NCBI RefSeq assembly: GCF_000709345.1
Contig: NZ_KL448323.1
Location: forward strand, 1,210,912-1,274,911
DNA length: 64,000 nt
Reading direction: 5' to 3'
Source of the DNA: Polaromonas glacialis
GTDB lineage: Bacteria; Pseudomonadota; Gammaproteobacteria; Burkholderiales; Burkholderiaceae_C
Part shown: one piece after another, positions 1 to 64,000 of the stretch
Layout: each line of letters begins with the position of its first letter
Position numbering within the stretch: position 1 is the first letter of the stretch
The notes under the pieces: model-generated
What the model was told of the DNA's origin: nothing
What the model saw: only the letters and a program-made list of their open reading frames with translations
Database searches by the model: none
Translations under genes and position numbers: made by a program

Positions 1-688
1 CGGCCAGGCTGCCGGCCAGCGTGAAGGCGGTGAGCTTGTAGCCGAAGGTGGCAAAGCCCATCGCCCGCATGCGGTGCTCGTTGACGCGGATGCCCGCCAG
101 CGCCCGGCCAAACGGGCTCCAGAGCAGACGCCGCAAGAACACATACACCCCCAGCAGGCAGGCCAGGGTGAAGTAGTAAAGCGTGCGTTTGCTGTCCAGG
201 TCGAACGGCGTCCAGCCGAACACCTCTGCTTTGGGCCGGAAGTTGATGTACAGCCCGTCGGAGCCGCCCAGCGCCTTGTTGTCGAAGAACAGGAAAAACA
301 CCATCTGCGCAAACGCCATGGTGACCATGATGAAGTAGATGCCGCGCGTGCGAACCACCAAAAAACCGATGACCAGCGCCGCCAGCCCCGAGGCCAGCAC
401 GGCCGCCGGCAGCGTCCACCACAGGCTGACCGGCTCGCCCTGCGGCGTCAGGAACGCCAGCGCATAGCCCGCCAGCCCGAAATAGGCCGCATGGCCCAGC
501 GACACCAGGCCGGTCACGCCCTGCAGCAGGTCCAGGCTCATGGCAAAAATCGCCATGATCATCATGCGCGTGACCATTTCGGTATAAAAATCGGTTCCCG
601 CGAAGGGAAAGGCCAGCAGCGCCAGCAATCCCAGCCCCAGCGCGACCTGCACGCCGCGCGGCAGGATTTCAAGGTTGGAGCGAATCAT
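1..688 (-). CDS. livM: Branched-chain amino acid ABC transporter permease LivM (3' end outside window)
   Basis: This is the inner-membrane permease LivM, which with LivH forms the channel of a high-affinity ABC importer for branched-chain amino acids or related compounds. Read on the minus strand from an ATG at 688, the protein begins MIRSNLEILPRG and runs as alternating hydrophobic helices, including the family segments YTEMVTRMMIMAIFAMSLDL and GLVSLGHAAYFGLAGYA. About 229 codons are present and the C-terminus lies beyond position 1. Its start overlaps the livH stop in an ATGA junction, which indicates translational coupling. The ATPase genes (LivG, LivF) are not in the window and may follow. 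Substrate specificity cannot be read from the permease. Confidence 0.93.
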   Translation of the reverse strand, partial: MIRSNLEILPRGVQVALGLGLLALLAFPFAGTDFYTEMVTRMMIMAIFAMSLDLLQGVTGLVSLGHAAYFGLAGYALAFLTPQGEPVSLWWTLPAAVLASGLAALVIGFLVVRTRGIYFIMVTMAFAQMVFFLFFDNKALGGSDGLYINFRPKAEVFGWTPFDLDSKRTLYYFTLACLLGVYVFLRRLLWSPFGRALAGIRVNEHRMRAMGFATFGYKLTAFTLAGSLA

Positions 689-1548
689 TGCTTGAACAGG
701 CCTTCAGGTTTGTACAGCAGCACGACCGCCATCAATATATACACCAGCATGCCGGCCACCTGCGGCAGCAGCACCTTGCCGAAGGTATCGACCAGGCCGA
801 CCAGCAGCGCGGCGACCAGCGCGCCGCGCACCGAGCCGATGCCGCCGATGACCACCACCACGAAGCACATGATCAGCACCTGCGAGCCCATGTTCGGATA
901 GACGCTGGCGACCGGCGCGGCGATCATGCCCGCCACCGCCGCCAGTCCGACGCCGAGCGCAAACACCACCGCGTGGATCAGCTTGATGTTCACGCCCAGC
1001 GCCTCGGCCATGTCGCGGTTGAAGGCGCCGGCGCGTATCTTCATGCCAAGGCGGGTTTTTGATATCAGAAAGTACAGTCCGGCCGCCAGCGCCAGGCACA
1101 TGCCCGACATGAACAGCCGGTACACCGGGTAGGCTAGGGTGTCGGTCAGCGGAATCGACGCACTCAGCAGTTCGGGAATCGGTACGCCATGCACGTCGTC
1201 GCCCCACAGGATCGAGCGCAGTTCTTCAAAGATATAGATCAGCCCAAAGGTCAGCAGCACCTGGTCAAGGTGGTCGCGTTCGTAGAAGTGGCGAAACAGC
1301 AGCCATTCCAGCGCCAGGCCAAACAGCACCGACAGCGCCGCGCCGACCACGATGGCCAGCGCCAGGCTGCCGAACTGCGCACTGAGCGACCAGGCCAGGT
1401 AGGCGCCCAGCATGTAGAAGCTCCCGTGCGCAAGATTGACCACGCCCATGATGCCGAAGATCAGCGTCAGGCCGGCCGCCAGCATGAACAGCAGCAGTCC
1501 GTATTGCACGCTGTTGAGCAGTTGGATAAGAAAATTGGCGAGATCCAT
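685..1548 (-). CDS. livH: Branched-chain amino acid ABC transporter permease LivH
   Basis: Inner-membrane permease of about 287 residues, partner of the downstream LivM. The chosen ATG at 1548 gives MDLANFLIQLLNSVQYG, the usual LivH start. The open frame extends upstream to 1743, but that part is encoded by a dispersed GC-rich repeat and is not LivH-like. Conserved LivH segments are visible: GIMGVVNLAHGSFYMLGAYL near the N-terminus, TFGLIYIFEELRSILWGDD in the middle, and VIGGIGSVRGALVAALLVG near the C-terminus. It lies downstream of the substrate-binding protein gene and overlaps livM by 4 nt, so the three genes are probably one transcription unit. Confidence 0.95.
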   Translation of the reverse strand: MDLANFLIQLLNSVQYGLLLFMLAAGLTLIFGIMGVVNLAHGSFYMLGAYLAWSLSAQFGSLALAIVVGAALSVLFGLALEWLLFRHFYERDHLDQVLLTFGLIYIFEELRSILWGDDVHGVPIPELLSASIPLTDTLAYPVYRLFMSGMCLALAAGLYFLISKTRLGMKIRAGAFNRDMAEALGVNIKLIHAVVFALGVGLAAVAGMIAAPVASVYPNMGSQVLIMCFVVVVIGGIGSVRGALVAALLVGLVDTFGKVLLPQVAGMLVYILMAVVLLYKPEGLFKQ

Positions 1549-1611
1549 CGGCAGGCTTAAAGCGAAATATGGTTGACGGAAGTCCCGAGCAGCGTTGGGT
1601 AAAAGGTGTTT

Positions 1612-1692
1612 CTCTGCAAGCAGGGGCCGCAGGCGCAGCGGCCCCCTCGGGGGGCAGGGAGTTACACGCAGTGAACGAACGTGGGGGCCATC
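1612..1692. repeat. Dispersed GC-rich intergenic repeat, copy 1
   Basis: The gap between the substrate-binding protein gene and livH holds a repeat built around the motifs CCCCCGAGGGGGC and GCTGCGCCTGCGGCC, here on the minus strand. The same motifs recur at about 27203-27292, 28408-28488, 29536-29606 and 40044-40143. The inner part (GGGGGCCGCTGCGCCTGCGGCC) can fold into GC-rich hairpins. It is probably a REP-like dispersed element. It lengthens the apparent open frame of livH but is not part of the protein. Confidence 0.75.
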
Positions 1693-1693
1693 T

Positions 1694-2881
1694 TTAGGCC
1701 ATTTTGCAGCCAGCGCCCGAGTCGGCCAAGGCCTTGGCCGCAATGCCGATCACCTTGTTTTCCTTGTTTTCGACCACGCGCAGGTAGATGTCCTGCACCG
1801 GGTTGTGTGCCTTGCTCATGGTCCACTTGCCGCGCGGACTGTCGATGGTGGCGCCTTCCATGGCCTTGTACAGCGCGGGTTTGGCGCTCAGGTCGCCCTT
1901 GACGGCGTTGGCGCCCTGGATGAGCAGCAGGCCGGTGTCGTAGCCCTGCACCGCGTACACGTCGGGCTGGCTGCGAAAAGCCTTCACGTAGTCCAGCCGG
2001 AACTGCCTGTTGCGCGGCGTGTCGAGCGAGTCGCTGTAATGCATGGTGGTGACGATGCCGTCGGCCGCCGGGCCAGCGGCGTCGAGCACGCCTTCGGTCA
2101 AAAAGCCCGAACCATACAGCGGGATTTTTCCCTTGAGGCCTGCGGCCGCATAGTCGCGGATGAATTTGGCTGCGCCGCCGCCGGCAAAGAAGCAGGCCAC
2201 AGCGTCGGGCTTGAGCGCGGCAATTTCGGTCAGCAGCGCCTGGAACTCGACATTGGGGAAGGGCAGGCCGAGTTCCTTGACGATGGTGCCGCCGGCTGCC
2301 GTATAGCTTTCCTTGAAGCCTTCAAAAGCCTCGTCGCCAGCGGCGTACTTCCAGGTGATCCAGACGGTTTTTTTATGGCCCCTGTCCACCATGACCTTGC
2401 CCAAGGCCCGGGTCGGCTGCGAATTGCTGAAGGAGGTGCGGAACACGTTGGGCGCGCACAGGGCGCGGGTGGCTGCATGCACGCCGGCATTGGGAATCAG
2501 GCACAGCACGCCACTGTCGCGCGCGACCTTCTGGATGCCCATCTGCACGCCCGAATGCACGGTGCCGACGAGAACATCGACCTTGTCGCGCTGCACCAGC
2601 TTGCTGGCGTTTTCAATGCCCTTGGACGGTTCGGACTCGTCATCGACCTTGAAGTATTCGATCTCGCGGCCGCCGAGCTTGCCGCCCTGTTCATTGATGG
2701 CCATGCGAAAGCCGTTTTCAATCGCCACGCCAAGCTGGCTGAAGGTTCCCGTGTAAGGCAGCATGAACCCCACCCGGACCTTGCCCGATTGGGCGCGAAC
2801 GATTCCGGGCAGCAGCGCGCCGGTTGAGGCGGCTCCCATCACGGCAGCGCTGCGGGTGAGGACCAGACGACGAGTGGGCAT
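1694..2881 (-). CDS. Branched-chain amino acid-type ABC transporter substrate-binding protein
   Basis: Periplasmic type 1 substrate-binding protein (LivJ/LivK family, 395 aa) that feeds ligand to the LivH/LivM permeases downstream. The N-terminus MPTRRLVLTRSAAVMG, with two adjacent arginines and a hydrophobic stretch to about residue 30, is a signal peptide; the RR pair leaves Tat export possible. The mature protein starts near QSGKVRVGFMLPYTGTFSQL, typical of the family, and WITWKYAAGDEAFEGFKES and LYGSGFLTEG are also in register. An AAGGA Shine-Dalgarno lies just before the ATG. The ligand could be a branched-chain amino acid, an amide or an aromatic acid; sequence alone does not decide this. 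Confidence 0.92.
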   Translation of the reverse strand: MPTRRLVLTRSAAVMGAASTGALLPGIVRAQSGKVRVGFMLPYTGTFSQLGVAIENGFRMAINEQGGKLGGREIEYFKVDDESEPSKGIENASKLVQRDKVDVLVGTVHSGVQMGIQKVARDSGVLCLIPNAGVHAATRALCAPNVFRTSFSNSQPTRALGKVMVDRGHKKTVWITWKYAAGDEAFEGFKESYTAAGGTIVKELGLPFPNVEFQALLTEIAALKPDAVACFFAGGGAAKFIRDYAAAGLKGKIPLYGSGFLTEGVLDAAGPAADGIVTTMHYSDSLDTPRNRQFRLDYVKAFRSQPDVYAVQGYDTGLLLIQGANAVKGDLSAKPALYKAMEGATIDSPRGKWTMSKAHNPVQDIYLRVVENKENKVIGIAAKALADSGAGCKMA

Positions 2882-3049
2882 GCAATTCCTTGGTGGGTAA
2901 CAGGTATGAATCGAATATAAGATGGCTGGCGGCCGTGCCGCCTAGTGTAAAACCCGAGCTTGAGAGGCGAATTGTTTAGCTGTGAAGTATTTTCAAGCGA
3001 TTTTCCTTGCCGCGAATGGGTGCTTTTCAGGTTGGGCAGCCGCCTTATT

Positions 3050-3553
3050 TCAGGAACCAGAGCCGGCGGCGCCAGGTGCGCTGACTTGCTCCAAGACGGC
3101 TTTGAGCCAGGCGCGACACCATTGGGCGCCCTTTGCCTCGGGCAGCGTGCCATCGCTCGAATCCAGAAAGCAGATGTCGCCCAGGCGCTGTGCGCCCAGG
3201 TCCTGCAGGCGCTCGTCAAAGCGCTTTCCTCCAAAGCCATAGGTTTGCGAATGCGCCATGCTGTCTCCAAGCGCGATCACGCCATAACGGACATGGCCCA
3301 GAAACCGGGCTTGCGCGTCCAGAGAATGGAAAAGCATCTGCGCATTGTCCGGAACATCACCCTCGCCATAGGTGGAAATGCACACCAGAAAGAGCGTATC
3401 CGCGGCTTTTTCGGCATCGAAGACATGGATGTCCAGACCGTCCATCCATTCAACCTCGACAGGACGGGCCAGATCGGCGCATTCCATCTGAATGGCCTGC
3501 GCGACATGGTCCGCCGTGTGGGTCATGCTGCCGACCAGGATTTTCAGTTTCAT
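3050..3553 (-). CDS. Flavodoxin-domain protein (MioC-like)
   Basis: Short-chain flavodoxin of 167 aa that should bind FMN and act as a cytoplasmic one-electron carrier. The start MKLKILVGSMTHTADHVA carries a phosphate-binding loop (GSMTHTA). The two isoalloxazine-contacting loops are visible as STYGEGDVPDN and ALGDSMAHSQTYGFGGKRFDE, which matches the MioC and sulfite-reductase flavodoxin pattern. An in-frame extension to 3637 was not used because it lacks family similarity. It stands alone, followed by the substrate-binding protein gene after about 170 nt. Its redox partner is unknown. Confidence 0.85.
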   Translation of the reverse strand: MKLKILVGSMTHTADHVAQAIQMECADLARPVEVEWMDGLDIHVFDAEKAADTLFLVCISTYGEGDVPDNAQMLFHSLDAQARFLGHVRYGVIALGDSMAHSQTYGFGGKRFDERLQDLGAQRLGDICFLDSSDGTLPEAKGAQWCRAWLKAVLEQVSAPGAAGSGS

Positions 3554-3722
3554 TTGGGAGGGTCCGGAGGGTTGGGAATGCAGGGAGTTGAAGAAGACTG
3601 GACGGAAAGTATATTTCCGCTGCACCAGCGCTTTCATTGGGGTGCCTGCCTTGCCAGGATAGAAAAGTGGGGCAGCGCATTAAAAAGTTTGGCGCAGCCC
3701 AAGGCAGCGCATTTTTACGGAC

Positions 3723-3728
3723 TATAAT
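3723..3728 (+). promoter_or_regulatory. Probable -10 box of the tRNA-Pro promoter
   Basis: A perfect TATAAT lies 11 nt upstream of the first base of tRNA-Pro, a suitable place for the -10 element. No good -35 match was found at 16-18 nt spacing. Only the -10 box is claimed. Confidence 0.5.
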
Positions 3729-3739
3729 AATCAACTTGT

Positions 3740-3816
3740 CGGAGTGTGGCGCAGTCTGGTAGCGCACCTGGTTTGGGACCAGGGGGTCCAAGGTTCGAAT
3801 CCTTGTACTCCGACCA
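3740..3816 (+). tRNA. tRNA-Pro (anticodon TGG)
   Basis: A 77-nt cloverleaf including an encoded CCA. Acceptor arms CGGAGTG and TACTCCG pair with one G-T. The anticodon stem-loop CTGGTTTGGGACCAG presents TGG, and the T-loop is GGTTCGAATCC. The 3' terminator and tRNA-Arg follow closely. Confidence 0.97.
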
Positions 3817-3827
3817 AAAATCAATAA

Positions 3828-3852
3828 AAAGCTCACTTGGTGGGCTTTTTTT
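3828..3852 (+). terminator. Rho-independent terminator after tRNA-Pro
   Basis: A 9-bp stem (AAAGCTCAC with GTGGGCTTT, one T-G pair), a 3-nt loop and a run of T residues lie 11 nt after tRNA-Pro. This suggests separate or attenuated transcription into tRNA-Arg. Confidence 0.75.
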
Positions 3853-3856
3853 ATAT

Positions 3857-3933
<77 letters not shown>

Positions 3934-3965
3934 AATCAGCATTTCATACCGTCTCACAACACATC

Positions 3966-4002
3966 AAAACCCGCGTAGTTCATAGCTACAGCGGGTTTTT
4001 TG
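3966..4002 (+). terminator. Rho-independent terminator after tRNA-Arg
   Basis: Stem AACCCGC/GCGGGTT, extended by GTAG/CTAC, followed by six T residues. It lies just inside the element and can end the tRNA transcript before the integrase gene. Confidence 0.75.
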
Positions 4003-4024
4003 TTGTCTCATGCAATGTCACGGG

Positions 4025-4100
4025 ATACCATCACATACCAACTTAATTATGGTATTTTTGTTGGTACATGCCGATACCAGCAAACCCGATACCAACAAAG
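4025..4100. promoter_or_regulatory. Cluster of TACCAA/TTGGTA repeats before the integrase (candidate arm sites)
   Basis: Several copies of TACCA(A) or its complement lie in 75 nt: ATACCAACTTA near 4035, TTTTTGTTGGTA at 4055-4066, and GATACCAACAAAG near 4088. TTTTTGTTGGTA recurs exactly at 12529-12540 with a further ATGTTGGTATG at 12544-12554. Paired repeats at both ends suggest integrase or excisionase arm sites; that role is inferred. Confidence 0.55.
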
Positions 4101-4108
4101 GGCAGACC

Positions 4109-5350
4109 GTGGCGCTTACCGACACCTTCACGCGAAACACCAAGCACAGCGGCGCACCTGCTGGCGACAAGCACAGCGACGGCGGCGGGATGTACCTGCA
4201 CATCACCAAGGCCGGGAAATACTGGCGCATGAATTACCGCTTCGCAGGCAAGCAAAAGACGCTGGCGCTTGGCGTGTACCCGGCGGTATCGCTGGCCGAG
4301 GCCCGGCAAGGACGCGACAAGGCCCGCAAGCTGCTGGCGCAAGGCACAGACCCTAGTACCGCCAAGCGTGAAGATCAACGCGCCACGGCGACGGCAGCGG
4401 CAAACACCTTCGAGCTGGTGGCGCGGGAGTTTCACAAAAGCAAAGGAGATTCCTGGTCAACCGCCTATGCCGCCAAGTGGCTGCGCGGCCTGGAGAAAGA
4501 CCTGTTCCCCTACGTGGGCGCGCTTGCGCTGGCAACCATCACGGCACCTGTGCTGCTCGACGCTTTGCGCCGGGTAGAAAAGCGCGGTGCGATTGAATCG
4601 GCCCACACCCTCAGGCAGACAGCCGGGCAGGTGTTCCTCTATGGCGTGCAGACAGGGCGCTGTGAACGCAATCCTGCACCTGATCTGAATGGCGCATTGA
4701 AGCCCGTCAACGTCACGCACATGGCCGCCATCCTAGAGCCGGTCAAGGTAGGCGAACTGATGCGCGCCATCGACGGCTATTCAGGCCAGCCCATGACCCG
4801 GACGGCGCTGGCGCTGTCTGCCTTGCTGTTCCAGCGGCCTGGCAACATCCGGCAGATGGAATGGGGCTGGGTGAATGTTGAAGCTGCCTTGATGACCATC
4901 CCCAGCGAGGACATGAAGCGGCGCAAGCACCAGAAGGTGAACGGCAGGCCGCACCTGGTTCCGTTGGCACCGCAAGCGCTGGCCTATCTGGCCGAGTTGC
5001 GCCCATTGACCGGCCACGGGCGGTATGTGTTTCCCAGCCTGCGCACGGGTGAGAGGCCAATGAGCGACAACACCATCAATGCAGCTTTGCGGCGCATGGG
5101 GTTCAGCCAAGACGAGATGAGCGCCCACGGATTCAGGGCCACGGCAAGGACGCTGATGATCGAGCGGATGCCCGGCATATCGGCGGACGTGATCGAGGCA
5201 CAACTCGCACACGGTAAATCCGGGCCGCTGGGCATGGCCTACGACCGGGCCGAGTTCATGGAACAGCGGCGCAAGATGATGCTTGAGTGGGCAGACTACC
5301 TGGACAAGCTGCGCATGGGCGGCGAGGTCATCCAGTTTAAGGCGGCATAA
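4109..5350 (+). CDS. Tyrosine integrase, P4 family (DUF4102 N-terminus)
   Basis: Site-specific recombinase expected to insert and excise element 1 at tRNA-Arg. With the GTG start at 4109 (AAAGGG upstream) it is 413 aa and begins VALTDTFTRN, as P4 integrases do. An ATG at 4010 would add 33 residues over the arm-site repeats and was rejected. The N-terminal DUF4102 arm-binding domain (DGGGMYLHITKAGKYWRMNY, then LALGVYPAVSLAEAR) is followed by a core-binding domain and the catalytic domain. Catalytic residues are visible at about R243 (QRPGN), H340 and R343 (AHGFRA), H368 (LAHGK) and Y378. All are present, so the enzyme looks active. Confidence 0.93.
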   Translation: MALTDTFTRNTKHSGAPAGDKHSDGGGMYLHITKAGKYWRMNYRFAGKQKTLALGVYPAVSLAEARQGRDKARKLLAQGTDPSTAKREDQRATATAAANTFELVAREFHKSKGDSWSTAYAAKWLRGLEKDLFPYVGALALATITAPVLLDALRRVEKRGAIESAHTLRQTAGQVFLYGVQTGRCERNPAPDLNGALKPVNVTHMAAILEPVKVGELMRAIDGYSGQPMTRTALALSALLFQRPGNIRQMEWGWVNVEAALMTIPSEDMKRRKHQKVNGRPHLVPLAPQALAYLAELRPLTGHGRYVFPSLRTGERPMSDNTINAALRRMGFSQDEMSAHGFRATARTLMIERMPGISADVIEAQLAHGKSGPLGMAYDRAEFMEQRRKMMLEWADYLDKLRMGGEVIQFKAA

Positions 5351-5455
5351 CAGTTTTGAGCCACGCCTAGCCACGGACTAATTACCCGTGGTGAACACCG
5401 GGACACCCTGACCCGGCGGCGCTGGTTTTCTTTTCAGGTGCGAGATAGGGAACGC

Positions 5456-6064
5456 ATGTACGGCAAAAAACTTTCAACTGAACGAGCACTGAAATATATC
5501 GACGCACACCTTATTGGGGATGGGCAGCACTCAATTGAAAAGGTTGTTGTCGTAGTTGAATGGGTAAACAGGTTGATTGACGATGAGCGCCAATTCGGCA
5601 TAGGAACGCAAGAAGAACAGCTTGAGTTGTTTGAATATTTGGTTTGTATTTCGCGCAAAAAGCCTCATGGAGGCATAGACGTTTTGGCAAAAATGATGAT
5701 GACCAAATGGGTAGAGAAGTCACAAAATTTGTACGCCAAGGCATACCGTTTGGGGCACGACGACGGAAATATAAACGGGAGTCACCACGCCACTAAAAGA
5801 GGCATTGCGAAGGTTGAAAAGGTAAAAAAAATAAACGTTAATCGAGCGTCAGTAAGAGGGCGTGCTGCAGCCGATGCGCTACACAGCAAACCGGGCAACA
5901 GTCGGGATAAGCAAGATGCAATCCGCGCCGCATGGGCAGGCGGAAATTATTCAAGTCGTGATTTATGTGCAGAACAAGAATGCGCCGCATTGAATATGGC
6001 ATTTGGCACAGCGAGAAGGGCGCTACGCAATACGCCTGAGCCGCCTAGACGCTGCACTGCATAG
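5456..6064 (+). CDS. Hypothetical protein of element 1
   Basis: A 202-aa protein that I do not recognise. It is more AT-rich than its neighbours, which suggests a separate origin within the element. The N-terminal half is acidic and helical (LFEYLVCISRKKPHGGIDVL); the C-terminal half is basic (KRGIAKVEKVKKINVNRASV) and ends with a segment that could be helix-turn-helix-like (WAGGNYSSRDLCAEQECAAL), so DNA binding is possible. The ATG at 5456 follows AGGGAA; a GTG at 5438 is an alternative. It sits between the integrase and the AlpA-like gene, where regulators and excision functions are common. The role is unknown. Confidence 0.6.
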   Translation: MYGKKLSTERALKYIDAHLIGDGQHSIEKVVVVVEWVNRLIDDERQFGIGTQEEQLELFEYLVCISRKKPHGGIDVLAKMMMTKWVEKSQNLYAKAYRLGHDDGNINGSHHATKRGIAKVEKVKKINVNRASVRGRAAADALHSKPGNSRDKQDAIRAAWAGGNYSSRDLCAEQECAALNMAFGTARRALRNTPEPPRRCTA

Positions 6065-6082
6065 GCTAGACGCTGCACTGCA
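6045..6082. repeat. 17-nt tandem direct repeat before the AlpA-like gene
   Basis: CTAGACGCTGCACTGCA occurs twice (6045-6061 and 6066-6082) with a 21-bp period, two helical turns. It straddles the end of the hypothetical gene and the leader of the AlpA-like gene, so it could be a same-face binding site for a regulator. The role is inferred. Confidence 0.55.
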
Positions 6083-6146
6083 CAAGGGATTCCAGCAAGG
6101 AAAGTAAAGCTCAACACTGTGGCCTTCACTCACAGAAGGTTACGCA

Positions 6147-6506
6147 ATGTTGATAAAAGAAACTACCCAAACCAAGACTATTGCCCACGCTATCCCGGCG
6201 CTCAAGGCAACCATCCACCAATCGGTTTTCGACGCCATGGCCGACGGCGCATACATCCGCGAAGCGCTGTTGGTTTCCAGTCCAAAGCGTCCGGGCGTAG
6301 CAGCACCGCTGCCTTTCTCAGCCCCGACCCTTTGGCGAAAAGTCCGAGAGGGCACGTTCTGCAAGCCCTACAAATTGTCCAACCGCGTGACCTGCTGGAA
6401 AGTTGGCGAGGTTCGGGCCTGGCTGGCAGCTCAGGAAGCGCAGACCTACGACACATCGGCTGTGACTGCAAAATTGTCCAAGCGCAATGCGCAGGCGGCA
6501 GCATGA
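6147..6506 (+). CDS. AlpA-like helix-turn-helix regulator
   Basis: A 119-aa DNA-binding protein of the AlpA/excisionase type. The segment LPFSAPTLWRKVREGTF followed by KLSNRVTCWKVGEVRAWL is the typical AlpA wing-helix arrangement that ends in a W-x-x-x-x-V-R-A-W-L helix. In P4-like elements such proteins activate integrase or element transcription and affect excision. The C-terminal tail after residue 95 is unstructured. Its stop overlaps the ATG of the next gene (ATGA), and at least five coupled genes follow, so it probably heads an operon running to the primase. Confidence 0.82.
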   Translation: MLIKETTQTKTIAHAIPALKATIHQSVFDAMADGAYIREALLVSSPKRPGVAAPLPFSAPTLWRKVREGTFCKPYKLSNRVTCWKVGEVRAWLAAQEAQTYDTSAVTAKLSKRNAQAAA

Positions 6507-6697
6507 ACATCAAGACCGACGCCGCGCTGGTGTACCAGCACCCGGATGGCTTCACGCTGGCTTTTAATGACAACGTGCTGACCGCGACCGATGACAGCGA
6601 CAACACCGTGCAGATTCCGATTGGCTCGACTGGCCTGATCGCGCTGGGCGAGCTGCTGACGGCCATCGGCAAGAACCGGGAGTTCCACGGATGCTGA
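6503..6697 (+). CDS. Small hypothetical protein
   Basis: A 64-aa acidic protein beginning MNIKTDAALVYQHPDGFTLA. Its start overlaps the AlpA-like stop by 4 nt and its stop overlaps the next start by 7 nt, so it is translated in a coupled chain. It looks like a compact beta-rich domain with no recognisable motif. Confidence 0.7.
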   Translation: MNIKTDAALVYQHPDGFTLAFNDNVLTATDDSDNTVQIPIGSTGLIALGELLTAIGKNREFHGC

Positions 6698-6981
6698 ACA
6701 CACCCGACGACAAGCGCAAAGCCCTGGCTGAAATCTTGGCAGCGCACCCCGGCAACAGTTGCACCGTGCAGTGCGACCGCATCCGGGCCGCGCTGAGCCG
6801 CTTCAATCTCACGACCTTTGAGGCCATGCGCCATCTGGACGTGTACGACCCGAGGGCGCGTGTGCTGCAACTGCGCAAGGCAGGGGAGTTCATCACAACC
6901 ACCTGGAGCCGCATCACTACCGAGTCAGGAGACTTGCACCGTGTTGGCGTGTATGTGCTGGGAACAGGGGGCGCGCAATGA
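6691..6981 (+). CDS. Small winged-helix-like hypothetical protein
   Basis: A 96-aa protein. QCDRIRAALSRFNLTTFEAM followed by a basic stretch and SGDLHRVGVYVL resembles the helix-turn-helix and wing of small phage regulators seen in primase operons. Overlaps on both sides (7 nt upstream, ATGA downstream) show operon coupling. A DNA-binding role is plausible but not established. Confidence 0.65.
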   Translation: MLNTPDDKRKALAEILAAHPGNSCTVQCDRIRAALSRFNLTTFEAMRHLDVYDPRARVLQLRKAGEFITTTWSRITTESGDLHRVGVYVLGTGGAQ

Positions 6982-7616
6982 TGACGGCCATAAAAAAAGC
7001 CGCCGGGGGCTTCAAGACCACCACGGCGACCGCAACACATAACGCTACGGATTTTATAGCTACTGGCGCATGTCAGGCAAGCGCAGGAGTCGCTTTTCTT
7101 GCCTTTCCTTGCCACGGTATCGGCAAGGCTGACAAAGGCGCTGCAAAGGGCTGTGCTACAGTTCTTTTCGGTGCTATCCACACCATAAAACAAGCGGGTA
7201 ACCTCCCCGACAGCGAGGTTTTTTCACGTTCCGAATTTGAAGCTGGGCTGACTTTTCAGCGCAGTGATGGTTACGGGGCTGGGAGTGCCCATCCGCAAGG
7301 ACGGCAGCACAACTTGTTTTGTGTGGATATACCCAGCTCCACCTTACGGTCTATCCAGCCGGACGGTGGCCTTTCAGTTCAACAAGGAACGAAAACCATG
7401 ACCACGGTCAACGCCATCACCACGCCCAAAACGGGCAACACCTCCGCGCTGATCCGTCAGCAAGCCATTGAATCCGCCCTGAGCGACGCGCTGCACCTGG
7501 TGCGCACCACCGGCACCCAGAACGGCATTCATGCAGCGACAGGCCGGGCCATCCGGGCCGCATCCATGCTGAAACAGGCTTGTGCAGAGTTCGCCATCGA
7601 AGGCGGTGCAGCATGA
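6978..7616 (+). CDS. Hypothetical leader-type protein overlapping a regulatory region (alternative start 7398)
   Basis: The open frame starts in an ATGA overlap with the preceding gene and encodes 212 aa. The first 140 residues are low in charge, rich in Ala/Gly/Thr, and overlie an intrinsic terminator at 7200-7224, so this part may be mainly an RNA regulatory leader. An internal ATG at 7398, preceded by AAGGAACG, begins MTTVNAITTPKTGN and would give a 72-aa helical protein; this is the likelier stable product. From memory, the upstream segment (YGAGSAHPQGRQHN) recalls Ash-type proteins encoded before replication genes of P4-like satellites, but I could not test this. The stop overlaps the next ATG. 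Confidence 0.5.
   Translation: MMTAIKKAAGGFKTTTATATHNATDFIATGACQASAGVAFLAFPCHGIGKADKGAAKGCATVLFGAIHTIKQAGNLPDSEVFSRSEFEAGLTFQRSDGYGAGSAHPQGRQHNLFCVDIPSSTLRSIQPDGGLSVQQGTKTMTTVNAITTPKTGNTSALIRQQAIESALSDALHLVRTTGTQNGIHAATGRAIRAASMLKQACAEFAIEGGAA
7200..7224 (+). terminator. Intrinsic terminator inside the operon leader before the primase
   Basis: A 6-bp stem AACCTC/GAGGTT with a 9-nt loop is followed directly by T residues. It lies within the open frame at 6978-7616, so translation of the leader could control whether transcription reaches the replication gene. Confidence 0.6.
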
Positions 7617-7813
7617 CCACCACGACAGAACAAAAGCGCTTTGTCACGCTGCAAGCGCAGTTCGCCAAGCACGGCCACACCCTGCACCAGTCCGGCCCTG
7701 GCGATGGCCCCGGCCCTGTCAGCTACATGGCTGAAAAGTGGGGCATGGCGCGCTATCTGCCCACGCTGGCGGACGCAGAGAAGTTCCTGATTCAAGTAGG
7801 AGGTGCGCAATGA
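7613..7813 (+). CDS. Small hypothetical protein
   Basis: A 66-aa protein starting MTTTTEQKRFVTLQAQFA, with ATGA overlaps to the genes on both sides. The middle is Gly/Pro-rich and the end (YLPTLADAEKFLIQVG) is helical. Genes of this size commonly precede DUF3987 primases in integrated elements. The function is unknown. Confidence 0.7.
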   Translation: MTTTTEQKRFVTLQAQFAKHGHTLHQSGPGDGPGPVSYMAEKWGMARYLPTLADAEKFLIQVGGAQ

Positions 7814-10257
7814 TCGCCATGAGCAACACCATTGACGAGTTCCGCCAAGCCATCACGGCGGCGGGCCTTGAAGCGCCCGACCACATCGTGCCGGGCCGCG
7901 TCATCAAGTTCCCTGGCCATCAAAAGAGCGGCAGCAACAAAGCGGCCTGGTGCTTCATGTTTGACGACTTGCGCGGCGGCGTGTTTGGTGACTATTCAAC
8001 CAACATGGAAAGCACCTGGCAGGCCAGCAATTCAGCCCCGTACACCCCGGCCGAACGCCAAGCGCACCTGGCAAATATCAAGGCTGTGCAGGCACAGCGC
8101 GACGCCGACACGCTGGCAAGCCAGCAACAGGCCAGCGAAACCGCCCTGCAGCGGTTCAATGACGCCACGCCCTGCACCCAGCACGCCTACACCGGCACGA
8201 AGGGCGTGCAGTGCCACGGCGTGCGGATTGACGCGGCAGGCGCTTTGCTGATCCCCATGCGCGACACGGCGGGCAAGCTGCACAGCCTGCAAGCCATCAC
8301 GCCAGACGGCGAAAAGCGGTTTCACCCCGGCGGACGGGTGAAGGGCTGCTATCACGCCATCGGCAAGCCAGCGGGCCGCATCATCGTCTGCGAAGGCTAC
8401 GCGACCGGCGCAAGCATTCATGAAGCCACGGGTGACGCGGTGGCCGTCAGCTTCAATGCGGGCGGAATGATACCGGTGGCACTGGCGCTGCACGACAAGC
8501 ACCCCGGCTTGCAGATCATCATGGCCGCCGATGACGACCACCTGACGGACGGCAACCCCGGACTGAGCAAGGCGACAGCGGCGGCGCAGGCCGTGGGCGC
8601 TCTGCTGGCCGTGCCATCGTTCCCGGCGGGCAGGCCCGACAAGGCGACCGACTTCAACGACCTGGCCGCGCTGGCGGGGCTGGACGCGGTGAAGGCTTGC
8701 ATGGATGCCGCTATTGAATCAGGAGCTGCCCATGCAGACGGAGCGTTCGCAACAGGCCAGATTGATCTGTGGCCAGAGCCTACGCCATTGCCTGACGCCT
8801 TGCCCCCGGTGCAGCCGTTTGATGCCGACCTGTTGCCCCTGGCCTTGCGCGGCTGGGTCATGGACATTGCGCACCGGATGCAATGCCCGGCTGACTTTCC
8901 TACGGTGGCCGCGCTGGTGGCCTTGTCCAGCCTTATTGGTGCGCGGGCCGTAGTGCAACCCAAAGCGCGGGATGAATGGCAGGTAGTGCCGAACTTGTGG
9001 GGAATGACCATCGGCAGGCCGGGCGTGAAGAAAAGTCCGGCCCTGAGCGAAGCCTTGAAGCCCTTGAACCGCCTGCAAGCCGATGAGTTCGAGCTGCACC
9101 AAGCTGCGCATGACGCCTGGGAATTGGACTGCAAGGTCTCGACCATGCAAGATGATCTGAACGAGAAAAAGGCAAAGGGGCTGGCTGGCAAAGACCCGGC
9201 AGCGGCGCGGGCGCTGCTGGAGCCGGTGGCCCTGCCCGCCGAACCATCGGCGCGGCGCTTCACCGTCAACGATGCCACGGTGGAAAAGCTGGGTGAACTT
9301 TTGACGCAAAACCCGTGGGGCACCTTGTCCTATCGGGACGAGCTGTACGGGCTGCTGACTGGCCTGGACAAGCAGGGCCAAGAGGGTTCACGCGCTTTTT
9401 ATTTGCAAAGCTATGACGGCAACCAAGGCTACACCTTTGACCGTATCGGGCGCGGAACGGTGCATATCCCGCGTGTGTGCCTGGCGATGATCGGCGGTAT
9501 CCAGCCGGGCCGGATTCAAGAATATGTCCGGGGCGCGGTGGCCGGTGGCTCTGCAGACGATGGCTTGCTGCAGCGCTTCGGGCTGGCCGTCTGGCCGGAC
9601 ACGGGCGGCGAGTATGTCCACGTTGACCAATGGCCCGACACGCCCGCCAAGCAAGCCGCATGGGCCGTGTTCGAGCGCCTGGCCGCGCTGCAGCCCGCCA
9701 GCGATACGGAGCCGACCGTCTGGCGCTTTGACGATGATGCGCAAGCCCTGTTCGCGGAATGGCTGATCCCGTTTGAAAACGAGATACGCGGCGACGAACT
9801 GCACCCGGCGATGGTCTCGCACCTGTCCAAGTACCGCAAGCTGATCCCGGCGCTGGCGCTGGTGTTCGCCATGATCGACACGCCCGACAGCGGCGGCGTG
9901 ATCCATGAGCCTGAGCTGCTGCGGGCGCTGGCCTGGGGGGATTACCTGCGCACCCATGCCAACCGGCTGTACGCGGCGGCAGTCACGCCCGAGACCACGG
10001 GCGCGGCGGCGCTGCTGGTCAAGATCAAGGCAGGCAAGCTGACCAACAAGGACGGCGTGATCCTGGACAGCTTCACTCCCCGGCAGGTGGCTATCAAGCA
10101 TTGGGCGGGGCTGGACACGCCGGATGCCGTGCGCAAGGCAGCGGACGTGCTGGCGGACTTCGATTGGTTGCGGCGGGAGGTTGTACCCGGCGGCGCGACA
10201 GGTGGCAGATCGAGCGACCGCTACACCGTCAATCCGATGGCAAGAGGCACGGCATGA
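7810..10257 (+). CDS. Replication protein: Toprim primase domain plus DUF3987 helicase-like domain
   Basis: An 815-aa two-domain replication protein probably used to replicate the element, analogous to P4 alpha. The start at 7810 overlaps the upstream stop (ATGA). Residues 1-300 hold a primase-type region with a Toprim fold: GRIIVCEGYATGASIHEA gives the conserved Glu, and IIMAADDDHLTDGNPG the acidic cluster. The C-terminal half from about residue 335 (LALRGWVMDIAHRMQCPADF) is DUF3987, with a Walker-A-like GRPGVKKSPAL and a mid-domain SYRDELYGLL where a Walker-B/DE acid pair is expected. The N-terminal zinc finger common in primases was not seen. A coupled small gene follows. Confidence 0.85.
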   Translation: MIAMSNTIDEFRQAITAAGLEAPDHIVPGRVIKFPGHQKSGSNKAAWCFMFDDLRGGVFGDYSTNMESTWQASNSAPYTPAERQAHLANIKAVQAQRDADTLASQQQASETALQRFNDATPCTQHAYTGTKGVQCHGVRIDAAGALLIPMRDTAGKLHSLQAITPDGEKRFHPGGRVKGCYHAIGKPAGRIIVCEGYATGASIHEATGDAVAVSFNAGGMIPVALALHDKHPGLQIIMAADDDHLTDGNPGLSKATAAAQAVGALLAVPSFPAGRPDKATDFNDLAALAGLDAVKACMDAAIESGAAHADGAFATGQIDLWPEPTPLPDALPPVQPFDADLLPLALRGWVMDIAHRMQCPADFPTVAALVALSSLIGARAVVQPKARDEWQVVPNLWGMTIGRPGVKKSPALSEALKPLNRLQADEFELHQAAHDAWELDCKVSTMQDDLNEKKAKGLAGKDPAAARALLEPVALPAEPSARRFTVNDATVEKLGELLTQNPWGTLSYRDELYGLLTGLDKQGQEGSRAFYLQSYDGNQGYTFDRIGRGTVHIPRVCLAMIGGIQPGRIQEYVRGAVAGGSADDGLLQRFGLAVWPDTGGEYVHVDQWPDTPAKQAAWAVFERLAALQPASDTEPTVWRFDDDAQALFAEWLIPFENEIRGDELHPAMVSHLSKYRKLIPALALVFAMIDTPDSGGVIHEPELLRALAWGDYLRTHANRLYAAAVTPETTGAAALLVKIKAGKLTNKDGVILDSFTPRQVAIKHWAGLDTPDAVRKAADVLADFDWLRREVVPGGATGGRSSDRYTVNPMARGTA

Positions 10258-10661
10258 ACTGGCTGGCAAGACTCAAAAAAACGCAGATACCCCCCCAAAC
10301 CGACGCTACGAACGCTACGAAACCGGGTTTTGTAGCGTTTGTAGCGTCCATTGCGGCACCTATTCAAAAAAAAGAGGGTGTTTCAGCGGCGGCGAACGAC
10401 CCGGCGCAAACCGTGGGGCTGGCAACCAGTTTGGCGGTATCCACGCCGGTATCCAGCCAAACGCCGGTTTTCATCGAACCGCCAGAACCACCGACCGACC
10501 CGAACGCTTGGCGCGAACTGGCGACGGTCTACCACCTGCACCACTTCAAGTGCAGCGCCTGCATTGCCGCCGGGCGCGGCGCTGGGTACGGCCTGCGCTG
10601 TGGCACGGGCGCGGCGCTGTGGGCTATTTATGACAAAGCATCTGAAAGACAAACACCATGA
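10254..10661 (+). CDS. Small protein with a possible zinc-binding C-terminus, spanning a large inverted repeat
   Basis: A 135-aa protein coupled to the primase gene by an ATGA overlap. The N-terminal third is low complexity and is encoded by the 47-nt inverted repeat at 10302-10348; the middle is Pro/Ser/Thr-rich. The C-terminal segment YHLHHFKCSACIAAGRGAGY with a later LRCGTG could bind one metal ion. It may tether the primase to DNA, but nothing proves this. The coding sequence may be secondary to the DNA or RNA structure it contains. Confidence 0.6.
   Translation: MNWLARLKKTQIPPQTDATNATKPGFVAFVASIAAPIQKKEGVSAAANDPAQTVGLATSLAVSTPVSSQTPVFIEPPEPPTDPNAWRELATVYHLHHFKCSACIAAGRGAGYGLRCGTGAALWAIYDKASERQTP
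10302..10348. repeat. 23-bp inverted repeat with TAGCGTT units (candidate origin or RNA hairpin)
   Basis: Arms at 10302-10324 and 10326-10348 are complementary at 21 of 23 positions around a single central base. The two mismatches become G-U pairs in RNA. Each arm holds two copies of the unit CGCTACGAA or its complement TTTGTAGCG. The repeat lies directly after the replication gene, a natural place for an element origin; a regulatory RNA hairpin is the alternative. Confidence 0.65.
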
Positions 10662-11311
10662 CCCAGCCAAAGACACCGGCAAGCAATCCGAAGGCTTTGA
10701 GCTTGACCCGCCCACCTGGGCAGACCAAGGCGCAAACCTTGTCCCGTGCCGCCTTGCGCCCGTCCATCAATTGCGCGTCAGTGATCGAAGCCTATCAAGG
10801 CAACCTGATGGGCGCAGACGTTGACCTGGGCGAGCTGGTGAACGGCTTGAGCGAATCCTGCAAGGGCGTGAAGGATGGCGACCTGTCCACCGTTGAAGCC
10901 ATGCTGGTCGGGCAGGCGACGGCGCTGCAAACTATCTTTTCCAGCCTGGCGCGGCGGGCAGCGACGCAGGAACACTTGCGCCAGTACGAAACCTTCATGG
11001 GGCTGGCCTTGAAGGCGCAGGCGCAGAGCCGGGCGACCATATCGGCGCTGGTGGATTTGAAATACCCAAGGCAGGCCACCTTTGTGAAGCAGGCCAACAT
11101 TGCCCACGGGCCGCAACAGGTGAACAACGGCGCGGAGGTGGATCAATTCACGCACGCAAAGCAAACCCAGCCCAAGCAAAACGAACTATTAGAGGAAGCA
11201 CAGCATGGCAGCACGCACCTGGACACAAGTGCAACGGCAAAAGCAACGCGAAGCCATCAAGCGGTGGAAGCCGTGGCAACAGTCCAGCGGGCCAAAAAGT
11301 CCAGAGGGTAA
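10658..11311 (+). CDS. Conserved hypothetical protein of integrated elements
   Basis: A 217-aa soluble protein, ATGA-coupled to the preceding gene. The central helical part carries ALQTIFSSLARRAATQEHLR and FMGLALKAQAQSRATISALV, followed by YPRQATFVKQANIAHGPQQV, a signature I associate with proteins accompanying DUF3987 primases in betaproteobacterial elements. Residues after 160 are polar and disordered. A packaging or replication-accessory role is possible but unproven. It overlaps the next gene by 107 nt in another frame. Confidence 0.7.
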   Translation: MTQPKTPASNPKALSLTRPPGQTKAQTLSRAALRPSINCASVIEAYQGNLMGADVDLGELVNGLSESCKGVKDGDLSTVEAMLVGQATALQTIFSSLARRAATQEHLRQYETFMGLALKAQAQSRATISALVDLKYPRQATFVKQANIAHGPQQVNNGAEVDQFTHAKQTQPKQNELLEEAQHGSTHLDTSATAKATRSHQAVEAVATVQRAKKSRG

Positions 11312-11426
11312 GGCAACGGCGGCTGGCAATGCCTGGACGGGTGGCGAGTGGAAAAAGTTACGGCAGGCCATCAAGGCGATGAATGAGGCTATGCGCAAGC
11401 AGCGGGACTGGCTAGAGAAAGCGTAA
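11205..11426 (+). CDS. Small basic hypothetical protein
   Basis: A 73-aa basic protein (MAARTWTQVQRQKQREAIKR) with the segment GPKSPEGKATAAGNAW, a pattern found in short phage and element proteins that end in Asn-Ala. It starts inside the preceding gene after AGAGGAAGCACAGC, a good Shine-Dalgarno. Charge and size suggest nucleic-acid binding. The function is unknown. Confidence 0.65.
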   Translation: MAARTWTQVQRQKQREAIKRWKPWQQSSGPKSPEGKATAAGNAWTGGEWKKLRQAIKAMNEAMRKQRDWLEKA

Positions 11427-11519
11427 AAAGTTTGAATCTTCAGACGCAGGAAACCGACTAAATCATCTGGATTTGCGCGAACCTACAAATTGCGTCTTGT
11501 ATGCAAACTTTAGGGCTTC

Positions 11520-12248
11520 TTATCCCACCGCTCTGAACCCACCTTTAATCCAGCCAACGCACCAGCCAATTAAATACAGGCCTAATGAGATGCAAGGGAA
11601 GGAAATGAGTGTGCCAAACACTACATTCCTACCGTCTTCGCGGGCGATTTCGGCAGTTTGCTTGGCGGTGTCCATATCGGCAAGTATCGAGGTGCGCTGT
11701 TGATCAAAAAAAATGCACTCCTTCACCGTACTCAACGATTCAGGCTTAACCATCTCGTCATCTTTAAACGAACGAGGTATCCATTTTTGCTCACGAAGTT
11801 TCATCGTGTACGCCTCGATGGCGTTATCGTACTTCGCCCATTCGCCATAGAACTTTCCGCCCGATGTCTCGATGGCAAATAGTCGCGCCCTGGCTTCATC
11901 CAGTTTCACTTGGGTTGCAGCCATCAATTCCCTGGCCTTCGCTTCTCCCTTGTCGTTGTACTCGGCGTTAAAACGGTCAGCAAACTGCACCTCTTCAGCC
12001 GCAGCCCTGCATCGCTGTCGATTTTCAAGTTTCCACTTGTCTGCACTGGCCACCTGTGCCTCGTATAGGCTTGGATCAAATCGCATCCTGGAAGGGTTGG
12101 GGAAGAACAAGCTTCCAATGAGTACATGCAGCGCGAGTATCACGCCAGTTAAAACTAACCAAATACGCTGCCAACCATTAAGCCGGGTCAAACCCGCCCG
12201 AGGACTGACCAGGTAGGCAAACAGGGAAATCTTTGGCTGGGGGGTCAT
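11520..12248 (-). CDS. Hypothetical membrane protein, likely cargo of element 1
   Basis: A 242-aa protein, transcribed against the rest of the element. A transmembrane helix near the N-terminus (IWLVLTGVILALHVLIGSLF) and a second at the C-terminus (LISFPCISLGLYLIGWCVGW) flank about 150 polar, helix-rich residues. This two-helix layout with a long soluble middle is seen in some exclusion or defence proteins and in coiled-coil membrane proteins. The ATG at 12248 was chosen; a TTG at 12275 would add nine residues. Its GC content is lower than that of the flanking chromosome. No family is recognised. Confidence 0.65.
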   Translation of the reverse strand: MTPQPKISLFAYLVSPRAGLTRLNGWQRIWLVLTGVILALHVLIGSLFFPNPSRMRFDPSLYEAQVASADKWKLENRQRCRAAAEEVQFADRFNAEYNDKGEAKARELMAATQVKLDEARARLFAIETSGGKFYGEWAKYDNAIEAYTMKLREQKWIPRSFKDDEMVKPESLSTVKECIFFDQQRTSILADMDTAKQTAEIAREDGRNVVFGTLISFPCISLGLYLIGWCVGWIKGGFRAVG

Positions 12249-12275
12249 GTTGAATGAATGGATGAGAATGAACAA

Positions 12276-12606
12276 TTAGACACTCAACAATGAGAAGGAA
12301 AAATAGTCCTTAAACAATAAAGTTGTGATTAGAACGGGATAGGGCGGGTTCAAAGCCTGACACATTGTCAGATCGGAAATCACCCGGTATCTCACGCGCA
12401 GAATAACTTCTCCATTTGAATTAATTCAAATTCGGCAAATGCCCCAGCCAGCCAGCAAGCTGGGCTGATCTGTTGGCGCTGGTCAACGATAAGCACCTTC
12501 AACTTGTGCCAAAAAGGAGACACTTTTCTTTTTGTTGGTATTTATGTTGGTATGTTTTGAATGACGACTGCAAGAACCTAGCATCCATGCGGGTTGCAGC
12601 CTGATA
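12276..12606. other. Gene-free right end of element 1
   Basis: No credible gene. It holds a perfect 16-bp palindrome TTTGAATTAATTCAAA at 12415-12430 and the TTGGTA repeats at 12529-12540 and 12544-12554 that mirror the left end. It probably contains the promoter of the divergent membrane-protein gene and the integrase arm sites. Confidence 0.55.
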
Positions 12607-12640
12607 TTCAATCCCCTCCGGAGACCACATCAGCATTTCA
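12607..12640 (+). repeat. Right attachment site of element 1
   Basis: A degenerate 34-nt copy of the tRNA-Arg 3' end and flank (compare 3911-3946). It ends exactly with the last base of the stop codon of the spermidine synthase-like gene, so before insertion that gene probably ended directly after tRNA-Arg. Confidence 0.78.
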
Positions 12641-13546
12641 CCAAAATCTCCACCACGGGTTTTGATTTTCGCTTCCGTTCAGCAAGTTGGCCGGCGAATA
12701 CTGGTCGGTCAGGATTCTGGTTCCTTCGGGCCAGTCTACTTTTGTTGAAAACAGCGGCAGCAACCAGTCCTTTCCCGTTCCAAAAAGATTGAGCCTTTGC
12801 TCAAGCTGGCCTGCGTTGACCTGGATTTGCGCCATGGGCGGCAATCCGCCGTTTTTGGCCAGGATCACACGGTTTTCTGTCTTCAGGTTGTAGAAAGCGC
12901 CAAACACGCCTGCGTAGGTTGTGGATTCGGCGTCGTAGAGCCTGGACGATGAAAAGGTGTTGGCCGCCAGCACGCCGTCTTTTTCAAGCAATGACTTGAC
13001 CTCCAGCAGGTACTCCCGGGTCAGCATGTGTTCGGGAACATAGACATGGTCAAACGCATCCAGAATGACCAGGTCGTACTTTTTTCCCTGCTTTTGCGCA
13101 CGCTTGACAAACACCCGGCCATCCTCGATGGCGACGGCGTTGTCCTTGCCGGGTGCGAAGCCAAAAAAACGTTCTGCGACTTTTGCCACGGAAGGGTCAA
13201 GCTCGACCGTTTCAATTTTTGCCTGGGGAACGATTTTTTTCAGTGCTGAAGGCAGGCTGCCACCGCCCAGGCCGATGATCAGGATTTTCTGTGGTTGGGG
13301 CTTGAGGTAAAGCGCGCCCAGCAGCATCCTGGTGTAGCTGAGCACCAGCGCGTCAGGGTTTTTCAGGGAGATGCAGGTTTGCCGCCCTGTACTTTGACGG
13401 CCGAACTTCATGCAGCGAAGGCCTTGTTCCTCGTACACCAGAATGTTGCGGTACAGGGACTTCTCCTGATAGATTTCCTGCGCGCTTGACAAACCTGGAG
13501 CCAGTGCAAGGGCCGCGCCCATCAGCCATTCAGGCAATCGCCGCAT
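12638..13546 (-). CDS. Spermidine synthase-like methyltransferase-fold protein
   Basis: A 302-aa protein of the polyamine aminopropyltransferase superfamily. The Rossmann SAM/dcSAM-binding core is clear: ILIIGLGGGSLPSAL (motif I), IETVELDPSVAKVAERFFG (acidic residue after strand 2), IEDGRVFVKRA and YDLVILDAFDHVYVPEH. The N-terminus MRRLPEWLMGAALALAPGLS is hydrophobic, so the protein may be exported or anchored. It overlaps by 17 nt an upstream gene for a seven-or-so-helix membrane domain that is often fused to such domains. The substrate is uncertain: true spermidine synthases are soluble, and this membrane-linked class is not well characterised. Confidence 0.8.
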   Translation of the reverse strand: MRRLPEWLMGAALALAPGLSSAQEIYQEKSLYRNILVYEEQGLRCMKFGRQSTGRQTCISLKNPDALVLSYTRMLLGALYLKPQPQKILIIGLGGGSLPSALKKIVPQAKIETVELDPSVAKVAERFFGFAPGKDNAVAIEDGRVFVKRAQKQGKKYDLVILDAFDHVYVPEHMLTREYLLEVKSLLEKDGVLAANTFSSSRLYDAESTTYAGVFGAFYNLKTENRVILAKNGGLPPMAQIQVNAGQLEQRLNLFGTGKDWLLPLFSTKVDWPEGTRILTDQYSPANLLNGSENQNPWWRFW

Positions 13547-14147
13547 GCCTGGCCCTTCCCCGGTGAAACACCAGCCCTGCCATGCCTGTCAAAAAAGAGA
13601 TGGCCATCATTCCCCACAAAATCTGGTCCAGCTCGAACAGCAGCACCAAGTAAAAAGACGTCAGCAGCGTGCCCAGCATGCTGCCGAAGGTCGATACAAA
13701 AAAGACTTTGCCGGCGACCTTGCCGCTGGTTCCCAACCCGTCCACGAGTAGCCGGACGGCGTAGGGGGACACTGCGCCAGATATCGTGATCGGCAAAAAG
13801 AAAAGCGCGACCGAGGCGCACAGCGCGCCATAGCGGGGATCGGGCACCCGGTCAAAGATGAATTCCAGAATGGGATTGGTTGCCAGCACGCAGGGCAGGG
13901 ATGCCAGGACGGCCAGCAGCAGGATGGCGCTCAGCTTTTCCAGGCTCGGCCGGCTGGCGGACAGCGATCCCCCAATCAGGTAGCCGATGGACAGCGACAG
14001 CATGAACAGCGTGATGATGGCGCCCCATACATAAATGCCCGTTCCGAAGAACGGCCCGAGCGCGCGGCCCCCGAGCAGTTCAAGCGCCATGACGAAAAAC
14101 CCCGACCAGCCGGCCAGAAGGTAGACAAAAAATTTATACGCTGTCAT
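13530..14147 (-). CDS. Membrane protein, N-terminal half of a split membrane-spermidine synthase-like system
   Basis: A 205-aa integral membrane protein with about six helices (FFVYLLAGWSGFFVMALELL, YVWGAIITLFMLSLSIGYLI, LSAILLLAVLASLPCVLATN, ALFFLPITISGAVSPYAVRL, VSTFGSMLGTLLTSFYLVLL and a last helix). It matches the membrane part of fused MFS-type spermidine synthase proteins, with the early Glu in ALELLGGRALGPFFG and the Pro-Tyr in SPYAVRLL. The ATG at 14147 forms an ATGA overlap with the upstream glutathione transferase gene, and the 3' end overlaps the synthase-like gene. Co-translation suggests a two-subunit complex. Confidence 0.8.
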   Translation of the reverse strand: MTAYKFFVYLLAGWSGFFVMALELLGGRALGPFFGTGIYVWGAIITLFMLSLSIGYLIGGSLSASRPSLEKLSAILLLAVLASLPCVLATNPILEFIFDRVPDPRYGALCASVALFFLPITISGAVSPYAVRLLVDGLGTSGKVAGKVFFVSTFGSMLGTLLTSFYLVLLFELDQILWGMMAISFLTGMAGLVFHRGRARHAAIA

Positions 14148-14851
14148 CAGCGCCTTTGGTATTGCGTGCCGCCAAACAGGATTTCGCGCTCTTTGTCGTC
14201 CCGGATCGGCTTGCGCAATTCGGCCAGCACCTCGACGCCGCGCCTGACGGCCGGCCTGGCGCTGATCAGGTGGAACCAGGCTTTCAGATGCGGATAGTCG
14301 GCCCAGTCGATGCCCTGGTCTTGCCAGCTGCACAGCCATGGAAAGATGGCGATGTCGGCCACCGTGTACTGGTTGCAGGCCATGAATTTGCTTTTGGCCA
14401 GTTGCTTGTCCATGACGCCGTACAGGCGCCGGGTTTCATTGGTATAGCGGTTGACGGCGTAGTCGATTTTCTCGGGCGCGTACTTGCGGAAATGATGGGT
14501 CTGCCCGAGCATCGGCCCGACGCTGCCCATCTGGAACATCAGCCATTGCAGGACCTGGAACTTGAGCCGGTCGCTTTTGGGCAGGAATTTGCCGGTTTTC
14601 GACGCCAGGTAGAGCAGGATGGCGCCCGATTCGAACAGCGACATCGGCTTGCCATCGGGGCCTTGTGGATCGACCAGGGCCGGTATCTTGTTGTTGGGGC
14701 TGATGGCGAGGAACTCGGGCTTGAACTGGTCGCCGGCACCAATGTTGACCGGGAAGACCTGCCAGTCGCGCCCCAGGCGAAGGCCGCATTCCTCCAGCAT
14801 GATGTGAACCTTGTGGCCATTGGGGGTCGGCCAGGAATAAACATTGATCAC
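14147..14851 (-). CDS. Glutathione S-transferase (YfcG/YghU-like)
   Basis: A 234-aa cytoplasmic glutathione transferase. The thioredoxin-fold half starts MINVYSWPTPNGHKVHIMLE, where TPNG replaces the classical catalytic Ser/Tyr/Cys site as in Nu-class enzymes. NKIPALVDPQ supplies the cis-Pro and LFESGAILLYLA the glutathione-gamma-Glu site. The helical half contains YTVADIAIFPWLCSWQ, the conserved N-capping Asp motif. Nu-class enzymes have disulfide reductase and peroxidase activities. It is the first gene of a coupled three-gene set with the membrane/synthase-like pair. Confidence 0.9.
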   Translation of the reverse strand: MINVYSWPTPNGHKVHIMLEECGLRLGRDWQVFPVNIGAGDQFKPEFLAISPNNKIPALVDPQGPDGKPMSLFESGAILLYLASKTGKFLPKSDRLKFQVLQWLMFQMGSVGPMLGQTHHFRKYAPEKIDYAVNRYTNETRRLYGVMDKQLAKSKFMACNQYTVADIAIFPWLCSWQDQGIDWADYPHLKAWFHLISARPAVRRGVEVLAELRKPIRDDKEREILFGGTQYQRR

Positions 14852-14977
14852 GGCGGCTTCCTTTTGCTGGGTTGACGCGACTTTACGGGAAAGGAAACAG
14901 CAGGCTGGCCGCTGCAGGCCTGGCTGCCTGGTTGCTGAAAATAAAAAATGGGTGATTTATGCCTTCTTCGCATGTGG

Positions 14978-15022
14978 GACGGGCACATGATGCTATTTAT
15001 TGGATAGCATCATGTGCCCGTC
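14978..15022. terminator. Perfect 19-bp hairpin between convergent-side genes
   Basis: Arms at 14978-14996 and 15004-15022 are exactly complementary around a 7-nt loop and contain GATGCTAT/ATAGCATC. It lies 16 nt beyond the end of the acyl-CoA dehydrogenase gene and upstream of the glutathione transferase gene. There is no long T run, so it may act as a transcript-end stabiliser. Its TAGC core relates it to the dispersed TAGC repeats in this window. Confidence 0.6.
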
Positions 15023-15038
15023 AAATAGCCCGAGGCAA

Positions 15039-16298
15039 TCAGCAGCCGCGCGTCACCGGCATGTTGACCTCGCCCGGAATAATCTGGTGCTTGGCCAGTT
15101 CAAGCTTGGCCAGCGACGCGCGGTGTACCTCGTCCGGTCCGTCGGCCAGGCGCAGGGTGCGCTGGCTGGCGTACGCATAGGCCAGCGGAAAGTCATCCGA
15201 CACGCCGCCGCCGCCGTGCGCCTGAATGGCCCAGTCAATGATCTGGCAGGCCATGCTGGGCGCGACCACCTTGATCATCGCAATCTCGGCCTTGGCGACC
15301 TTGTTGCCGACGGTGTCCATCATGTAGGCGGCCTTGAGCGTCAGCAACCTGGCCTGCTCGATCATGCAGCGCGACTCGGCAATGCGTTCGCGCCAGACCG
15401 ACTGCGCCGCAATGGGCTTGCCGAAAGCAATCCGGCTGTTGAGCCGCTGGCACATCAGCTCGACCGCACGCTCGGCAATGCCGATGCTGCGCATGCAGTG
15501 GTGGATGCGTCCGGGGCCCAGGCGGCCCTGGGCAATCTCGAAGCCGCGCCCTTCGCCCAGCAGCAGGTTGCTGGCGGGCACGCGAACATTGTCCAGTCGC
15601 ACTTCCATGTGGCCGTGCGGCGCGTCGTCGTAGCCGAAAACGCTCAAGGGCCGGATCACGGTGACGCCGGGTGAATTGGCGGGAACCAGGATCATCGACT
15701 GCTGCTCGTGGCGGCCGGCCTCGGGATTGGTCTTGCCCATCACGATGTACACCGCGCAGCGCGGATCGCCCGCGCCAGACGACCACCACTTCAGGCCGTT
15801 GATGACGTAGTCGTCGCCGTCGCGCTCGATGCGGCACTCGATGTTGGTGGCGTCGGAGGAGGCGACTTCCGGCTCGGTCATCAGGAAGGCCGAGCGGATT
15901 TCGCCCTTGAGCAGCGGGTCGAGCCATTCGTCCTTGTTCGCTTCGGAGCCGTAGCGGGCGATGGTTTCCATGTTGCCGGTGTCGGGCGCCGAGCAGTTGA
16001 ACACTTCGGCGGCAAACGGCACGCGGCCCATGATCTCGCACAGCGGCGCGTATTCAAGGTTGGACAGGCCTTCGGGCGCGCGCGGCGAATGCGGCAGGAA
16101 CAGGTTCCACAAGCCGGCGGCGCGCGCCTTGGGCTTGAGTTCCTCGATCAGCGTGGTGGGAATCCATGCGTTCCCATTAGCCCGGTTTTCAGCGATTTCG
16201 CGGAAAAACCGTGCCTCGTTCGGGTAAACATGCTCATCCATGAATTTCAACAGGCGCGCCTGCATTTCCTTAACTTTGGGGGTGTAGTCGAAGTCCAT
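15039..16298 (-). CDS. Acyl-CoA dehydrogenase
   Basis: A 419-aa FAD flavoprotein that oxidises acyl-CoA to 2-enoyl-CoA. Domain order is standard: helical N-domain, beta-domain with [20 protein letters not shown] and [20 protein letters not shown], and C-terminal helical domain with [20 protein letters not shown] and [20 protein letters not shown]. The [18 protein letters not shown] end is typical of the ACAD10/11-like bacterial group. The divergence of its substrate loop prevents naming a chain length. The phosphotransferase gene lies 87 nt upstream on the same strand, and in animals the two domains are fused in ACAD10/11, which supports a joint pathway. Confidence 0.93.
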
Positions 16299-16385
16299 GA
16301 AATATCTCCTGAAGGAACGGGTTGTTATGGGAAAAGGCTTGACGGGGAAATCGGTTGAGCGGTGGATGTGTCGAGCAGCGCGTGT

Positions 16386-17477
16386 TCAGGCCTGCGCCTT
16401 GAGCGCAAAGTCCCAGGCCATGCGGGCCAGCAGCGGCGCGCCGGCGGCCGAACTGACCGCCTGCGCGCTGGACGCTGTGCCGGCTTCAACGCGCTTGGCG
16501 ATGCCCTGCAAAATGGCGGCGATGCGAAACAGGTTGTAGGCCAGGTAAAAGTTCCAGTCGGCCTTGAGCGCCTCGGGCGTGCTCAGCCTGGTGCGCTCGC
16601 AGTACCGGGCGATGTACTCGGCCTCGGTCGGGATGCCCAGGCTGGCCACGTCGAGGCCGCCAATGCCGCGAAAGGTGCCGGGCGGAATGTGCCAGGCCAT
16701 GCAGTGGTAGCTGAAGTCGGCCAGCGGATGACCGAGCGTGGACAGTTCCCAGTCCAGCACCGCCAGCACCCGGGGCTGGGTAGGGTGAAACAGCAGGTTG
16801 TCGAGCCGGAAGTCGCCATGCACGATGGACACCATGGCTTCATCGCGGGCGCTGGCCGGAATGTTCGCCGGCAGCCACTGCATCAGGCTGTCCATCTCGG
16901 GGATGGGCTGCGTGACGGACGCCTGGTACTGCTTGCTCCAGCGGCCGATCTGGCGCTCGAAGTAGTTGCCGGGCTTGCCGTAGCCGGCCAGGCCGCGTTC
17001 GTCAAAATCGACCTTGTGCAGGGCTGAAATGACGCGGTTCATCTCGTTGTAGATGTCGCCGCGCTGGGTGTTGGTCATGCCGGGAAGGGACTGGTCCCAC
17101 AGCACGCGACCTTCCACGAACTCCATGACATAGAAGGCGCGGCCTATGACGGATTCGTCCTCGCACAGGCAATACATTTTCGGCACCGGCACGTCCGTGC
17201 CCTGCAAGCCCTGCATCACCCTGAATTCGCGCTCGACCGCATGCGCCGACGGCAGCAGTTTGGCGACCGGGCCGGGCTTGGCGCGCATCACGTAACTGGC
17301 ATGGGGCGTGACCAGCTTGTAGGTGGGGTTGGACTGGCCGCCCTTGAAAATCTCAACCTCCAGCGGGCCGCTGAAGCCGTCCAGATGCGTTCGCAGGTAG
17401 GCGCCGAGCGCTTCGGTATCAAACGCCTGGCCGGCGGTGACGGCCCGGGTGCCGACGAAATGGTCAAAATTGCTCAT
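16386..17477 (-). CDS. Aminoglycoside phosphotransferase-family protein partnered with acyl-CoA dehydrogenase
   Basis: A 363-aa protein-kinase-like phosphotransferase. Visible motifs are FKGGQSNPTYKL (nucleotide loop), YVMRAKP (catalytic Lys at residue 66), HGDFRLDN at 220-227 (Brenner-type catalytic loop) and LDWELSTLGHPLADF (metal-binding Asp at 242). This is the ACAD10 kinase-domain type rather than an antibiotic-modifying enzyme. Recent work on ACAD10/11 describes phosphorylation of 4-hydroxyacyl-CoAs before elimination, so this pair may degrade hydroxy fatty acids; that is inference by homology. It is followed by the dehydrogenase gene. Confidence 0.88.
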   Translation of the reverse strand: MSNFDHFVGTRAVTAGQAFDTEALGAYLRTHLDGFSGPLEVEIFKGGQSNPTYKLVTPHASYVMRAKPGPVAKLLPSAHAVEREFRVMQGLQGTDVPVPKMYCLCEDESVIGRAFYVMEFVEGRVLWDQSLPGMTNTQRGDIYNEMNRVISALHKVDFDERGLAGYGKPGNYFERQIGRWSKQYQASVTQPIPEMDSLMQWLPANIPASARDEAMVSIVHGDFRLDNLLFHPTQPRVLAVLDWELSTLGHPLADFSYHCMAWHIPPGTFRGIGGLDVASLGIPTEAEYIARYCERTRLSTPEALKADWNFYLAYNLFRIAAILQGIAKRVEAGTASSAQAVSSAAGAPLLARMAWDFALKAQA

Positions 17478-17504
17478 GGGGCTTGTCTCCTGGGGCTGTT
17501 CTTG

Positions 17505-18230
17505 TTATTTGTCGGCATCCGCTTCTGAAATGCGCAACAGGGTCTGGCGGTTGCGCACCACCAGGCCGCCCGGCTCGATGCGGATGGCTTCCTCGCGCTC
17601 CATCGCCTTGAGTTCCTGGTTGACCCGCTGGCGCGACGCGCCCAGCAGCTGCGCCAGTTCTTCCTGCGCCAGTTGCAGGCTGATGCGGGTATCGCTTCCG
17701 TTGGCCAGGCTGGGAACGCCGTAGCTGCGCACCAGGTGCAGCAGCTGCTTGGCCAGCCGCGCGCGCAGCGGCAGCGTGTTGAGGTCCTCGACCAGGCCGA
17801 ACAGCTGGCGGATGCGCCGCGCATGCAGGCGCAGCAGCGCTTCGTACAGTTCGACATGCTGGCCCAGGATTTTTCGCAGGTCGGCACGCGCCACGCACAG
17901 GATGGTGGTGTTCCCGTGTGCATAAGCATCGTGGGTACGCCGTTCGCCGTCGAAGATCGCCACGTCGCCAAACCAGATGCCCGGCTCGACATAGGTCAGC
18001 GTGACCTGCTTTCCGGAAATAGACGTCGAACTGACACGCACCGCGCCCATGGCACAGGCGATCCATTCCTCGGGCGGATCGCCGCGCGCCGCGATGAGGT
18101 CGCCGTCCTTGAATCGTTTGACGTAAGCGCATCGCAGGATGTCGTGCCTCAGGGAAGGTGAAAGGGATGAGAACCAGCGGCCGCTGTTGATGGCCGCTCT
18201 TTCATCTATCGTAAGAATAGGATCGTCCAT
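17505..18230 (-). CDS. Crp/Fnr-family transcriptional regulator
   Basis: A 241-aa cytoplasmic regulator. The N-terminal cyclic-nucleotide-binding fold (KRFKDGDLIAARGDPPEEW to GIWFGDVAIFDGERRTHDAY) is followed by a long dimerisation helix and a winged helix with LAQEELAQLLGASRQRVNQE as recognition element. Cysteines expected for an Fnr-type iron-sulfur cluster are absent. The phosphate cassette lacks the exact Crp arrangement, so the ligand is unknown. It ends 27 nt before the phosphotransferase gene and may control the acyl-CoA pair. Confidence 0.88.
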   Translation of the reverse strand: MDDPILTIDERAAINSGRWFSSLSPSLRHDILRCAYVKRFKDGDLIAARGDPPEEWIACAMGAVRVSSTSISGKQVTLTYVEPGIWFGDVAIFDGERRTHDAYAHGNTTILCVARADLRKILGQHVELYEALLRLHARRIRQLFGLVEDLNTLPLRARLAKQLLHLVRSYGVPSLANGSDTRISLQLAQEELAQLLGASRQRVNQELKAMEREEAIRIEPGGLVVRNRQTLLRISEADADK

Positions 18231-18790
18231 GGTCTGTCTTTTGGGTGACTAACAAGGTTTGCATTGTCGCTATCGCGACCTGCGGCGGAACTGCCTGCTG
18301 TCGCATGGGTGCCTTCTTGCCAGCAAGGCAAGGGCCCATTTCAAGCCGGAATCCCGTGCGGGAGGCGCATTGAACAATTTTTAGCCGATGGCGGTGTCAA
18401 GTCAATCGAGAAAACCAGCAAGGACGGATCGCTGCTGTGGTCAGGTCACTGGCAGGGCTGACCCATCAAAAAATGTGTTTCAAAATCAGTCGCAGACTGT
18501 CATTTTCCCAGTCGGCTTTTTTGCGCAGCGCCTTGACGTCAACGCCTTTGAGGTGTTTTCCCCCCGCTGTTCAACATGTTGAGCGAGACGATGTCCAACT
18601 GATGGCCGGGCTTCAGGCCCGGACGAAGCAAGTCGACGACATGCTCTTGCCGAGCGTTGCTGACGAACTTCATGGATGTCGGTAACTAAAAAGCTGTCCC
18701 TGAATGCCGAATCCATGCAAGCGTTAACGCTACTACTCAAGTAGCGAAAATTCATGCCTCGCATGGTTGATGGTTGAAATGTATGGACGA
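18231..18790. other. Gene-poor stretch containing a decayed gene
   Basis: About 560 nt without an intact gene. The left third (18231-18465) shows nothing recognisable beyond presumed promoter sequence for the Crp-type gene. The right part contains the frameshifted relic at 18466-18673. The sequence after that to 18790 shows only the tRNA-Ser terminator at its end. Confidence 0.5.
18466..18673 (-). pseudogene. Short frameshifted gene relic
   Basis: Two fragments in neighbouring frames read as protein on the minus strand. From ATG at 18673: MKFVSNARQEHVVDLLRPGL and then KPGHQLDIVSLNML. After a GGGGGG run near 18563 the frame moves by one, giving KHLKGVDVKALRKKADWEND and SLRLILKHIF before a TGA. 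The first part resembles the N-terminus of phospholipase D-like/helicase-associated proteins (VDLL.P.L.PG..LDIVS); the second is probably the C-terminus of the same gene after a large internal deletion. Assignment is tentative. Confidence 0.4.
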
Positions 18791-18817
18791 AAAAAAGCCC
18801 ATGATTTACATGGGCTT
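18790..18817 (-). terminator. Rho-independent terminator of tRNA-Ser
   Basis: An 8-bp stem AGCCCATG/CATGGGCT with a short AT-rich loop, followed on the minus strand by seven T residues. It lies just after the tRNA-Ser 3' end. Confidence 0.8.
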
Positions 18818-18828
18818 TTATCAATTAC

Positions 18829-18918
18829 TGGCGGAAGAGGCGGGATTCGAACCCGCGGTAGGTATAACCCTACGCACGCTTTCCAGGCGTGTGACTTAAA
18901 CCGCTCATCCACCCTTCC
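18829..18918 (-). tRNA. tRNA-Ser (anticodon GGA)
   Basis: A 90-nt tRNA on the minus strand with the long variable arm of tRNA-Ser. Acceptor arms GGAAGGG and CTCTTCC pair, the anticodon loop is centred on GGA in GCCTGGAAAGC, the T-arm gives GGGTTCGAATCCC, and CCA is encoded. Confidence 0.96.
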
Positions 18919-18994
18919 GCGAAGCTTTAAATTATAGCAGTCGCCTGCAGCGGCTTTGCCGGCCAGGCGCAGGAAATTGCCGGTGAACTGTTGA

Positions 18995-19369
18995 TTAGTG
19001 CACCGTTCCCTGAAAGCGGTGCTTTTCGAGCTGAGCCATGGTCACGAACTGGAGCGCATTCGCATGCGTGGCTTCCAGGATCACGGGCGGCGCGGCCCCG
19101 GCCTCCAGCGCCTCCCGCCAGCGAAGGGCGCACAGGCACCAGCGGTCCCCCGGTTTCAAACCGGAAAAACGGTGCTGGGGCAAGGGCGTGACCAGGTCAT
19201 TGCCTGCTGCCTTCGAGAAATGCAGGAATTGCGCCGTCACCCGGACGCAGATCAGGTGCGAGCCGTGGTCGCTCGCATCGGTGTTGCAGCAGCCGTCGCG
19301 AAAGTAACCGGTCAGCGGGTCGTACGAGCAGGGCGCCAACTCGGTGCCGAGAACGTTTTTTGCATTCAT
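18995..19369 (-). CDS. DUF2237 family protein
   Basis: A 124-aa cytoplasmic protein of the widespread DUF2237 family. The hallmark segments are NVLGTELAPCSYDPLTGYFR near the N-terminus, GCCNTDASDHGSHLICVRVT with its cysteines and acidic residues, GNDLVTPLP, and FSGLKPGDRWCLCALRWREA near the C-terminus. No reaction is established for the family. It stands between tRNA-Ser and the qmcA gene, separated from each by short gaps. Confidence 0.88.
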   Translation of the reverse strand: MNAKNVLGTELAPCSYDPLTGYFRDGCCNTDASDHGSHLICVRVTAQFLHFSKAAGNDLVTPLPQHRFSGLKPGDRWCLCALRWREALEAGAAPPVILEATHANALQFVTMAQLEKHRFQGTVH

Positions 19370-19409
19370 GTTGTCTTGCCTTTGTAAAAAAAACCTGACC
19401 GGCCAGCGC

Positions 19410-20321
19410 TCAGGCCTTGCTGGACTGCACCATTTTCATGGCCGAGGTGATCAACGCGGAGACTTCGGTCATGTTGCTGGGAACGATCAGCGTCGTCGTC
19501 GCATCGCTGGCGACCTGCGAATACGCCGCAACCGCTTTTTCCGCCACCTTCAGCTGCACCGCCAGTTCGCCGCCGGGCTGGCGGATCGCCATCGCGACAA
19601 CTTCGATGGCGCGGGCATTGGCCTCGGCCACGGCCAGGATGGCGGAGGCCTCGCCCTGCGCATTGTTGATGGCGGCCTGTTTTTCGCCTTCGGAGCGGGC
19701 GATGAAGGCTTCGCGCTCGCCGGTGGCGATGTTGATCTGCTCCTGCTTGCGGCCTTCGGAGGCGGCGATCAGGGCGCGCTTCTCGCGCTCCGCCGTGATT
19801 TGCGACTGCATCGCATGGAGGATTTCCTTGGGCGGCGTCAAATCCTTGATCTCGTAGCGCAGCACCTTCACGCCCCAGTTCAGCGCTGCCTCGTCGATGG
19901 CGGCCACCACCTGCGCATTGATGATGTTGCGCTCTTCAAAGGTCTTGTCCAGTTCGAGCTTGCCGATGACCGAGCGCAGCGAGGTCTGGGCCAGTTGCGT
20001 GACCGCCACGATGTAGTTGGACGAGCCGTAGCTGGCCCGCATCGCGTCAGTCACCTGGAAATACAGGATGCCGTCCACCTGCAGCTGCGTGTTGTCGCGG
20101 GTGATGCAGACCTGGCTGGGCACGTCCAGCGGGATTTCCTTCAGGCTGTGCTTGTAGGCCACGCGGTCAACGAAGGGAATCAGGAAGTTCAGGCCCGGCG
20201 TGAGGGTGCCGAGGTATTTGCCCAGACGTTCCACCACCCAGGCATTTTGCTGCGGCACCACCTTGATGCTCTGGATGATAAAAATCCCCGCAAGGATGAG
20301 GATGACGAGTGCAATTTCCAT
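19410..20321 (-). CDS. qmcA: SPFH/Band-7 paraslipin (QmcA-like)
   Basis: A 303-aa membrane-anchored SPFH protein. One N-terminal helix (EIALVILILAGIFIIQSIKV) is followed by the SPFH domain starting VVPQQNAWVVERLGKYLGTL, then KHSLKEIPLDVPSQVCITRD and the assembly region YEIKDLTPPKEILHAMQSQI. A long helical segment with repeated Glu/Ala (EREAFIARSEGEKQAAINNA) drives oligomerisation. In E. coli QmcA forms large ring- or cage-like membrane assemblies and is encoded beside the NfeD-like YbbK partner, the same pairing as here. A role in membrane organisation or protease control is likely. Confidence 0.92.
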   Translation of the reverse strand: MEIALVILILAGIFIIQSIKVVPQQNAWVVERLGKYLGTLTPGLNFLIPFVDRVAYKHSLKEIPLDVPSQVCITRDNTQLQVDGILYFQVTDAMRASYGSSNYIVAVTQLAQTSLRSVIGKLELDKTFEERNIINAQVVAAIDEAALNWGVKVLRYEIKDLTPPKEILHAMQSQITAEREKRALIAASEGRKQEQINIATGEREAFIARSEGEKQAAINNAQGEASAILAVAEANARAIEVVAMAIRQPGGELAVQLKVAEKAVAAYSQVASDATTTLIVPSNMTEVSALITSAMKMVQSSKA

Positions 20322-20392
20322 GAAAACTTCCTTGTTTTAATTCAAGTTGGGGCCTTGCGCGGGTGGCCCGAAATCTGACCCTTGAGCTTGCC

Positions 20393-20821
20393 TTACTGCG
20401 GTTCGATGACCAGACGGTTGCCCCGCATTTCCTTGATCCGGAAGTTTCCCGGGCTGAATGGTTCAGCAGGGTTGGCCGCTATGGCGGTCCAGTGGGCACC
20501 GCGAAAATGCACGCTGGCCGTGCCGTCGGCATTCCACCGCGCCACGTGAACTATGTCGCCAATGTCCAGATGGACGTCCGGGTTGGAATGGGCCGGCATG
20601 GGCGCCGGGCGCTGGTTGCGGCCCAAGCGCCATGCGGCCACGGCGCCGCCGCCGACGGCCGCGGCAAGCAGCATCTGGCCCGGCAAGGCCATGCCAAGCG
20701 TCGCCGCCAGCGCACCGGCCACCAGTCCGGTGGCCAGCATCAGCAGATAAAACGTGCCTGTCACCAGTTCCACGGCGATGGCCGCGCCTGCCAGCAGCCA
20801 CCACATGCCTGCTTCGCCCAT
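20393..20821 (-). CDS. NfeD-family membrane protein (YbbJ/YbbK type)
   Basis: A 142-aa short NfeD protein: an N-terminal membrane domain (MWWLLAGAAIAVELVTGTFY, then a second hydrophobic helix) and a C-terminal five-strand OB-fold (LDIGDIVHVARWNADGTASV, RGAHWTAIA, GNFRIKEMRGNRLVIEPQ). The OB fold of NfeD binds the partner SPFH protein. The ATG at 20821 was chosen; an upstream extension to 20893 has no family similarity. It precedes qmcA by 71 nt on the same strand, so they are likely one operon. Confidence 0.9.
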   Translation of the reverse strand: MGEAGMWWLLAGAAIAVELVTGTFYLLMLATGLVAGALAATLGMALPGQMLLAAAVGGGAVAAWRLGRNQRPAPMPAHSNPDVHLDIGDIVHVARWNADGTASVHFRGAHWTAIAANPAEPFSPGNFRIKEMRGNRLVIEPQ

Positions 20822-21133
20822 GATGTTTCCTTTTTTGTCAGTGATTTGCCCTATTTTGGGCCAGATAAACGCCGTCCAACCGGATGGACACAATACATCC
20901 TTACACTTCGCAGTCTGAAAAAAGTCTTTGCGCCTTGAAAAAGGACGACTTCAGAGATAAGCGAAAATTGCGGTTTTCCCTGCGCAAGGAATTGCGCGGC
21001 TTGCCTGGCCTGCCAGCTGGCGCATCGCGCTTTTCTTCGTCAAACCGTTCGGGCTCAACCTGTCTATGCCTTCTGAACGTTCATTTTCATGCCCTCCGAC
21101 AGGTTCTGGGCACCCTCAACCGCTGTATACGCC
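20822..21133. other. Divergent intergenic region, nothing further recognised
   Basis: About 310 nt between the divergent NfeD and decarboxylase genes. It must hold both promoters, but no confident -35/-10 pair, riboswitch or hairpin was found by eye. Confidence 0.5.
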
Positions 21134-23422
21134 ATGAAATTTCGCTTTCCGATTGTCATCATTGACGAGGACTTCCGTTCCGAAAACACCTCTGGGCTGG
21201 GCATTCGCGCCTTGGCCCAGGCCATTGAAACCGAGGGCTTCGAGGTGCTTGGCGTGACCGGCTACGGCGACCTGTCGCAGTTCGCGCAGCAGCAAAGCCG
21301 CGCCAGCGCCTTCATCTTGTCGATTGACGACGAGGAATTCACCCCCGGCCCGGACCTGGACCCTGCGGTGCTCGACCTGCGCAAGTTCATTGCAGAGGTG
21401 CGCCGCAAAAATCTCGACGTGCCGATCTACGTCTATGGCGAAACCAAGACCTCGCGGCACATTCCCAATGACATCCTGCGCGAGTTGCACGGCTTCATCC
21501 ACATGTTCGAGGACACGCCCGAGTTCGTGGCACGCCACATCATCCGCGAAGCCAAAAGCTACCTTGAAGGCGTGCAGCCGCCGTTTTTCAAGGCGCTTCT
21601 GGACTATGCCGAGGACGGCTCGTATTCATGGCATTGCCCGGGCCATTCGGGCGGCGTGGCCTTCCTGAAAAGCCCGGTGGGCCAGATGTACCACCAGTTC
21701 TACGGCGAGAACATGCTGCGCTCTGACGTCTGCAACGCGGTGGAAGAACTCGGCCAGCTGCTGGACCACAACGGCGCGATTGGCGCGAGCGAGCGCAATG
21801 CCGCGCGCATCTTCAATGCAGACCACTGCTTTTTCGTGACCAACGGCACCTCGACCAGCAACAAGATGGTCTGGCACCACACGGTGGCGCCGGGCGACGT
21901 GGTGGTGGTGGACCGCAACTGCCACAAATCCATCCTGCACGCCATCATCATGACCGGCTCCATCCCGGTGTTCCTGAAGCCGACGCGCAACCATTTCGGC
22001 ATCATCGGCCCTATTCCGCAAAGTGAATTCGAGCCCGAAGCCATTCGCGCCAAGATTGCGGCCAATCCGCTGCTCAAGGGCGTGGATGCCGCCACGGTCA
22101 AGCCTCGCGTGCTGACGCTGACGCAATCGACTTATGACGGCGTGCTGTACAACACCGAGACCATCAAGGGCATGCTCGACGGCTACATCGACAACCTGCA
22201 TTTCGACGAGGCCTGGCTGCCGCACGCCGCTTTCCATCCGTTCTACGGCACCTACCATTCGATGGGCAAGAACCGCATCCGGCCGAAAAACGCCGTGGTG
22301 TACGCCACGCAGTCGATCCACAAGCTGCTGGCAGGCATCAGCCAGGCCAGCCATGTGCTGGTGCAGGATTCGCAAAACGTCAAGCTCGACAGGCATTTGT
22401 TCAACGAGGCCTACCTGATGCACACCTCGACGTCGCCGCAGTACAGCATCATCGCCAGCTGCGACGTGGCCGCCGCCATGATGGAGCCGCCGGGCGGCAC
22501 CGCGCTGGTGGAAGAAAGCATTGCCGAAGCGCTGGACTTTCGCCGTGCCATGCGCAAGATCGACGAGGAATACGGCGCCGACTGGTGGTTCAAGGTCTGG
22601 GGACCGGACAAACTGGTGGAAGAAGGCATTGGCGAGGCCAAGGACTGGATCATCAAGGGCGAATCGCGCACCGCCAAGACGGCCAAGAACGGCGCCAACA
22701 ACTGGCACGGCTTTGGCCAGATGGCCACCGGCTTCAACATGCTGGACCCGATCAAGTCGACCATCGTGACGCCCGGGCTGGATTTGAACGGCAAGTTCTC
22801 CAAGACCGGTATTCCGGCCAGCATCGTGACCAAGTTTTTGGCCGAGCACGGCGTGATCGTGGAAAAGACGGGGCTCTACAGTTTCTTCATCCTGTTCACC
22901 ATCGGCATCACGAAGGGGCGCTGGAACACGCTGCTGACGGCGCTGCAGCAGTTCAAGGACGACTACGACAAGAACCAGCCGATGTGGCGCATCCTGCCCG
23001 AGTTCTGCCAGAAGTTTCCGAAGTACGAGCGCATGGGCCTGGCCGACCTGTGCCAGCACATCCACACCCTGTACGCCAAATACGACATTGCCCGCCTGAC
23101 GACGGATGTGTACCTCAGCGACCTGACGCCGGCCATGAAGCCGAGCGACGCGTATGCGCACATTGCCCACCGCACGACCGAGCGCGTGGAAATCGACCAT
23201 CTGGAAGGCCGCATCACCGTCGGCCTGGTCACGCCTTACCCGCCGGGCATTCCGCTCTTGATCCCGGGCGAGGTGTTCAACAAGAAAATCGTCGATTACC
23301 TGAAGTTCTCCCGCGAGTTCAATGCGCAGTGCCCGGGATTCGAGACCGACATCCATGGTTTGGTCGAGCAGGTCGATGCCAAGGGCAAGACCCGCTACTA
23401 CGCGGACTGCGTCAAGCTGTAG
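21134..23422 (+). CDS. Orn/Lys/Arg decarboxylase (fold-type I PLP enzyme)
   Basis: A 762-aa cytoplasmic decarboxylase. Residues 1-130 form the response-regulator-like wing domain (MKFRFPIVIIDEDFRSENTS); the PLP domain follows with HCPGHSGGVAFLKSPVGQMY, HFDEAWLPHAAFHPFYG (PLP-contacting Asp) and SIHKLLAGISQASHV, in which K397 should form the PLP aldimine. The C-terminal domain runs from about 600. Size and domains match the inducible/biosynthetic lysine, arginine or ornithine decarboxylases; which amine acid is used cannot be decided from motifs. The product would be cadaverine, agmatine or putrescine. The ATG at 21134 was preferred over an upstream in-frame ATG at 21089. Confidence 0.93.
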   Translation: MKFRFPIVIIDEDFRSENTSGLGIRALAQAIETEGFEVLGVTGYGDLSQFAQQQSRASAFILSIDDEEFTPGPDLDPAVLDLRKFIAEVRRKNLDVPIYVYGETKTSRHIPNDILRELHGFIHMFEDTPEFVARHIIREAKSYLEGVQPPFFKALLDYAEDGSYSWHCPGHSGGVAFLKSPVGQMYHQFYGENMLRSDVCNAVEELGQLLDHNGAIGASERNAARIFNADHCFFVTNGTSTSNKMVWHHTVAPGDVVVVDRNCHKSILHAIIMTGSIPVFLKPTRNHFGIIGPIPQSEFEPEAIRAKIAANPLLKGVDAATVKPRVLTLTQSTYDGVLYNTETIKGMLDGYIDNLHFDEAWLPHAAFHPFYGTYHSMGKNRIRPKNAVVYATQSIHKLLAGISQASHVLVQDSQNVKLDRHLFNEAYLMHTSTSPQYSIIASCDVAAAMMEPPGGTALVEESIAEALDFRRAMRKIDEEYGADWWFKVWGPDKLVEEGIGEAKDWIIKGESRTAKTAKNGANNWHGFGQMATGFNMLDPIKSTIVTPGLDLNGKFSKTGIPASIVTKFLAEHGVIVEKTGLYSFFILFTIGITKGRWNTLLTALQQFKDDYDKNQPMWRILPEFCQKFPKYERMGLADLCQHIHTLYAKYDIARLTTDVYLSDLTPAMKPSDAYAHIAHRTTERVEIDHLEGRITVGLVTPYPPGIPLLIPGEVFNKKIVDYLKFSREFNAQCPGFETDIHGLVEQVDAKGKTRYYADCVKL

Positions 23423-23454
23423 CGCAAGCCGTCAGCTTGCGGGCTGGCTTGGAT

Positions 23455-23494
23455 AAAAAAAGGCCGGCCCCGTGATGGGCGCCGGCCTTTTTCA
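23455..23494. terminator. Bidirectional rho-independent terminator
   Basis: A GC-rich stem AAAGGCCGGC/GCCGGCCTTT flanked by A residues on the left and T residues on the right. It lies between the convergent decarboxylase and DNA ligase genes and can end both transcripts. Confidence 0.85.
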
Positions 23495-23508
23495 TAGGTG
23501 CTGGTTCT

Positions 23509-24390
23509 TCAGTCTTCCCGCACCCGCATGAAGCTGGCAAAGCGCGGAATGCCGCTGTCGTTCAGTCCCCGGAAGCGGTAGGTGACGCGTGCGCCGATGG
23601 CGGGCGGATTTTGCCGCTGGGCATCGCTGAAACCGGTGCCCAATTTGAAGCGCTGCGCCGGCTTGTCGCCTGCTGCCGGAATTTCCACCAGCAGCGCGCC
23701 CAGCCTGCCGGCATGCTTGCCCTGGCCGGGAAGGTGCGCCACGACCTGTGCCTCGCTGTCTTCGTGGGTCTTGAGCTTGAGCAGGTCGTCGCTGCGCAGG
23801 CCCTTGTACAGGGAGGCGCCGCGATGCAGCATCAAGCCTTCGCCGCCATTTTTGACCGTTCTCGCCAGCAGGATGCGCAGTGCCTGCGGACTGGCCACCT
23901 TCGACTGCGCGACCGCCTGCACCCAGTGCTGGTCAATCCGGCTGACCACGCCGTTCAGCGCGGGAATTCGCTCGGTGAAGGTGCCGCCGTGCGCCGGCAG
24001 GTCGAAGACCATGAAACGCAGCGTGCGCCAGGCGGCATCATTCGGCGTTTGCTGTCGCACGGTGGAAACGGCTCTGGCGAACTGCCCGTGTCCTGCCCAG
24101 AGTTCGCCATCCATGGGCTCTTTCGGCCAGGCGGCCGTGAACCAGGCGGGGGCCGCAACGCGCTCGCCGCCGCGTGTCCAGAGCGCCTGGCCGTCCCAGT
24201 AGCCGCGCACGCCGTCGTATTTTTCACTGACCCAGTAGTCGGCCAGGATCGTGCCGTCGCGGTACACATTGGCCAGCATCAATGACGGCGCGGGTGAAGG
24301 CTGCGGCGACTGGGCAGGCGCCGCCGCAGGCAGCAGCGACGCTGCGAGGACCAGGCTGGCCAGGGAGGCAAGAAAACGCCGCTGCATCAT
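23509..24390 (-). CDS. ATP-dependent DNA ligase with signal peptide (Lig E type)
   Basis: A 293-aa ligase that should seal nicks in double-stranded DNA using ATP. The adenylation motif I is SEKYDGVRGYW, with Lys as nucleotidyl acceptor; motif III-IIIa appears as RFMVFDLPAHGG, motif IV as GGEGLMLHRG, motif V as DDLLKLKTHEDSEAQVV. A short OB domain follows, ending ARVTYRFRGLNDSGIPRF. The N-terminus (MMQRRFLASLASLVLAASLL with Ala-rich end near 27) is a clear signal peptide, so the enzyme should act in the periplasm, as proposed for the Lig E group. No helix-hairpin-helix or BRCT domain is present. The chromosomal NAD ligase should lie elsewhere. Confidence 0.9.
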   Translation of the reverse strand: MMQRRFLASLASLVLAASLLPAAAPAQSPQPSPAPSLMLANVYRDGTILADYWVSEKYDGVRGYWDGQALWTRGGERVAAPAWFTAAWPKEPMDGELWAGHGQFARAVSTVRQQTPNDAAWRTLRFMVFDLPAHGGTFTERIPALNGVVSRIDQHWVQAVAQSKVASPQALRILLARTVKNGGEGLMLHRGASLYKGLRSDDLLKLKTHEDSEAQVVAHLPGQGKHAGRLGALLVEIPAAGDKPAQRFKLGTGFSDAQRQNPPAIGARVTYRFRGLNDSGIPRFASFMRVRED

Positions 24391-24476
24391 GAAACGCCTG
24401 ATGAATATATGCTATGTTTTATATAGCTGTAAACGCATGCTGGGCATGCGAAAAAGGCATGTTTTCTATAAAAAAT
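24391..24476. repeat. AT-rich TAGC-type dispersed repeat
   Basis: The gap between the ligase and fabI genes holds GCTATGTTTTATATAGC, an imperfect palindrome, and GCATGCTGGGCATGC. It resembles TAGC-containing short repeats found elsewhere in this window both between and inside genes. No gene is present. Confidence 0.5.
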
Positions 24477-25274
24477 TCAGGAAACCGACTCGCTGTCGCG
24501 GCTGGCGCCTGCCGTGGCGTTGAAGCCGCAATCGACATAGGTAATCTCGGCGGTCATGCCTGATGCCAGATCGCTCAGCAGGAACGCGGCCACATTGCCC
24601 ACATCGTCGATCGTGACATTGCGGCGCAGCGGCGAGGCCGCCGCCACCATGCCCAGCAGCTTGCCGAAGTCCTTGATGCCGCTGGCGGCCAGGGTCTTGA
24701 TCGGGCCGGCGCTCAGGCCGTTGACGCGCATGTCCCGGGGGCCGAGCGATTCGGCCAGGTAGCGCACCGACGCTTCCAGGCTGGCCTTGGCCAGGCCCAT
24801 GGTGTTGTAGTGCGGAATGATGCGGTCCGCGCCCAGGTAGGTCAGCGTCAGCACGGCCGATTTCGGGTTCAGGTAGGGCAGGGCGGCCTTGGTCATGGCT
24901 GGAAAGCTGTAGGCGCTGATGTCGTGGGCAATGCGGAAGTTCTCGCGCGAAAGGCCGTCGAGGAAGTCGCCCGCAATGGCTTCGCGCGGCGCGTAGCCGA
25001 TGCTGTGGACAAAGCCGTCAAAGGTCGGCCAGGTCTTGGACAGGTCGGCAAACAGCTGGTCGATCTGCTCGTCGGAGCCGACATCGCAGTCAAAGATCAG
25101 GGTGGAGTCGAAGTCGGCCGCAAATTCGGTGATGCGATCCTTGAACCGCTCGCCCACATAGCTGAACGCCAGTTCGGCGCCCTGTGCGTGGCAGGCCTTG
25201 GCAATGCCGTAGGCGATGGACCGGGTGGACAGCACGCCCGTGATCAACAGTTTTTTGCCGGTGAGAAAACCCAT
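24477..25274 (-). CDS. fabI: Enoyl-[acyl-carrier-protein] reductase (NADH), FabI
   Basis: A 265-aa short-chain dehydrogenase that reduces trans-2-enoyl-ACP in the last step of fatty acid elongation. The NADH-binding start is [20 protein letters not shown], and the catalytic residues are Y146 (TLTYLGADR), Y156 and K163 ([10 protein letters not shown]). [14 protein letters not shown] is the substrate-binding loop. Length and motifs match E. coli-type FabI, the target of triclosan. It appears monocistronic. The C-terminal tail after CGFNATA (SRDSESVS) is slightly longer than usual, possibly because a repeat sits at its end. Confidence 0.95.
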
Positions 25275-25387
25275 TTTTTGTGCTCCAGTGTGTTCGTGTG
25301 AACCGGCAAACCGTCTTGCAGGAACGTGCCAGTAATGTACCTGCGGGCTGCAAGAGCTTGCTGATTTAAGTAGGGCAGAATTGTCGC

Positions 25388-27202
25388 ATGCGGGATTTGA
25401 TTTTTTTACGGGCCTGGGTCCTGGTTTGCGTGGCAGCCTTTGCCCCGCAAAGCCGGGCCGCCCATGCCTATGCGCAGTTTGGCGACATCAAGTATCCAGC
25501 AGGCTTCACGCATTTCGATTATGTGAACCCGGCAGCGCCCAAGGGCGGCGAAATCCGCATGGTGCCGCCGACGCGCCCGACCAACTTCGACAAGTTCAAC
25601 CCCTTCACCCTGCGCGGCACCGCGCCGTATGGACTGGGCATCTTGCTGATCGAAAGCCTGCTGACGGGCAATTCGGAAGAGCCGACCACGGCCTACGGGC
25701 TGCTGGCCGACGACGTGGCGGTTGCGCCCGACCAGCTCTCGGCGACATTCCGCCTGAATGACAAGGCGCGCTTTCACAATGGGGCGCCGGTACTGGCCGC
25801 CGATGTGCTGCATTCCTGGACGCAGCTCACCAGCAAGCTGGCCGCGCCGCAGTACCGCACGATTTATGCGGAGGTCAAGGGCGTCACGGTGGTGTCGGAG
25901 CGGGTCGTTCGCTTTGATTTCCTGACGCCGAACCCCGAACTGCCGCTGGTCGTGGGCGGCATGCCGGTGTTCAGCCGCGACTGGGGAGTGGTCAATGGTC
26001 AGCCCAAGCCTTTCGACAAGATCGTTTCCGACATTCCCATCGGCTCAGGGCCGTACAAGATCGCCAGCCCGGCCATGGGCCGCGACATCACCTATGTGCG
26101 CGACCCGGCCTACTGGGGCGCCGACTTGCCCAGCCGCAAGGGCCAGTTCAACTTCGACCGCATCAGCTTCAAGATCTACCTGGACGAAACCTCGCGTTTC
26201 GAGGGGCTGAAGGCCGGCGAATTCGATTTCCTGCGCGAATTCATCTCGCGCAACTGGGCGCGGCAGTACACCGGCAAGCACTTCACCTCGGGCGAGCTGG
26301 TCAAGCGCGCCTTTGAAAACCGCAACCCCGGCGATTTCCAGGGCTATGTGTTCAACCTGCGAAACCCGAAGTTCCAGGATGCGCGGGTGCGGCGCGCCAT
26401 TGGCCTGGCGATGGATTTCGAATGGATGAACCGGCAACTGTTCTACGGCTTGTACAAGCGCGTCAACGGCTATTTCCCTAACAGCGAGTTCCATGCCGAA
26501 GGCCTGCCCCAAGCTGATGAACTGGCCTTGCTCGAACCTTTGCGCGCCAAGCTCAAGCCCGAAGTCTTCGGCCCGGTGCCGGTGTCGCCCAGCACCACGC
26601 CGCCCGGCAGCCTCAGGGAAAACCTGCGCCAGGCGCAGGCGCTGCTGCGCGAGGCGGGCTGGACCTACCGTGATGGGGCGCTGAGGAATAGCAAGGGTGA
26701 AGCCTTTACCATCGAGTTTTTGAACGACCAGCCTTCGCTGGTGCGCATCGTCGGGCCGTTCCAGAAGGCGCTGGAAAAGCTCGGCATCACCATGACCTAC
26801 CGCATCGTTGATTTCTCGCTGGGCAAGCAGAAGATGGATGCGTTTGATTTCGAGATAAGCACATTGCGCCTGCCCGGCAGCACGGCGCCCGGCGGGGAAC
26901 TGCTGGAACTGTTCGGCTCAAAGGCTGCCGCGACGCCGGGTTCCTCCAATGTCTGGGGAATTGCCGACCCGGCGGTCGATGCGCTGCTGCAAAAGGTCGT
27001 GACCGCCAGGACGCGTCCCGAACTCGGCGCGGCGATGCGGGCGCTGGACCGGGTGCTGACGCATGGCTACTATTCAGTGCCGCAGTACTACGGCGATGCC
27101 TTTCTCATCGGCTACCGGCCGCGTCCTTTCGTGCTGCCGCCGACCATTCCGCCGTATTACCAGCCCGACACCTGGGCGATGAGCACCTGGTGGAGCAAAT
27201 GA
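25388..27202 (+). CDS. yejA: Peptide-type ABC transporter substrate-binding protein (YejA-like)
   Basis: A 604-aa periplasmic extracellular solute-binding protein of family 5. A signal peptide covers residues 1-25 ([20 protein letters not shown]), and the mature part starts [20 protein letters not shown], which is characteristic of Yej[18 protein letters not shown] and [20 protein letters not shown] are family motifs. In E. coli YejABEF imports oligopeptides and microcin C. The permease and ATPase genes follow in order, all on the plus strand. Confidence 0.92.
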
Positions 27203-27292
27203 CCCCCACGCTTGTCGCTTCGCGTACTGCGCTGCCCCCCGAGGGGGCCGCTGCGCCTGCGGCCCGGCAAAGCCGGTTCCGCGGCCCTTGCT
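27203..27292. repeat. Dispersed GC-rich repeat, copy 2
   Basis: The yejA-yejB gap contains CCCCCACGCTTGTCGC, CCCCCCGAGGGGGCC and GCTGCGCCTGCGGCC in the order seen at 40044-40143, starting at the yejA stop codon. Confidence 0.8.
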
Positions 27293-27374
27293 TGCATAAG
27301 CCATTGCTCCAGCGATTTTGGTGGCACGGCGTGTCGGTCCATCTATTCTTGACCATAGAAAAGACTGTGTGACC

Positions 27375-28409
27375 ATGGCCAGCTACATCCTCAAGCGCCT
27401 GCTGCTGATGATTCCGACCGTGTTCGGCGTGCTGCTGCTGACCTTCATCATGGTGCAGTTCGTTCCGGGCGGGCCGGTCGAGCAGATGGTCGCCCAGCTG
27501 CAGGGCCGTGATTCGGGCGGCGAGCGCGCTGCGAGCACCGGAGCTGGCTACCGGGGACGGCAGGGCGTTGATGCCGAGCGCATCGAGGAGATCAAGGTGC
27601 TGTATGGCTTTGACAAGCCGGTGCATGAGCGGTTTATCCAGATGCTGGGCCGGTTTGCCCGGTTTGACCTCGGCAACAGCTTTTACCAGCACAAGGATGT
27701 CTGGCAACTGGTCAAGGAAAAGCTGCCGGTGTCGGTCAGCCTGGGGCTGTGGACTTTTTTTCTGAGCTACCTGATTGCCGTGCCGCTGGGCGTGGCCAAG
27801 GCGGTCAGGGCTGGGTCGCGCTTTGACTTTGTCACCACGCTGGTGGTGCTGGTCGGCTATGCGATTCCGGGTTTTGTGCTGGGCGTGGCGCTGCTGGTGG
27901 TGTTTGGCGGGCAATTGCAGTGGTTTCCCTTGCGCGGGCTGACCTCGGCCAACTGGGAAACGCTGGGCTGGGGCGCCCGCATCACCGATTACCTCTGGCA
28001 CATCACGCTGCCGGTCACGGCCATGGTGCTGGGCAGCTTTGCCGTGACGGCGGTGCTGACCAAGAATTCGTTCCTGGAGGAAATCCGCAAGCAGTATGTG
28101 CTGACCGCCCGCGCGAAGGGTTTAGCCGAGCGCCAGGTGCTGTGGAAGCATGTGTTTCGCAATGCCCTGATTCCCATCATCACCGGCTTTCCGGCGGCCT
28201 TCATCGGCGCATTCTTCACCGGCTCGCTGTTGATCGAAACCCTGTTTTCGCTCGACGGCCTGGGCCTGCTCAGCTATGAAAGCGTGATCCGGCGCGACTA
28301 CCCCGTGGTGCTGGGCACCCTTTATCTGTTCACGCTGATCGGCCTGGTGACCAAGCTGGTCAGCGATCTTTGCTATGTCTGGGTAGACCCACGTGTACGG
28401 TTTGATTGA
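27375..28409 (+). CDS. yejB: Peptide ABC transporter permease (YejB-like)
   Basis: A 344-aa inner-membrane permease. The N-terminus YILKRLLLMIPTVFGVLLLT is followed by FVPGGPVEQM, the DppB/OppB-type signature. The cytoplasmic EAA-type loop is YVLTARAKGLAERQVLWKHV. A YejB-specific insert lies at residues 35-65. The ATG at 27375 was preferred to an upstream in-frame start at 27318. Its end overlaps yejE by 17 nt. Confidence 0.93.
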   Translation: MASYILKRLLLMIPTVFGVLLLTFIMVQFVPGGPVEQMVAQLQGRDSGGERAASTGAGYRGRQGVDAERIEEIKVLYGFDKPVHERFIQMLGRFARFDLGNSFYQHKDVWQLVKEKLPVSVSLGLWTFFLSYLIAVPLGVAKAVRAGSRFDFVTTLVVLVGYAIPGFVLGVALLVVFGGQLQWFPLRGLTSANWETLGWGARITDYLWHITLPVTAMVLGSFAVTAVLTKNSFLEEIRKQYVLTARAKGLAERQVLWKHVFRNALIPIITGFPAAFIGAFFTGSLLIETLFSLDGLGLLSYESVIRRDYPVVLGTLYLFTLIGLVTKLVSDLCYVWVDPRVRFD

Positions 28410-29538
28410 CCCCCCCGAAGCGGCCGATGGCCGCCTCCCCCCCGAGGGAGCGCCCGCTGCAGACGGGCAGAGCCCGATCCGCGCCGGCTCTGGCAAACGC
28501 ACATCTGCGCCCCTGAGCCTGAGTCCTGGCCGCAGGGCCTGGCAGCGTTTTCGGCGCAACCGGCTGGGTTACTGGAGCCTGGTGCTGTTTTGCCTGCTGG
28601 TGGTGTTCAGCCTGTTCGCCGAGGTCCTGTCCAACGACAAGCCGCTGGTGGTGCGCTACCAGGGCACGTTGTACTTTCCGCTGGTCAAGGACTATTCGGA
28701 GAAAACCTTCGATGGCGACTTTGACACGCCGGCCGATTACCTCGACCCGTTCATCCGTGACAAGCTGACGCAGGGCGGCAACTGGGCGATCTACCCGCCC
28801 AATCCTTATGGGCCGCGCACCATCAATTACTTCGCCAGGGAACCCAATCCTTCGGCCCCGTCGCGTGACAACCTCTTCGGCACCGATGACCGGGGGCGTG
28901 ATTTGCTGGCCCAGCTGATTTACGGCTTTCGCCTCAGCGTGCTGTTTGGCCTGGCGCTGACCGCCATCGGCGTGGTGATGGGCGTGATCGCCGGTGCGAT
29001 TCAAGGCTACGCGGGCGGCAAGACCGACCTGGTCGGCCAGCGCTTCATGGAAATCTGGGGTTCCATGCCCGAGCTGTACCTCCTGATCATTTTCAGCGCC
29101 ATCTTTGCGCCCAGCGTGGCGCTGCTGCTGGTGCTGCTCAGCCTGTTCGGCTGGATGGGGTTGTCGGACTATGTGCGCGCCGAGTTCCTGCGCAACCGCC
29201 AGATGGACTACGTGCGGGCGGCGAGGGCACTGGGCGTGAGCAATCTGCAGATCATGTGGCGGCACATTTTGCCCAACAGCCTGACGCCCGTGGTGACTTT
29301 TTTGCCTTTTCGCATGAGCGCGGCGATCCTGGCGCTGACGTCGCTCGATTTCCTGGGGCTGGGCGTTCCGCCCGGAACGCCTTCGCTGGGCGAACTGCTG
29401 AGCCAGGGCAAGGCCAATATCGACGCCTGGTGGATTTCGCTGTCCACGTTTGCCGTGCTGGTCGTGACCTTGCTGCTGCTGACCTTCATGGGCGACGCGC
29501 TGCGCGATGCACTGGACCCTAGAAAGGCGCAGGAATGA
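28393..29538 (+). CDS. yejE: Peptide ABC transporter permease (YejE-like)
   Basis: A 381-aa inner-membrane permease. The GTG start at 28393 lies inside yejB. Residues about 5-30 are encoded by a copy of the dispersed GC-rich repeat, which has extended the cytoplasmic N-terminus. From RRAWQRFRRNRLGYWSLVLF the protein matches YejE: DNLFGTDDRGRDLLAQLIYG, the EAA loop YVRAARALGVSNLQIMWRHI, and the typical end VTLLLLTFMGDALRDALDPR. The stop overlaps the yejF start by 4 nt. Confidence 0.92.
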   Translation: MYGLIDPPEAADGRLPPEGAPAADGQSPIRAGSGKRTSAPLSLSPGRRAWQRFRRNRLGYWSLVLFCLLVVFSLFAEVLSNDKPLVVRYQGTLYFPLVKDYSEKTFDGDFDTPADYLDPFIRDKLTQGGNWAIYPPNPYGPRTINYFAREPNPSAPSRDNLFGTDDRGRDLLAQLIYGFRLSVLFGLALTAIGVVMGVIAGAIQGYAGGKTDLVGQRFMEIWGSMPELYLLIIFSAIFAPSVALLLVLLSLFGWMGLSDYVRAEFLRNRQMDYVRAARALGVSNLQIMWRHILPNSLTPVVTFLPFRMSAAILALTSLDFLGLGVPPGTPSLGELLSQGKANIDAWWISLSTFAVLVVTLLLLTFMGDALRDALDPRKAQE

Positions 29539-31223
29539 CCCCCACGCTCCCCACTTCGTGTGGTTCGCTGCCCCCCGTGGGGGCTGTTCCGCCTCAGGGC
29601 GGCCTGTCGGCGGAACGTTCATCTGCGCCGCTCCTTGACGTCAAAGACCTGCGCGTGTCGTTCGCCGGCAAGGAAGTCGTGCGCGGCATAGATTTTTCCA
29701 TCGCACCCGGAGAAAAGCTGGCGCTGGTGGGCGAGTCGGGATCGGGCAAGACGGTGACGGCGCTCAGCCTGCTGCGACTGGTCCAGGATGCCGCGATCAG
29801 CGGGCAGGCGGTTTTTGAAGCGCCCGGCGGCCGGGGCGACTTGTTGTCCATGCCCGAGCGGGCGCTGCTGGGGATTCGCGGCCGGGACATCGCCATGATT
29901 TTCCAGGAGCCGATGACGGCGTTGAACCCGCTGTTCACCGTGGGCGACCAGATTTCCGAAGTTTTACAACTAAAAGAGGGTGTTACGCAGGCTGCATCAG
30001 CACAAGCAGCTATTAAATTGCTAGCAGACACTGGGATCACGGAACCAGCGCGGCGGGCGAATGCCTTTCCGCATCAGTTGTCGGGTGGCCAGCGCCAGCG
30101 CGCCATGATCGCCATGGCGCTGGCATGCCGCCCCAGGCTGCTGCTGGCTGACGAGCCGACCACGGCGCTCGATGTCACGCTGCGTGGCCAGATACTGGAC
30201 CTGCTCGGTGATTTGCAGCGGCGAAACGGCATGGCCGTGCTCTTGATCACCCACGACCTGAACCTGGTGCGACGCTTTGCCGACCGGGTAGCGGTCATGG
30301 AGAACGGCCATATTGTCGAGCAGGGCAATGTGGCCGATGTGTTTGCCCGGCCGCAGCATGCCTATACGCGCAAGCTGATCGACAGCAAACCGGTGCGGGA
30401 TGTCGATGAAGCCCACCCGCAAGCCAGGCAACTCCCGCCGGTCATGCGGGCCAGCCAGTTGCGCGTTGCCTATCCGGTGGCTGTTCCAGGCTTGCGGGGC
30501 TGGTTCAAAAGCGGTGAGTTTGTCGCCGTCAAGGATGCGAGCTTTGCCATTGCGGCGGGAAGAACGCTGGGCATCGTGGGCGAGTCGGGCTCGGGCAAGT
30601 CCACGCTGGCGCTGGCCAGCCTGGGGCTGCTGAAGTTCTCCGGGCAGCTGCAGGCGGCGGGGCAGTCGTGGAGCCGGCAAGCCGCTGGCAACAAGGCCAT
30701 CCGCAAGGTGGTCCAGGTGGTGTTCCAGGACCCGTTTTCCTCGCTGTCGCCGCGCATGACGGTCGAGGCGATTGTGGAAGAAGGCCTTCTGGTCCACGAG
30801 CCGTTGCTGAGCCCAAGTGAAAGAAGAGCGCGCGTCGAACAATCGCTGGCCGATGTGGGCATGGGCGAAGCGCAGTTTCCGGGGTTGCTGCGGCGCTATC
30901 CGCATGAATTCTCGGGCGGGCAGCGCCAGCGCCTGGCCGTTGCCCGGGTGCTGATCGTCAATCCCAGCCTGCTGGTGCTCGATGAACCGACGAGCGCGCT
31001 CGATGTGACGATTCAAAAGCAGGTGCTCGGGCTGCTGCAGCGGCTGCAGCGGGAGCGCGGCCTGAGCTATCTTTTGATCACGCACGACATCGACGTGATT
31101 CGCGCCATGGCCCACGAAGTCATGGTGATGAAAGACGGCGAAATCGTCGAATCGGGCCCTGTGCAGTCGGTGCTTGATGCGCCGCAGCATGCCTACACGA
31201 AAATCCTGGTCGCGCAGGGTTGA
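29535..31223 (+). CDS. yejF: Peptide ABC transporter ATP-binding protein with two nucleotide-binding domains (YejF-like)
   Basis: A 562-aa cytoplasmic ATPase with duplicated ABC domains. Domain 1: Walker A GESGSGKT at 66-73, signature LSGGQRQR, Walker B LLLADEPTTALD. Domain 2: Walker A GESGSGKS near 347, signature FSGGQRQR, Walker B LLVLDEPTSALD. About 30 N-terminal residues (TPTLPTSCGSLPPVGAVPPQ) come from a dispersed repeat. A second short repeat has been absorbed in domain 1 near residue 157 (AAIKLLADTG). An ATP-binding protein with fused domains is usual for YejF. It powers YejBE import. Confidence 0.93.
   Translation: MTPTLPTSCGSLPPVGAVPPQGGLSAERSSAPLLDVKDLRVSFAGKEVVRGIDFSIAPGEKLALVGESGSGKTVTALSLLRLVQDAAISGQAVFEAPGGRGDLLSMPERALLGIRGRDIAMIFQEPMTALNPLFTVGDQISEVLQLKEGVTQAASAQAAIKLLADTGITEPARRANAFPHQLSGGQRQRAMIAMALACRPRLLLADEPTTALDVTLRGQILDLLGDLQRRNGMAVLLITHDLNLVRRFADRVAVMENGHIVEQGNVADVFARPQHAYTRKLIDSKPVRDVDEAHPQARQLPPVMRASQLRVAYPVAVPGLRGWFKSGEFVAVKDASFAIAAGRTLGIVGESGSGKSTLALASLGLLKFSGQLQAAGQSWSRQAAGNKAIRKVVQVVFQDPFSSLSPRMTVEAIVEEGLLVHEPLLSPSERRARVEQSLADVGMGEAQFPGLLRRYPHEFSGGQRQRLAVARVLIVNPSLLVLDEPTSALDVTIQKQVLGLLQRLQRERGLSYLLITHDIDVIRAMAHEVMVMKDGEIVESGPVQSVLDAPQHAYTKILVAQG
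29536..29606. repeat. Dispersed GC-rich repeat inside the 5' end of yejF
   Basis: CCCCCACGCTCCCCACTTCG, GGTTCGCTGCCCCCC and a degenerate GCCTCAGGGCGGCC occupy the first codons of yejF. The first part is identical to the copy at 40044. Another degenerate copy covers 28408-28488 in yejE. Confidence 0.75.
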
Positions 31224-31283
31224 GTCATGGCCCGCAATGAGTGAATTTGCAGGGCCTTGAAGGCTAAACCTGCACAAAAATGG

Positions 31284-31312
31284 TTGCGTCATGGCGTCCC
31301 TTGCGCTAGAAT
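31284..31312 (+). promoter_or_regulatory. Predicted sigma-70 promoter of the rimP-nusA-infB operon
   Basis: TTGCGT (31284-31289) and TAGAAT (31307-31312) are separated by exactly 17 nt. Transcription would start near 31320, just before the leader hairpin and about 110 nt upstream of rimP. Confidence 0.65.
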
Positions 31313-31330
31313 ACGCGCTTCACACGACCA

Positions 31331-31361
31331 AATGGGCGGGTTTTTACCGCCCATTTTTTTT
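31331..31361 (+). terminator. Leader hairpin with T-run before rimP (candidate attenuator)
   Basis: A perfect 9-bp stem AATGGGCGG/CCGCCCATT with a 7-nt loop is followed by eight T residues. Lying between the predicted promoter and rimP, it looks like an intrinsic terminator in the 5' leader. NusA, encoded in the operon, promotes termination at such hairpins, so autogenous attenuation is plausible but inferred. Confidence 0.65.
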
Positions 31362-31426
31362 GGGCGTTTGTTTTTGCACAGGGCAAATGAGCAGTTGGCG
31401 AATCGCTAAAAGGAACGAAAGACTGA

Positions 31427-32035
31427 ATGGCTTTGCAAGAGACGATTGAGCAAACGGTAACGGGGCTGGGCTACGAGCTGGTCGAGATCGAGCGAACCAG
31501 CGGCGGCCTGCTGCGTGTCACGATCGACATGCCCTACCTTGCCGGAACACCGGCTGACGCCGTGCAGTTCATCAATGCCGAAGACTGCGAGAAGGTGACA
31601 CGCCAGCTGCAGTTCGTGCTTGAAGTCGAAGGCGCCGAGTACTCGCGCTTGGAAGTCAGTTCCCCCGGCATCGACCGGCCGTTGCGCAATGAAAAAGATT
31701 TTGAGCGCTTCGTGGGTGAGTTGATTGACATCACCCTCAAGGCGCCGATTGGCGTGGCCGCCAGCGCGGGTTCGACCATTTCGGCCAGCCGCAAGAAATT
31801 CCGTGGAACGCTGGAACGGGCCGAGCCTGTTGAAGGCCAGCCGGGATGGCAAATCGTCTGGAGCGACGAGCCTGCTGTCAAGCCTGGGCAGAAGGTTAGC
31901 AAGAAAAGAATTCCCGCGCCGCTGCAGGCGCTGGGGTTCACGCTGGATGAAATCCAACAGGCGCGTTTGGCGCCCGTTGTTGATTTCAAGGGCCGCAGAC
32001 CCAAATCTGTTGCCGATACATCCATAGAAACATAA
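31427..32035 (+). CDS. rimP: Ribosome maturation factor RimP
   Basis: A 202-aa cytoplasmic factor that assists maturation of the 30S subunit. The N-terminal domain contains [20 protein letters not shown] and [17 protein letters not shown], and [14 protein letters not shown] is the strongly conserved family signature. The SH3-like C-terminal domain carries a Comamonadaceae-type insertion around residues 105-125. It is first in the rimP-nusA-infB operon with 22 nt to nusA. Confidence 0.95.
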
Positions 32036-32057
32036 TTTAGAAAGGCAGGCTTGTGAA

Positions 32058-33578
32058 ATGAATCGCGAACTGTTGATGCTGGTTGATGCCATCTCGCGTG
32101 AAAAAAACGTTGAGCGCGACGTTGTATTCGGCGCTGTCGAGCTTGCGCTCGCATCGGCGACCAAGAAGGTTTATGCGGACGGCGTGGACATCCGTGTCGC
32201 GGTGGACCGTGACAGCGGCAATTACGAAACCTTCCGCCGCTGGCTGGTGGTGGCGGATGAAGCCGGCCTGCAAAACCCCGAAGCCGAAGAACTGGTGACC
32301 GATGCGCGCGACGAAATTCCCGACATCGAAGAGGGTGACTACATCGAGAAGCCGGTCGAAAGCCTGCCGATTGGCCGCATTGGCGCGCAGGCGGCCAAGC
32401 AGGTCATCTTGCAAAAAATCCGCGATGCCGAGCGTGAAATGCTGCTCAACGACTTCATGTCGCGCGGCGACAAGATTTTTGTCGGCACCGTCAAGCGCAT
32501 GGACAAGGGCGACCTGATCGTCGAGTCCGGCCGGGTGGAAGGCCGCCTGCGCCGCAGCGACATGATTCCGAAGGAAAACCTGCGCACCGGCGACCGGGTT
32601 CGCGCCATGATCATGGAAGTGGACACCACGCTGCGTGGTGCGCCCATCATCCTGTCACGGACCTCGCCCGAATACATGATCGAGCTGTTCCGCCAGGAAG
32701 TGCCCGAGATCGAGCAGGGCCTGCTGGAGATCAAGACCTGCGCCCGCGACCCCGGCTCTCGCGCCAAGATCGCCGTGCTGTCGCATGACAAGCGCGTCGA
32801 CCCGATCGGCACCTGCGTTGGCGTTCGTGGCACCCGTGTCAACGGCGTGACCAACGAGCTGGCCGGCGAGCGTGTCGATATCGTGCTGTGGAGCGAAGAC
32901 CCGGCCCAGTTCGTGATTGGCGCGCTGGCGCCTGCCAACGTGTCGTCGATCGTGGTCGATGAAGAGCGCCATGCCATGGATGTGGTGGTGGACGAGGAAA
33001 ACCTTGCCATCGCCATCGGCCGTGGCGGCCAGAACGTGCGCCTGGCGTCCGAGCTGACCGGCTGGAAGATCAACATCATGGATGCCAACGAGTCGGCCCA
33101 GAAGCAGGCCAGCGAAACCGACAGCAGCCGCAAGCTGTTCATGGCCAAGCTCGACGTGGACGAGGAAATCGCCGACATCCTGATCTCCGAAGGCTTCACC
33201 AGCCTGGAAGAAGTGGCCTACGTGCCGCTGCAGGAAATGCTGGAAATCGAGTCCTTCGACGAAGACACCGTCAATGAACTGCGCACACGCGCCAAAGACG
33301 CTCTCCTGACCATGGAAATCGCCCTGGAAGAAAATGCCGGCGGTGTTTCGCAGAATCTGCGCGACGTTGCCGGCCTCACCCCCGAGCTGATTGAAAAGTT
33401 GCTTGCCGCGGGTGTTGCCACCCGTGACGACCTGGCCGATCTGGCCGTGGATGAGCTTACCGATATAACCGGCCAGTCTGCGGACGAGGCCAAAGCCCTG
33501 ATCATGACTGCACGCGCCCATTGGTTTACCGATGACGCTGGCGATGCTGCTGCACCTGCAGCAGCGCAAGAGCATTGA
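32058..33578 (+). CDS. nusA: Transcription termination/antitermination factor NusA
   Basis: A 506-aa RNA polymerase-binding factor. The N-terminal domain binds polymerase ([20 protein letters not shown]); the S1 domain follows near 135-200 ([20 protein letters not shown]), then two KH domains ([20 protein letters not shown] and [20 protein letters not shown]). Two C-terminal acidic helix-hairpin repeats ([20 protein letters not shown] and [20 protein letters not shown]) match the E. coli-type long NusA. It acts in pausing, termination and rRNA antitermination. Confidence 0.97.
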
Positions 33579-33607
33579 ATCATGGAGGCCAGTCAGGAAA
33601 ACCAAAT

Positions 33608-36601
33608 ATGTCCAGTACCACTACCGTCGCTGAATTCGCAGCTGAGTTGAATAAATCCCCCGCCACCTTGATCGAGCAATTGACCAGCGCAGGCGTTGCA
33701 AAGTCGCAGGCCAGCGATCCCTTGTCGGAATCCGACAAGCAAAAGCTGCTCGGCTATCTGCATGCCAGCCATGGCACTGTCGCGGCCGACCGGAAAAAGA
33801 TCACCTTGATGAAGAAGTCCACTTCTGAAATAAAGCAGGCTGATTCCTCGGGCAAGGCCCGCACCATTCCCGTCCAGACCATCAAGAAGCGCACCTTCAT
33901 CAGGCGCGAAGATGAAACGGATCTGCCGGTTGAAGAAAACCAACTGGATGCGGCCATGGCTGCTCCGCAGGTGCAGGCCGCTGCAGACGCCGAACTGGTC
34001 CGCCGTGAAGACGAGGCCAACCGCAATGCCGAGCTGCTGCGCCGCCAGGAAGAAGAACTGACGGAAAAGCGCCGTTTGCGCGACGAGCAGGCAGCGCAGG
34101 AAGCGGCACGCGAGCAGGCGCGCGAAGCCGCTGCCCAGAAAGCTGAAGCCGAGGTGCAAGCCCAGGCTCAGGCGCAAGCGGCTGCCCAGGCCGCTGCGGC
34201 AGCTGCCGAGGCTGCGAAAAAGCCCAAGCCCACCATTGGCAAAATCTTCAAACCGGCGCCCATTGTTGCTCCGGTGGCTGCAACTGTTACCGTGGAAGCA
34301 CAAAAGATCGTGGACACTGCCGCAGCAGAAAAAACCAGCAAGGCCGCCGAGGCCGCCAGCGCCAAGGCCGCAGAAGCCGCAACCCTGCAGGCTGCTGCCA
34401 AAGCCAAGGCAACCGCTGAATTCCAGGCGGATGCGGCCAAGGCCGTTGACCTTCAGGAACGCCGCCGCAAGGCCGAGGCAGAAGCCGCCGGCATTCGCGC
34501 CATGCTGTCCGCGCCCAAGCGTGTCCTGGTTCCCCACGTCGACCCCAAGGTCGCCATGAAGGGAACGCTGCACAAACCGGTCGTCGCTCCAGGCGCCGCC
34601 AAACCTGCGGCTCCGGGCGCCGCTGGCGCATCTGCTGCGCCTGGTGCCGCCGGCAAGAAGGAAGTCAAGTCCGAAAACCTGTCTTCGACCTGGAAAGACG
34701 ACGCGGCCAAGAAAAAAGGCATCCCGAGCCGTGGCGCTCCGGTGGTTCCCGGACGCGGCAATTTCCGCGCCGGCCCGCGTGGCCGCCGCAGCGGCGGACG
34801 CGACGTGCGTCCGGAATCGAACTTTGTCGCACCGACCGAATTCAAGGTGATCGAGGTCCATGTGCCCGAAACCATCACGGTGGGCGAACTGGCGCACAAG
34901 ATGAGTGTGAAGTCGTCCGAAGTCATCAAGCATTTGATGAAGCTCGGCCAGATGGTCACCATCAACCAGCCGCTGGACCAGGACACCGCCATGATCGTGG
35001 TGGAAGAAATGGGCCACAAGGCACTCACTGCCGCGCTGGACGATCCGGAAGCCTTCACCGATGACGACGTGCAGGGCCAGCAGGCTGAAGCACTGCCGCG
35101 CGCACCGGTGGTCACCGTCATGGGTCACGTTGACCATGGCAAGACCTCGCTGCTCGACTACATCCGCCGCGCCAAGGTGGCCTCCGGTGAAGCCGGTGGC
35201 ATCACCCAGCACATCGGCGCCTACCATGTTCAAACCCCGCGCGGCATGGTGTCCTTCCTCGACACCCCGGGCCACGAGGCGTTCACCGCCATGCGTGCCC
35301 GTGGCGCGCAGGCCACCGACATCGTGATCCTGGTGGTCGCGGCGGACGACGGCGTGATGCCGCAGACCAAGGAAGCCATCAAGCACGCCCGTGCCGCAGG
35401 TGTTCCGATCGTCGTGGCGATCAACAAGATCGACAAGCCCGGCATCAACCTGGAGCGCGTCAAGGGCGAACTGGTCACCGAGGGCGTGGTGCCCGAAGAG
35501 TTCGGCGGCGATTCACCGTTCGTGCCCGTCTCCGCCCATACCGGCGCAGGCATCGACAACCTGCTGGAGCAGGTGCTGCTGCAGGCCGAAGTGCTTGAAC
35601 TGAAGGCATCGGTCGATTCCCTGGCCAAGGGCCTGGTGATCGAGGCGCGCCTCGACAAGGGCCGCGGCCCGGTCGCCACCGTGCTGGTCCAGTCCGGTAC
35701 GCTGAAGGCCGGCGACGTGGTGCTGGCCGGTTCGACCTATGGCCGCGTGCGCGCCATGCTCGACGAAAACGGCAAGCCGATCAAGACCGCTGGTCCTTCG
35801 ATTCCGGTCGAAATCCAGGGCCTGACGGAAGTGCCGCAAGCCGGCGATGATTTCATGGTCATGACCGACGAACGCCGTGTCCGCGAAATCGCCACCTACC
35901 GTGCCGGCAAGTTCCGCAACACCAAGCTGGCCAAGCAGCAGGCGTCCAAGCTGGAGAACATGTTCTCCGACATCAACGCCGGCGAAGTCAAGCTTCTGCC
36001 CATCATCATCAAGGCCGATGTGCAGGGTTCGCAGGAAGCGCTGGCCCAGTCGCTGCTCAAGCTCTCGACCGACGAGGTCAAGGTCCAGCTGGTGTACTCG
36101 GGTGTTGGCGGTATTTCCGAATCTGACGTGAACCTGGCCATCGCCTCGAAGGCGGTGCTGATTGGCTTCAACACCCGTGCCGATGCCCAGGCGCGCAAGC
36201 AGGCCGAGAACAACGGCATTGACATTCGCTACTACCAGATCATTTATGACGCGGTGGACGAACTCAAGGCCGCCATGTCCGGCATGCTCACGCCCGACAA
36301 GAAGGAAGAAATCATCGGCAATGCCGAGATTCGCCAGGTGTTCAAGGTCAGCAAGATCGGCTCGATTGCCGGCTGTATGGTCACCGCCGGTGTGGTTCGC
36401 CGCACCGCCAAGCTGCGCTTGCTGCGCCAGAACGTGGTCATCTTCACGGGTGAACTCGACTCGCTCAAGCGCTTCAAGGACGATGCCAAGGAAGTCAAGG
36501 AAGGCTTCGAGTGCGGCTTGAACCTGAAGAACTACAACGACATCGAAGTCGGTGACATCCTGGAGTTCTTCGAAATCAAGGAAGTGGCCCGGACTTTGTA
36601 A
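33608..36601 (+). CDS. infB: Translation initiation factor IF-2
   Basis: A 997-aa GTPase that places fMet-tRNA on the 30S subunit. The IF2 N-domain begins [20 protein letters not shown]; a long Ala/Glu-rich charged linker spans about 110-300; the GTPase has G1 GHVDHGKTS at residue 506, G3 DTPGHEAFT and G4 NKIDKPG. Domains II-IV end [11 protein letters not shown]. The ATG at 33608 was chosen over an in-frame 33575 because the conserved N-domain starts there. Confidence 0.97.
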
Positions 36602-36607
36602 GCACAT

Positions 36608-36641
36608 GGCCATTCGCCAGCCTTCGGGTTGGCGAATGGCC
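36608..36641. promoter_or_regulatory. 15-bp hairpin with TTCG loop between infB and rbfA
   Basis: Arms GGCCATTCGCCAGCC and GGTTGGCGAATGGCC (one G-T) enclose a TTCG tetraloop, an exceptionally stable RNA hairpin. No T run follows, so it is more likely an mRNA processing or stability element than a terminator. Confidence 0.7.
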
Positions 36642-36678
36642 TGCTCCAGACAAGGACTGCAACTTCAGACCCCAATAC

Positions 36679-37044
36679 ATGCGTAAAAAATCATCTACTC
36701 CCAACCGCAGCTTTCGCGTGGCCGACCAGATCCAGCGCGATCTGACGGAACTGATCGCGCGCGAGTTGAAAGACCCGCGCGTCGGCATGGTGACGGTCCA
36801 GTCGGTCGAGGTTACGCCCGACTATGCCCATGCCAAGATTTATTTCAGCGTGCTGGTCGGCGACCCGAAAGAGTGCGAAATTGCCCTCAACCAGGCCGCC
36901 GGCTTCCTGCGCAACGGCCTGTTCAAGCGTCTGATGACGCACACGGTGCCGACGCTGCATTTCCATTTTGACCAGACGACCGAACGTGCGGCCGACCTGA
37001 ACGCCTTGATTGCCAAGGCGGTATCTTCCCGCGCCCAGGACTAA
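36679..37044 (+). CDS. rbfA: Ribosome-binding factor A
   Basis: A 121-aa KH-type factor needed for late 30S maturation and cold adaptation. Family segments are [51 protein letters not shown] and a C-terminal [20 protein letters not shown]. It belongs to the infB operon and precedes truB. Confidence 0.95.
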
Positions 37045-37057
37045 CTTCGCGCCGTTC

Positions 37058-37130
37058 CCCTTTGACAGGTTCGGGGGCAACGGTGCCACCGGGCGTTCGG
37101 GCCAGCCCGGACGCCGAGCCTGTCAAAGCT
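37058..37130. repeat. REP-like inverted repeat between rbfA and truB
   Basis: TTTGACAGGTTCGG and CCGAGCCTGTCAAA (one mismatch) bracket a GC-rich core GGGCGTTCGGGCCAGCCCGG that can fold itself. This resembles the family of TTCGACAGGCTCAG repeats common between genes of betaproteobacteria. Confidence 0.6.
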
Positions 37131-37131
37131 T

Positions 37132-38181
37132 ATGACGCAAACAACTTCTCCCCGCCAGAAAATCCAGCGACGTCCCGTTCACGGCGTGCTGCTGCTCGAC
37201 AAGCCGCTGGGCCTGTCGAGCAACCAGGCACTGCAGAAAGCCAAATGGCTGCTGCGCGCCGACAAGGCCGGTCATACCGGAACGCTTGATCCGCTGGCTA
37301 CGGGGGTGTTGCCGCTGTGCTTTGGCGCGGCCACCAAGTTCAGCCAACTGCAGCTGGATGCCGACAAGACTTATGAAGCGGTGCTGCTGCTGGGCCAGAA
37401 GACCAGCACGGCCGATGCCGAAGGCGAAGTGATCGAGACCCGGCCGGTGCCCGAGATCACGCCCGAACTGCTCGAAGCCATCACCCGGCGCTTCACCGGC
37501 CCGCTGGCGCAGGTGCCGCCGATGTACTCAGCGCTGAAGAAGGACGGCAAGGCGCTGTATGAATATGCCCGCAAGGGCATCGAGGTCGAGCGGGAAGCGC
37601 GCCACATCACGATTTTCAAGCTAAATATGGCGTTTGCGCACGACCCACGGGCGCAAGCAGCTATTAAAATAATAGTAAGCTGCAGCAAGGGAACGTACAT
37701 TCGCACGCTCGGCGAAGACATCGGCGAAGCCCTGGGCTGTGGCGCGCACCTGGGTTCGCTGCGCCGGATCGAGACCGGTGGTTTTGTCGCTAGCCAATGC
37801 GTGACACTGGCCGCGCTGGAGGCGATGACCGAAACCGGGCGCGACGCCTGCCTGTTGCCGCCTCAATCGCTGGTGGCGGCTTACCCGACTGTCACACTGG
37901 ACGCCGATAATGCCGGACGTTTCCTGAGCGGCCTGCGCCGCCGGGGCCAGTGGGGCGCCGATGCGCCGCTGGTGCAGGTTTATGGCAGCGAGCCTGCTGC
38001 ATTTCTGGGTTCTGCCCATATCTGCGCGGACGAGTTGATTCCCCAGCGCCTGCTGAGCCCGGTTGAAGTCCAGGACATCCTGGAATCGGCCCGGCGCACA
38101 ACAGATGCTATTGAAGTTTTATCGCCAGTTTCCACGGCCGCAGCCTCCGAACCCACGGAAGCCGGCTTTTTTCAACATTAA
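37132..38181 (+). CDS. truB: tRNA pseudouridine(55) synthase TruB
   Basis: A 349-aa enzyme that isomerises U55 in the tRNA T-loop. GHTGTLDPLATGVLPLCFG contains catalytic D53, and SKGTYIRTLGEDIGEALG is the second hallmark. A short AT-rich repeat is read through just before SKGTYIRT (residues RAQAAIKIIVSC), in the position where other TruB proteins have a few residues. Another such sequence may encode the C-terminal TDAIEVLSPVS. The N-terminal extension before GVLLLDKPLGLSSNQALQ is short. Confidence 0.95.
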   Translation: MTQTTSPRQKIQRRPVHGVLLLDKPLGLSSNQALQKAKWLLRADKAGHTGTLDPLATGVLPLCFGAATKFSQLQLDADKTYEAVLLLGQKTSTADAEGEVIETRPVPEITPELLEAITRRFTGPLAQVPPMYSALKKDGKALYEYARKGIEVEREARHITIFKLNMAFAHDPRAQAAIKIIVSCSKGTYIRTLGEDIGEALGCGAHLGSLRRIETGGFVASQCVTLAALEAMTETGRDACLLPPQSLVAAYPTVTLDADNAGRFLSGLRRRGQWGADAPLVQVYGSEPAAFLGSAHICADELIPQRLLSPVEVQDILESARRTTDAIEVLSPVSTAAASEPTEAGFFQH

Positions 38182-38216
38182 TCCAATTACCGTTTCAAGT
38201 CCCCAGAAAGTCCACC

Positions 38217-40040
38217 ATGAGTCATAAACAGATCCGTAACATCGCCATCATTGCCCACGTTGACCATGGTAAGACCACCATGGTTGACCAGTTGCTGCGC
38301 CAGTCCGGCACCTTTGCCGACCACGAAAAGGTCGTTGACACCGTGATGGACAACAATGCCATCGAAAAAGAGCGCGGCATCACCATCCTGGCCAAGAACT
38401 GCGCCGTGACCTGGGAAGGCACGCACATCAACATCGTCGATACCCCGGGCCACGCCGACTTCGGCGGTGAAGTCGAGCGCGCCCTGTCCATGGTTGACGG
38501 TGTCGTGCTGCTGATCGACGCGCAGGAAGGCCCCATGCCCCAGACCCGCTTCGTCACCAAGAAGGCGCTGGCCCTGGGCCTCAAGCCTATCGTGGTTGTG
38601 AACAAGGTGGACAAGCCGGGCTCCAATCCCGACAAGGTGATCAACGCCACGTTCGACCTGTTCGACAAGCTCGGCGCGACCGATGAACAGCTCGATTTCC
38701 CGGTGGTCTATGCCTCGGGCATCAACGGCTGGTCTTCGATGGAAGAAGGCGCGCAAGGCGAGCAGTGGGGTCCCGACATGTCGGCCCTGTTCAACACCGT
38801 GCTCAAGCATGTGCCTGCCCAGAAAGGCGATCCTGACGCGCCACTGCAGCTGCAGATTTCCGCGCTCGACTTTTCGACTTTTGTCGGCCGCATCGGCGTG
38901 GGCCGCATCAGCCAGGGAACGATCCGCCCCATGATGGACGTGGTCGTGATGGAAGGCCCGGACGGCAAGGCCGTCAAGGGCCGCATCAACCAGGTGCTGA
39001 CCTTCCAGGGCCTGGAGCGCGTGCAGGCCACCGAAGCCGGCCCCGGCGAAATCGTGCTGATCAACGGCCTGACCGACATCGGCATTGGCGTGACCATCAC
39101 CGACCCGGCCAATCCGATGCCGCTGCCGATGCTCAAGGTCGATGAACCGACGCTGACCATGAACTTCTGCGTCAACACCAGCCCGCTGGCCGGCCGTGAA
39201 GGCAAGTACGTCACCAGCCGCCAGATCTGGGACCGCCTGCAAAAGGAACTGCAGCACAACGTGGCGCTGCGCGTCAATGAAACCGGTGAAGAAGGCATTT
39301 TCGAAGTCATGGGCCGTGGCGAGTTGCACCTCACCATCCTGCTGGAAAACATGCGCCGCGAAGGCTTCGAGATGGCTGTTTCCAAGCCGCGCGTGCTGCT
39401 CAAGGATGTGGACGGCGTCAAGCACGAGCCGATCGAGCTGGTAACCGCCGACATCGAAGAGCAGCACCAGGGCGGCGTGATGCAGGCGCTGGGCGAGCGC
39501 AAGGGCGAGCTGGTCAACATGGAGCCGGACGGCCGTGGCCGCGTGCGCCTCGAATACCGCATTCCGGCGCGTGGCCTGATCGGTTTCACCAATGAATTCC
39601 TGAATTTGACGCGCGGCTCCGGCCTGATCGCCAACATCTTCGACTGCTACGAGCCGCACAAGGGCGACATCGGCGGCCGCAAGAACGGCGTGCTGATTTC
39701 CATGGACGCCGGTGAAATCTTCACCTACGCCTTGGGCAAGCTCGACGACCGCGGCCGCATGTTCGTCAAGGCGAACGATCCGGTGTACGAAGGCATGATC
39801 GTCGGCATCCACAGCCGCGACAACGACCTGGTGGTCAACGCCACGCGCACCAAGCAGCTGACCAACTTCCGCGTGTCCGGCAAGGAAGACGCGATCAAGA
39901 TTACGCCGCCGATCGAATGCACGCTGGAATACGGCGTCGAGTTCATCGAGGACGACGAGCTGGTCGAAATCACGCCCAAGTCGATTCGCTTGCGCAAGCG
40001 CTACCTGACCGAAAGCGAGCGCAAGCGCTTCGGCCGCTGA
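38217..40040 (+). CDS. typA: Ribosome-associated GTPase TypA/BipA
   Basis: A 607-aa translational GTPase of the EF-G family that functions in 50S assembly and stress adaptation. G1 is [11 protein letters not shown]2 region [13 protein letters not shown]3 [10 protein letters not shown], and G4 NKVDKPGS. The BipA-specific C-terminal domain includes [20 protein letters not shown] and the end [16 protein letters not shown]. It follows truB by 35 nt and may be co-transcribed. Confidence 0.96.
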
Positions 40041-40043
40041 ACA

Positions 40044-40143
40044 AGCCCCCACGCTCCCCACTTCGTGTGGTTCGCTGCCCCCCGAGGGGGCGCTGCGCCT
40101 GCGGCCTGGCAAAGCCAGATCCGCGGCCCCTGCTGGTGGAGGC
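40044..40143. repeat. Dispersed GC-rich repeat, most complete copy
   Basis: CCCCCACGCTCCCCACTTCG, TGTGGTTCGCTGCCCCCC, GAGGGGGCGCTGCGCCTG, CGGCCTGGCAAAGCC and AGATCCGCGGCCCC appear in order. It begins at the end of typA. The same modules appear at 27203-27292 and, in part, at three other places in this window. Confidence 0.8.
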
Positions 40144-40228
40144 GGGGCGGGCCTGAGCGCAGTTAAAAATCAGGCCGTTGCGCGCAAAAAGCGCCAGCGG
40201 CTTTTTTATCGTTTGCACAGGTGTCCTC

Positions 40229-41140
40229 ATGAAGTTGACGCATGCCCGCGCGGTGGCTGTGATGGTTCTGGTGACGCTGTTGTGGTCGATGGCCGGCGTG
40301 GTGACGCGCCAGCTGGAGGCAGCACGCAGCTTTGAGGTGACCTTTTGGCGCAGCTTTTTCACGCTGGCGTCGCTGCTGGTGATCCTGCCTTTTTTCCAGG
40401 GGCGGGCGGTTTTCTCGAAAATCCGCCATGGCGGCAAGGCGCTGTGGTTGTCGGGCGTTTGCTGGAGCGTGATGTTCACCGCCTTCATGGTGGCGCTGAC
40501 GCTGACCACTGTGGCCAATGTGCTGGTGACGCTGGCGCTCGGTCCCTTCATCACGGCCCTGATGGCGTGGGTTTTCATCGGCCACCGGATTCCTGCGCGC
40601 ACCTGGGTGGCGATTGCGTTGGCCAGCGTTGGCATTGCCTGGATGTATGGCGGCCAGATGGACCTGGGCAGCCAGTTGGCCGGTACGCTGGTGGCGTTGA
40701 TGGTGCCGGTGGCGGGCGCCATCAACTGGACGGTGGTGCAGCATGGCGGTGCCCATGGCCAGAAGATCGACCTGGTGCCTGCGGTGCTGATCGGGGCGGC
40801 GCTGTCGTCGCTGGCCACCTTGCCGCTGGCGTTTCCCTTTTCGGCAACGCCGCACGACATCGGCCTGCTGGCCGGGCTCGGCCTGTTCCAGCTGGCGATT
40901 CCGTGCGTGCTGGCGGTGTTGTGCGCCGGCGTGCTCAAGGCGCCCGAGGTGGCGCTGCTGGCTTTGCTGGAAGTGATTTTCGGCATCCTGCTGGCCTGGA
41001 TGGGTGCCGGCGAGGTGCCCGGTTCCAGCGTGCTGACCGGCGGTTCGCTGGTCATTGGCGCGCTGGTGGTGAATGAATTGATTGGATGGAGACTAAAGAA
41101 ACATGACAACAGAAATGATGAAAGCCGATGCGGCCGGTGA
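40229..41140 (+). CDS. DMT-superfamily transporter (EamA family)
   Basis: A 303-aa inner-membrane protein with ten predicted helices in two EamA repeats. The first helix is AVMVLVTLLWSMAGVVTRQL, and the first repeat ends at VTLALGPFITALMAWVFIGH. The second repeat contains VALLALLEVIFGILLAWMGA, the conserved Pro/Glu helix of DMT exporters. Substrate is unknown; export of a metabolite or amino acid is usual. The ATG at 40229 was chosen over a GTG at 40178. Its 3' end overlaps the next gene by 38 nt, so both may be co-expressed. Confidence 0.88.
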   Translation: MKLTHARAVAVMVLVTLLWSMAGVVTRQLEAARSFEVTFWRSFFTLASLLVILPFFQGRAVFSKIRHGGKALWLSGVCWSVMFTAFMVALTLTTVANVLVTLALGPFITALMAWVFIGHRIPARTWVAIALASVGIAWMYGGQMDLGSQLAGTLVALMVPVAGAINWTVVQHGGAHGQKIDLVPAVLIGAALSSLATLPLAFPFSATPHDIGLLAGLGLFQLAIPCVLAVLCAGVLKAPEVALLALLEVIFGILLAWMGAGEVPGSSVLTGGSLVIGALVVNELIGWRLKKHDNRNDESRCGR

Positions 41141-42236
41141 CGTGCTGGCCGAGCGCCGGGGCCATTCCGGGCTGATCACGCTGAACCGGCCCAAGGCGCT
41201 CAATGCCCTGTCGTTGCCCATGGTGCGCGAGCTGCTCGCCATCCTGCGCGCCTGGCGTGACGACCCGGAGGTGCGTGTGGTGGCAATTCGCGGCACCAAC
41301 AAGATGGGCCGCCCCGGAACGCCTGAGAGCCTGTTCGGCGGATTTTGCGCCGGCGGCGACATCCGGTTTTTTCACCAGGCAGCGCTGGCCGGCGATGCCG
41401 CGCTGGACGAATTCTTCACCGAGGAATACACCCTCAACCACCTGATCCAGACCTATCCCAAGCCCTATATCGCCTTCATGGACGGCGTGGTGATGGGCGG
41501 CGGCATGGGCCTGAGCCAGGGCGCGCGGGTGCGCATCGTCACCGAGCGCACCAAGATGGCCATGCCCGAGACGAATATAGGCCTGTTCCCCGACGTGGGC
41601 GGCGGCTATTTCCTGAGCCGCTGCCCCGGCCATGTGGGCGAATACCTGGCGCTGACCGGCGAAGTGATTGGTGCCGACGAGGCGATTGCCTATGGGCTGG
41701 CCGATGTCAGGCTGGAAGCGGCTGCCTTGCCGGCGCTCTGGGCGGAACTGGGCGCCACGCCCTGGACTTCCGCAGCCGAGGCTGATCAATGGATTGCATC
41801 AAAATTCATAGCTGACAGCACACGCCCCGCCTGCGCAACAGGCCAGATTGATGCTTATTTTTCATTGCTGCGTGTCAAGCACATCGTCGATGCCCTTGAA
41901 AAGGCCAAGGACGACCGCTGGGCGGCCAAGATGGCGGTGGTGCTGCGCAAGAGATCGCCGCTGATGCTGCATGTGACGCTGGAGCAGATTCGCCGCGCCC
42001 GAGGCATGACGCTGGCCGATGACCTGCGCATGGAGCGTGACATGGTGCACCTGTGCTTTCACCTGCGGCTAGCTGCGGAAAGTGAAACCGTCGAGGGTAT
42101 TCGCGCGCTGGCGGTGGACAAGGACTACAAGCCGCAATGGAAGCCCGCGCGCATCGAGGACGTGAAGCCCGGCATGGCGGATGCTTTTTTCGTCAGCCCG
42201 TGGACTGCAGAAGAACACCCGTTGCACGACCTGTAG
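41103..42236 (+). CDS. Enoyl-CoA hydratase/isomerase family protein (3-hydroxyisobutyryl-CoA hydrolase-like)
   Basis: A 377-aa crotonase-fold protein. The oxyanion-hole segments are FGGFCAGGDIRFFHQ and MDGVVMGGGMGLSQGARVRI; AMPETNIGLFPDVGGGYFLS places the catalytic Glu and Asp. The length and the ALSLPMVRELLAILRAWRDD start match the 3-hydroxyisobutyryl-CoA hydrolase group of valine catabolism rather than the 260-aa hydratases. A TAGC repeat-like stretch is read through around residue 240 (SKFIADSTRPACATGQ). The exact reaction is uncertain. Confidence 0.88.
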   Translation: MTTEMMKADAAGDVLAERRGHSGLITLNRPKALNALSLPMVRELLAILRAWRDDPEVRVVAIRGTNKMGRPGTPESLFGGFCAGGDIRFFHQAALAGDAALDEFFTEEYTLNHLIQTYPKPYIAFMDGVVMGGGMGLSQGARVRIVTERTKMAMPETNIGLFPDVGGGYFLSRCPGHVGEYLALTGEVIGADEAIAYGLADVRLEAAALPALWAELGATPWTSAAEADQWIASKFIADSTRPACATGQIDAYFSLLRVKHIVDALEKAKDDRWAAKMAVVLRKRSPLMLHVTLEQIRRARGMTLADDLRMERDMVHLCFHLRLAAESETVEGIRALAVDKDYKPQWKPARIEDVKPGMADAFFVSPWTAEEHPLHDL

Positions 42237-42258
42237 GCATTCACCGCTTTTGACGCGC

Positions 42259-43089
42259 TCAAAGCTGCTGGTAAACCAGCTGCGCCAGTCGCATCAGCTC
42301 CTCGCGCGGCAGGGTGCCGCTCAGTGCGTAGCCAAAATCCTGATCGACCCAATAAAAGGAGGACACCGGACCGTCCGCGCTGTAGCGGAAAGCTGTCTGG
42401 GCGGTGTCGTTCTTCTGTGCCACTGCGCCCGGTGCAGGGTCATTGAGCGCGCCCAGATAAAGCGTCACGCGCGAGCCTGCCGGGTTCTGGAACATGAATT
42501 GTGCACGGGCGCGGCTGTCGCCGGGCAGCAGCCGGCCGCCCACCAGTTCATAGCCTTGCGCGGCCAGCAACGGCACCTTCAGGGGTTTGCCGAGGCGTTT
42601 GGACAGCCACTGCACCAGGTGCTCCTGCTGCGCGGCAGTCACTTCCACCGGATGCCGGACCTCGGGCGAAAACACTGCATGGGCCACCGAAGCCTGGCGC
42701 ATGAAATCCTGCGCCGACTGCCTTTGGACTGATGCCAGGGGAGGCGTGCCCCGCGGGTCCATCTGTCCATGAAACAGCCAGCCCAAGCCAAACGCCAGCA
42801 CCATCGCCGCCGCCATGCCGCCCCAGCGCCACCATGGTGTGACATGCAGCCGGCTGGTGTGGCTGCGGCGGGCTGCCGCCAGCAGCGATTCGGGAAACGG
42901 TTCTTCCAGCACGGGGGCATGCAGTGCGCGCAGTGCCTCGCGCTGCGCCTGCCAGGACCGTAGCGTCTCAAGCGCGGCCGGATTGCTTGCCAGCCGTTGC
43001 ATGGCCTCGGCCTGTTGGTGGTCGGGCAACTGGCCATCGACCAGCGCATTGATCTGGTCTTGCAGCATTTCAGCGTGGGCTTTAGCCAT
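42259..43089 (-). CDS. Anti-sigma factor family membrane protein
   Basis: A 276-aa regulator of the RsiW/ChrR-like anti-sigma class. The N-terminal cytoplasmic part EMLQDQINALVDGQLPDHQQ and a spacing AMQRLASNPAALETLRSWQA match this class, although the zinc-binding His-x3-Cys-x2-Cys motif is absent. A single helix GGMAAAMVLAFGLGWLFHG near residues 90-110 crosses the membrane; the rest is periplasmic. The ATG at 43089 was preferred to TTG at 43098. It follows the remains of an ECF sigma gene and so may have lost its target. Confidence 0.82.
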   Translation of the reverse strand: MAKAHAEMLQDQINALVDGQLPDHQQAEAMQRLASNPAALETLRSWQAQREALRALHAPVLEEPFPESLLAAARRSHTSRLHVTPWWRWGGMAAAMVLAFGLGWLFHGQMDPRGTPPLASVQRQSAQDFMRQASVAHAVFSPEVRHPVEVTAAQQEHLVQWLSKRLGKPLKVPLLAAQGYELVGGRLLPGDSRARAQFMFQNPAGSRVTLYLGALNDPAPGAVAQKNDTAQTAFRYSADGPVSSFYWVDQDFGYALSGTLPREELMRLAQLVYQQL

Positions 43090-43101
43090 GATGCGCAACC
43101 T

Positions 43102-43530
43102 TCATTTCAGGCGCCGCAGCCAGGCGGTCGGACGGGTGGGTACGGATTCCATCGGTTTGGCTGCAGGCCTTGCCGGGGGGTCCATCAGTTCGCGCAAACG
43201 GCTGCGGGCCCGTGACAGGCGCGACATCACGGTCCCGATGGGCGCACCGGTGATGCGGGCCACTTCTTCATAGCTCAGGTCTTCGAGGCTGACCAGCAAA
43301 AGCACGATGCGCTGGTCTTGCGGCAGGCGCAGCAGGCAGCGCTGCAGGTCGAGCGACTGCGAAGTGTTCAGGTCAGGCGCCACCAGCTCGTGCGCCACAT
43401 CGTCCACATTGACGCGGATGCCGGCTTCCGCCTGCCGGGCCGCCCGGCGAATATCATTTACATATAAGTTATGCATCAATGTGAAAAGCCAGGCACGCAA
43501 GTCGCTGCCAGTGGGCGAGCGGAAAGTTAT
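43102..43530 (-). pseudogene. ECF sigma factor lacking its N-terminal half
   Basis: Region 4 is intact (LQRCLLRLPQDQRIVLLLVS, LSYEEVARITGAPIGTVMSR), and the end of region 2 remains (DLRAWLFTLMHNLYVNDIRR). Upstream of position 43530 the frame is closed by TGA, and only about 45 nt separate this from the next gene. ECF sigma factors are about 170-190 aa; only some 130 are left, without regions 2.1-2.3 that contact core polymerase. No alternative frame restores them, so a 5' deletion is the best reading. A short protein from the TTG at 43500 could still be made. Confidence 0.7.
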
Positions 43531-43574
43531 TCACGGCTTGCCTGGCTCGATGCGCGGGAAAGCCGGGCGAGTCG

Positions 43575-43949
43575 TCAGGGTTTGGCGACGTGCCAGATGT
43601 TCATGAACCCGTCACCGGTCTTGACGCCAGGCTTGCTGTCCTTGGCCCAGTAATACAGCGGCTTGCCTTTCATGGCCCACTGCTTTTTGCCGTCGTCACG
43701 GGTGATGACCATGTAGTCGCCCGCCGGTTTGTCCATATCGGCAGCCATCAAGGGCGGCCAGTTGGTGGCGCAGGGGCCGTTGCAAACTGATTTCCCGCTG
43801 TTGGCGGCATCCTTGTCGAACACGTACAGCGTCATGCCGTTGGAGCCGACCAGCACGGCATCAGCGACGGTGGCGGGGCTGCCTGTTGCAATGGAGGCGC
43901 ATCCGCCCAGCAATGCGGCGGCCAGAAAGGCGATGGACAAGATTTTCAT
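43575..43949 (-). CDS. COG4315-type lipoprotein with Yx(F/W)xxD repeats
   Basis: A 124-aa predicted lipoprotein: signal MKILSIAFLAAALLGGCAS with a lipobox LLGGC, then two copies of the family repeat (LYVFDKDAANSGKSVCNGPC and LYYWAKDSKPG) and the end FMNIWHVAKP. The pair of cysteines around CNGPC is typical. Such proteins are often encoded beside ECF sigma/anti-sigma pairs, as here. Their function is not established. The ATG at 43949 gives the best signal peptide. Confidence 0.88.
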   Translation of the reverse strand: MKILSIAFLAAALLGGCASIATGSPATVADAVLVGSNGMTLYVFDKDAANSGKSVCNGPCATNWPPLMAADMDKPAGDYMVITRDDGKKQWAMKGKPLYYWAKDSKPGVKTGDGFMNIWHVAKP

Positions 43950-44063
43950 GAGGTTTCCCTTGGTGATGTGGCGCAGCAAGTGGCTGCACCGTGATGAACA
44001 CCCTTGACGGCCTGTTTATTCCATCTTGAAAAACTATTTTTTTTGCGCCTGTGTGCTGTGTGT

Positions 44064-44621
44064 TTAGCGGTTCCTGGATTTCATCGCGCGGTCCACCTCG
44101 CGCTTGCCTTCGCGGTCCTTGATGGTGTCGCGCTTGTCGTGCTCGGCCTTGCCCTTGGCCAGGCCGATCTCGCACTTCACCTTGCCGGCCTTCCAGTGCA
44201 TGTTCAGCGGCACCAGCGTGAAGCCTTTCTGCTCGGTCTTGCCAATCAGGCGGCGAATCTCTTCCTTGTGCATCAGGAGCTTCTTGGTGCGCACCGAGTC
44301 GGGCCGGATATGGGTCGAGGCGGTGCCCAGCGGGTTGATCTGGCAGCCGATGATGAACAGCTCGCCACCCCGGATCACCACATAGCCGTCGGTGAGTTGC
44401 ACCTTGCCTTCGCGCACCGACTTGACTTCCCAGCCTTCCAGCACCATGCCGGCTTCAAACCGCTCTTCGATGTGGTAGTTGAACGTCGCCTTCTTGTTGT
44501 CGGCAATACGCACGGCCGCTGCCGCAGCTTTCGGCGAGAGATTGGCAGCGGGTTTTCCTGCCGGCTTGCCGGAAGATGCTGCTGCTGGTTTTTTGGAGGT
44601 GGATGCTTCTTTGGTGGCCAT
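44064..44621 (-). CDS. smpB: SsrA-binding protein SmpB
   Basis: A 185-aa RNA-binding protein that delivers tmRNA to stalled ribosomes. [19 protein letters not shown] starts the conserved OB-like core, followed by [38 protein letters not shown] and the basic C-terminal tail [20 protein letters not shown]. The N-terminus carries an additional Lys/Ala/Pro-rich extension of about 40 residues. It is divergent from ratA, an arrangement conserved in many proteobacteria. Confidence 0.96.
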
Positions 44622-44692
44622 GGTCAAGATAGTGGAGCGAAGGGGCGAAGCAGCACTTGTGGCTCATACAATTGCCCCCAGCCTTAGATTGT

Positions 44693-45139
44693 ATGAAAAC
44701 CGTTCACAAGTCCGTTCTTATCTGGTACAGCCCCGCTGAAATGTTCGCGCTGGTGACCGACGTTGTCAGCTATCCGCAATTTCTTCCGTGGTGCGACCGT
44801 GCTTCGGTGGAAGAGGAAACGGCTCAGGGCATGGTGGCGAAGGTCGGTATTTCCATTGCCGGCATCCGGCAAAGCTTCACAACGCGCAACCGGCATGAAG
44901 CAGACCAGAAGGTCAGCCTCAAGCTGGTCAACGGTCCTTTTTCCCGCCTCGAAGGCGACTGGAACTTTCTGCCGCTGGGCGACGGCAGCCAGCGCGCGTG
45001 CAAGGTCGAATTCACCCTGTGCTATGACTTTGACAACGGAACACTGGCGGCGCTGGTCGGGCCGGTGTTTGACAAGATCGCGGGCAGCCTGGTCGATGCC
45101 TTCGTCAAGCGGGCTTCGCATGTGTATGGCGACGCCTGA
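44693..45139 (+). CDS. ratA: RatA/Coq10-like START-domain protein
   Basis: A 148-aa START-fold protein. KSVLIWYSPAEMFALVTDVV is the conserved start, then YPQFLPWCDRASVEEET, LVNGPFSRLEGDWNFLPLGD and the C-terminal helix FDKIAGSLVDAFVKRASHVY. In E. coli RatA is reported to block ribosome subunit association, while the Coq10 branch binds ubiquinone; either role may apply. It is divergent from smpB and overlaps rnfH by 14 nt. Confidence 0.92.
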   Translation: MKTVHKSVLIWYSPAEMFALVTDVVSYPQFLPWCDRASVEEETAQGMVAKVGISIAGIRQSFTTRNRHEADQKVSLKLVNGPFSRLEGDWNFLPLGDGSQRACKVEFTLCYDFDNGTLAALVGPVFDKIAGSLVDAFVKRASHVYGDA

Positions 45140-45491
45140 ACCATCACAGGATGGATTTCGCCTGAACATCACGCTGGTTTATTCACCTGCCCCGCGCCAG
45201 GTCAGGGAGTGGTCGCTTGCGCTTGAGCCCGGCGCGACCGTGCGCCAGGCGCTTGCGGAATGCGGCATCTTTGAAGAATTTCCGGAGCTTGCGGAAAACC
45301 GGTTGCTGGCAGGCATCTGGGGGCAAAGAATCCGGCTCGACCATTTGCTGGCGGACAAGGACCGGATCGAAATCTACCGGCCTTTGCGTGTCGATCCAAA
45401 AACCGCCAGACGCGAGCGGTTTGACCGGCAGGGGTCTAAAAGCGCAGGGCTGTTCACCCAGAAGCGGCCTGGCGCAAAAGCCGGTTATTGA
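45126..45491 (+). CDS. rnfH: RnfH family protein (UPF0125)
   Basis: A 121-aa ubiquitin-like fold protein. Family signatures are LNITLVYSPAPRQVREWSLA, GATVRQALAECGIFEEFPEL and LLADKDRIEIYRPLRVDPKT. It lies in the conserved smpB/ratA-rnfH neighbourhood and its start overlaps ratA. The 25 C-terminal residues are variable. The function is unknown; the family often sits beside RatA-like genes. Confidence 0.92.
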   Translation: MATPEPSQDGFRLNITLVYSPAPRQVREWSLALEPGATVRQALAECGIFEEFPELAENRLLAGIWGQRIRLDHLLADKDRIEIYRPLRVDPKTARRERFDRQGSKSAGLFTQKRPGAKAGY

Positions 45492-45512
45492 ACCGCCGAG
45501 CAGGCAAGCGCC

Positions 45513-46040
45513 TTATCTGGCGCAGTCGCTTTCGGTAATCGCCTGGAGGCGCCTGGTTTCCACGGACCGGGCAGCGTCATCCATGAATTCGCGTTCTCCC
45601 TTTGCATTGGTAAGCGCAATGCGAACGCCAGATTTCAGCGTGGCCTGACCTTTTTTTGCCCGTTCGCAATTGTCGGCCTTGGCGCTGGCAAGCTTTTCGG
45701 CCTCTGCCTGCTTCTTGGTTTCCTCCAGCGCATCGGCCTGTTTTTTCCGGGCTTCAAGTTCTGCATCCCTGCCCGAGAGCTTGGGCATGCTGGCTTTTGC
45801 AGCAGGCGCCGATGCCGCCGGGGCTGGCGTACCGGCCGCTCCGGTCGTCGGAGGACTGACCACCTTAAATCCCGGCTCCTTCAGGATGCTTTTCTGCGGA
45901 ATATCGGGCGGTGGCGGCCGGTCGCTGAAGACCTTGCGGCCGTCCTTGTCCATCCATTGCCATTGGGCCTGGGCTGGAATCGTCAATGCGCTGCCGGCCA
46001 GTGCCAGAACCACGGTTCGTGTCAGAAATTTGAAGTCCAT
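45513..46040 (-). CDS. DUF4124 domain-containing exported protein
   Basis: A 175-aa protein. MDFKFLTRTVVLALAGSALT plus IPAQAQ is a signal peptide. The DUF4124 core follows at once (WQWMDKDGRKVFSDRPPPPD), a tiny beta domain common in periplasmic proteins of this family of bacteria. A Pro/Ala linker and a charged helix (EARKKQADALEETKKQAEAE) precede the C-terminal FMDDAARSVETRRLQAITES. The ATG at 46040 was chosen since the upstream extension lacks signal-like features. Function unknown. Confidence 0.85.
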   Translation of the reverse strand: MDFKFLTRTVVLALAGSALTIPAQAQWQWMDKDGRKVFSDRPPPPDIPQKSILKEPGFKVVSPPTTGAAGTPAPAASAPAAKASMPKLSGRDAELEARKKQADALEETKKQAEAEKLASAKADNCERAKKGQATLKSGVRIALTNAKGEREFMDDAARSVETRRLQAITESDCAR

Positions 46041-46102
46041 GGCGAAAGTGTATCCCTGTGTTTCGAAGGTCTGTGCGTTTTGCCGGCAAAGCTGAACCTT
46101 GA

Positions 46103-47653
<1,551 letters not shown>

Positions 47654-47670
47654 AGCTTTTTCCAGGCATT

Positions 47671-47706
47671 ATGGGCGTCTGGCGGCAGGCGCCCTTTTTA
47701 TTTTTG
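47671..47706 (+). terminator. Intergenic hairpin with T-run between guaB and guaA
   Basis: A 9-bp stem GGGCGTCTG/CAGGCGCCC with a 4-nt loop is followed by TTTTTATTTTT. It looks like an intrinsic terminator and may lower read-through from guaB into guaA. Confidence 0.7.
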
Positions 47707-47734
47707 ACTGAACTTTTCGCCCGAGGCGTCTTTC

Positions 47735-49357
47735 ATGCAGCACCAAAAAATCCTCATTCTCGACTTCGGCTCGCAGGTCACCCAGCTGATCGCGCGCCGG
47801 GTTCGCGAAGCCCATGTTTTCTGCGAAGTCCATCCCTGCGACGTAACCGACGAATGGATTCGCGACTATGCCCGGGACGGCAATCTCAAGGGCGTGATCC
47901 TCTCGGGCAGTCACGCCAGCATCTATGAAGAAGCCACCGACAAGGCGCCGCAGTCGGTGTTCGAACTGGGCATTCCGGTGCTGGGCATCTGCTACGGCAT
48001 GCAGGCCATGGCGCACCAGCTGGGCGGCAAGGTCGAGGGCGGTCACAAGCGCGAATTCGGCCATGCCGATGTACGTGCGCGCGGTCATACGGCGCTGCTG
48101 GAAGGCATTGCCGACTTCACCACACCCGAAGGGCAGGGCATGCTCACGGTCTGGATGAGCCATGGCGACAAGGTCACCGAAATGCCGCCGGGTTTCAAGC
48201 TCATGGCGAGTACCGAGAGCTGCCCGATTGCCGGCATCGCCGACGAAGAGCGGCATTTCTACGGCCTGCAGTTTCATCCAGAAGTCACGCACACCCGGCA
48301 GGGAGCAGCCATCCTCAACCGCTTTGTGCTCGACATTTGCGCTACCCGGCCCGATTGGGTCATGGGCGACTACATCGCTGAAGCGGTCGATAAAATCCGT
48401 CAGCAGGTGGGCGACGAGGAAGTCATCCTGGGCCTGTCGGGCGGGGTTGATTCGTCGGTCGCTGCGGCGCTGATCCACCGCGCCATCGGCGACCAGCTCA
48501 CTTGCGTGTTTGTCGATCACGGCCTGCTGCGCCAGAACGAGGGCGACATGGTGATGGAGATGTTCGTCGGCAAGCTGCACGCCAAGGTGATTCGCGTCGA
48601 TGCCGCCGACCAGTTCCTGGGCCACCTTGCTGGCGTCAGCGACCCGGAAGCCAAACGCAAGATCATTGGCCGCGAGTTTGTCGAGGTGTTCAAGGCTGAG
48701 GCCGCGCGGCTCAAGGCGGGGCTGGACGGAGCCTACAAGGGCGCGAAATGGCTGGCCCAGGGAACAATTTATCCGGATGTGATCGAGTCGGGCGGCGGCA
48801 AGAGCAAGAAAGCCGTTTCGATCAAGAGCCATCACAACGTCGGCGGCCTGCCCGAGCAGCTGGGCCTGAAGCTGCTTGAACCGCTGCGCGAACTGTTCAA
48901 GGACGAGGTGCGCGAATTGGGCGTGGCGCTGGGCCTGCCGCATGACATGGTGTATCGCCATCCGTTTCCAGGACCGGGGCTGGGCGTGCGAATCCTGGGT
49001 GAAGTCAAGAAGGAATACGCCGATCTGCTGCGCCGGGCCGACGCCATCTTCATCGAGGAGTTGCGAAACTTCAAGGATGCGGAAACCGGCAAGAGCTGGT
49101 ACGACCTGACCAGCCAGGCTTTCACCGTGTTCCTGCCAGTGAAGAGCGTTGGCGTGATGGGCGATGGCCGCACGTATGAGTATGTGGTGGCGCTCCGCGC
49201 TGTGCAGACCAGCGACTTCATGACCGCCGACTGGGCTGAGTTGCCTTATGCGCTGCTCAAAAAGGTCTCTGGCCGCATCATCAACGAAGTGCGCGGCATT
49301 AACCGCGTCACCTACGACGTCAGCAGCAAGCCGCCCGCAACCATCGAGTGGGAGTGA
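47735..49357 (+). CDS. guaA: GMP synthase (glutamine-hydrolysing)
   Basis: A 540-aa enzyme converting XMP to GMP. The N-terminal glutamine amidotransferase has C86 in [10 protein letters not shown] and FHPEVTHT for the catalytic His/Glu. The ATP-pyrophosphatase domain has the P-loop GLSGGVDSS at 233, and the C-terminal dimer domain ends [19 protein letters not shown]. The conserved 3' end is intact. An integrase gene begins about 300 nt downstream, consistent with use of the guaA 3' end as an integration site. Confidence 0.97.
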
Positions 49358-49397
49358 TTACACGTCTCGCAACCTAGCGCACCCCAGCGCATCAAAG

Positions 49398-49430
49398 CCC
49401 TGCCAAGTCGTTGATTTGGCAGGGATTTTT
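49398..49430 (+). terminator. Rho-independent terminator of guaA
   Basis: A perfect 9-bp stem CCCTGCCAA/TTGGCAGGG with a 9-nt loop and a T run, 41 nt after the guaA stop. Confidence 0.85.
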
Positions 49431-49515
49431 AATTTCAACATTGCAATATCACGCAGCATCCCGCAGCCTGAAGCGCTTTATTTTCTTGGTATGGGCGATG
49501 GTACCAATTAGGTTG

Positions 49516-49638
49516 ATACCATGACAGTCATTCAATACCATGAAGCTATTTTTCTGATTGTCATGGTATTAATTTAAGCTAAGTGCTTGATTTAAAAGAA
49601 AAAAATGGCAAAAAATCAGAGGTCAAAAATCATGGTAT
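49516..49638. promoter_or_regulatory. Four copies of ATACCATGA in both orientations (candidate integrase/excisionase sites)
   Basis: ATACCATGA at 49516-49524 and 49535-49543, and its exact complement TCATGGTAT at 49561-49569 and 49630-49638. The first and third extend into a 15-bp inverted repeat with one mismatch. The AT-rich cluster lies right before the integrase and probably includes arm-type sites; the role is inferred from position. Confidence 0.55.
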
Positions 49639-49663
49639 TTCGGGGTGATTTTGGGGTGATTCT

Positions 49664-50860
49664 TTGCTGACCGATACCAAGCTGCGCAACCTTAAGCCAC
49701 AAGACAAGCTCTACAAGGTGCCCGACCGTGATGGCATGTATGTGGCCGTCACGCCGGCCGGTGGAGTTTCATTCAGGTACAACTATTCAATCAGCGGCAG
49801 GCAGGAGACGCTGACCATCGGCAAGTACGGCACGGGAGGGATCTCGCTGGTCGAGGCGCGTGTAAGGCTCGGTGACGCAAAGAAGCTGATTGCCGAGGGT
49901 CGTTCGCCGGCCAAAGAAAAGGCGCGATCCAAGGCCAAGGTCCAAACGGCTGAAACCTTTGGCGCTTGGGCTGACAAGTGGTTTTCGGGCCATACCATGG
50001 CTGACTCGACGCGAGACATGCGCCAGTCGATATACGACCGCGAATTGAAAGAGCCATTTGCCAAGTGCAAGCTGCCTGAAATCACGCATGAAGATCTGCG
50101 CCGGCTGACCGATGCCATCGTGGCACGCGGCGCGCCGGCCACGGCCGTGCATGCCCGGGAGGTGGTCATGCAGGTGTATCGCTGGGCCAAAGAGCGCGGC
50201 GTGTCGGTGGAAAACCCGGCTGATCTGGTGCGGCCCAATTCAATTGCGACGTTCGAAGCCCGGGACCGGGCATTGACGCCGGAAGAAATCGGCCTGATGT
50301 ACACCTACCTGCAGCGGATCGGTACAACGCCGTCGATCCGCTCGGCGGCCAAGTTGCTGCTGCTGACCATGGTGCGCAAGTCCGAGTTGACGGATGCGAC
50401 ATGGAATGAGGTCAATTTTGGCCAGGCGCTCTGGACCATCCCGAAGGAGCGCATGAAGCGGCGCAACCCGCACAATGTTTACCTGTCAAAGCAGGTGCTG
50501 GAAATTTTTGTAGCACTCAAGACGTTTGCCGGTGGCTCGCGTTACCTGCTGCCGTCGCGCTACGATCCGGATCTGCCGATGTCTAGCGCCACGCTCAACC
50601 AAGTGCTGACGCTGACCTACCGGCTGGCGCAAAAGGAAGGCAAGAATCTGCCGAAGTTCGGACCACACGACCTGCGCCGCACCGGCTCGACACTGCTGCA
50701 CGAGGCGGGCTACAACACCGACTGGATTGAAAAGTGCCTGGCGCATGAGCAAAAGGGCGTGCGTGCTATCTACAACAAGGCTGAATACCGGGAGCAGCGT
50801 GCCAGCATGCTCCAGGAATGGGCTGACATGATTGACGGCTGGACCCTCACGCCCGCCTGA
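49664..50860 (+). CDS. Tyrosine integrase, P4 family
   Basis: A 398-aa site-specific recombinase, expected to integrate element 2 at guaA. The start is TTG at 49664, giving MLTDTKLRNLKPQDKLYKVP, the usual N-terminus. DUF4102 covers residues 1-90, the core-binding domain 95-185. Catalytic residues are R238 (TMVRKSELTD), H335 and R338 (GPHDLRRTGS), H361 (LAHEQKGV) and Y370. All are intact. It is only distantly similar to the element 1 integrase, so the two elements arrived independently. Confidence 0.94.
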   Translation: MLTDTKLRNLKPQDKLYKVPDRDGMYVAVTPAGGVSFRYNYSISGRQETLTIGKYGTGGISLVEARVRLGDAKKLIAEGRSPAKEKARSKAKVQTAETFGAWADKWFSGHTMADSTRDMRQSIYDRELKEPFAKCKLPEITHEDLRRLTDAIVARGAPATAVHAREVVMQVYRWAKERGVSVENPADLVRPNSIATFEARDRALTPEEIGLMYTYLQRIGTTPSIRSAAKLLLLTMVRKSELTDATWNEVNFGQALWTIPKERMKRRNPHNVYLSKQVLEIFVALKTFAGGSRYLLPSRYDPDLPMSSATLNQVLTLTYRLAQKEGKNLPKFGPHDLRRTGSTLLHEAGYNTDWIEKCLAHEQKGVRAIYNKAEYREQRASMLQEWADMIDGWTLTPA

Positions 50861-51065
50861 GTCCGGGCCGCTTCACCTGCACGCTGGCAGCCTTGCGCGC
50901 CTCGATCCATGCCAGGACATCATCCTGGTCCCAAACCACGCTGCGAGCCGACAAGGCGAACCGGCGCGGAAAGGTGCCATTCTTTTCCATGGCATCAATG
51001 GTTCTTTCCGAAAGCGGAACCATGGTGTGCAAGGTCTTTTTATTGATGAGCTGTTTTGTTTTCAT
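50847..51065 (-). CDS. AlpA-like regulator/excisionase
   Basis: A 72-aa helix-turn-helix protein, convergent with the integrase. MKTKQLINKKTLHTMVPLSE, RTIDAMEKNGTFPRRFALSA and VVWDQDDVLAWIEARKAA are a textbook AlpA pattern. As the last gene of the leftward operon beside the integrase it is the best candidate for the excision factor. Its ATG overlaps the upstream gene stop (ATGA). Confidence 0.88.
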   Translation of the reverse strand: MKTKQLINKKTLHTMVPLSERTIDAMEKNGTFPRRFALSARSVVWDQDDVLAWIEARKAASVQVKRPGLRRA

Positions 51066-51601
51066 GTTGTCGCTTCGTTATTCGCGTTATAGATTTCAGC
51101 GCCGGCCACATCCGCCATGCGGGCCGTGCCGTGTCGTACCTTCATGGCCAGCTCGAACACGCCTGGAAAGGTGCGAGCGCCATGGGCCGGTTGCGTCAGG
51201 AAAACCTCGGTGGCCAACTGCGCAGCCTCATGCAGAATTTTGGCTTGGGTGCTGTTCCACCGCCCGCCGTCCACACTCATCTGCACGACCGTGCGCAAGG
51301 CCGCGTGCAGCCGTTTGGATTCGGGGTGGTGCTTGGCCAGGGCCAGCGCGACCTCTGCGCCCACGCCCAGCACCAAGGTTAAGTGGGACAGCAGCAACCT
51401 GTCGCAATCACCGTCCTGTGTGAAGTAAACGCGTGTGCTGATGCCGGTCACGCTGGTCATCAATGCGGTGACGCTATCGACCTCTTCTTTCGCGATGACA
51501 GCGCGACCGACTGGGTTTGCATGGGCGGCCATGTATCCGGCGATCTGGGCATGCGCTTGCAGGTGCTTGAGCTTTCGCCCATGAGCGGTGGTCTTTCTCA
51601 T
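51062..51601 (-). CDS. Hypothetical protein of the leftward operon
   Basis: A 179-aa soluble protein that I do not recognise. It is mostly helical: HLQAHAQIAGYMAAHANPVG, LLLSHLTLVLGVGAEVALAL, and a basic C-terminal half. Overlaps on both sides (4 nt each) place it in the same translation chain as the AlpA-like gene and the small membrane protein. An early-phage accessory role is likely but unspecified. Confidence 0.7.
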   Translation of the reverse strand: MRKTTAHGRKLKHLQAHAQIAGYMAAHANPVGRAVIAKEEVDSVTALMTSVTGISTRVYFTQDGDCDRLLLSHLTLVLGVGAEVALALAKHHPESKRLHAALRTVVQMSVDGGRWNSTQAKILHEAAQLATEVFLTQPAHGARTFPGVFELAMKVRHGTARMADVAGAEIYNANNEATT

Positions 51602-51705
51602 AAAACAATCCTCAGGACAATTTCAGCAACAACTGCGCAACCGGCCACCAGGGCCAGTGCCTGCGCAACGTAAATGGCTTGGGAGCGTTTTGGGTGGCGG
51701 CGCAT
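51598..51705 (-). CDS. 35-aa single-helix membrane protein
   Basis: The very short frame begins MRRHPKRSQAIYVAQALALV and continues AGCAVVAEIVLRIVL. It has a basic N-terminus followed by a hydrophobic helix, typical of a small membrane protein inserted with the N-terminus inside. Its ATG is 2 nt after the ParB stop, and its stop overlaps the next ATG in an ATGA junction, so the frame is probably translated. A function cannot be assigned. Confidence 0.55.
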   Translation of the reverse strand: MRRHPKRSQAIYVAQALALVAGCAVVAEIVLRIVL

Positions 51706-51707
51706 GG

Positions 51708-53546
51708 TCAGGCTTCCATCTCGGCGGGTTCTTCGATGGCTGCCTCGGCTGGGTAGGCGCTGCGCACGTCATCGATCTCCACGCCGTACTGCGTGGCAGC
51801 GGCCAGCAGCGCCGCTGGCGCCTCTGGCTTGCCATAGCTGAACGCCCGGATATGGTCCACCAGCGCGCAGTCCAGGAGCAGGGCGTTCAATTCGTTGTGC
51901 GACATGCGACCGGCCTTGTCTCTCAGCGCTTCAATGTCCTCTGCGTCATGCAGCGCCAGGAGCGTGTCCCTGTCCTTGTAGGCCACACCTGCAATGGCCA
52001 CCTGCGCAATCAGCCGCAGTTCGAACATGCCCATGCCCACCCGGGTCGCTGTCTCGCGCACCTTGCGCAGCGCGGCGACATTCAGCCGGGTCTGCGCCGC
52101 CGCCTTGGCGTCACGGACCTTTTCCTCTTCCTTGCGGTCAAGCTCGTAGGCATTCCAGTTCATGCGGGAATTGGTGGGTTTGGCCGCTGGCGTCTTGACG
52201 CCTGCAGCCTCGGCTTCCTTGCGCTTGACGACCTCGATGGTCTTGCCGCTGCGCTGGTCCTGGATCGTCAGAATGGTGACGGCTGGGCCGGCCGTGCCTA
52301 GGTTGGCACTCTTGAGGGCTTCGCGCATCTGCGAAACAGGGATGTAGTCGCCCTTGACGTTGCCCTGCGCATCGACCGCCTTGCGCGCTGCGTTGCCGAC
52401 CACCATCACCTTGCCCTTGGATTCCAGCGCTTCCTGCTGGCGCTTGAGTTGGGCTGTCTTCTTGCCGGCAAAGCAATCGGAGTCGGTGCAGACGTTGTCG
52501 CCCTTGGGCGTGTAGTCGTTGTAGCCCTTCTTGTCGAGCATGTCGGCATACACGATGGGGTCAACGCCCGAACGCTTGGGGCATGCTGTGCAGGCGCCTG
52601 CACTCTCGACCAGACCGGCGTCATCGAGCACCCACAGCGCCGCTTTCAGGTCCAGCGTGAACTTCTCGGCCAACTCAGAGCGGGCAGTGCGGTAGCTTTT
52701 CAACTCGCCTGCATAGCCGCCTTCAAGCGCCAGGGCCAACGCCTTGGCTTGGTTCTTTTCGCCTGGCACCCGGGCCACCAGCGTGGCGACTTCGGTGCGT
52801 AGCTTGCCGGCCCGCAATGCCATCTGGCCGGCTGGGTGCAGCGTGGCCAGCTTTAGACGGTTGTACACGTGGGTGCGGCTCTTGCCGATCTGCCGCGCCA
52901 GCTCGTCCTTGGTGATCCCGTGCGCGGCGATGAATGCCGCATACCCCAGCGCCTCGTCAATCGGGTCCAAGTCCTTGCGCTGGACGTTTTCAACTGCCTG
53001 CAGCTGGGCGCTTTGCGCGTCGATCAGGTCGCGCACGATGGCCGGGATGAATTCGAGCCGGGCCAGCTGTGCAGCGCGGTGCCGGCGATGGCCAAACACC
53101 AGCTCAAAGCTGCCATCGCCCCGGGGGCGAACCAGCACGGGCTGCATGATACCTACGGTTTTGACCGACTCGGTCAGTTCTTCCATTTCAGCGGCTGGGA
53201 AGTTAGTGCGCGGATTGAAAGGGGATTCGTGTACCGTGCCCAGCAGCAGCTGCTCGACGCGGTTGACCTTGGCGTCCGTGTAGAGGTTGATCGTGGCCAG
53301 CTGCTTGACCAGGTGGTCACCCGGATATACCTTGGTCGGGTCATACGTGTTCCAGTCGTCGGTCGTGACCACGAAGACCTTGCCGTCGTCGGTGGCGATC
53401 TGGTAGTGGGTCTTGCTGTTGCGCGCAATGATTTGGACCTTCTTGCCGGCGTAGGGATGCGCATCGCCATCGATGTCGCTCAAATTCAGGTTGAGGTTGA
53501 CCTCCTTGCCGATCAGCAGGGTCGAGAGTTTGGGGGCTTTGGCCAT
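51708..53546 (-). CDS. Large ParB/RepB/Spo0J-domain protein
   Basis: A 612-aa protein. The ParB N-terminal domain begins near residue 105 with ESPFNPRTNF and includes GHRRHRAAQLA at 152-162, the CTP-binding/NTPase box of ParB. A helix-turn-helix follows at 211-232 (DELARQIGKSRTHVYNRLKL). Four cysteines at about 319, 322, 353 and 358 (CTACPKRSG and CTDSDCF) could bind zinc. Residues 1-85 form an unusual additional domain. No ParA gene accompanies it in the window. It may organise phage DNA or regulate expression rather than act in classical partition. Confidence 0.85.
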   Translation of the reverse strand: MAKAPKLSTLLIGKEVNLNLNLSDIDGDAHPYAGKKVQIIARNSKTHYQIATDDGKVFVVTTDDWNTYDPTKVYPGDHLVKQLATINLYTDAKVNRVEQLLLGTVHESPFNPRTNFPAAEMEELTESVKTVGIMQPVLVRPRGDGSFELVFGHRRHRAAQLARLEFIPAIVRDLIDAQSAQLQAVENVQRKDLDPIDEALGYAAFIAAHGITKDELARQIGKSRTHVYNRLKLATLHPAGQMALRAGKLRTEVATLVARVPGEKNQAKALALALEGGYAGELKSYRTARSELAEKFTLDLKAALWVLDDAGLVESAGACTACPKRSGVDPIVYADMLDKKGYNDYTPKGDNVCTDSDCFAGKKTAQLKRQQEALESKGKVMVVGNAARKAVDAQGNVKGDYIPVSQMREALKSANLGTAGPAVTILTIQDQRSGKTIEVVKRKEAEAAGVKTPAAKPTNSRMNWNAYELDRKEEEKVRDAKAAAQTRLNVAALRKVRETATRVGMGMFELRLIAQVAIAGVAYKDRDTLLALHDAEDIEALRDKAGRMSHNELNALLLDCALVDHIRAFSYGKPEAPAALLAAATQYGVEIDDVRSAYPAEAAIEEPAEMEA

Positions 53547-53561
53547 GGTGGACTCCTGGGC

Positions 53562-53948
53562 TTAATGACTTAATGGAAAGACGGTGCGGCGCAACTGGGC
53601 ATAGCCCGGCTCTGCGCTGACGCAGGCGGTGCCTGCCGGCGTGATGCGGTAGCTGCGGTACACCGGCTCGATCAGCCTGTGGCGGATCAGGGCGCCGAGA
53701 GCGGGCAGCATGTCGCTTTCCCGGCCGATCTCGCGGCGCAATGTCTGTGCGCTGGCCAGCTGGACCTTGTCCATGAAGCGCAGGACATGGCGCGCAACGT
53801 GCGGCAAGTCGCACATCTGGACCACATACGCGGACGGTGCAGGCATCTGCACGGGCAGGGCAGCGCGCTGGTGGCGCAGCGAAAATTCACGCATGGCGAC
53901 GGCCGCGAGCATGCGCAGCGTCTGGGGCGATGGCGTGGTGCGCATCAT
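53562..53948 (-). CDS. Hypothetical winged-helix-like protein
   Basis: A 128-aa protein whose C-terminal half (AQTLRREIGRESDMLPALGA, LIRHRLIEPVYRSYRITPAG) reads like a winged helix with a beta hairpin. The N-terminal part is Ala/Arg-rich. It precedes the ParB gene by 15 nt and its ATG overlaps the stop of the nucleotide kinase gene (ATGA). A transcription-factor role is possible. Confidence 0.65.
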   Translation of the reverse strand: MMRTTPSPQTLRMLAAVAMREFSLRHQRAALPVQMPAPSAYVVQMCDLPHVARHVLRFMDKVQLASAQTLRREIGRESDMLPALGALIRHRLIEPVYRSYRITPAGTACVSAEPGYAQLRRTVFPLSH

Positions 53949-54658
53949 GACCGGCTCAGCCTGGAATAAGTGGCGCCCATGTCGATCACATCGGCATCGC
54001 CCATGCCGGTTTCGGCCATCAGCCAGGCACCCGTGACAACGCCCTGCAGGTGCTTGATGTCGTGGCAGTTGTGGATCACCAGGTCCGGCGCAAACTGGCT
54101 GCCGTCCGCTTCGCTGATGTGGCTGGTGTTGTGCTTCAGGCCTGGCCGCCTGATGTCCCAGATCACGCCGCCCATGGCGCGCACCGCTGCCGCTTCATTC
54201 GCAAACCGCACGTCGCTGATGACGTGGCGGAACTGGTTGCTTTGCTGCTGGGCATGAACCCGGGCTTTCAGGGTGCGTGTCCAGTAGTCCTGGCCGCAGT
54301 AGGTGCGGCGGTATTCGGTGCCCCACCATTGCATGATTTGCCGTGGCGAGCGGGGAGCGGAAAATTCCTCTTTCACGCTCTTGCCGGGCTCTAACCATTT
54401 GCACTGCTCGATCACCGCCATCGCAAAGCCGTTGTCGGTGCTGCATCGGCTCAGCGCCAGGGCCTGGGTAGGCTCTTCCTTGGTGTCGCGCCGAGTCAAC
54501 ATGGACAGGTCGATCTTGTAAGCCTGGCAGATCTCGGTGCGCAGTGCATCGGCAAACGCCATCTGCGAAAACCGCAGGTGCGTTGCCAGCAGCTGGGCCA
54601 CCGTGTCCTTGCCGCTTCCGGCCAGGCCGCACAGGCCAATGATGTCCGAGCGCATCAT
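53945..54658 (-). CDS. Deoxynucleoside monophosphate kinase-like protein
   Basis: A 237-aa P-loop kinase of the phage dNMP kinase group. Walker A is GLAGSGKDTVA near residues 10-20. LRTEICQAYKIDLSML, SPRQIMQWWGTEYRRTYCGQ (substrate-binding region) and HVISDVRFANEAAAVRAMGG are typical of this family. Phage enzymes of this type phosphorylate dNMPs, including modified ones, to supply replication. Its start overlaps the upstream small gene. Confidence 0.85.
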   Translation of the reverse strand: MMRSDIIGLCGLAGSGKDTVAQLLATHLRFSQMAFADALRTEICQAYKIDLSMLTRRDTKEEPTQALALSRCSTDNGFAMAVIEQCKWLEPGKSVKEEFSAPRSPRQIMQWWGTEYRRTYCGQDYWTRTLKARVHAQQQSNQFRHVISDVRFANEAAAVRAMGGVIWDIRRPGLKHNTSHISEADGSQFAPDLVIHNCHDIKHLQGVVTGAWLMAETGMGDADVIDMGATYSRLSRS

Positions 54659-54870
54659 GCCTGTGCCTGGATGAGTTCGCCCTGCAGCGCGGCGCTGGCC
54701 TGGCCGTACTGCACGCTGTCGGCCTGGCGGTTGCAGGTGCGCAGCAAGTCCATGGCCAATGCCTCGGCTGGGGTGCGTTGCTGGCCGATGCGGGGGGTGC
54801 CGGCATCGGTTTGCACGGCAACGCCCTTGCCCTTAGGCAGATCGATTAAAACAATGGTGACGGTGGTCAT
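54655..54870 (-). CDS. Small hypothetical protein
   Basis: A 71-aa protein beginning MTTVTIVLIDLPKGKGVAVQ, then a helical C-terminus (TPAEALAMDLLRTCNRQA). The start overlaps the preceding gene stop and its own stop overlaps the kinase ATG. An upstream in-frame extension was discarded because it is antisense to a better gene. Function unknown. Confidence 0.65.
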   Translation of the reverse strand: MTTVTIVLIDLPKGKGVAVQTDAGTPRIGQQRTPAEALAMDLLRTCNRQADSVQYGQASAALQGELIQAQA

Positions 54871-55223
54871 ACGATGCGCAGTCCTGGAGTTTGTGGGGTG
54901 GCGGGTTTTTCGGCATGCTTGAGCCAGCTGGGCGCCAGGGGCGCAAGCTGGCAGGTCTTGACGCTGGCGCGCAGCTGGTTCTGCACGCTGCGAAAGTGAA
55001 AGAGTTCTAGGTCCAGGCACCGGCCCGAGGTGAGTTCGTTGCGGTGCCGGTCGTAAAACGTGGCGGCTTCCTTGCCCAGCCACTGCACCGTGATGCCGTC
55101 CGGAAACAGCCCGGCGGTGTCGCGCAGCACCAGCACCATGCCCCGCGTGGTGTCTGCTGCCATGCAGGTGCCGGCGCTCATGCGCAGGTAGGCGCGGATC
55201 GGAAGGGTGCTTGGCTCGGACAT
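54867..55223 (-). CDS. Hypothetical protein
   Basis: A 118-aa protein, start MSEPSTLPIRAYLRMSAGTC. GITVQWLGKEAATFYDRHRN suggests a small mixed alpha/beta domain, and the C-terminus is Pro/Ala-rich. It belongs to the leftward operon with a 4-nt overlap downstream and a 6-nt gap upstream. No family recognised. Confidence 0.65.
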   Translation of the reverse strand: MSEPSTLPIRAYLRMSAGTCMAADTTRGMVLVLRDTAGLFPDGITVQWLGKEAATFYDRHRNELTSGRCLDLELFHFRSVQNQLRASVKTCQLAPLAPSWLKHAEKPATPQTPGLRIV

Positions 55224-55229
55224 TGCGGT

Positions 55230-55397
55230 TTACTGGATGTAATGAACGGTCGCGGCACCATCGGCTGGCAGCAGGAACGTCCAGGCGGGCGGTGCGTCGG
55301 GGTAGCGCTGCTCGGCGTCAAGCGCGGCCTGCAGTTGGCCCGCAAAGACGCCGGTGTATTCGGCCACGCCGGGGATCAGGATGCGAAAGCTCAGCAT
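55230..55397 (-). CDS. Small hypothetical protein
   Basis: A 55-aa frame starting MLSFRILIPGVAEYTGVFAG and ending with LPADGAATVHYIQ before TAA. It fills the space between two accepted genes, overlaps the upstream gene by 7 nt and leaves 6 nt to the next, as the other genes of the operon do. The pattern of variable third positions fits coding. Function unknown. Confidence 0.55.
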   Translation of the reverse strand: MLSFRILIPGVAEYTGVFAGQLQAALDAEQRYPDAPPAWTFLLPADGAATVHYIQ

Positions 55398-55753
55398 GTG
55401 GCACCGCCTTGCATGAGCTTGGTGCTTTCTGGAAAGGCGAACATCAGGCCACCCGTGTTTGTTAGCTGCTCAAGAGACATATCTGCCGATTCTTTGAGCT
55501 TGATTTCGCTGCTGATCATTGCGAGATAGAGCGGCTCGCTTTTGTCGCAGGCCTTTTGTGTGGACAGCAGGCGACTGAAAGCCATCAGAGCTTCGAGCTT
55601 GGCGGTCTCGCGAGTCCACGCAGGCAACCAGAAATTGGCGCCATCGCCTGTTTTCGGCAGCATGGGGAAAGGCATTCGGCGGGCCTTGACGGGCCGCTTG
55701 GCGCTGGCTGTGCAGGCGTCTGCACAGGGTTCGCTGGGGGAAGGGGTGTTCAA
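55391..55753 (-). CDS. Hypothetical protein, first gene of the leftward operon
   Basis: A 120-aa protein. The N-terminal 40 residues are basic and Ser/Ala/Pro-rich; the rest is helical (TAKLEALMAFSRLLSTQKAC, LAMISSEIKLKESADMSLEQ). It is the first gene after a predicted promoter at 55838-55866, with a leader of about 78 nt. Function unknown. Confidence 0.6.
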   Translation of the reverse strand: MNTPSPSEPCADACTASAKRPVKARRMPFPMLPKTGDGANFWLPAWTRETAKLEALMAFSRLLSTQKACDKSEPLYLAMISSEIKLKESADMSLEQLTNTGGLMFAFPESTKLMQGGATC

Positions 55754-56066
55754 TTGAGCCTCCGAGGTAAATAAGCCCGCAAGGTGGGGGTCGGCTTATG
55801 GCTGCCTGGCGCTTCGAGGATTCGCTGCGTTAGGAGAATAATATTCCGAATAAGGAACATATGCAATAACAATAACGGAACAATGTTTATTATTCGGAAT
55901 ATCAACGGGTCCTATACGGAATTTGTTGAATGCTTTTGAACTCTGGTTCCGCAGGTTGAATGTTTCCTGTGCTGCTGTTGGTGAATGCCCAACAAAAACA
56001 GAGCCTTTCATTGATATCTGGTACCCTAAAGGTGTCGCCAAATAGACTTTCCAGGGGGTAATTCCT
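55754..56066. other. Gene-free operator region of the leftward operon
   Basis: About 310 nt without a credible gene. It holds three operator-like sites: 55843-55858 (in the promoter), TTATTCGGAATAT at 55890-55902, and GTCCTATACGGAATT at 55909-55923. The first two form a 13-bp inverted repeat 36 nt apart. The spacing recalls the multiple operators of lambda-like phages. Confidence 0.6.
55838..55866 (-). promoter_or_regulatory. Predicted leftward early promoter with operator in spacer
   Basis: On the minus strand TTGCAT (55866-55861) and TATTAT (55843-55838) are 17 nt apart. The spacer contains GTTCCTTATTCGGAAT, which matches 13 of 16 positions of the sequence inside the rightward promoter at 59475-59503. 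This is the layout of a repressor-controlled phage early promoter. Confidence 0.65.
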
Positions 56067-56282
56067 ATGAAGCTTTACTACTCACCATCACGCATTTCCA
56101 ATGGGCCGCGCATAAACGAAGCAAGACTGGACGGGAAAAACGTCTCTTTGCAAAGGGTTAAAGCCGTGGCCCTTAGCGCCTCCGCATCGCACGTGAGTCC
56201 ACCTGCGCGTGAAGCGGCGCAAGATTTTGGTTTCTTTCCCAAGGACGTCCAAGGCGTGATTGTTCGTTGGCCCAGCCTGTAA
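56067..56282 (+). CDS. Small protein upstream of nucleotidyltransferase-fold gene
   Basis: A 71-aa basic protein, MKLYYSPSRISNGPRINEAR at the start, preceded by GGGGGTAATTCCT. It overlaps the next gene by 16 nt, so the two form a bicistron. Such a short gene in front of a nucleotidyltransferase could be an antitoxin, but it has no recognised DNA-binding motif. Function unknown. Confidence 0.55.
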   Translation: MKLYYSPSRISNGPRINEARLDGKNVSLQRVKAVALSASASHVSPPAREAAQDFGFFPKDVQGVIVRWPSL

Positions 56283-57133
56283 GGCAGGCCAAAAGGCTGA
56301 GCACGATAGCCGGCCAGCGGGGCATCACGCCCTTCACGCGGGATGATTTCTTCTATGTCACCAGCAAGGTGACGCAAGAGCCCGACCGCTTGGTATTAGT
56401 GGGTGGGCAAGCCTTGGAAACCTGGGGCGTGCTCCTCAAGGTGCCTACGCCCAACGGCCAGCTCCACCCGTTAACCGAAGACACCGACTGGCTGGGGGAC
56501 CGTTCCGATGCGGTATGGCTGGCCAATTTGCTGGGCGTTGAGCATACCGAGTTGTGGAGCCCTTCATTTGATGACTCCACCACCGCCGCAGCGTTGTTGT
56601 ACCTGGAGCGGGTAGAGAGCCAGGTGCTGATGATGGATTTTTTGCGTTGCGTCACCGGCCTTGAAAATCAGGAAATAGACCAGTTGGCCGCTGAAATCGA
56701 AGTGCCCGCACCCGATGGCGGCAGTATCAAGTTGCGGGTGCTGCACCCGCTGCACTGTCTTGTCAGCCGCATGGCCAACCTGGCGGTGCATCCTCGCAAG
56801 CGCCAGGGAAACGGGCCCATGCAAGCCCAGTGGGCCGTGGACATTGTGCGAGCCTATCTTAAAGATTTGGTGCAGAGCGCTACTGAAGGTCAAATTCGCA
56901 AGGCTTGCCACAAGGTGGCCGATATGGCCGAATTTGGTCATGCAGAGTATTGCTATTTGCACTTTGGCATTGATCCCTTGCTGGCCATAACCGGCGACGT
57001 GCTTGCCGCTGGCGGAGAAGGCTTTGTCACCCTGGACTGGCCGCGTACCGTGGCGCGCATAGAAGGCCGGCGCCGAAAATGGCTGGCCCGACAACAGCAC
57101 ATCAGGGAGCGTGCCAAGCTACGGGCGGGCTAA
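56267..57133 (+). CDS. Nucleotidyltransferase-fold protein (AbiEii/MNT-like), candidate toxin or defence gene
   Basis: A 288-aa protein with TTG start at 56267. RLVLVGGQALETWGVLLKV is a G-G nucleotidyltransferase signature, and LTEDTDWLGDRSDAVWLANL, about 25 residues later, supplies the D-x-D metal pair (EDTDW). The remainder is helical with RVLHPLHCLVSRMANLAV and CHKVADMAEFGHAEYCYLHF. The layout matches a group of uncharacterised proteins with VGGQAL and a Thr-x-D-x-D motif related to AbiEii toxins. The GC content is lower than that of neighbours. It converges on the DUF3037-like gene. A toxin or defence role is inferred. Confidence 0.65.
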   Translation: MAQPVRQAKRLSTIAGQRGITPFTRDDFFYVTSKVTQEPDRLVLVGGQALETWGVLLKVPTPNGQLHPLTEDTDWLGDRSDAVWLANLLGVEHTELWSPSFDDSTTAAALLYLERVESQVLMMDFLRCVTGLENQEIDQLAAEIEVPAPDGGSIKLRVLHPLHCLVSRMANLAVHPRKRQGNGPMQAQWAVDIVRAYLKDLVQSATEGQIRKACHKVADMAEFGHAEYCYLHFGIDPLLAITGDVLAAGGEGFVTLDWPRTVARIEGRRRKWLARQQHIRERAKLRAG

Positions 57134-57177
57134 GGAAAATCCTTTGTCTTGCACTTGCACTGTGCGTCACTGGCTGG

Positions 57178-58062
57178 CTAGATCACGCCCATGTCTTCCA
57201 GAATGTTCTGGGCCATGGCCCGTTCACTGCTGAATGCGTGCAACTTGGCGCCGCTCTTTTTAAGCAGCCAGGACAAGCCGTCAATTTCCTTTTGAATCAC
57301 GCCCATGTCTGCCCTGGTAAAGCCCTCAATGTCCAGTGGCTGCAGCAGGTACATGATGTTGGAAGCGCTAGGGTAAACCTCGCGGGCCTTGAGCACCGCA
57401 TTAGCCGCCCTGTCTAGGTAGGCGCTGCGGTGGTAATGGGTTTTGTACCAGGCTGAGGCAATCGAGCCTCTGTAGTCGCCTTCTTTGCCGGCACCGAAAA
57501 TCTGCAAATCAATCTGCACCTCGCCGCCGTCCTGGGCCGACACCACAGGTGCTGCACGCCAGAATTCTGGCGCTTTTTTGCTGTGCATGTGCTTGCTCAG
57601 CAATTCACGTACAGTTTTGCGAACATTGCGCGTGGTGTGGGCATGGTCGTCGCCATCGAGCCGCTCGGCCGCGTTTTCGCGTGATCCCAGCGGCACCATG
57701 CGCTTAAACATGCTGTCCACAATGCTCTGCGGCGTTTCACCACGCACGAACAACGGTTCTCCCAAAGAGATGTTCCACCCCGAAGGAATCCGGACTCCTT
57801 GCCCCAGCGCTTGCTCGGCCTGATCAATCAAGAAACCTGCATCGTCGGCCATGTCGTCGTTGTACAGGCAGCGCAGCCCTGACAGGTTGCTCAGAAACCG
57901 GCTGGTGATGCCGCCGCCCTGATGATCTGTAAACACCACGCCGACGTTAAGCTGTTCGCCCGTGGCCCTGTCCAGACATAGGCGTGCAACTTGCCAGATC
58001 CCTTCAGCCCTGGGCTTGAAGGGTATGTCTTTTGGGTCAAGGAGTTGCAACAGCGAATGCAT
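57178..58062 (-). CDS. DUF3037-like protein of the HipA-like kinase operon
   Basis: A 294-aa soluble protein. The segment WQVARLCLDRATGEQLNVGV followed by VFTDHQGG has the pattern of DUF3037 proteins (R-x-x-x-x-x-x-x-G-E-x-x-N-V-G-V). DUF3037 genes are, from memory, frequent neighbours of HipA-like kinase genes; here the start lies 26 nt inside the kinase-like gene. The protein is roughly twice the common length of short DUF3037 members, with a helical C-terminal half ending ERAMAQNILEDMGVI. Possible roles are kinase regulator, substrate or antitoxin; none is demonstrated. Confidence 0.65.
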   Translation of the reverse strand: MHSLLQLLDPKDIPFKPRAEGIWQVARLCLDRATGEQLNVGVVFTDHQGGGITSRFLSNLSGLRCLYNDDMADDAGFLIDQAEQALGQGVRIPSGWNISLGEPLFVRGETPQSIVDSMFKRMVPLGSRENAAERLDGDDHAHTTRNVRKTVRELLSKHMHSKKAPEFWRAAPVVSAQDGGEVQIDLQIFGAGKEGDYRGSIASAWYKTHYHRSAYLDRAANAVLKAREVYPSASNIMYLLQPLDIEGFTRADMGVIQKEIDGLSWLLKKSGAKLHAFSSERAMAQNILEDMGVI

Positions 58063-58936
58063 GAGGTGAAGTCAGGTTAAGAATCCCAAATCGTTTGGAC
58101 AAAAGCGAGTCTACGCGGTGCATGCGCTCGTTCAAAAAATAAAGCCATTGGGCGCTTGTGCCTGGCGACAGCTTGGCGCACCAGTAGGCGATTTCGAAGA
58201 ACACAGAACGCATATTTTGCGCCTGATGCAAGGCGCTGTCACTGCACCGCTTGAAACCGTCTGTTCGGGCGGCCGATGCGCTGATATTGCCGTATACATA
58301 CATATTGTGGTGGATGGCGTTGGCAAACCCATGGTCCAGCAGTCCTTCGAGCTCATCGCCGTGCCAGCAGGGCTCGGCATTGCGGTACAGCAGTCTGCCG
58401 TGGTCGATCAGCGCAAAGTCCTGGTGCGCTTTTCGCACCATGTTGTAGGGGTGCCGGTCAGAGTTGCCGGTGTATTCGTCAAGGGCGATGGCGTCATGCA
58501 CGTGAGGCCAGTGGGCTTGCTCGGTGATGAGTGCGTCGGTGTTTAACAGCCCGGTGGCCTGGGTGCGGCTGATCTCCTGCGTGCAAAAGAACAGGCGCAC
58601 GCCGCCGGGCAACTCAGGGGGCAAGGCGCCGTGTGTGAAGGCTGGCAGTTCGCTGGAGCGTATGTTGGCCAGGAATGCCGAGGCGGCGACCGGCAGTTGG
58701 CCGGCGCGGGCCAGCAACCAGCCGCTGATCTCGTTCAGGCACATCACGACGCCTTGCCGCACCGAGAGGTCGATGGCCTTGGCATAGACGTCAGTCGGGC
58801 CTGTGCCGGGCAGGTCAAACTGGCAGTGGAGCACGGGGCAGACATTGTCCTGGTCGTCATTGGCCCACCGGTAGGGGGTAATGAAATTATCGGGGTTGGC
58901 CAGTCCAATCAGGAAGTGGTTGGGCTGGTAGGTCAT
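58037..58936 (-). CDS. HipA-like kinase-domain protein
   Basis: A 299-aa protein with kinase-like landmarks: VYAKAID with K53, LNEISGWLLARAGQLPVAAS (Glu in helix C and the G-L-P-V pattern of HipA proteins), and the catalytic loop LDEYTGNSDRHPYNMV with D160, R161 and N165, then FALIDHGRLL with metal-binding D178. This motif set matches the HipA_2 group, a branch distinct from classical HipA. It is ATGA-coupled to the upstream helix-turn-helix gene and overlaps the DUF3037-like gene. The target could be a tRNA synthetase or another protein, as for HipA/HipT; the family is not well studied. Confidence 0.72.
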   Translation of the reverse strand: MTYQPNHFLIGLANPDNFITPYRWANDDQDNVCPVLHCQFDLPGTGPTDVYAKAIDLSVRQGVVMCLNEISGWLLARAGQLPVAASAFLANIRSSELPAFTHGALPPELPGGVRLFFCTQEISRTQATGLLNTDALITEQAHWPHVHDAIALDEYTGNSDRHPYNMVRKAHQDFALIDHGRLLYRNAEPCWHGDELEGLLDHGFANAIHHNMYVYGNISASAARTDGFKRCSDSALHQAQNMRSVFFEIAYWCAKLSPGTSAQWLYFLNERMHRVDSLLSKRFGILNLTSPHAFAVATP

Positions 58937-59436
58937 GACTTGTTGGCGGCCTTGTTAACGAGGTCGGTGGTGCGGGTGACCGGCTTGGCTTTTAGCACCA
59001 TGTCCGCCACGGGCGTTGATTGGGCAGGTGGGTTGATGCGCTGCAGGCTGTCGTGCAGCCAGGCAATGTCGCCTTCTTCTAGTTGTCCGGCCAGCGTGCG
59101 GGTGCACAAATCTTCGACGAGCGCGCGCGCCCGCGGTGACATGGCGCGCCACTCCTCATCGGGCATAACGGGCGGGCGCGGCTCCCCCATGCGTAAAGGC
59201 TCGCCGGCGGCCAGCCGCTTGAGCAGGTCCGGGTCAAGAATGTCGCAGGCCCGCAGCTTGAAGGCCTTGGCGACCTTTTCTACGCTATCGATTTGAGCGG
59301 CACCTTCATCCAATCGCATTCGACGAATTGTCGTTTTTGGGACGTCCGCAAGGATGCTCAGCGAATGCTCTGTAAGACCAGCGTTTGCGTCTATCAAGCC
59401 TTTGAGATTTTTAGAAAGAATGGCTGTTGTATCCAT
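58933..59436 (-). CDS. Helix-turn-helix repressor-like protein
   Basis: A 167-aa regulator. The N-terminal HTH is TEHSLSILADVPKTTIRRMR with DSVEKVAKAFKLRACDILDP after it, an XRE-type pattern. The C-terminal half (DEEWRAMSPRARALVEDLCT) resembles the small non-peptidase domain of some phage repressors. ATG at 59436 was preferred to 59466. Divergent from a Cro-like gene, it could be the prophage repressor, the antitoxin-like partner of the kinase, or both. The stop overlaps the kinase start. Confidence 0.75.
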   Translation of the reverse strand: MDTTAILSKNLKGLIDANAGLTEHSLSILADVPKTTIRRMRLDEGAAQIDSVEKVAKAFKLRACDILDPDLLKRLAAGEPLRMGEPRPPVMPDEEWRAMSPRARALVEDLCTRTLAGQLEEGDIAWLHDSLQRINPPAQSTPVADMVLKAKPVTRTTDLVNKAANKS

Positions 59437-59474
59437 GTTTCTAGTTTGGCCCATCAAAAAGAACAATAATGGAT

Positions 59475-59503
59475 TTGTGAAGTTCCGAATTCGGACTCAT
59501 AAT
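59475..59503 (+). promoter_or_regulatory. Predicted rightward early promoter with palindromic operator
   Basis: TTGTGA (59475-59480) and CATAAT (59498-59503) are 17 nt apart. The spacer contains TCCGAATTCGGA, a perfect 12-bp palindrome at 59484-59495, within GTTCCGAATTCGGACT. It matches the operator in the leftward promoter. A transcript would begin at or within a few nt of the ATG at 59511. Confidence 0.68.
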
Positions 59504-59510
59504 GCGACCT

Positions 59511-59924
59511 ATGTTTATTAACTTACACAGCCATGTTCTGGCCAAGTTGGCTGCGCGTGAGATTCCCTGGACGCAGGTGGCACGCGACACCGGCATTCCG
59601 TATGAAACCCTGAAAAAGATTGCATCGGGCCGCACGCCCAATCCAGGGGTGCAGCATGTGCAAAAGCTGGCTGACTACTTTGGGGGCAGCTTGCTGGCCA
59701 GCGACCGGCCCGCAGAATCCGAAAGCCAAGCCATGCCAACGCCTCAAGAGGTTTTCATGAAGTTGGCCGATGGGCTGGCGTTACAAGAGCGGCGCATTGG
59801 CCCGACTGACCGGCGCATGGTTAAACAACAGTTTGACGGTCCGGAAAAGCGCATCTCTCTGGTGCCGCACCGGACTGTTGATCGTAGGCAGGTAGATATC
59901 GCCAGCGAAGGGCAGGGGGTCTGA
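59511..59924 (+). CDS. Cro/CI-type helix-turn-helix regulator
   Basis: A 137-aa DNA-binding protein. LAAREIPWTQVARDTGIPYE and TLKKIASGRTPNPGVQHVQK form an XRE HTH. The rest is polar, with LADGLALQERRIGPTDRRMV. The ATG at 59511 was chosen over 59502, because the latter overlaps the predicted -10 box. The mRNA may be leaderless. As the first rightward gene it is placed like Cro. Confidence 0.78.
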   Translation: MFINLHSHVLAKLAAREIPWTQVARDTGIPYETLKKIASGRTPNPGVQHVQKLADYFGGSLLASDRPAESESQAMPTPQEVFMKLADGLALQERRIGPTDRRMVKQQFDGPEKRISLVPHRTVDRRQVDIASEGQGV

Positions 59925-59925
59925 G

Positions 59926-60639
59926 ATGGCTAGTGCTCGAAAATTGAAAAATCGCCACGCTAAGAGGCATGTCCGGTCACAACTGGCTTTTGCAGTTGCG
60001 GCTGATCCGCTTGATGCTTTTGGCGAGGTTGTCCTGACGCTGTGGTCTGGTCGCCGGGTTATCAGTCGTTCGCTAAGCCCTGAATGGGCGGCTGCGCTGG
60101 CCCGCTTGCTTACTCCTGATGGCCAATCACCATCTGTCGCGGTCGATTCCTCTGCTCCTGTTGACGGGAAGTGCGGGCCGGAAGTCGGTCTGAACACTGG
60201 CTTTGCACAAGAGGCAAAAGGCAGTGTATTTGGACACGCGCAAGACGCTCTTCTTGCCGGCATCGAAACAAGGCTGACACAAGAAATGCTCCGGCTCGTC
60301 GGCCCGCTCCGGGAGTTCGCTCGCCGGTCGCAGCTTATACGCGAAGAAATCCCCAACGAGGCCCAGTTTTGCAAGCTGATATCTGCCGCACTCCCGATCA
60401 TCTCGCTCCATGTCGCTAATGCGTTCCTGGAGAGCGCGCAGAAGAACACCTTTGCTGGTGATGGCGTTTTGTACCTCAATGATATTGGCTTGAGCCTGAA
60501 TGATCTTGTCCGTGAGATCGATCTGGAGGGCCGCAAATTTCTGGCGGTCGCGCTCGTTGAGCGTAAATCCAGCGACATCTTTAAGGAAGGTGTAGCTAGC
60601 CTGAAGGGCTGCAATAGCTGTGGCGGTTTCCATTTATGA
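59926..60639 (+). CDS. Uncertain rightward frame, 5' part possibly coding
   Basis: The frame starts 2 nt after the Cro-like gene and its first 65 residues look coding (VVLTLWSGRRVISRSLSPEW). From about 60127 it lies entirely antisense to a better-supported gene on the minus strand and has no recognisable motifs. It may be a real gene truncated and extended by chance, or only its 5' part may matter. Confidence 0.3.
   Translation: MASARKLKNRHAKRHVRSQLAFAVAADPLDAFGEVVLTLWSGRRVISRSLSPEWAAALARLLTPDGQSPSVAVDSSAPVDGKCGPEVGLNTGFAQEAKGSVFGHAQDALLAGIETRLTQEMLRLVGPLREFARRSQLIREEIPNEAQFCKLISAALPIISLHVANAFLESAQKNTFAGDGVLYLNDIGLSLNDLVREIDLEGRKFLAVALVERKSSDIFKEGVASLKGCNSCGGFHL
60127..60633 (-). CDS. Phage-type hypothetical protein with zinc-ribbon C-terminus
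   Basis: A 168-aa protein. A helical N-terminus (FTLNERDRQKFAALQIDLTD, then IIQAQANIIEVQNAI) is followed by FLCQPCFDAGKKSVL and TAFCLLCKASV, two Cys-x2-Cys pairs that should bind zinc. This pattern is typical of small prophage proteins. AAAGGGA lies upstream of the ATG. Position opposite to the rightward operon suggests separate expression. Function unknown. Confidence 0.75.
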   Translation of the reverse strand: METATAIAALQASYTFLKDVAGFTLNERDRQKFAALQIDLTDKIIQAQANIIEVQNAITSKGVLLRALQERISDMERDDRECGRYQLAKLGLVGDFFAYKLRPASELPERADEPEHFLCQPCFDAGKKSVLRVSKYTAFCLLCKASVQTDFRPALPVNRSRGIDRDRW

Positions 60640-60754
60640 GCATTCCCTTTGTTGCTGATGGTCGTGTGACAACTCCATTGTCCAGCTTTGGGGATGCTCG
60701 CCTTTTGCGTGTCCGGCACCTTGATATCAACAACGCAGGGCAGGGTTCGTGATA

Positions 60755-61123
60755 TCAGCCAATACCCAACCATTTGGTGATGGCCGAAGCCGTTACCTGA
60801 TTCATAACTGCGGCAAGCCAACCGCCCAAAAACATGAAAACTGCAAATGCAGCTTGCATGAGCCGGTAGCGCCAAGTGTTTTTGCGCAGTTGGGCGGTCA
60901 ACTCGTCCGCAAACAGCCTTCCGCTCAATGTCGGCGCGAAGCCAACCAGGGCGGTGACTTCGCCGTGCGATTCGCGAGACCTGCTTGTTATGTATTGACC
61001 GGTTGCATGGAAATTGTCGATCAACTCCTTTGCGGCCCAGTAGTCGGACTTCTCGGGATTCCCACTGTTCGACAACAGCTTGAGGTACGTTACTTTGAAA
61101 TTCTTTGATTGGGTCGTTGCCAT
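60755..61123 (-). CDS. Small hypothetical membrane protein
   Basis: A 122-aa protein with a cytoplasmic N-terminal part (FKVTYLKLLSNSGNPEKSDY) and one transmembrane helix near the C-terminus (LMQAAFAVFMFLGGWLAAVM). The basic residues before the helix predict an inside N-terminus. ATG at 61123 was preferred to an upstream start. It could be a prophage exclusion protein, but no family is recognised. Confidence 0.6.
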   Translation of the reverse strand: MATTQSKNFKVTYLKLLSNSGNPEKSDYWAAKELIDNFHATGQYITSRSRESHGEVTALVGFAPTLSGRLFADELTAQLRKNTWRYRLMQAAFAVFMFLGGWLAAVMNQVTASAITKWLGIG

Positions 61124-61258
61124 CTTGTTCGTTGTCGGGTTCGTTTTTGGTACTGCTTGGACCAAAGGCTACCTGATTCCCAACTTCTTTCCCGAACTTG
61201 TTGGTGCTGTCGTATTTGAAAGCACCCAAGGCGTGGGGCAGGGCTTGTGATGCTTTCA

Positions 61259-61513
61259 TCACTGCCGCTGACTGGTCAGCATTTCCCAGTCTTTCCACAG
61301 CGCCGCGTCGAGCTTGCCCTGGCAGTCGGCCAGCGCCTGATCGATCCGGGCCAGTTCGGCCCTGAGCAGATCCGCATACCCCTGGACTGCGGCTTCGCAG
61401 GTGCTGCAGCTGGGCATCGGACCGTCCGCCAGGCCGGCAATGCGCTCGGCCAGCGATCCCTCGCAATGCAGGCATTGAAGTTTGATGACTTGGTTGTCGA
61501 GCGTCGAATCCAT
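61259..61513 (-). CDS. Small zinc-ribbon-like hypothetical protein
   Basis: An 84-aa protein with CLHCEGS and SCSTCEAA, two Cys-x2-Cys pairs about 19 residues apart, then a helical acidic tail (LLRAELARIDQALADCQGKL). It probably folds round one zinc ion. It is divergent from the CII-like gene with a 32-nt gap. Function unknown. Confidence 0.62.
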   Translation of the reverse strand: MDSTLDNQVIKLQCLHCEGSLAERIAGLADGPMPSCSTCEAAVQGYADLLRAELARIDQALADCQGKLDAALWKDWEMLTSQRQ

Positions 61514-61545
61514 GATTTTTCCTTTTCATCCGTGAGGTGCTTTTC

Positions 61546-62076
61546 ATGAGACCAACTATCTCAATTCCACCTGGCCTTGCCTATGGCGAAAATGAGGCGC
61601 TTCCAGCCAACCCGGCCGGTCGTGATGTGCGCATGGCCATCGCGCACCTGGTGCATTCATTTCCTGGCGGTGTCCTGGCGCTGGCCAAGCGCTCGGGCGT
61701 GTCGGCCAACACCTTGCAGCACAAGGCCAATCTGAACAACGACACGCACCATCTGCGGGTCGATGAGCTGCAGCTGCTGCAGCATGCAACGGGTGATATC
61801 GGGCCGACTCAGGCGCTGGCCGCTGCCGAGGGATATGTCTGCATTCGGATCAACCCGGTCGAGCCCACCAGCCTGCTCGATGGCCAGGCGCGCATTCAAG
61901 ATGCCCTTGCCGAGTTGACCCGTGCGGCCTGTGACGCGACGGCTTCGGGCTTGCCGGTCACGCGCACCCAGATCAATCGTGTCGAGTTTCACCAGGGCGA
62001 GCTGATCGGCGCGATCAATGCGTTTGGCGCCTTGGTGCGCAACAGGGTGCCCCGCACTTCCGAGGATTCAAAGTGA
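61546..62076 (+). CDS. Phage CII-like regulatory protein (CP76 family)
   Basis: A 176-aa protein. The helix-turn-helix region HSFPGGVLALAKRSGVSANT with LQHKANLNNDTHHLRVDELQ is the signature of the phage CII/CP76 family, including the following LLQHATGD. The C-terminal half has DALAELTRAACDATASGLPV. Members regulate the lysis-lysogeny decision or early transcription. ATG at 61546 was chosen over GTG at 61537. Its stop overlaps the next GTG. Confidence 0.85.
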   Translation: MRPTISIPPGLAYGENEALPANPAGRDVRMAIAHLVHSFPGGVLALAKRSGVSANTLQHKANLNNDTHHLRVDELQLLQHATGDIGPTQALAAAEGYVCIRINPVEPTSLLDGQARIQDALAELTRAACDATASGLPVTRTQINRVEFHQGELIGAINAFGALVRNRVPRTSEDSK

Positions 62077-62399
62077 TATCTAACGTTGCCACCACATCCC
62101 GCCAGGCACTGGCGCGCCTCTCGCAGCCCGGCAAGAACACGCAGGGCGACGACATCTTTGAAGTGATATCTAAGGCGTGCGCTGCCGGGCGCAAAGACCT
62201 GAGCCTGCGCGAGATCAAGCATCTGTACCAGGACAGGTTTTCGCGTGATATCGATGTGTCCACGGTTTCGGCACGCGTCCATGCGCTGGTCAAAGCCAAG
62301 CGCCTGGTGCACGCTGCCGAGTCCAGGCTCTGCGCTTGGAGCGAACGGTCGGTGCTGCCTGTGAGCTTGGCGCCCACGCAACCCGATTTGCCTTACTGA
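62073..62399 (+). CDS. Hypothetical winged-helix-like protein
   Basis: A 108-aa protein with GTG start at 62073, ATGA-like overlap with the CII-like gene. DIFEVISKACAAGRKDLSLR, EIKHLYQDRFSRDIDVSTVS and RVHALVKAKRLVHAAES read as a winged helix. Five GATATC sites lie in or next to the gene. It may be a regulator of replication or late functions. Confidence 0.68.
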   Translation: MISNVATTSRQALARLSQPGKNTQGDDIFEVISKACAAGRKDLSLREIKHLYQDRFSRDIDVSTVSARVHALVKAKRLVHAAESRLCAWSERSVLPVSLAPTQPDLPY

Positions 62400-62416
62400 T
62401 ATCAAAGGATTGATTC

Positions 62417-63262
62417 GTGAGCTTCCTGATATCTACCGCCTGCGTCCGCCTCAAGATGCCCGGCGTTGCTAAAAATGTTCTGATGCAGCTGGCCGAAATG
62501 TCGAACGACCACGGCTTTGCGTTTCCCTCGATTGACTACCTGTGCATGCGCACCTGCTGGGGCCGGTCGGCGGTCATTGAGGCGCTCAACTTTCTTGAAG
62601 AGCAAAAGGTCATTGCCCCCAATCGGGAGAGCGGGCGCAATACAACGTACTGGGTCACGCCTGAAAACTGGGCAGGCGAACGTTATCCGGACAAAGCCTT
62701 TGACCCGTCCGCCAGCCGGACCCGTTCGCCAGCCGGACCCGTCCGCCAAACGGACCCGACCCGTCCGCCAGCCGGACTAGACCCGTCCGCCAAACGGACA
62801 CTAGTATCAATTAATACCAATGAGTTAAATACACCCCCTACCCCCAAGGGGGCGGCGAGTGGGTTTGCTGAATTTTGGAAAACCTATCCGAAGAAACTGG
62901 CCGAAGCCGAAGCCCGCAAGCGCTGGGACAAGCTGGCGCCCGATGTTGCGCTGCAGGCGCGAATTCTTCAAGCCGTTCGGGTGCAGGCCGCTGGCGAGGC
63001 TTGGCTGCGCGATGCAGGCCGGTACGTGCCCAAGGCTTCGGCTTGGCTGAACGGCGAGCGCTGGCTTGACCAGGTGACGGATGCTGCTGGCGGCGTGGCT
63101 GAAGTTGCCGGTGTGGTGCATGTCGAAGGCTCGCGGGGCCATGTCGAGCAGATTGCGCTGCAGCTGGGCATCAAGGCGTGGGACGCGATGGAGCAGTTCC
63201 CGGTTTACAAGGCCCGGGTCATGGGTGCGATGGCTGAGCGCCAGCAGGCCAGGGCGGCATAA
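62417..63262 (+). CDS. Phage replication protein with helix-turn-helix N-domain (O-like), containing origin iterons
   Basis: A 281-aa protein, GTG start at 62417. The N-terminal winged helix covers residues 1-90 (MQLAEMSNDHGFAFPSIDYL, CMRTCWGRSAVIEALNFLEE). Residues 96-127 are a Pro/Ser/Arg-rich linker encoded by five iterons. The C-terminal domain contains FAEFWKTYPKKLAEAEARKR and YVPKASAWLNGERWLDQVT, known in phage replication initiators that recruit host helicase. The organisation parallels lambda O, whose gene also contains the origin. Confidence 0.8.
   Translation: MSFLISTACVRLKMPGVAKNVLMQLAEMSNDHGFAFPSIDYLCMRTCWGRSAVIEALNFLEEQKVIAPNRESGRNTTYWVTPENWAGERYPDKAFDPSASRTRSPAGPVRQTDPTRPPAGLDPSAKRTLVSINTNELNTPPTPKGAASGFAEFWKTYPKKLAEAEARKRWDKLAPDVALQARILQAVRVQAAGEAWLRDAGRYVPKASAWLNGERWLDQVTDAAGGVAEVAGVVHVEGSRGHVEQIALQLGIKAWDAMEQFPVYKARVMGAMAERQQARAA
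62702..62832. repeat. Candidate phage origin: five 17-bp iterons followed by an AT-rich stretch
   Basis: Five copies of GACCCGTCCGCCAGCCG (or CAAACG variant) start at 62702, 62719, 62736, 62758 and 62780. Three are contiguous, and two follow with 5-nt spacers. With the following GAC each forms a small dyad GTCCG-N5-CGGAC; the second has a TTCG change. An AT-rich stretch at 62800-62832 (ACTAGTATCAATTAATACC) follows, suitable for unwinding. Confidence 0.7.
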
Positions 63263-63268
63263 GCCATC

Positions 63269-64000
63269 ATGGAAATTTCCCTCAAGATCGAAAACCTGGG
63301 CGCGGTCGCTGACACGCTCAAGCAGCTGAGCGGCGATCAGGCGCGGGTGGCGTATGCCAAGGCGATCAACGACACCGCCTTTCAGGTGCGCCGGGCCATG
63401 CAGGCAGAGATCAAGTCCGTGTTCGACCGGCCCACGCCGTACATCGTCAGCAGCCCGCGTGTGATCCTGGCCACGCCCGGCAAGCTGACCGCCAGCATTG
63501 CGCCTGCCTACATGGGCGGCAAGGGCATTGATCCGCAGAAGATTCTCCAGGCGCAGGAATTCGGCGGCGCCCGGCGTGACAAGCGCAGCGAAGCGGCATT
63601 GCGCCGGGCCGGCATCCTGCCTGCTGGCTACTACACCGCCATCCCTGCCACGCCGTACCCGGGCAGCGATGACGGGCGCGGCAATGTGCGCGGCCCGTTC
63701 CTGGTGCAGCTGATCACCTACTTTCAAGCTGCAGGCGAGCAGGGCTACAAGGCGAACATGACCGACAAGCGCAAGCGCTCGATCCACAAAGGCACGGCCA
63801 AGACCGCAGGGCGGCGCTACTTCGTGGCGTATGGCCATCTGCGCAGCGGCAAGACGCAGCACCTCGCGCCTGGCATCTGGGCGGCGTCTGGTCCTTACGG
63901 TGTGGACGTCAGGCCTGTGCTGATGTTCGTCAAGGCACCAATCTATCAGGCGCGCCTGAGCATGGAGCGCGTGGCCAAGTCGGTGGACGTGCAGGAATAC
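63269..64000 (+). CDS. Phage protein of unknown role, possibly structural (3' end outside window)
   Basis: At least 244 residues, start MEISLKIENLGAVADTLKQL. An Arg/Ala-rich helical N-part (AYAKAINDTAFQVRRAMQAE) is followed by IKSVFDRPTPYIVSSPRV and beta-rich sequence with a basic stretch (MTDKRKRSIHKGTAKTAGRR). The style recalls small tail- or head-associated proteins of betaproteobacterial prophages. It follows the replication gene by 6 nt. The assignment is weak. Confidence 0.6.
   Translation, partial: MEISLKIENLGAVADTLKQLSGDQARVAYAKAINDTAFQVRRAMQAEIKSVFDRPTPYIVSSPRVILATPGKLTASIAPAYMGGKGIDPQKILQAQEFGGARRDKRSEAALRRAGILPAGYYTAIPATPYPGSDDGRGNVRGPFLVQLITYFQAAGEQGYKANMTDKRKRSIHKGTAKTAGRRYFVAYGHLRSGKTQHLAPGIWAASGPYGVDVRPVLMFVKAPIYQARLSMERVAKSVDVQEY

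Follow-up and report, generated by a model that had tools for sequence, protein, structure and literature searches.

Phage defence by a HipA-like kinase and a DUF3037 protein has been described under several names, and the available part of PMC12548924 equates the HipA and DUF3037 combination with PADLOC PDC-M66. According to the same text, the Retron-Sda1 operon combines an HTH gene, a HipA-like kinase gene and a DUF3037 gene with a tested role in phage defence, where deletion of the kinase removed defence against Bas51, deletion of DUF3037 was toxic and deletion of the HTH gene left defence unchanged. In the accessible sections of PMC13092281, the pair DS-6A/DS-6B defends and its catalytic mutant does not, AlphaFold3 predicts DS-6A-DS-6B contacts and, more weakly, DNA contacts, and DS-6 is renamed HipAD with a citation of Brenes and Laub 2025. 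Defence, the requirement for the kinase and toxicity without DUF3037 have been established by others for relatives of the pair studied here, and the statement in a preliminary description of this locus that DUF3037/HipA_2 pairs have no settled function is out of date, given the roles tested in these two papers. In HipBST, as far as the available text of PMC10627512 goes, the HTH regulator HipB accompanies a HipA-family kinase, as in HipBA, and a separate protein, the antitoxin HipS, neutralises the kinase.

The window, by which we mean the whole 64,000-nucleotide stretch of Polaromonas glacialis DNA analysed here, carries on its minus strand an operon of three genes that resembles each of these systems in part. 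As in HipAD (DS-6, PADLOC PDC-M66), whose relatives defend against phages, a HipA-like kinase is followed by a DUF3037-like protein; unlike HipAD, which the available sources describe as two genes, the window operon and its relatives start with a tailed HTH gene of the CI type, and the window pair is itself divergent. With lambda-type S24 CI repressors the HTH protein shares its position, the divergent cro-like gene and a related N-terminal DNA-binding domain, and it differs from them in having a hairpin tail in place of S24 and a kinase pair in its operon. The name HipAD itself reportedly comes from work by Brenes and Laub in 2025 on E. coli prophages. Compared with HipBST and HipBA, the order is HTH-kinase-DUF, with the kinase in the middle, the HTH gene lies in a prophage immunity region, and the third gene is DUF3037-like (DUF3037/PDC-M66B families) and probably not HipS. 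The Retron-Sda1 operon differs in having a retron as well, and the available part of PMC12548924 does not present its dispensable HTH as the repressor of a prophage.

The HipAD pair is therefore already known, and the apparently new part is its probable coupling to a phage repressor, of which we found no description in the titles, abstract openings and passages of the literature searched (mostly outside subscription papers, and outside bioRxiv). In that literature DUF3037 is mentioned in three papers, one of which, by its title, concerns plant RNA decay. Several comparative results point to the coupling, and the data place HipAD, known as a two-gene defence pair, inside the decision circuit of a set of temperate phages.

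A three-gene operon in a prophage immunity region

The features of the operon and its surroundings are listed in window coordinates.

49664..50860, plus strand: integrase, left end of the prophage; phrog_1, E 4e-73
57178..58062, minus strand: DUF3037-like protein of 294 aa, probable antitoxin; PDC-M66B, E 9e-4; phrog_14695, E 3e-19
58037..58936, minus strand: HipA-like kinase of 299 aa; phrog_11186, E 3e-13; invariant K53, E69, D153, D160, N165 and D178; model nearest to CtkA
58933..59436, minus strand: HTH protein of 167 aa, encoded first in the operon and probably an immunity repressor of the CI type that lacks S24, judged by its position and a prophage without S24; phrog_4583 transcriptional repressor, E 0.0048
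59035..59139, minus strand: hairpin tail in a divergent version, covering HTH protein residues 100-134; tail profile, 12.4 bits
59484..59495, no strand: perfect palindrome of 12 bp, TCCGAATTCGGA, candidate operator only, in the HTH/cro spacer and inside the sigma-70-like match 59475-59503
59502..59924, plus strand: HTH gene divergent from the trio and placed like cro; HTH_3, E 1.5e-5, over the cut-off; phrog_9425, E 4e-17
61537..62076, plus strand: CII-family regulator (Phage_CP76), E 1.3e-22; phrog_101

All three frames of the trio are open. The HTH stop and the kinase start share the letters ATGA (58933-58936), a 4-nt overlap, and the 3' end of the kinase gene overlaps the start of the DUF3037-like gene by 26 nt (58037-58062), which verifies both of the overlaps by which the preliminary description tied the three genes together. 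The same DNA is present in IMG/VR as a prophage of 37,949 bases, which by arithmetic runs from 49664 past the end of the window to about 87612 in window numbering, and which carries integrase, terminase, portal, head protease, head decoration and tape-measure genes; the prophage is real. The two end stretches that were compared share no direct repeat of at least 14 nt, and neither a protein family nor a PDB entry matched an NTase-looking neighbour.

The HTH gene is divergent from the cro-like gene, and the CII gene follows further on at 61537, which places it in the position of cI; together with the integrase and the structural genes, these neighbours bear out the prophage immunity position proposed earlier. 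Neither the HTH protein nor the prophage has a match to PF00717 (Peptidase_S24), and the genome's four S24 matches all lie outside the prophage span. Given the immunity position and the N-terminal domains that tailed relatives share with S24 CIs, the HTH protein is very probably the prophage repressor, as had been suggested, and it would act on the lytic promoter and give immunity.

Related arrangements occur in phage records. Moraxella phage Mcat22 and Pseudomonas phage D14P contain the same trio; the Mcat22 HTH scores over the Phage_CI_repr cut-off of Pfam, and that of D14P bears the annotation 'phage repressor protein cI' and lies opposite a 'Cro protein'. Moraxella phage Mcat18 has kinase and DUF3037 matches. 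A small divergent ORF, cro-like by eye, lies upstream at all of the loci listed (28/28), and 16 of the 21 divergent ORFs scanned at S24-less loci match phrog_35, named transcriptional repressor. The N-termini of ten HTHs are spread over several repressor PHROGs, with one over the Phage_CI_repr cut-off.

The promoter match at 59475-59503 is a consensus match only, two such matches being found against 0.9 expected in shuffles, and no palindrome of the HTH/cro spacer was common to the 20 loci scanned. The window contains 7 copies of TTCCGAAT (shuffle mean 1.54; 0/100 shuffles reach 7), but this sequence was ruled out as evidence of a regulon because 4 of the 7 lie outside the prophage.

Family assignment of the kinase and its partner

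As sole query, the window kinase matched two Moraxella phage records and, apart from these, just the genome it comes from; no close homologue turned up outside that genome, and its relatives were therefore reached via alignments. Since the window proteins are too divergent for Pfam alone, the family assignment rests on these relatives and on the predicted kinase fold. In a 31-sequence kinase alignment, where HipA_2 matches 22/31 members and PDC-M66A matches 8/31, the window kinase is 17-29% identical to its relatives, the nearest being that of locus L006 (29-30%). Nine residues are invariant across the alignment, namely K53, E69, D153, D160, R161, N165, D178 (of IDHG), W191 and N206. The landmarks K53, N165 and IDHG, read earlier from the letters, are indeed present, with K53, N165 and D178 conserved throughout.

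The model of the window kinase is confident (pLDDT 80, pTM 0.82) and closest to CtkA (Z 15.2, rmsd 3.8, 227 aligned), followed by PI4-kinase II alpha (Z 12.5), Shewanella HipA 4pu3 (Z 11.2) and E. coli HipA 3dnv (Z 10.3); plain Foldseek puts PI3-kinases on top. By its predicted fold the protein is a HipA/PI3K-like kinase, and sequence profiles point to HipA_2. A PDB sequence search with the kinase and DUF3037 profiles gave no clear relative. Among plasmids, neither the window kinase nor the DUF3037-like protein had a match, and one weak match, to the D14P kinase, was seen.

Profile searches with the window proteins themselves gave a mixed outcome: the kinase has no Pfam match above the cut-off, HipA_2 included, and the third protein falls under the cut-off for DUF3037 (E 0.25) and does match PDC-M66B (E 9e-4). 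Among the relatives, DUF3037 matches 14/30 and PDC-M66B 22/30 partners, and these matches, the HipA_2 matches and the agreeing kinase fold uphold the earlier view that the kinase is of the HipA type and its partner DUF3037-like. Judged by alignments and models, the window kinase and DUF3037-like protein are a divergent member of the HipAD pair, and one that presumably still works.

Repressor classes and the hairpin tail

Loci were collected by IMG/VR scans with the kinase and with DUF3037, by genome searches and from two phage records, and grouped at 90% kinase identity into 36 kinase+DUF clusters, which are samples from a few short patterns and no census. Left out of the 36 were L032 (kinase incomplete), L014, L054, L056, L057, L058 and L102 (no DUF3037 match), L103 (short; the longer stretch L108 is included) and the later additions L111-L125, of which L111-L122 are contigs already counted. 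With one representative each, 78% (28/36) of the clusters have an exact 4-nt kinase/DUF overlap, and the linkage of these two genes is therefore not chance.

In 15/36 clusters (class 1), an HTH gene overlaps the start of the kinase ORF and its product has no S24 domain and a common C-terminal hairpin tail of the form SPRSRxxLxRIxxAAxxGRLTEDDLxLLDxIAxRFE. In 8/36 (class 2), a same-strand S24-type CI gene ends between 964 nt upstream of the kinase ORF and 85 nt inside it, and none of the 36 clusters has both a tailed HTH and an S24-type CI nearby. An S24-less HTH whose tail was missed by the profile adjoins the kinase in six clusters (the window, L003, L006, L007, L008 and L091), L059/L060 are one chromosomal HTH-kinase-DUF set, and in six clusters (L051, L052, L053, L055, L095 and L101) no HTH adjoins the kinase.

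At the cluster level, S24 domains were assigned with a local profile built from seven CIs of these loci; PF00717 was sought in whole records only, 42 in number (34 + 8), and the six clusters without an abutting HTH and L059/L060 were left out on both sides of the comparison. Records with an S24-less HTH adjoining the kinase lacked a PF00717 match in 28/30 cases, versus a match in 12/12 records with no such HTH at the kinase, counts that include many near-identical records (e.g. eight of the D14P group) and records that may be fragments. The Fisher value obtained for the classes is descriptive only because they were seen ahead of the test. In one of the two exceptions, L035, the S24 match is a 146-aa frame at the contig edge, and the L015 and L089 records too have such frames at their edges, of 145 and 160 aa; in the other, L082, a cro-like gene diverges from an S24 CI about 53 kb off in a 98-kb record, in what looks like a second immunity region.

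The tailed proteins resemble S24 repressors in their DNA-binding halves. In 80% (12/15) of them the N-terminal domain matches one of nine S24 CIs at E < 1e-3, with identities of 72% over 69 aa (L028/L109, the top pair), 61% over 94 aa (L028/L098), 62-64% over about 92 aa (L073 and L081 with L089) and 55% over 101 aa (L004/L085). This comparison shows an S24-type CI replaced by a tailed HTH in related prophages, related DNA-binding domains being joined, in a repeated exchange, to either the SOS-sensing S24 domain or the tail of the HipAD cassette.

Mantel correlations (Spearman) were calculated over the 15 tailed clusters. The whole tail correlated with the kinase (rho 0.81) and with DUF3037 (0.70), as did the kinase with DUF3037 (0.85), with 0/2000 permutations as high in each case, versus rho of -0.02 between N-terminus and kinase (1171/2000 as high) and -0.08 between N-terminus and tail (1603/2000). 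The 36-aa hairpin alone, compared by local score, gave 0.65 with the kinase (0/5000) and 0.50 with DUF3037 (5/5000), and the same rerun gave 0.01 for N-terminus and kinase (2183/5000), -0.10 for N-terminus and hairpin (4328/5000) and 0.84 for kinase and DUF3037 (0/5000). Since the tail tracks the kinase and the DNA-binding half does not, comparison shows the inherited cassette to be tail, kinase and DUF3037, which has been joined to a variety of repressors. That tail and kinase are inherited together could reflect linkage alone.

Within the hairpin, residues are kept while codons vary (pS 0.76, pN 0.35), and selection therefore acts on the protein. At the tail end, R is encoded by AGG in 13/13 and D by GAT in 14/14 cases; these extreme residues were rejected as a docking motif, since the ribosome site of the kinase gene and its start dictate R and D, and the claim for the tail rests on the hairpin because the last residues are confounded by that start.

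One L028 tail as query had a single match among 50,697 phage records, D14P. An alignment of four tails retrieved 15 loci from IMG/VR, comprising 13 tailed HTHs and 2 spurious matches; all 13 adjoin a HipA-like kinase and 12/13 also a DUF3037 gene, 12/13 having been known before and the new one, L123, having a third gene without a DUF3037 match. An eight-tail profile, run on 369 genomes of the class with at most 15 candidates per genome scored, matched three loci: L103, a tailed HTH with a kinase and, on the longer stretch L108, DUF3037; L104, a hairpin HTH with no kinase within its 3.1-kb stretch; and L105, a spurious match, so that 1/2 true matches adjoin a kinase.

The same profile, with at most 15 candidates per genome scored, missed the window HTH tail at E 0.001. 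Scored directly, residues 89-167 of the window HTH reach 12.4 bits, a value attained by 0/2000 shuffles (maximum 9.5); the tails of its nearest relatives are weaker, their own scores being reached by 1/2000 shuffles for L007, 12/2000 for P0005 of Mcat22, 14/2000 for L008 and 28/2000 for L006. On this profile score, the window tail is a divergent version of the hairpin tail.

Proposed coupling of the repressor to the kinase pair

We consider it probable that the trio is a prophage cI operon in which an S24-less, hairpin-tailed CI-type repressor is coupled to a divergent HipAD. All three proteins would be made in the lysogen, where the repressor would keep the lytic genes off and also set the dose of the kinase/DUF3037 pair, and the DUF3037 protein would silence the kinase. 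A superinfecting phage might disturb this balance and free the kinase, which would then phosphorylate a host target and abort the infection. The tail would most likely bind the kinase/DUF3037 complex, as HipB holds HipA or HipT. Such docking would show how some S24-less repressors could be controlled, and how a prophage keeps a toxin under a promoter active only in the lysogen. Of the three-part module suggested in the preliminary description, the defence pair stands, by its relatives, and the HTH as a working part is conjectural, the HTH of Retron-Sda1 being dispensable for defence according to the available text of PMC12548924.

The strongest rival, which we hold to be possible and on balance unlikely, is that HipAD is a passenger only, a lysogenic-conversion pair on the cI promoter, and that the hairpin is a dimerisation element that replaces S24 and follows the kinase by adjacency, with no joint action of repressor and kinase. 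Repressor genes are recombination sites, which would suit this reading, and HipAD also occurs behind ordinary S24 CIs in the 8/36 class 2 clusters and at chromosomal places without an abutting HTH; the dispensability of the Retron-Sda1 HTH for defence agrees with it too. Against it stand the near confinement of the tail, in these samples, to HTHs beside a HipA-like kinase (13/13 in IMG/VR, 1/2 in the 369 genomes) and the protein-level selection on the tail. Docking and tight linkage look alike in a comparison of this kind, but the docking question is directly testable with repressors that are similar and differ in their C-terminus (L028 versus L098 and L109).

Slightly more doubtful still is a bolder form of the coupling, in which the kinase/DUF3037 pair would be the sensor of the prophage switch: these repressors lack the usual SOS sensor and may be released by something else, and with a docking tail in place of S24, the state of the toxin-antitoxin pair, and not RecA, would determine whether the repressor remains on its operators. 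A single complex would then maintain lysogeny as well as sense rival phages, tying induction to defence.

It is improbable that the HTH does no more than autoregulate the toxin-antitoxin operon to which it belongs, like HipB in HipBST, with another protein, e.g. the HTH encoded at 59502-59924, as prophage repressor. The HTH-first layout of three genes, the match of the 59502-59924 protein to a PHROG named transcriptional repressor and a weak match of P0001 to the HipB-like family TIGR03070 (E 0.04, far under the cut-off) fit this reading, but the 59502-59924 gene is oriented like cro and followed further on by the CII gene, tailed HTHs and S24 CI repressors have N-terminal domains in common, records with tailed HTHs mostly have no S24 repressor, and the D14P counterpart is annotated cI. 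Least credible is a decaying copy, with kinase or partner non-working and the repressor alone mattering, for although the kinase is so divergent from its relatives and lacks a close homologue outside its own genome (as sole query), the three frames are open with overlaps kept, every invariant kinase residue is present and the kinase model is confident.

The predicted structure of the DUF3037-like protein (pLDDT 85, pTM 0.55) gave one modest match. Its C-terminal part, residues 143-294, resembles FAAP24 (rmsd 2.7) and ERCC1 (rmsd 3.1), with Z 9.3 and some 110 residues aligned, and neither HipS nor HipB is among the matches listed. We take W205-Y206-K207 to be the possible counterpart of the (D/E)-x-K of active nucleases of this fold, and the protein may have a non-catalytic role, binding DNA or protein. 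Plain Foldseek returned nothing at E < 0.001 for this model. A viral library gave four matches at E < 0.001, of which the only helpful name was a DUF1828-containing protein.

Tailed HTH proteins in other settings and an S24 CI similar to one of them

Two loci (L123 and L104) encode an HTH protein with the C-terminal hairpin tail or part of it, and a third (L109) encodes an S24 CI that resembles a tailed protein in its N-terminal domain:

L123, 3596-5662: operon of a tailed HTH gene, a short HipA-like kinase gene (239 aa) and a third gene (282 aa)
L104, 1498-1980, minus strand: HTH protein with the hairpin and without the end of the tail, adjoining a moeA-like gene
L109 (record of L082), about 5318-6380: second cI/cro region, with a CI carrying a Peptidase_S24 domain

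The third gene of the L123 operon yielded no match to DUF3037; the tail may function in HipA operons of different kinds. No kinase was found near the L104 protein within the 3.1-kb stretch examined. In their N-terminal domains, the L109 S24 CI and the tailed protein of locus L028 share 72% identity.

HipA-like kinases in other gene sets

Two chromosomal HTH-kinase-DUF sets (L059 and L060) have 4-nt overlaps, an HTH C-terminus of a different type and only weak matches to the DUF3037 profile. At three further loci (L054, L056 and L102), a HipA-like kinase gene lies directly 3' of a gene judged by eye to be HsdS-like (type I restriction specificity), with no DUF3037 match at these kinase genes.

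Sequences flanking the trio

Two features of the window lie to the left of the trio:

56267-57133, plus strand: gene oriented convergently to the trio, with LVLVGGQALETWG close to its start
55843-55900: two copies of ATTCCGAATA in inverted orientation, within an AT-rich stretch left of this gene

By eye, the product of the convergent gene looks like a nucleotidyltransferase; matches to it were sought in Pfam, PADLOC, NCBIfam, PHROGs and PDB sequences, and none was found. The inverted pair shares TTCCGAAT with the palindrome of the HTH/cro spacer, and could be a second operator or could have arisen by chance.
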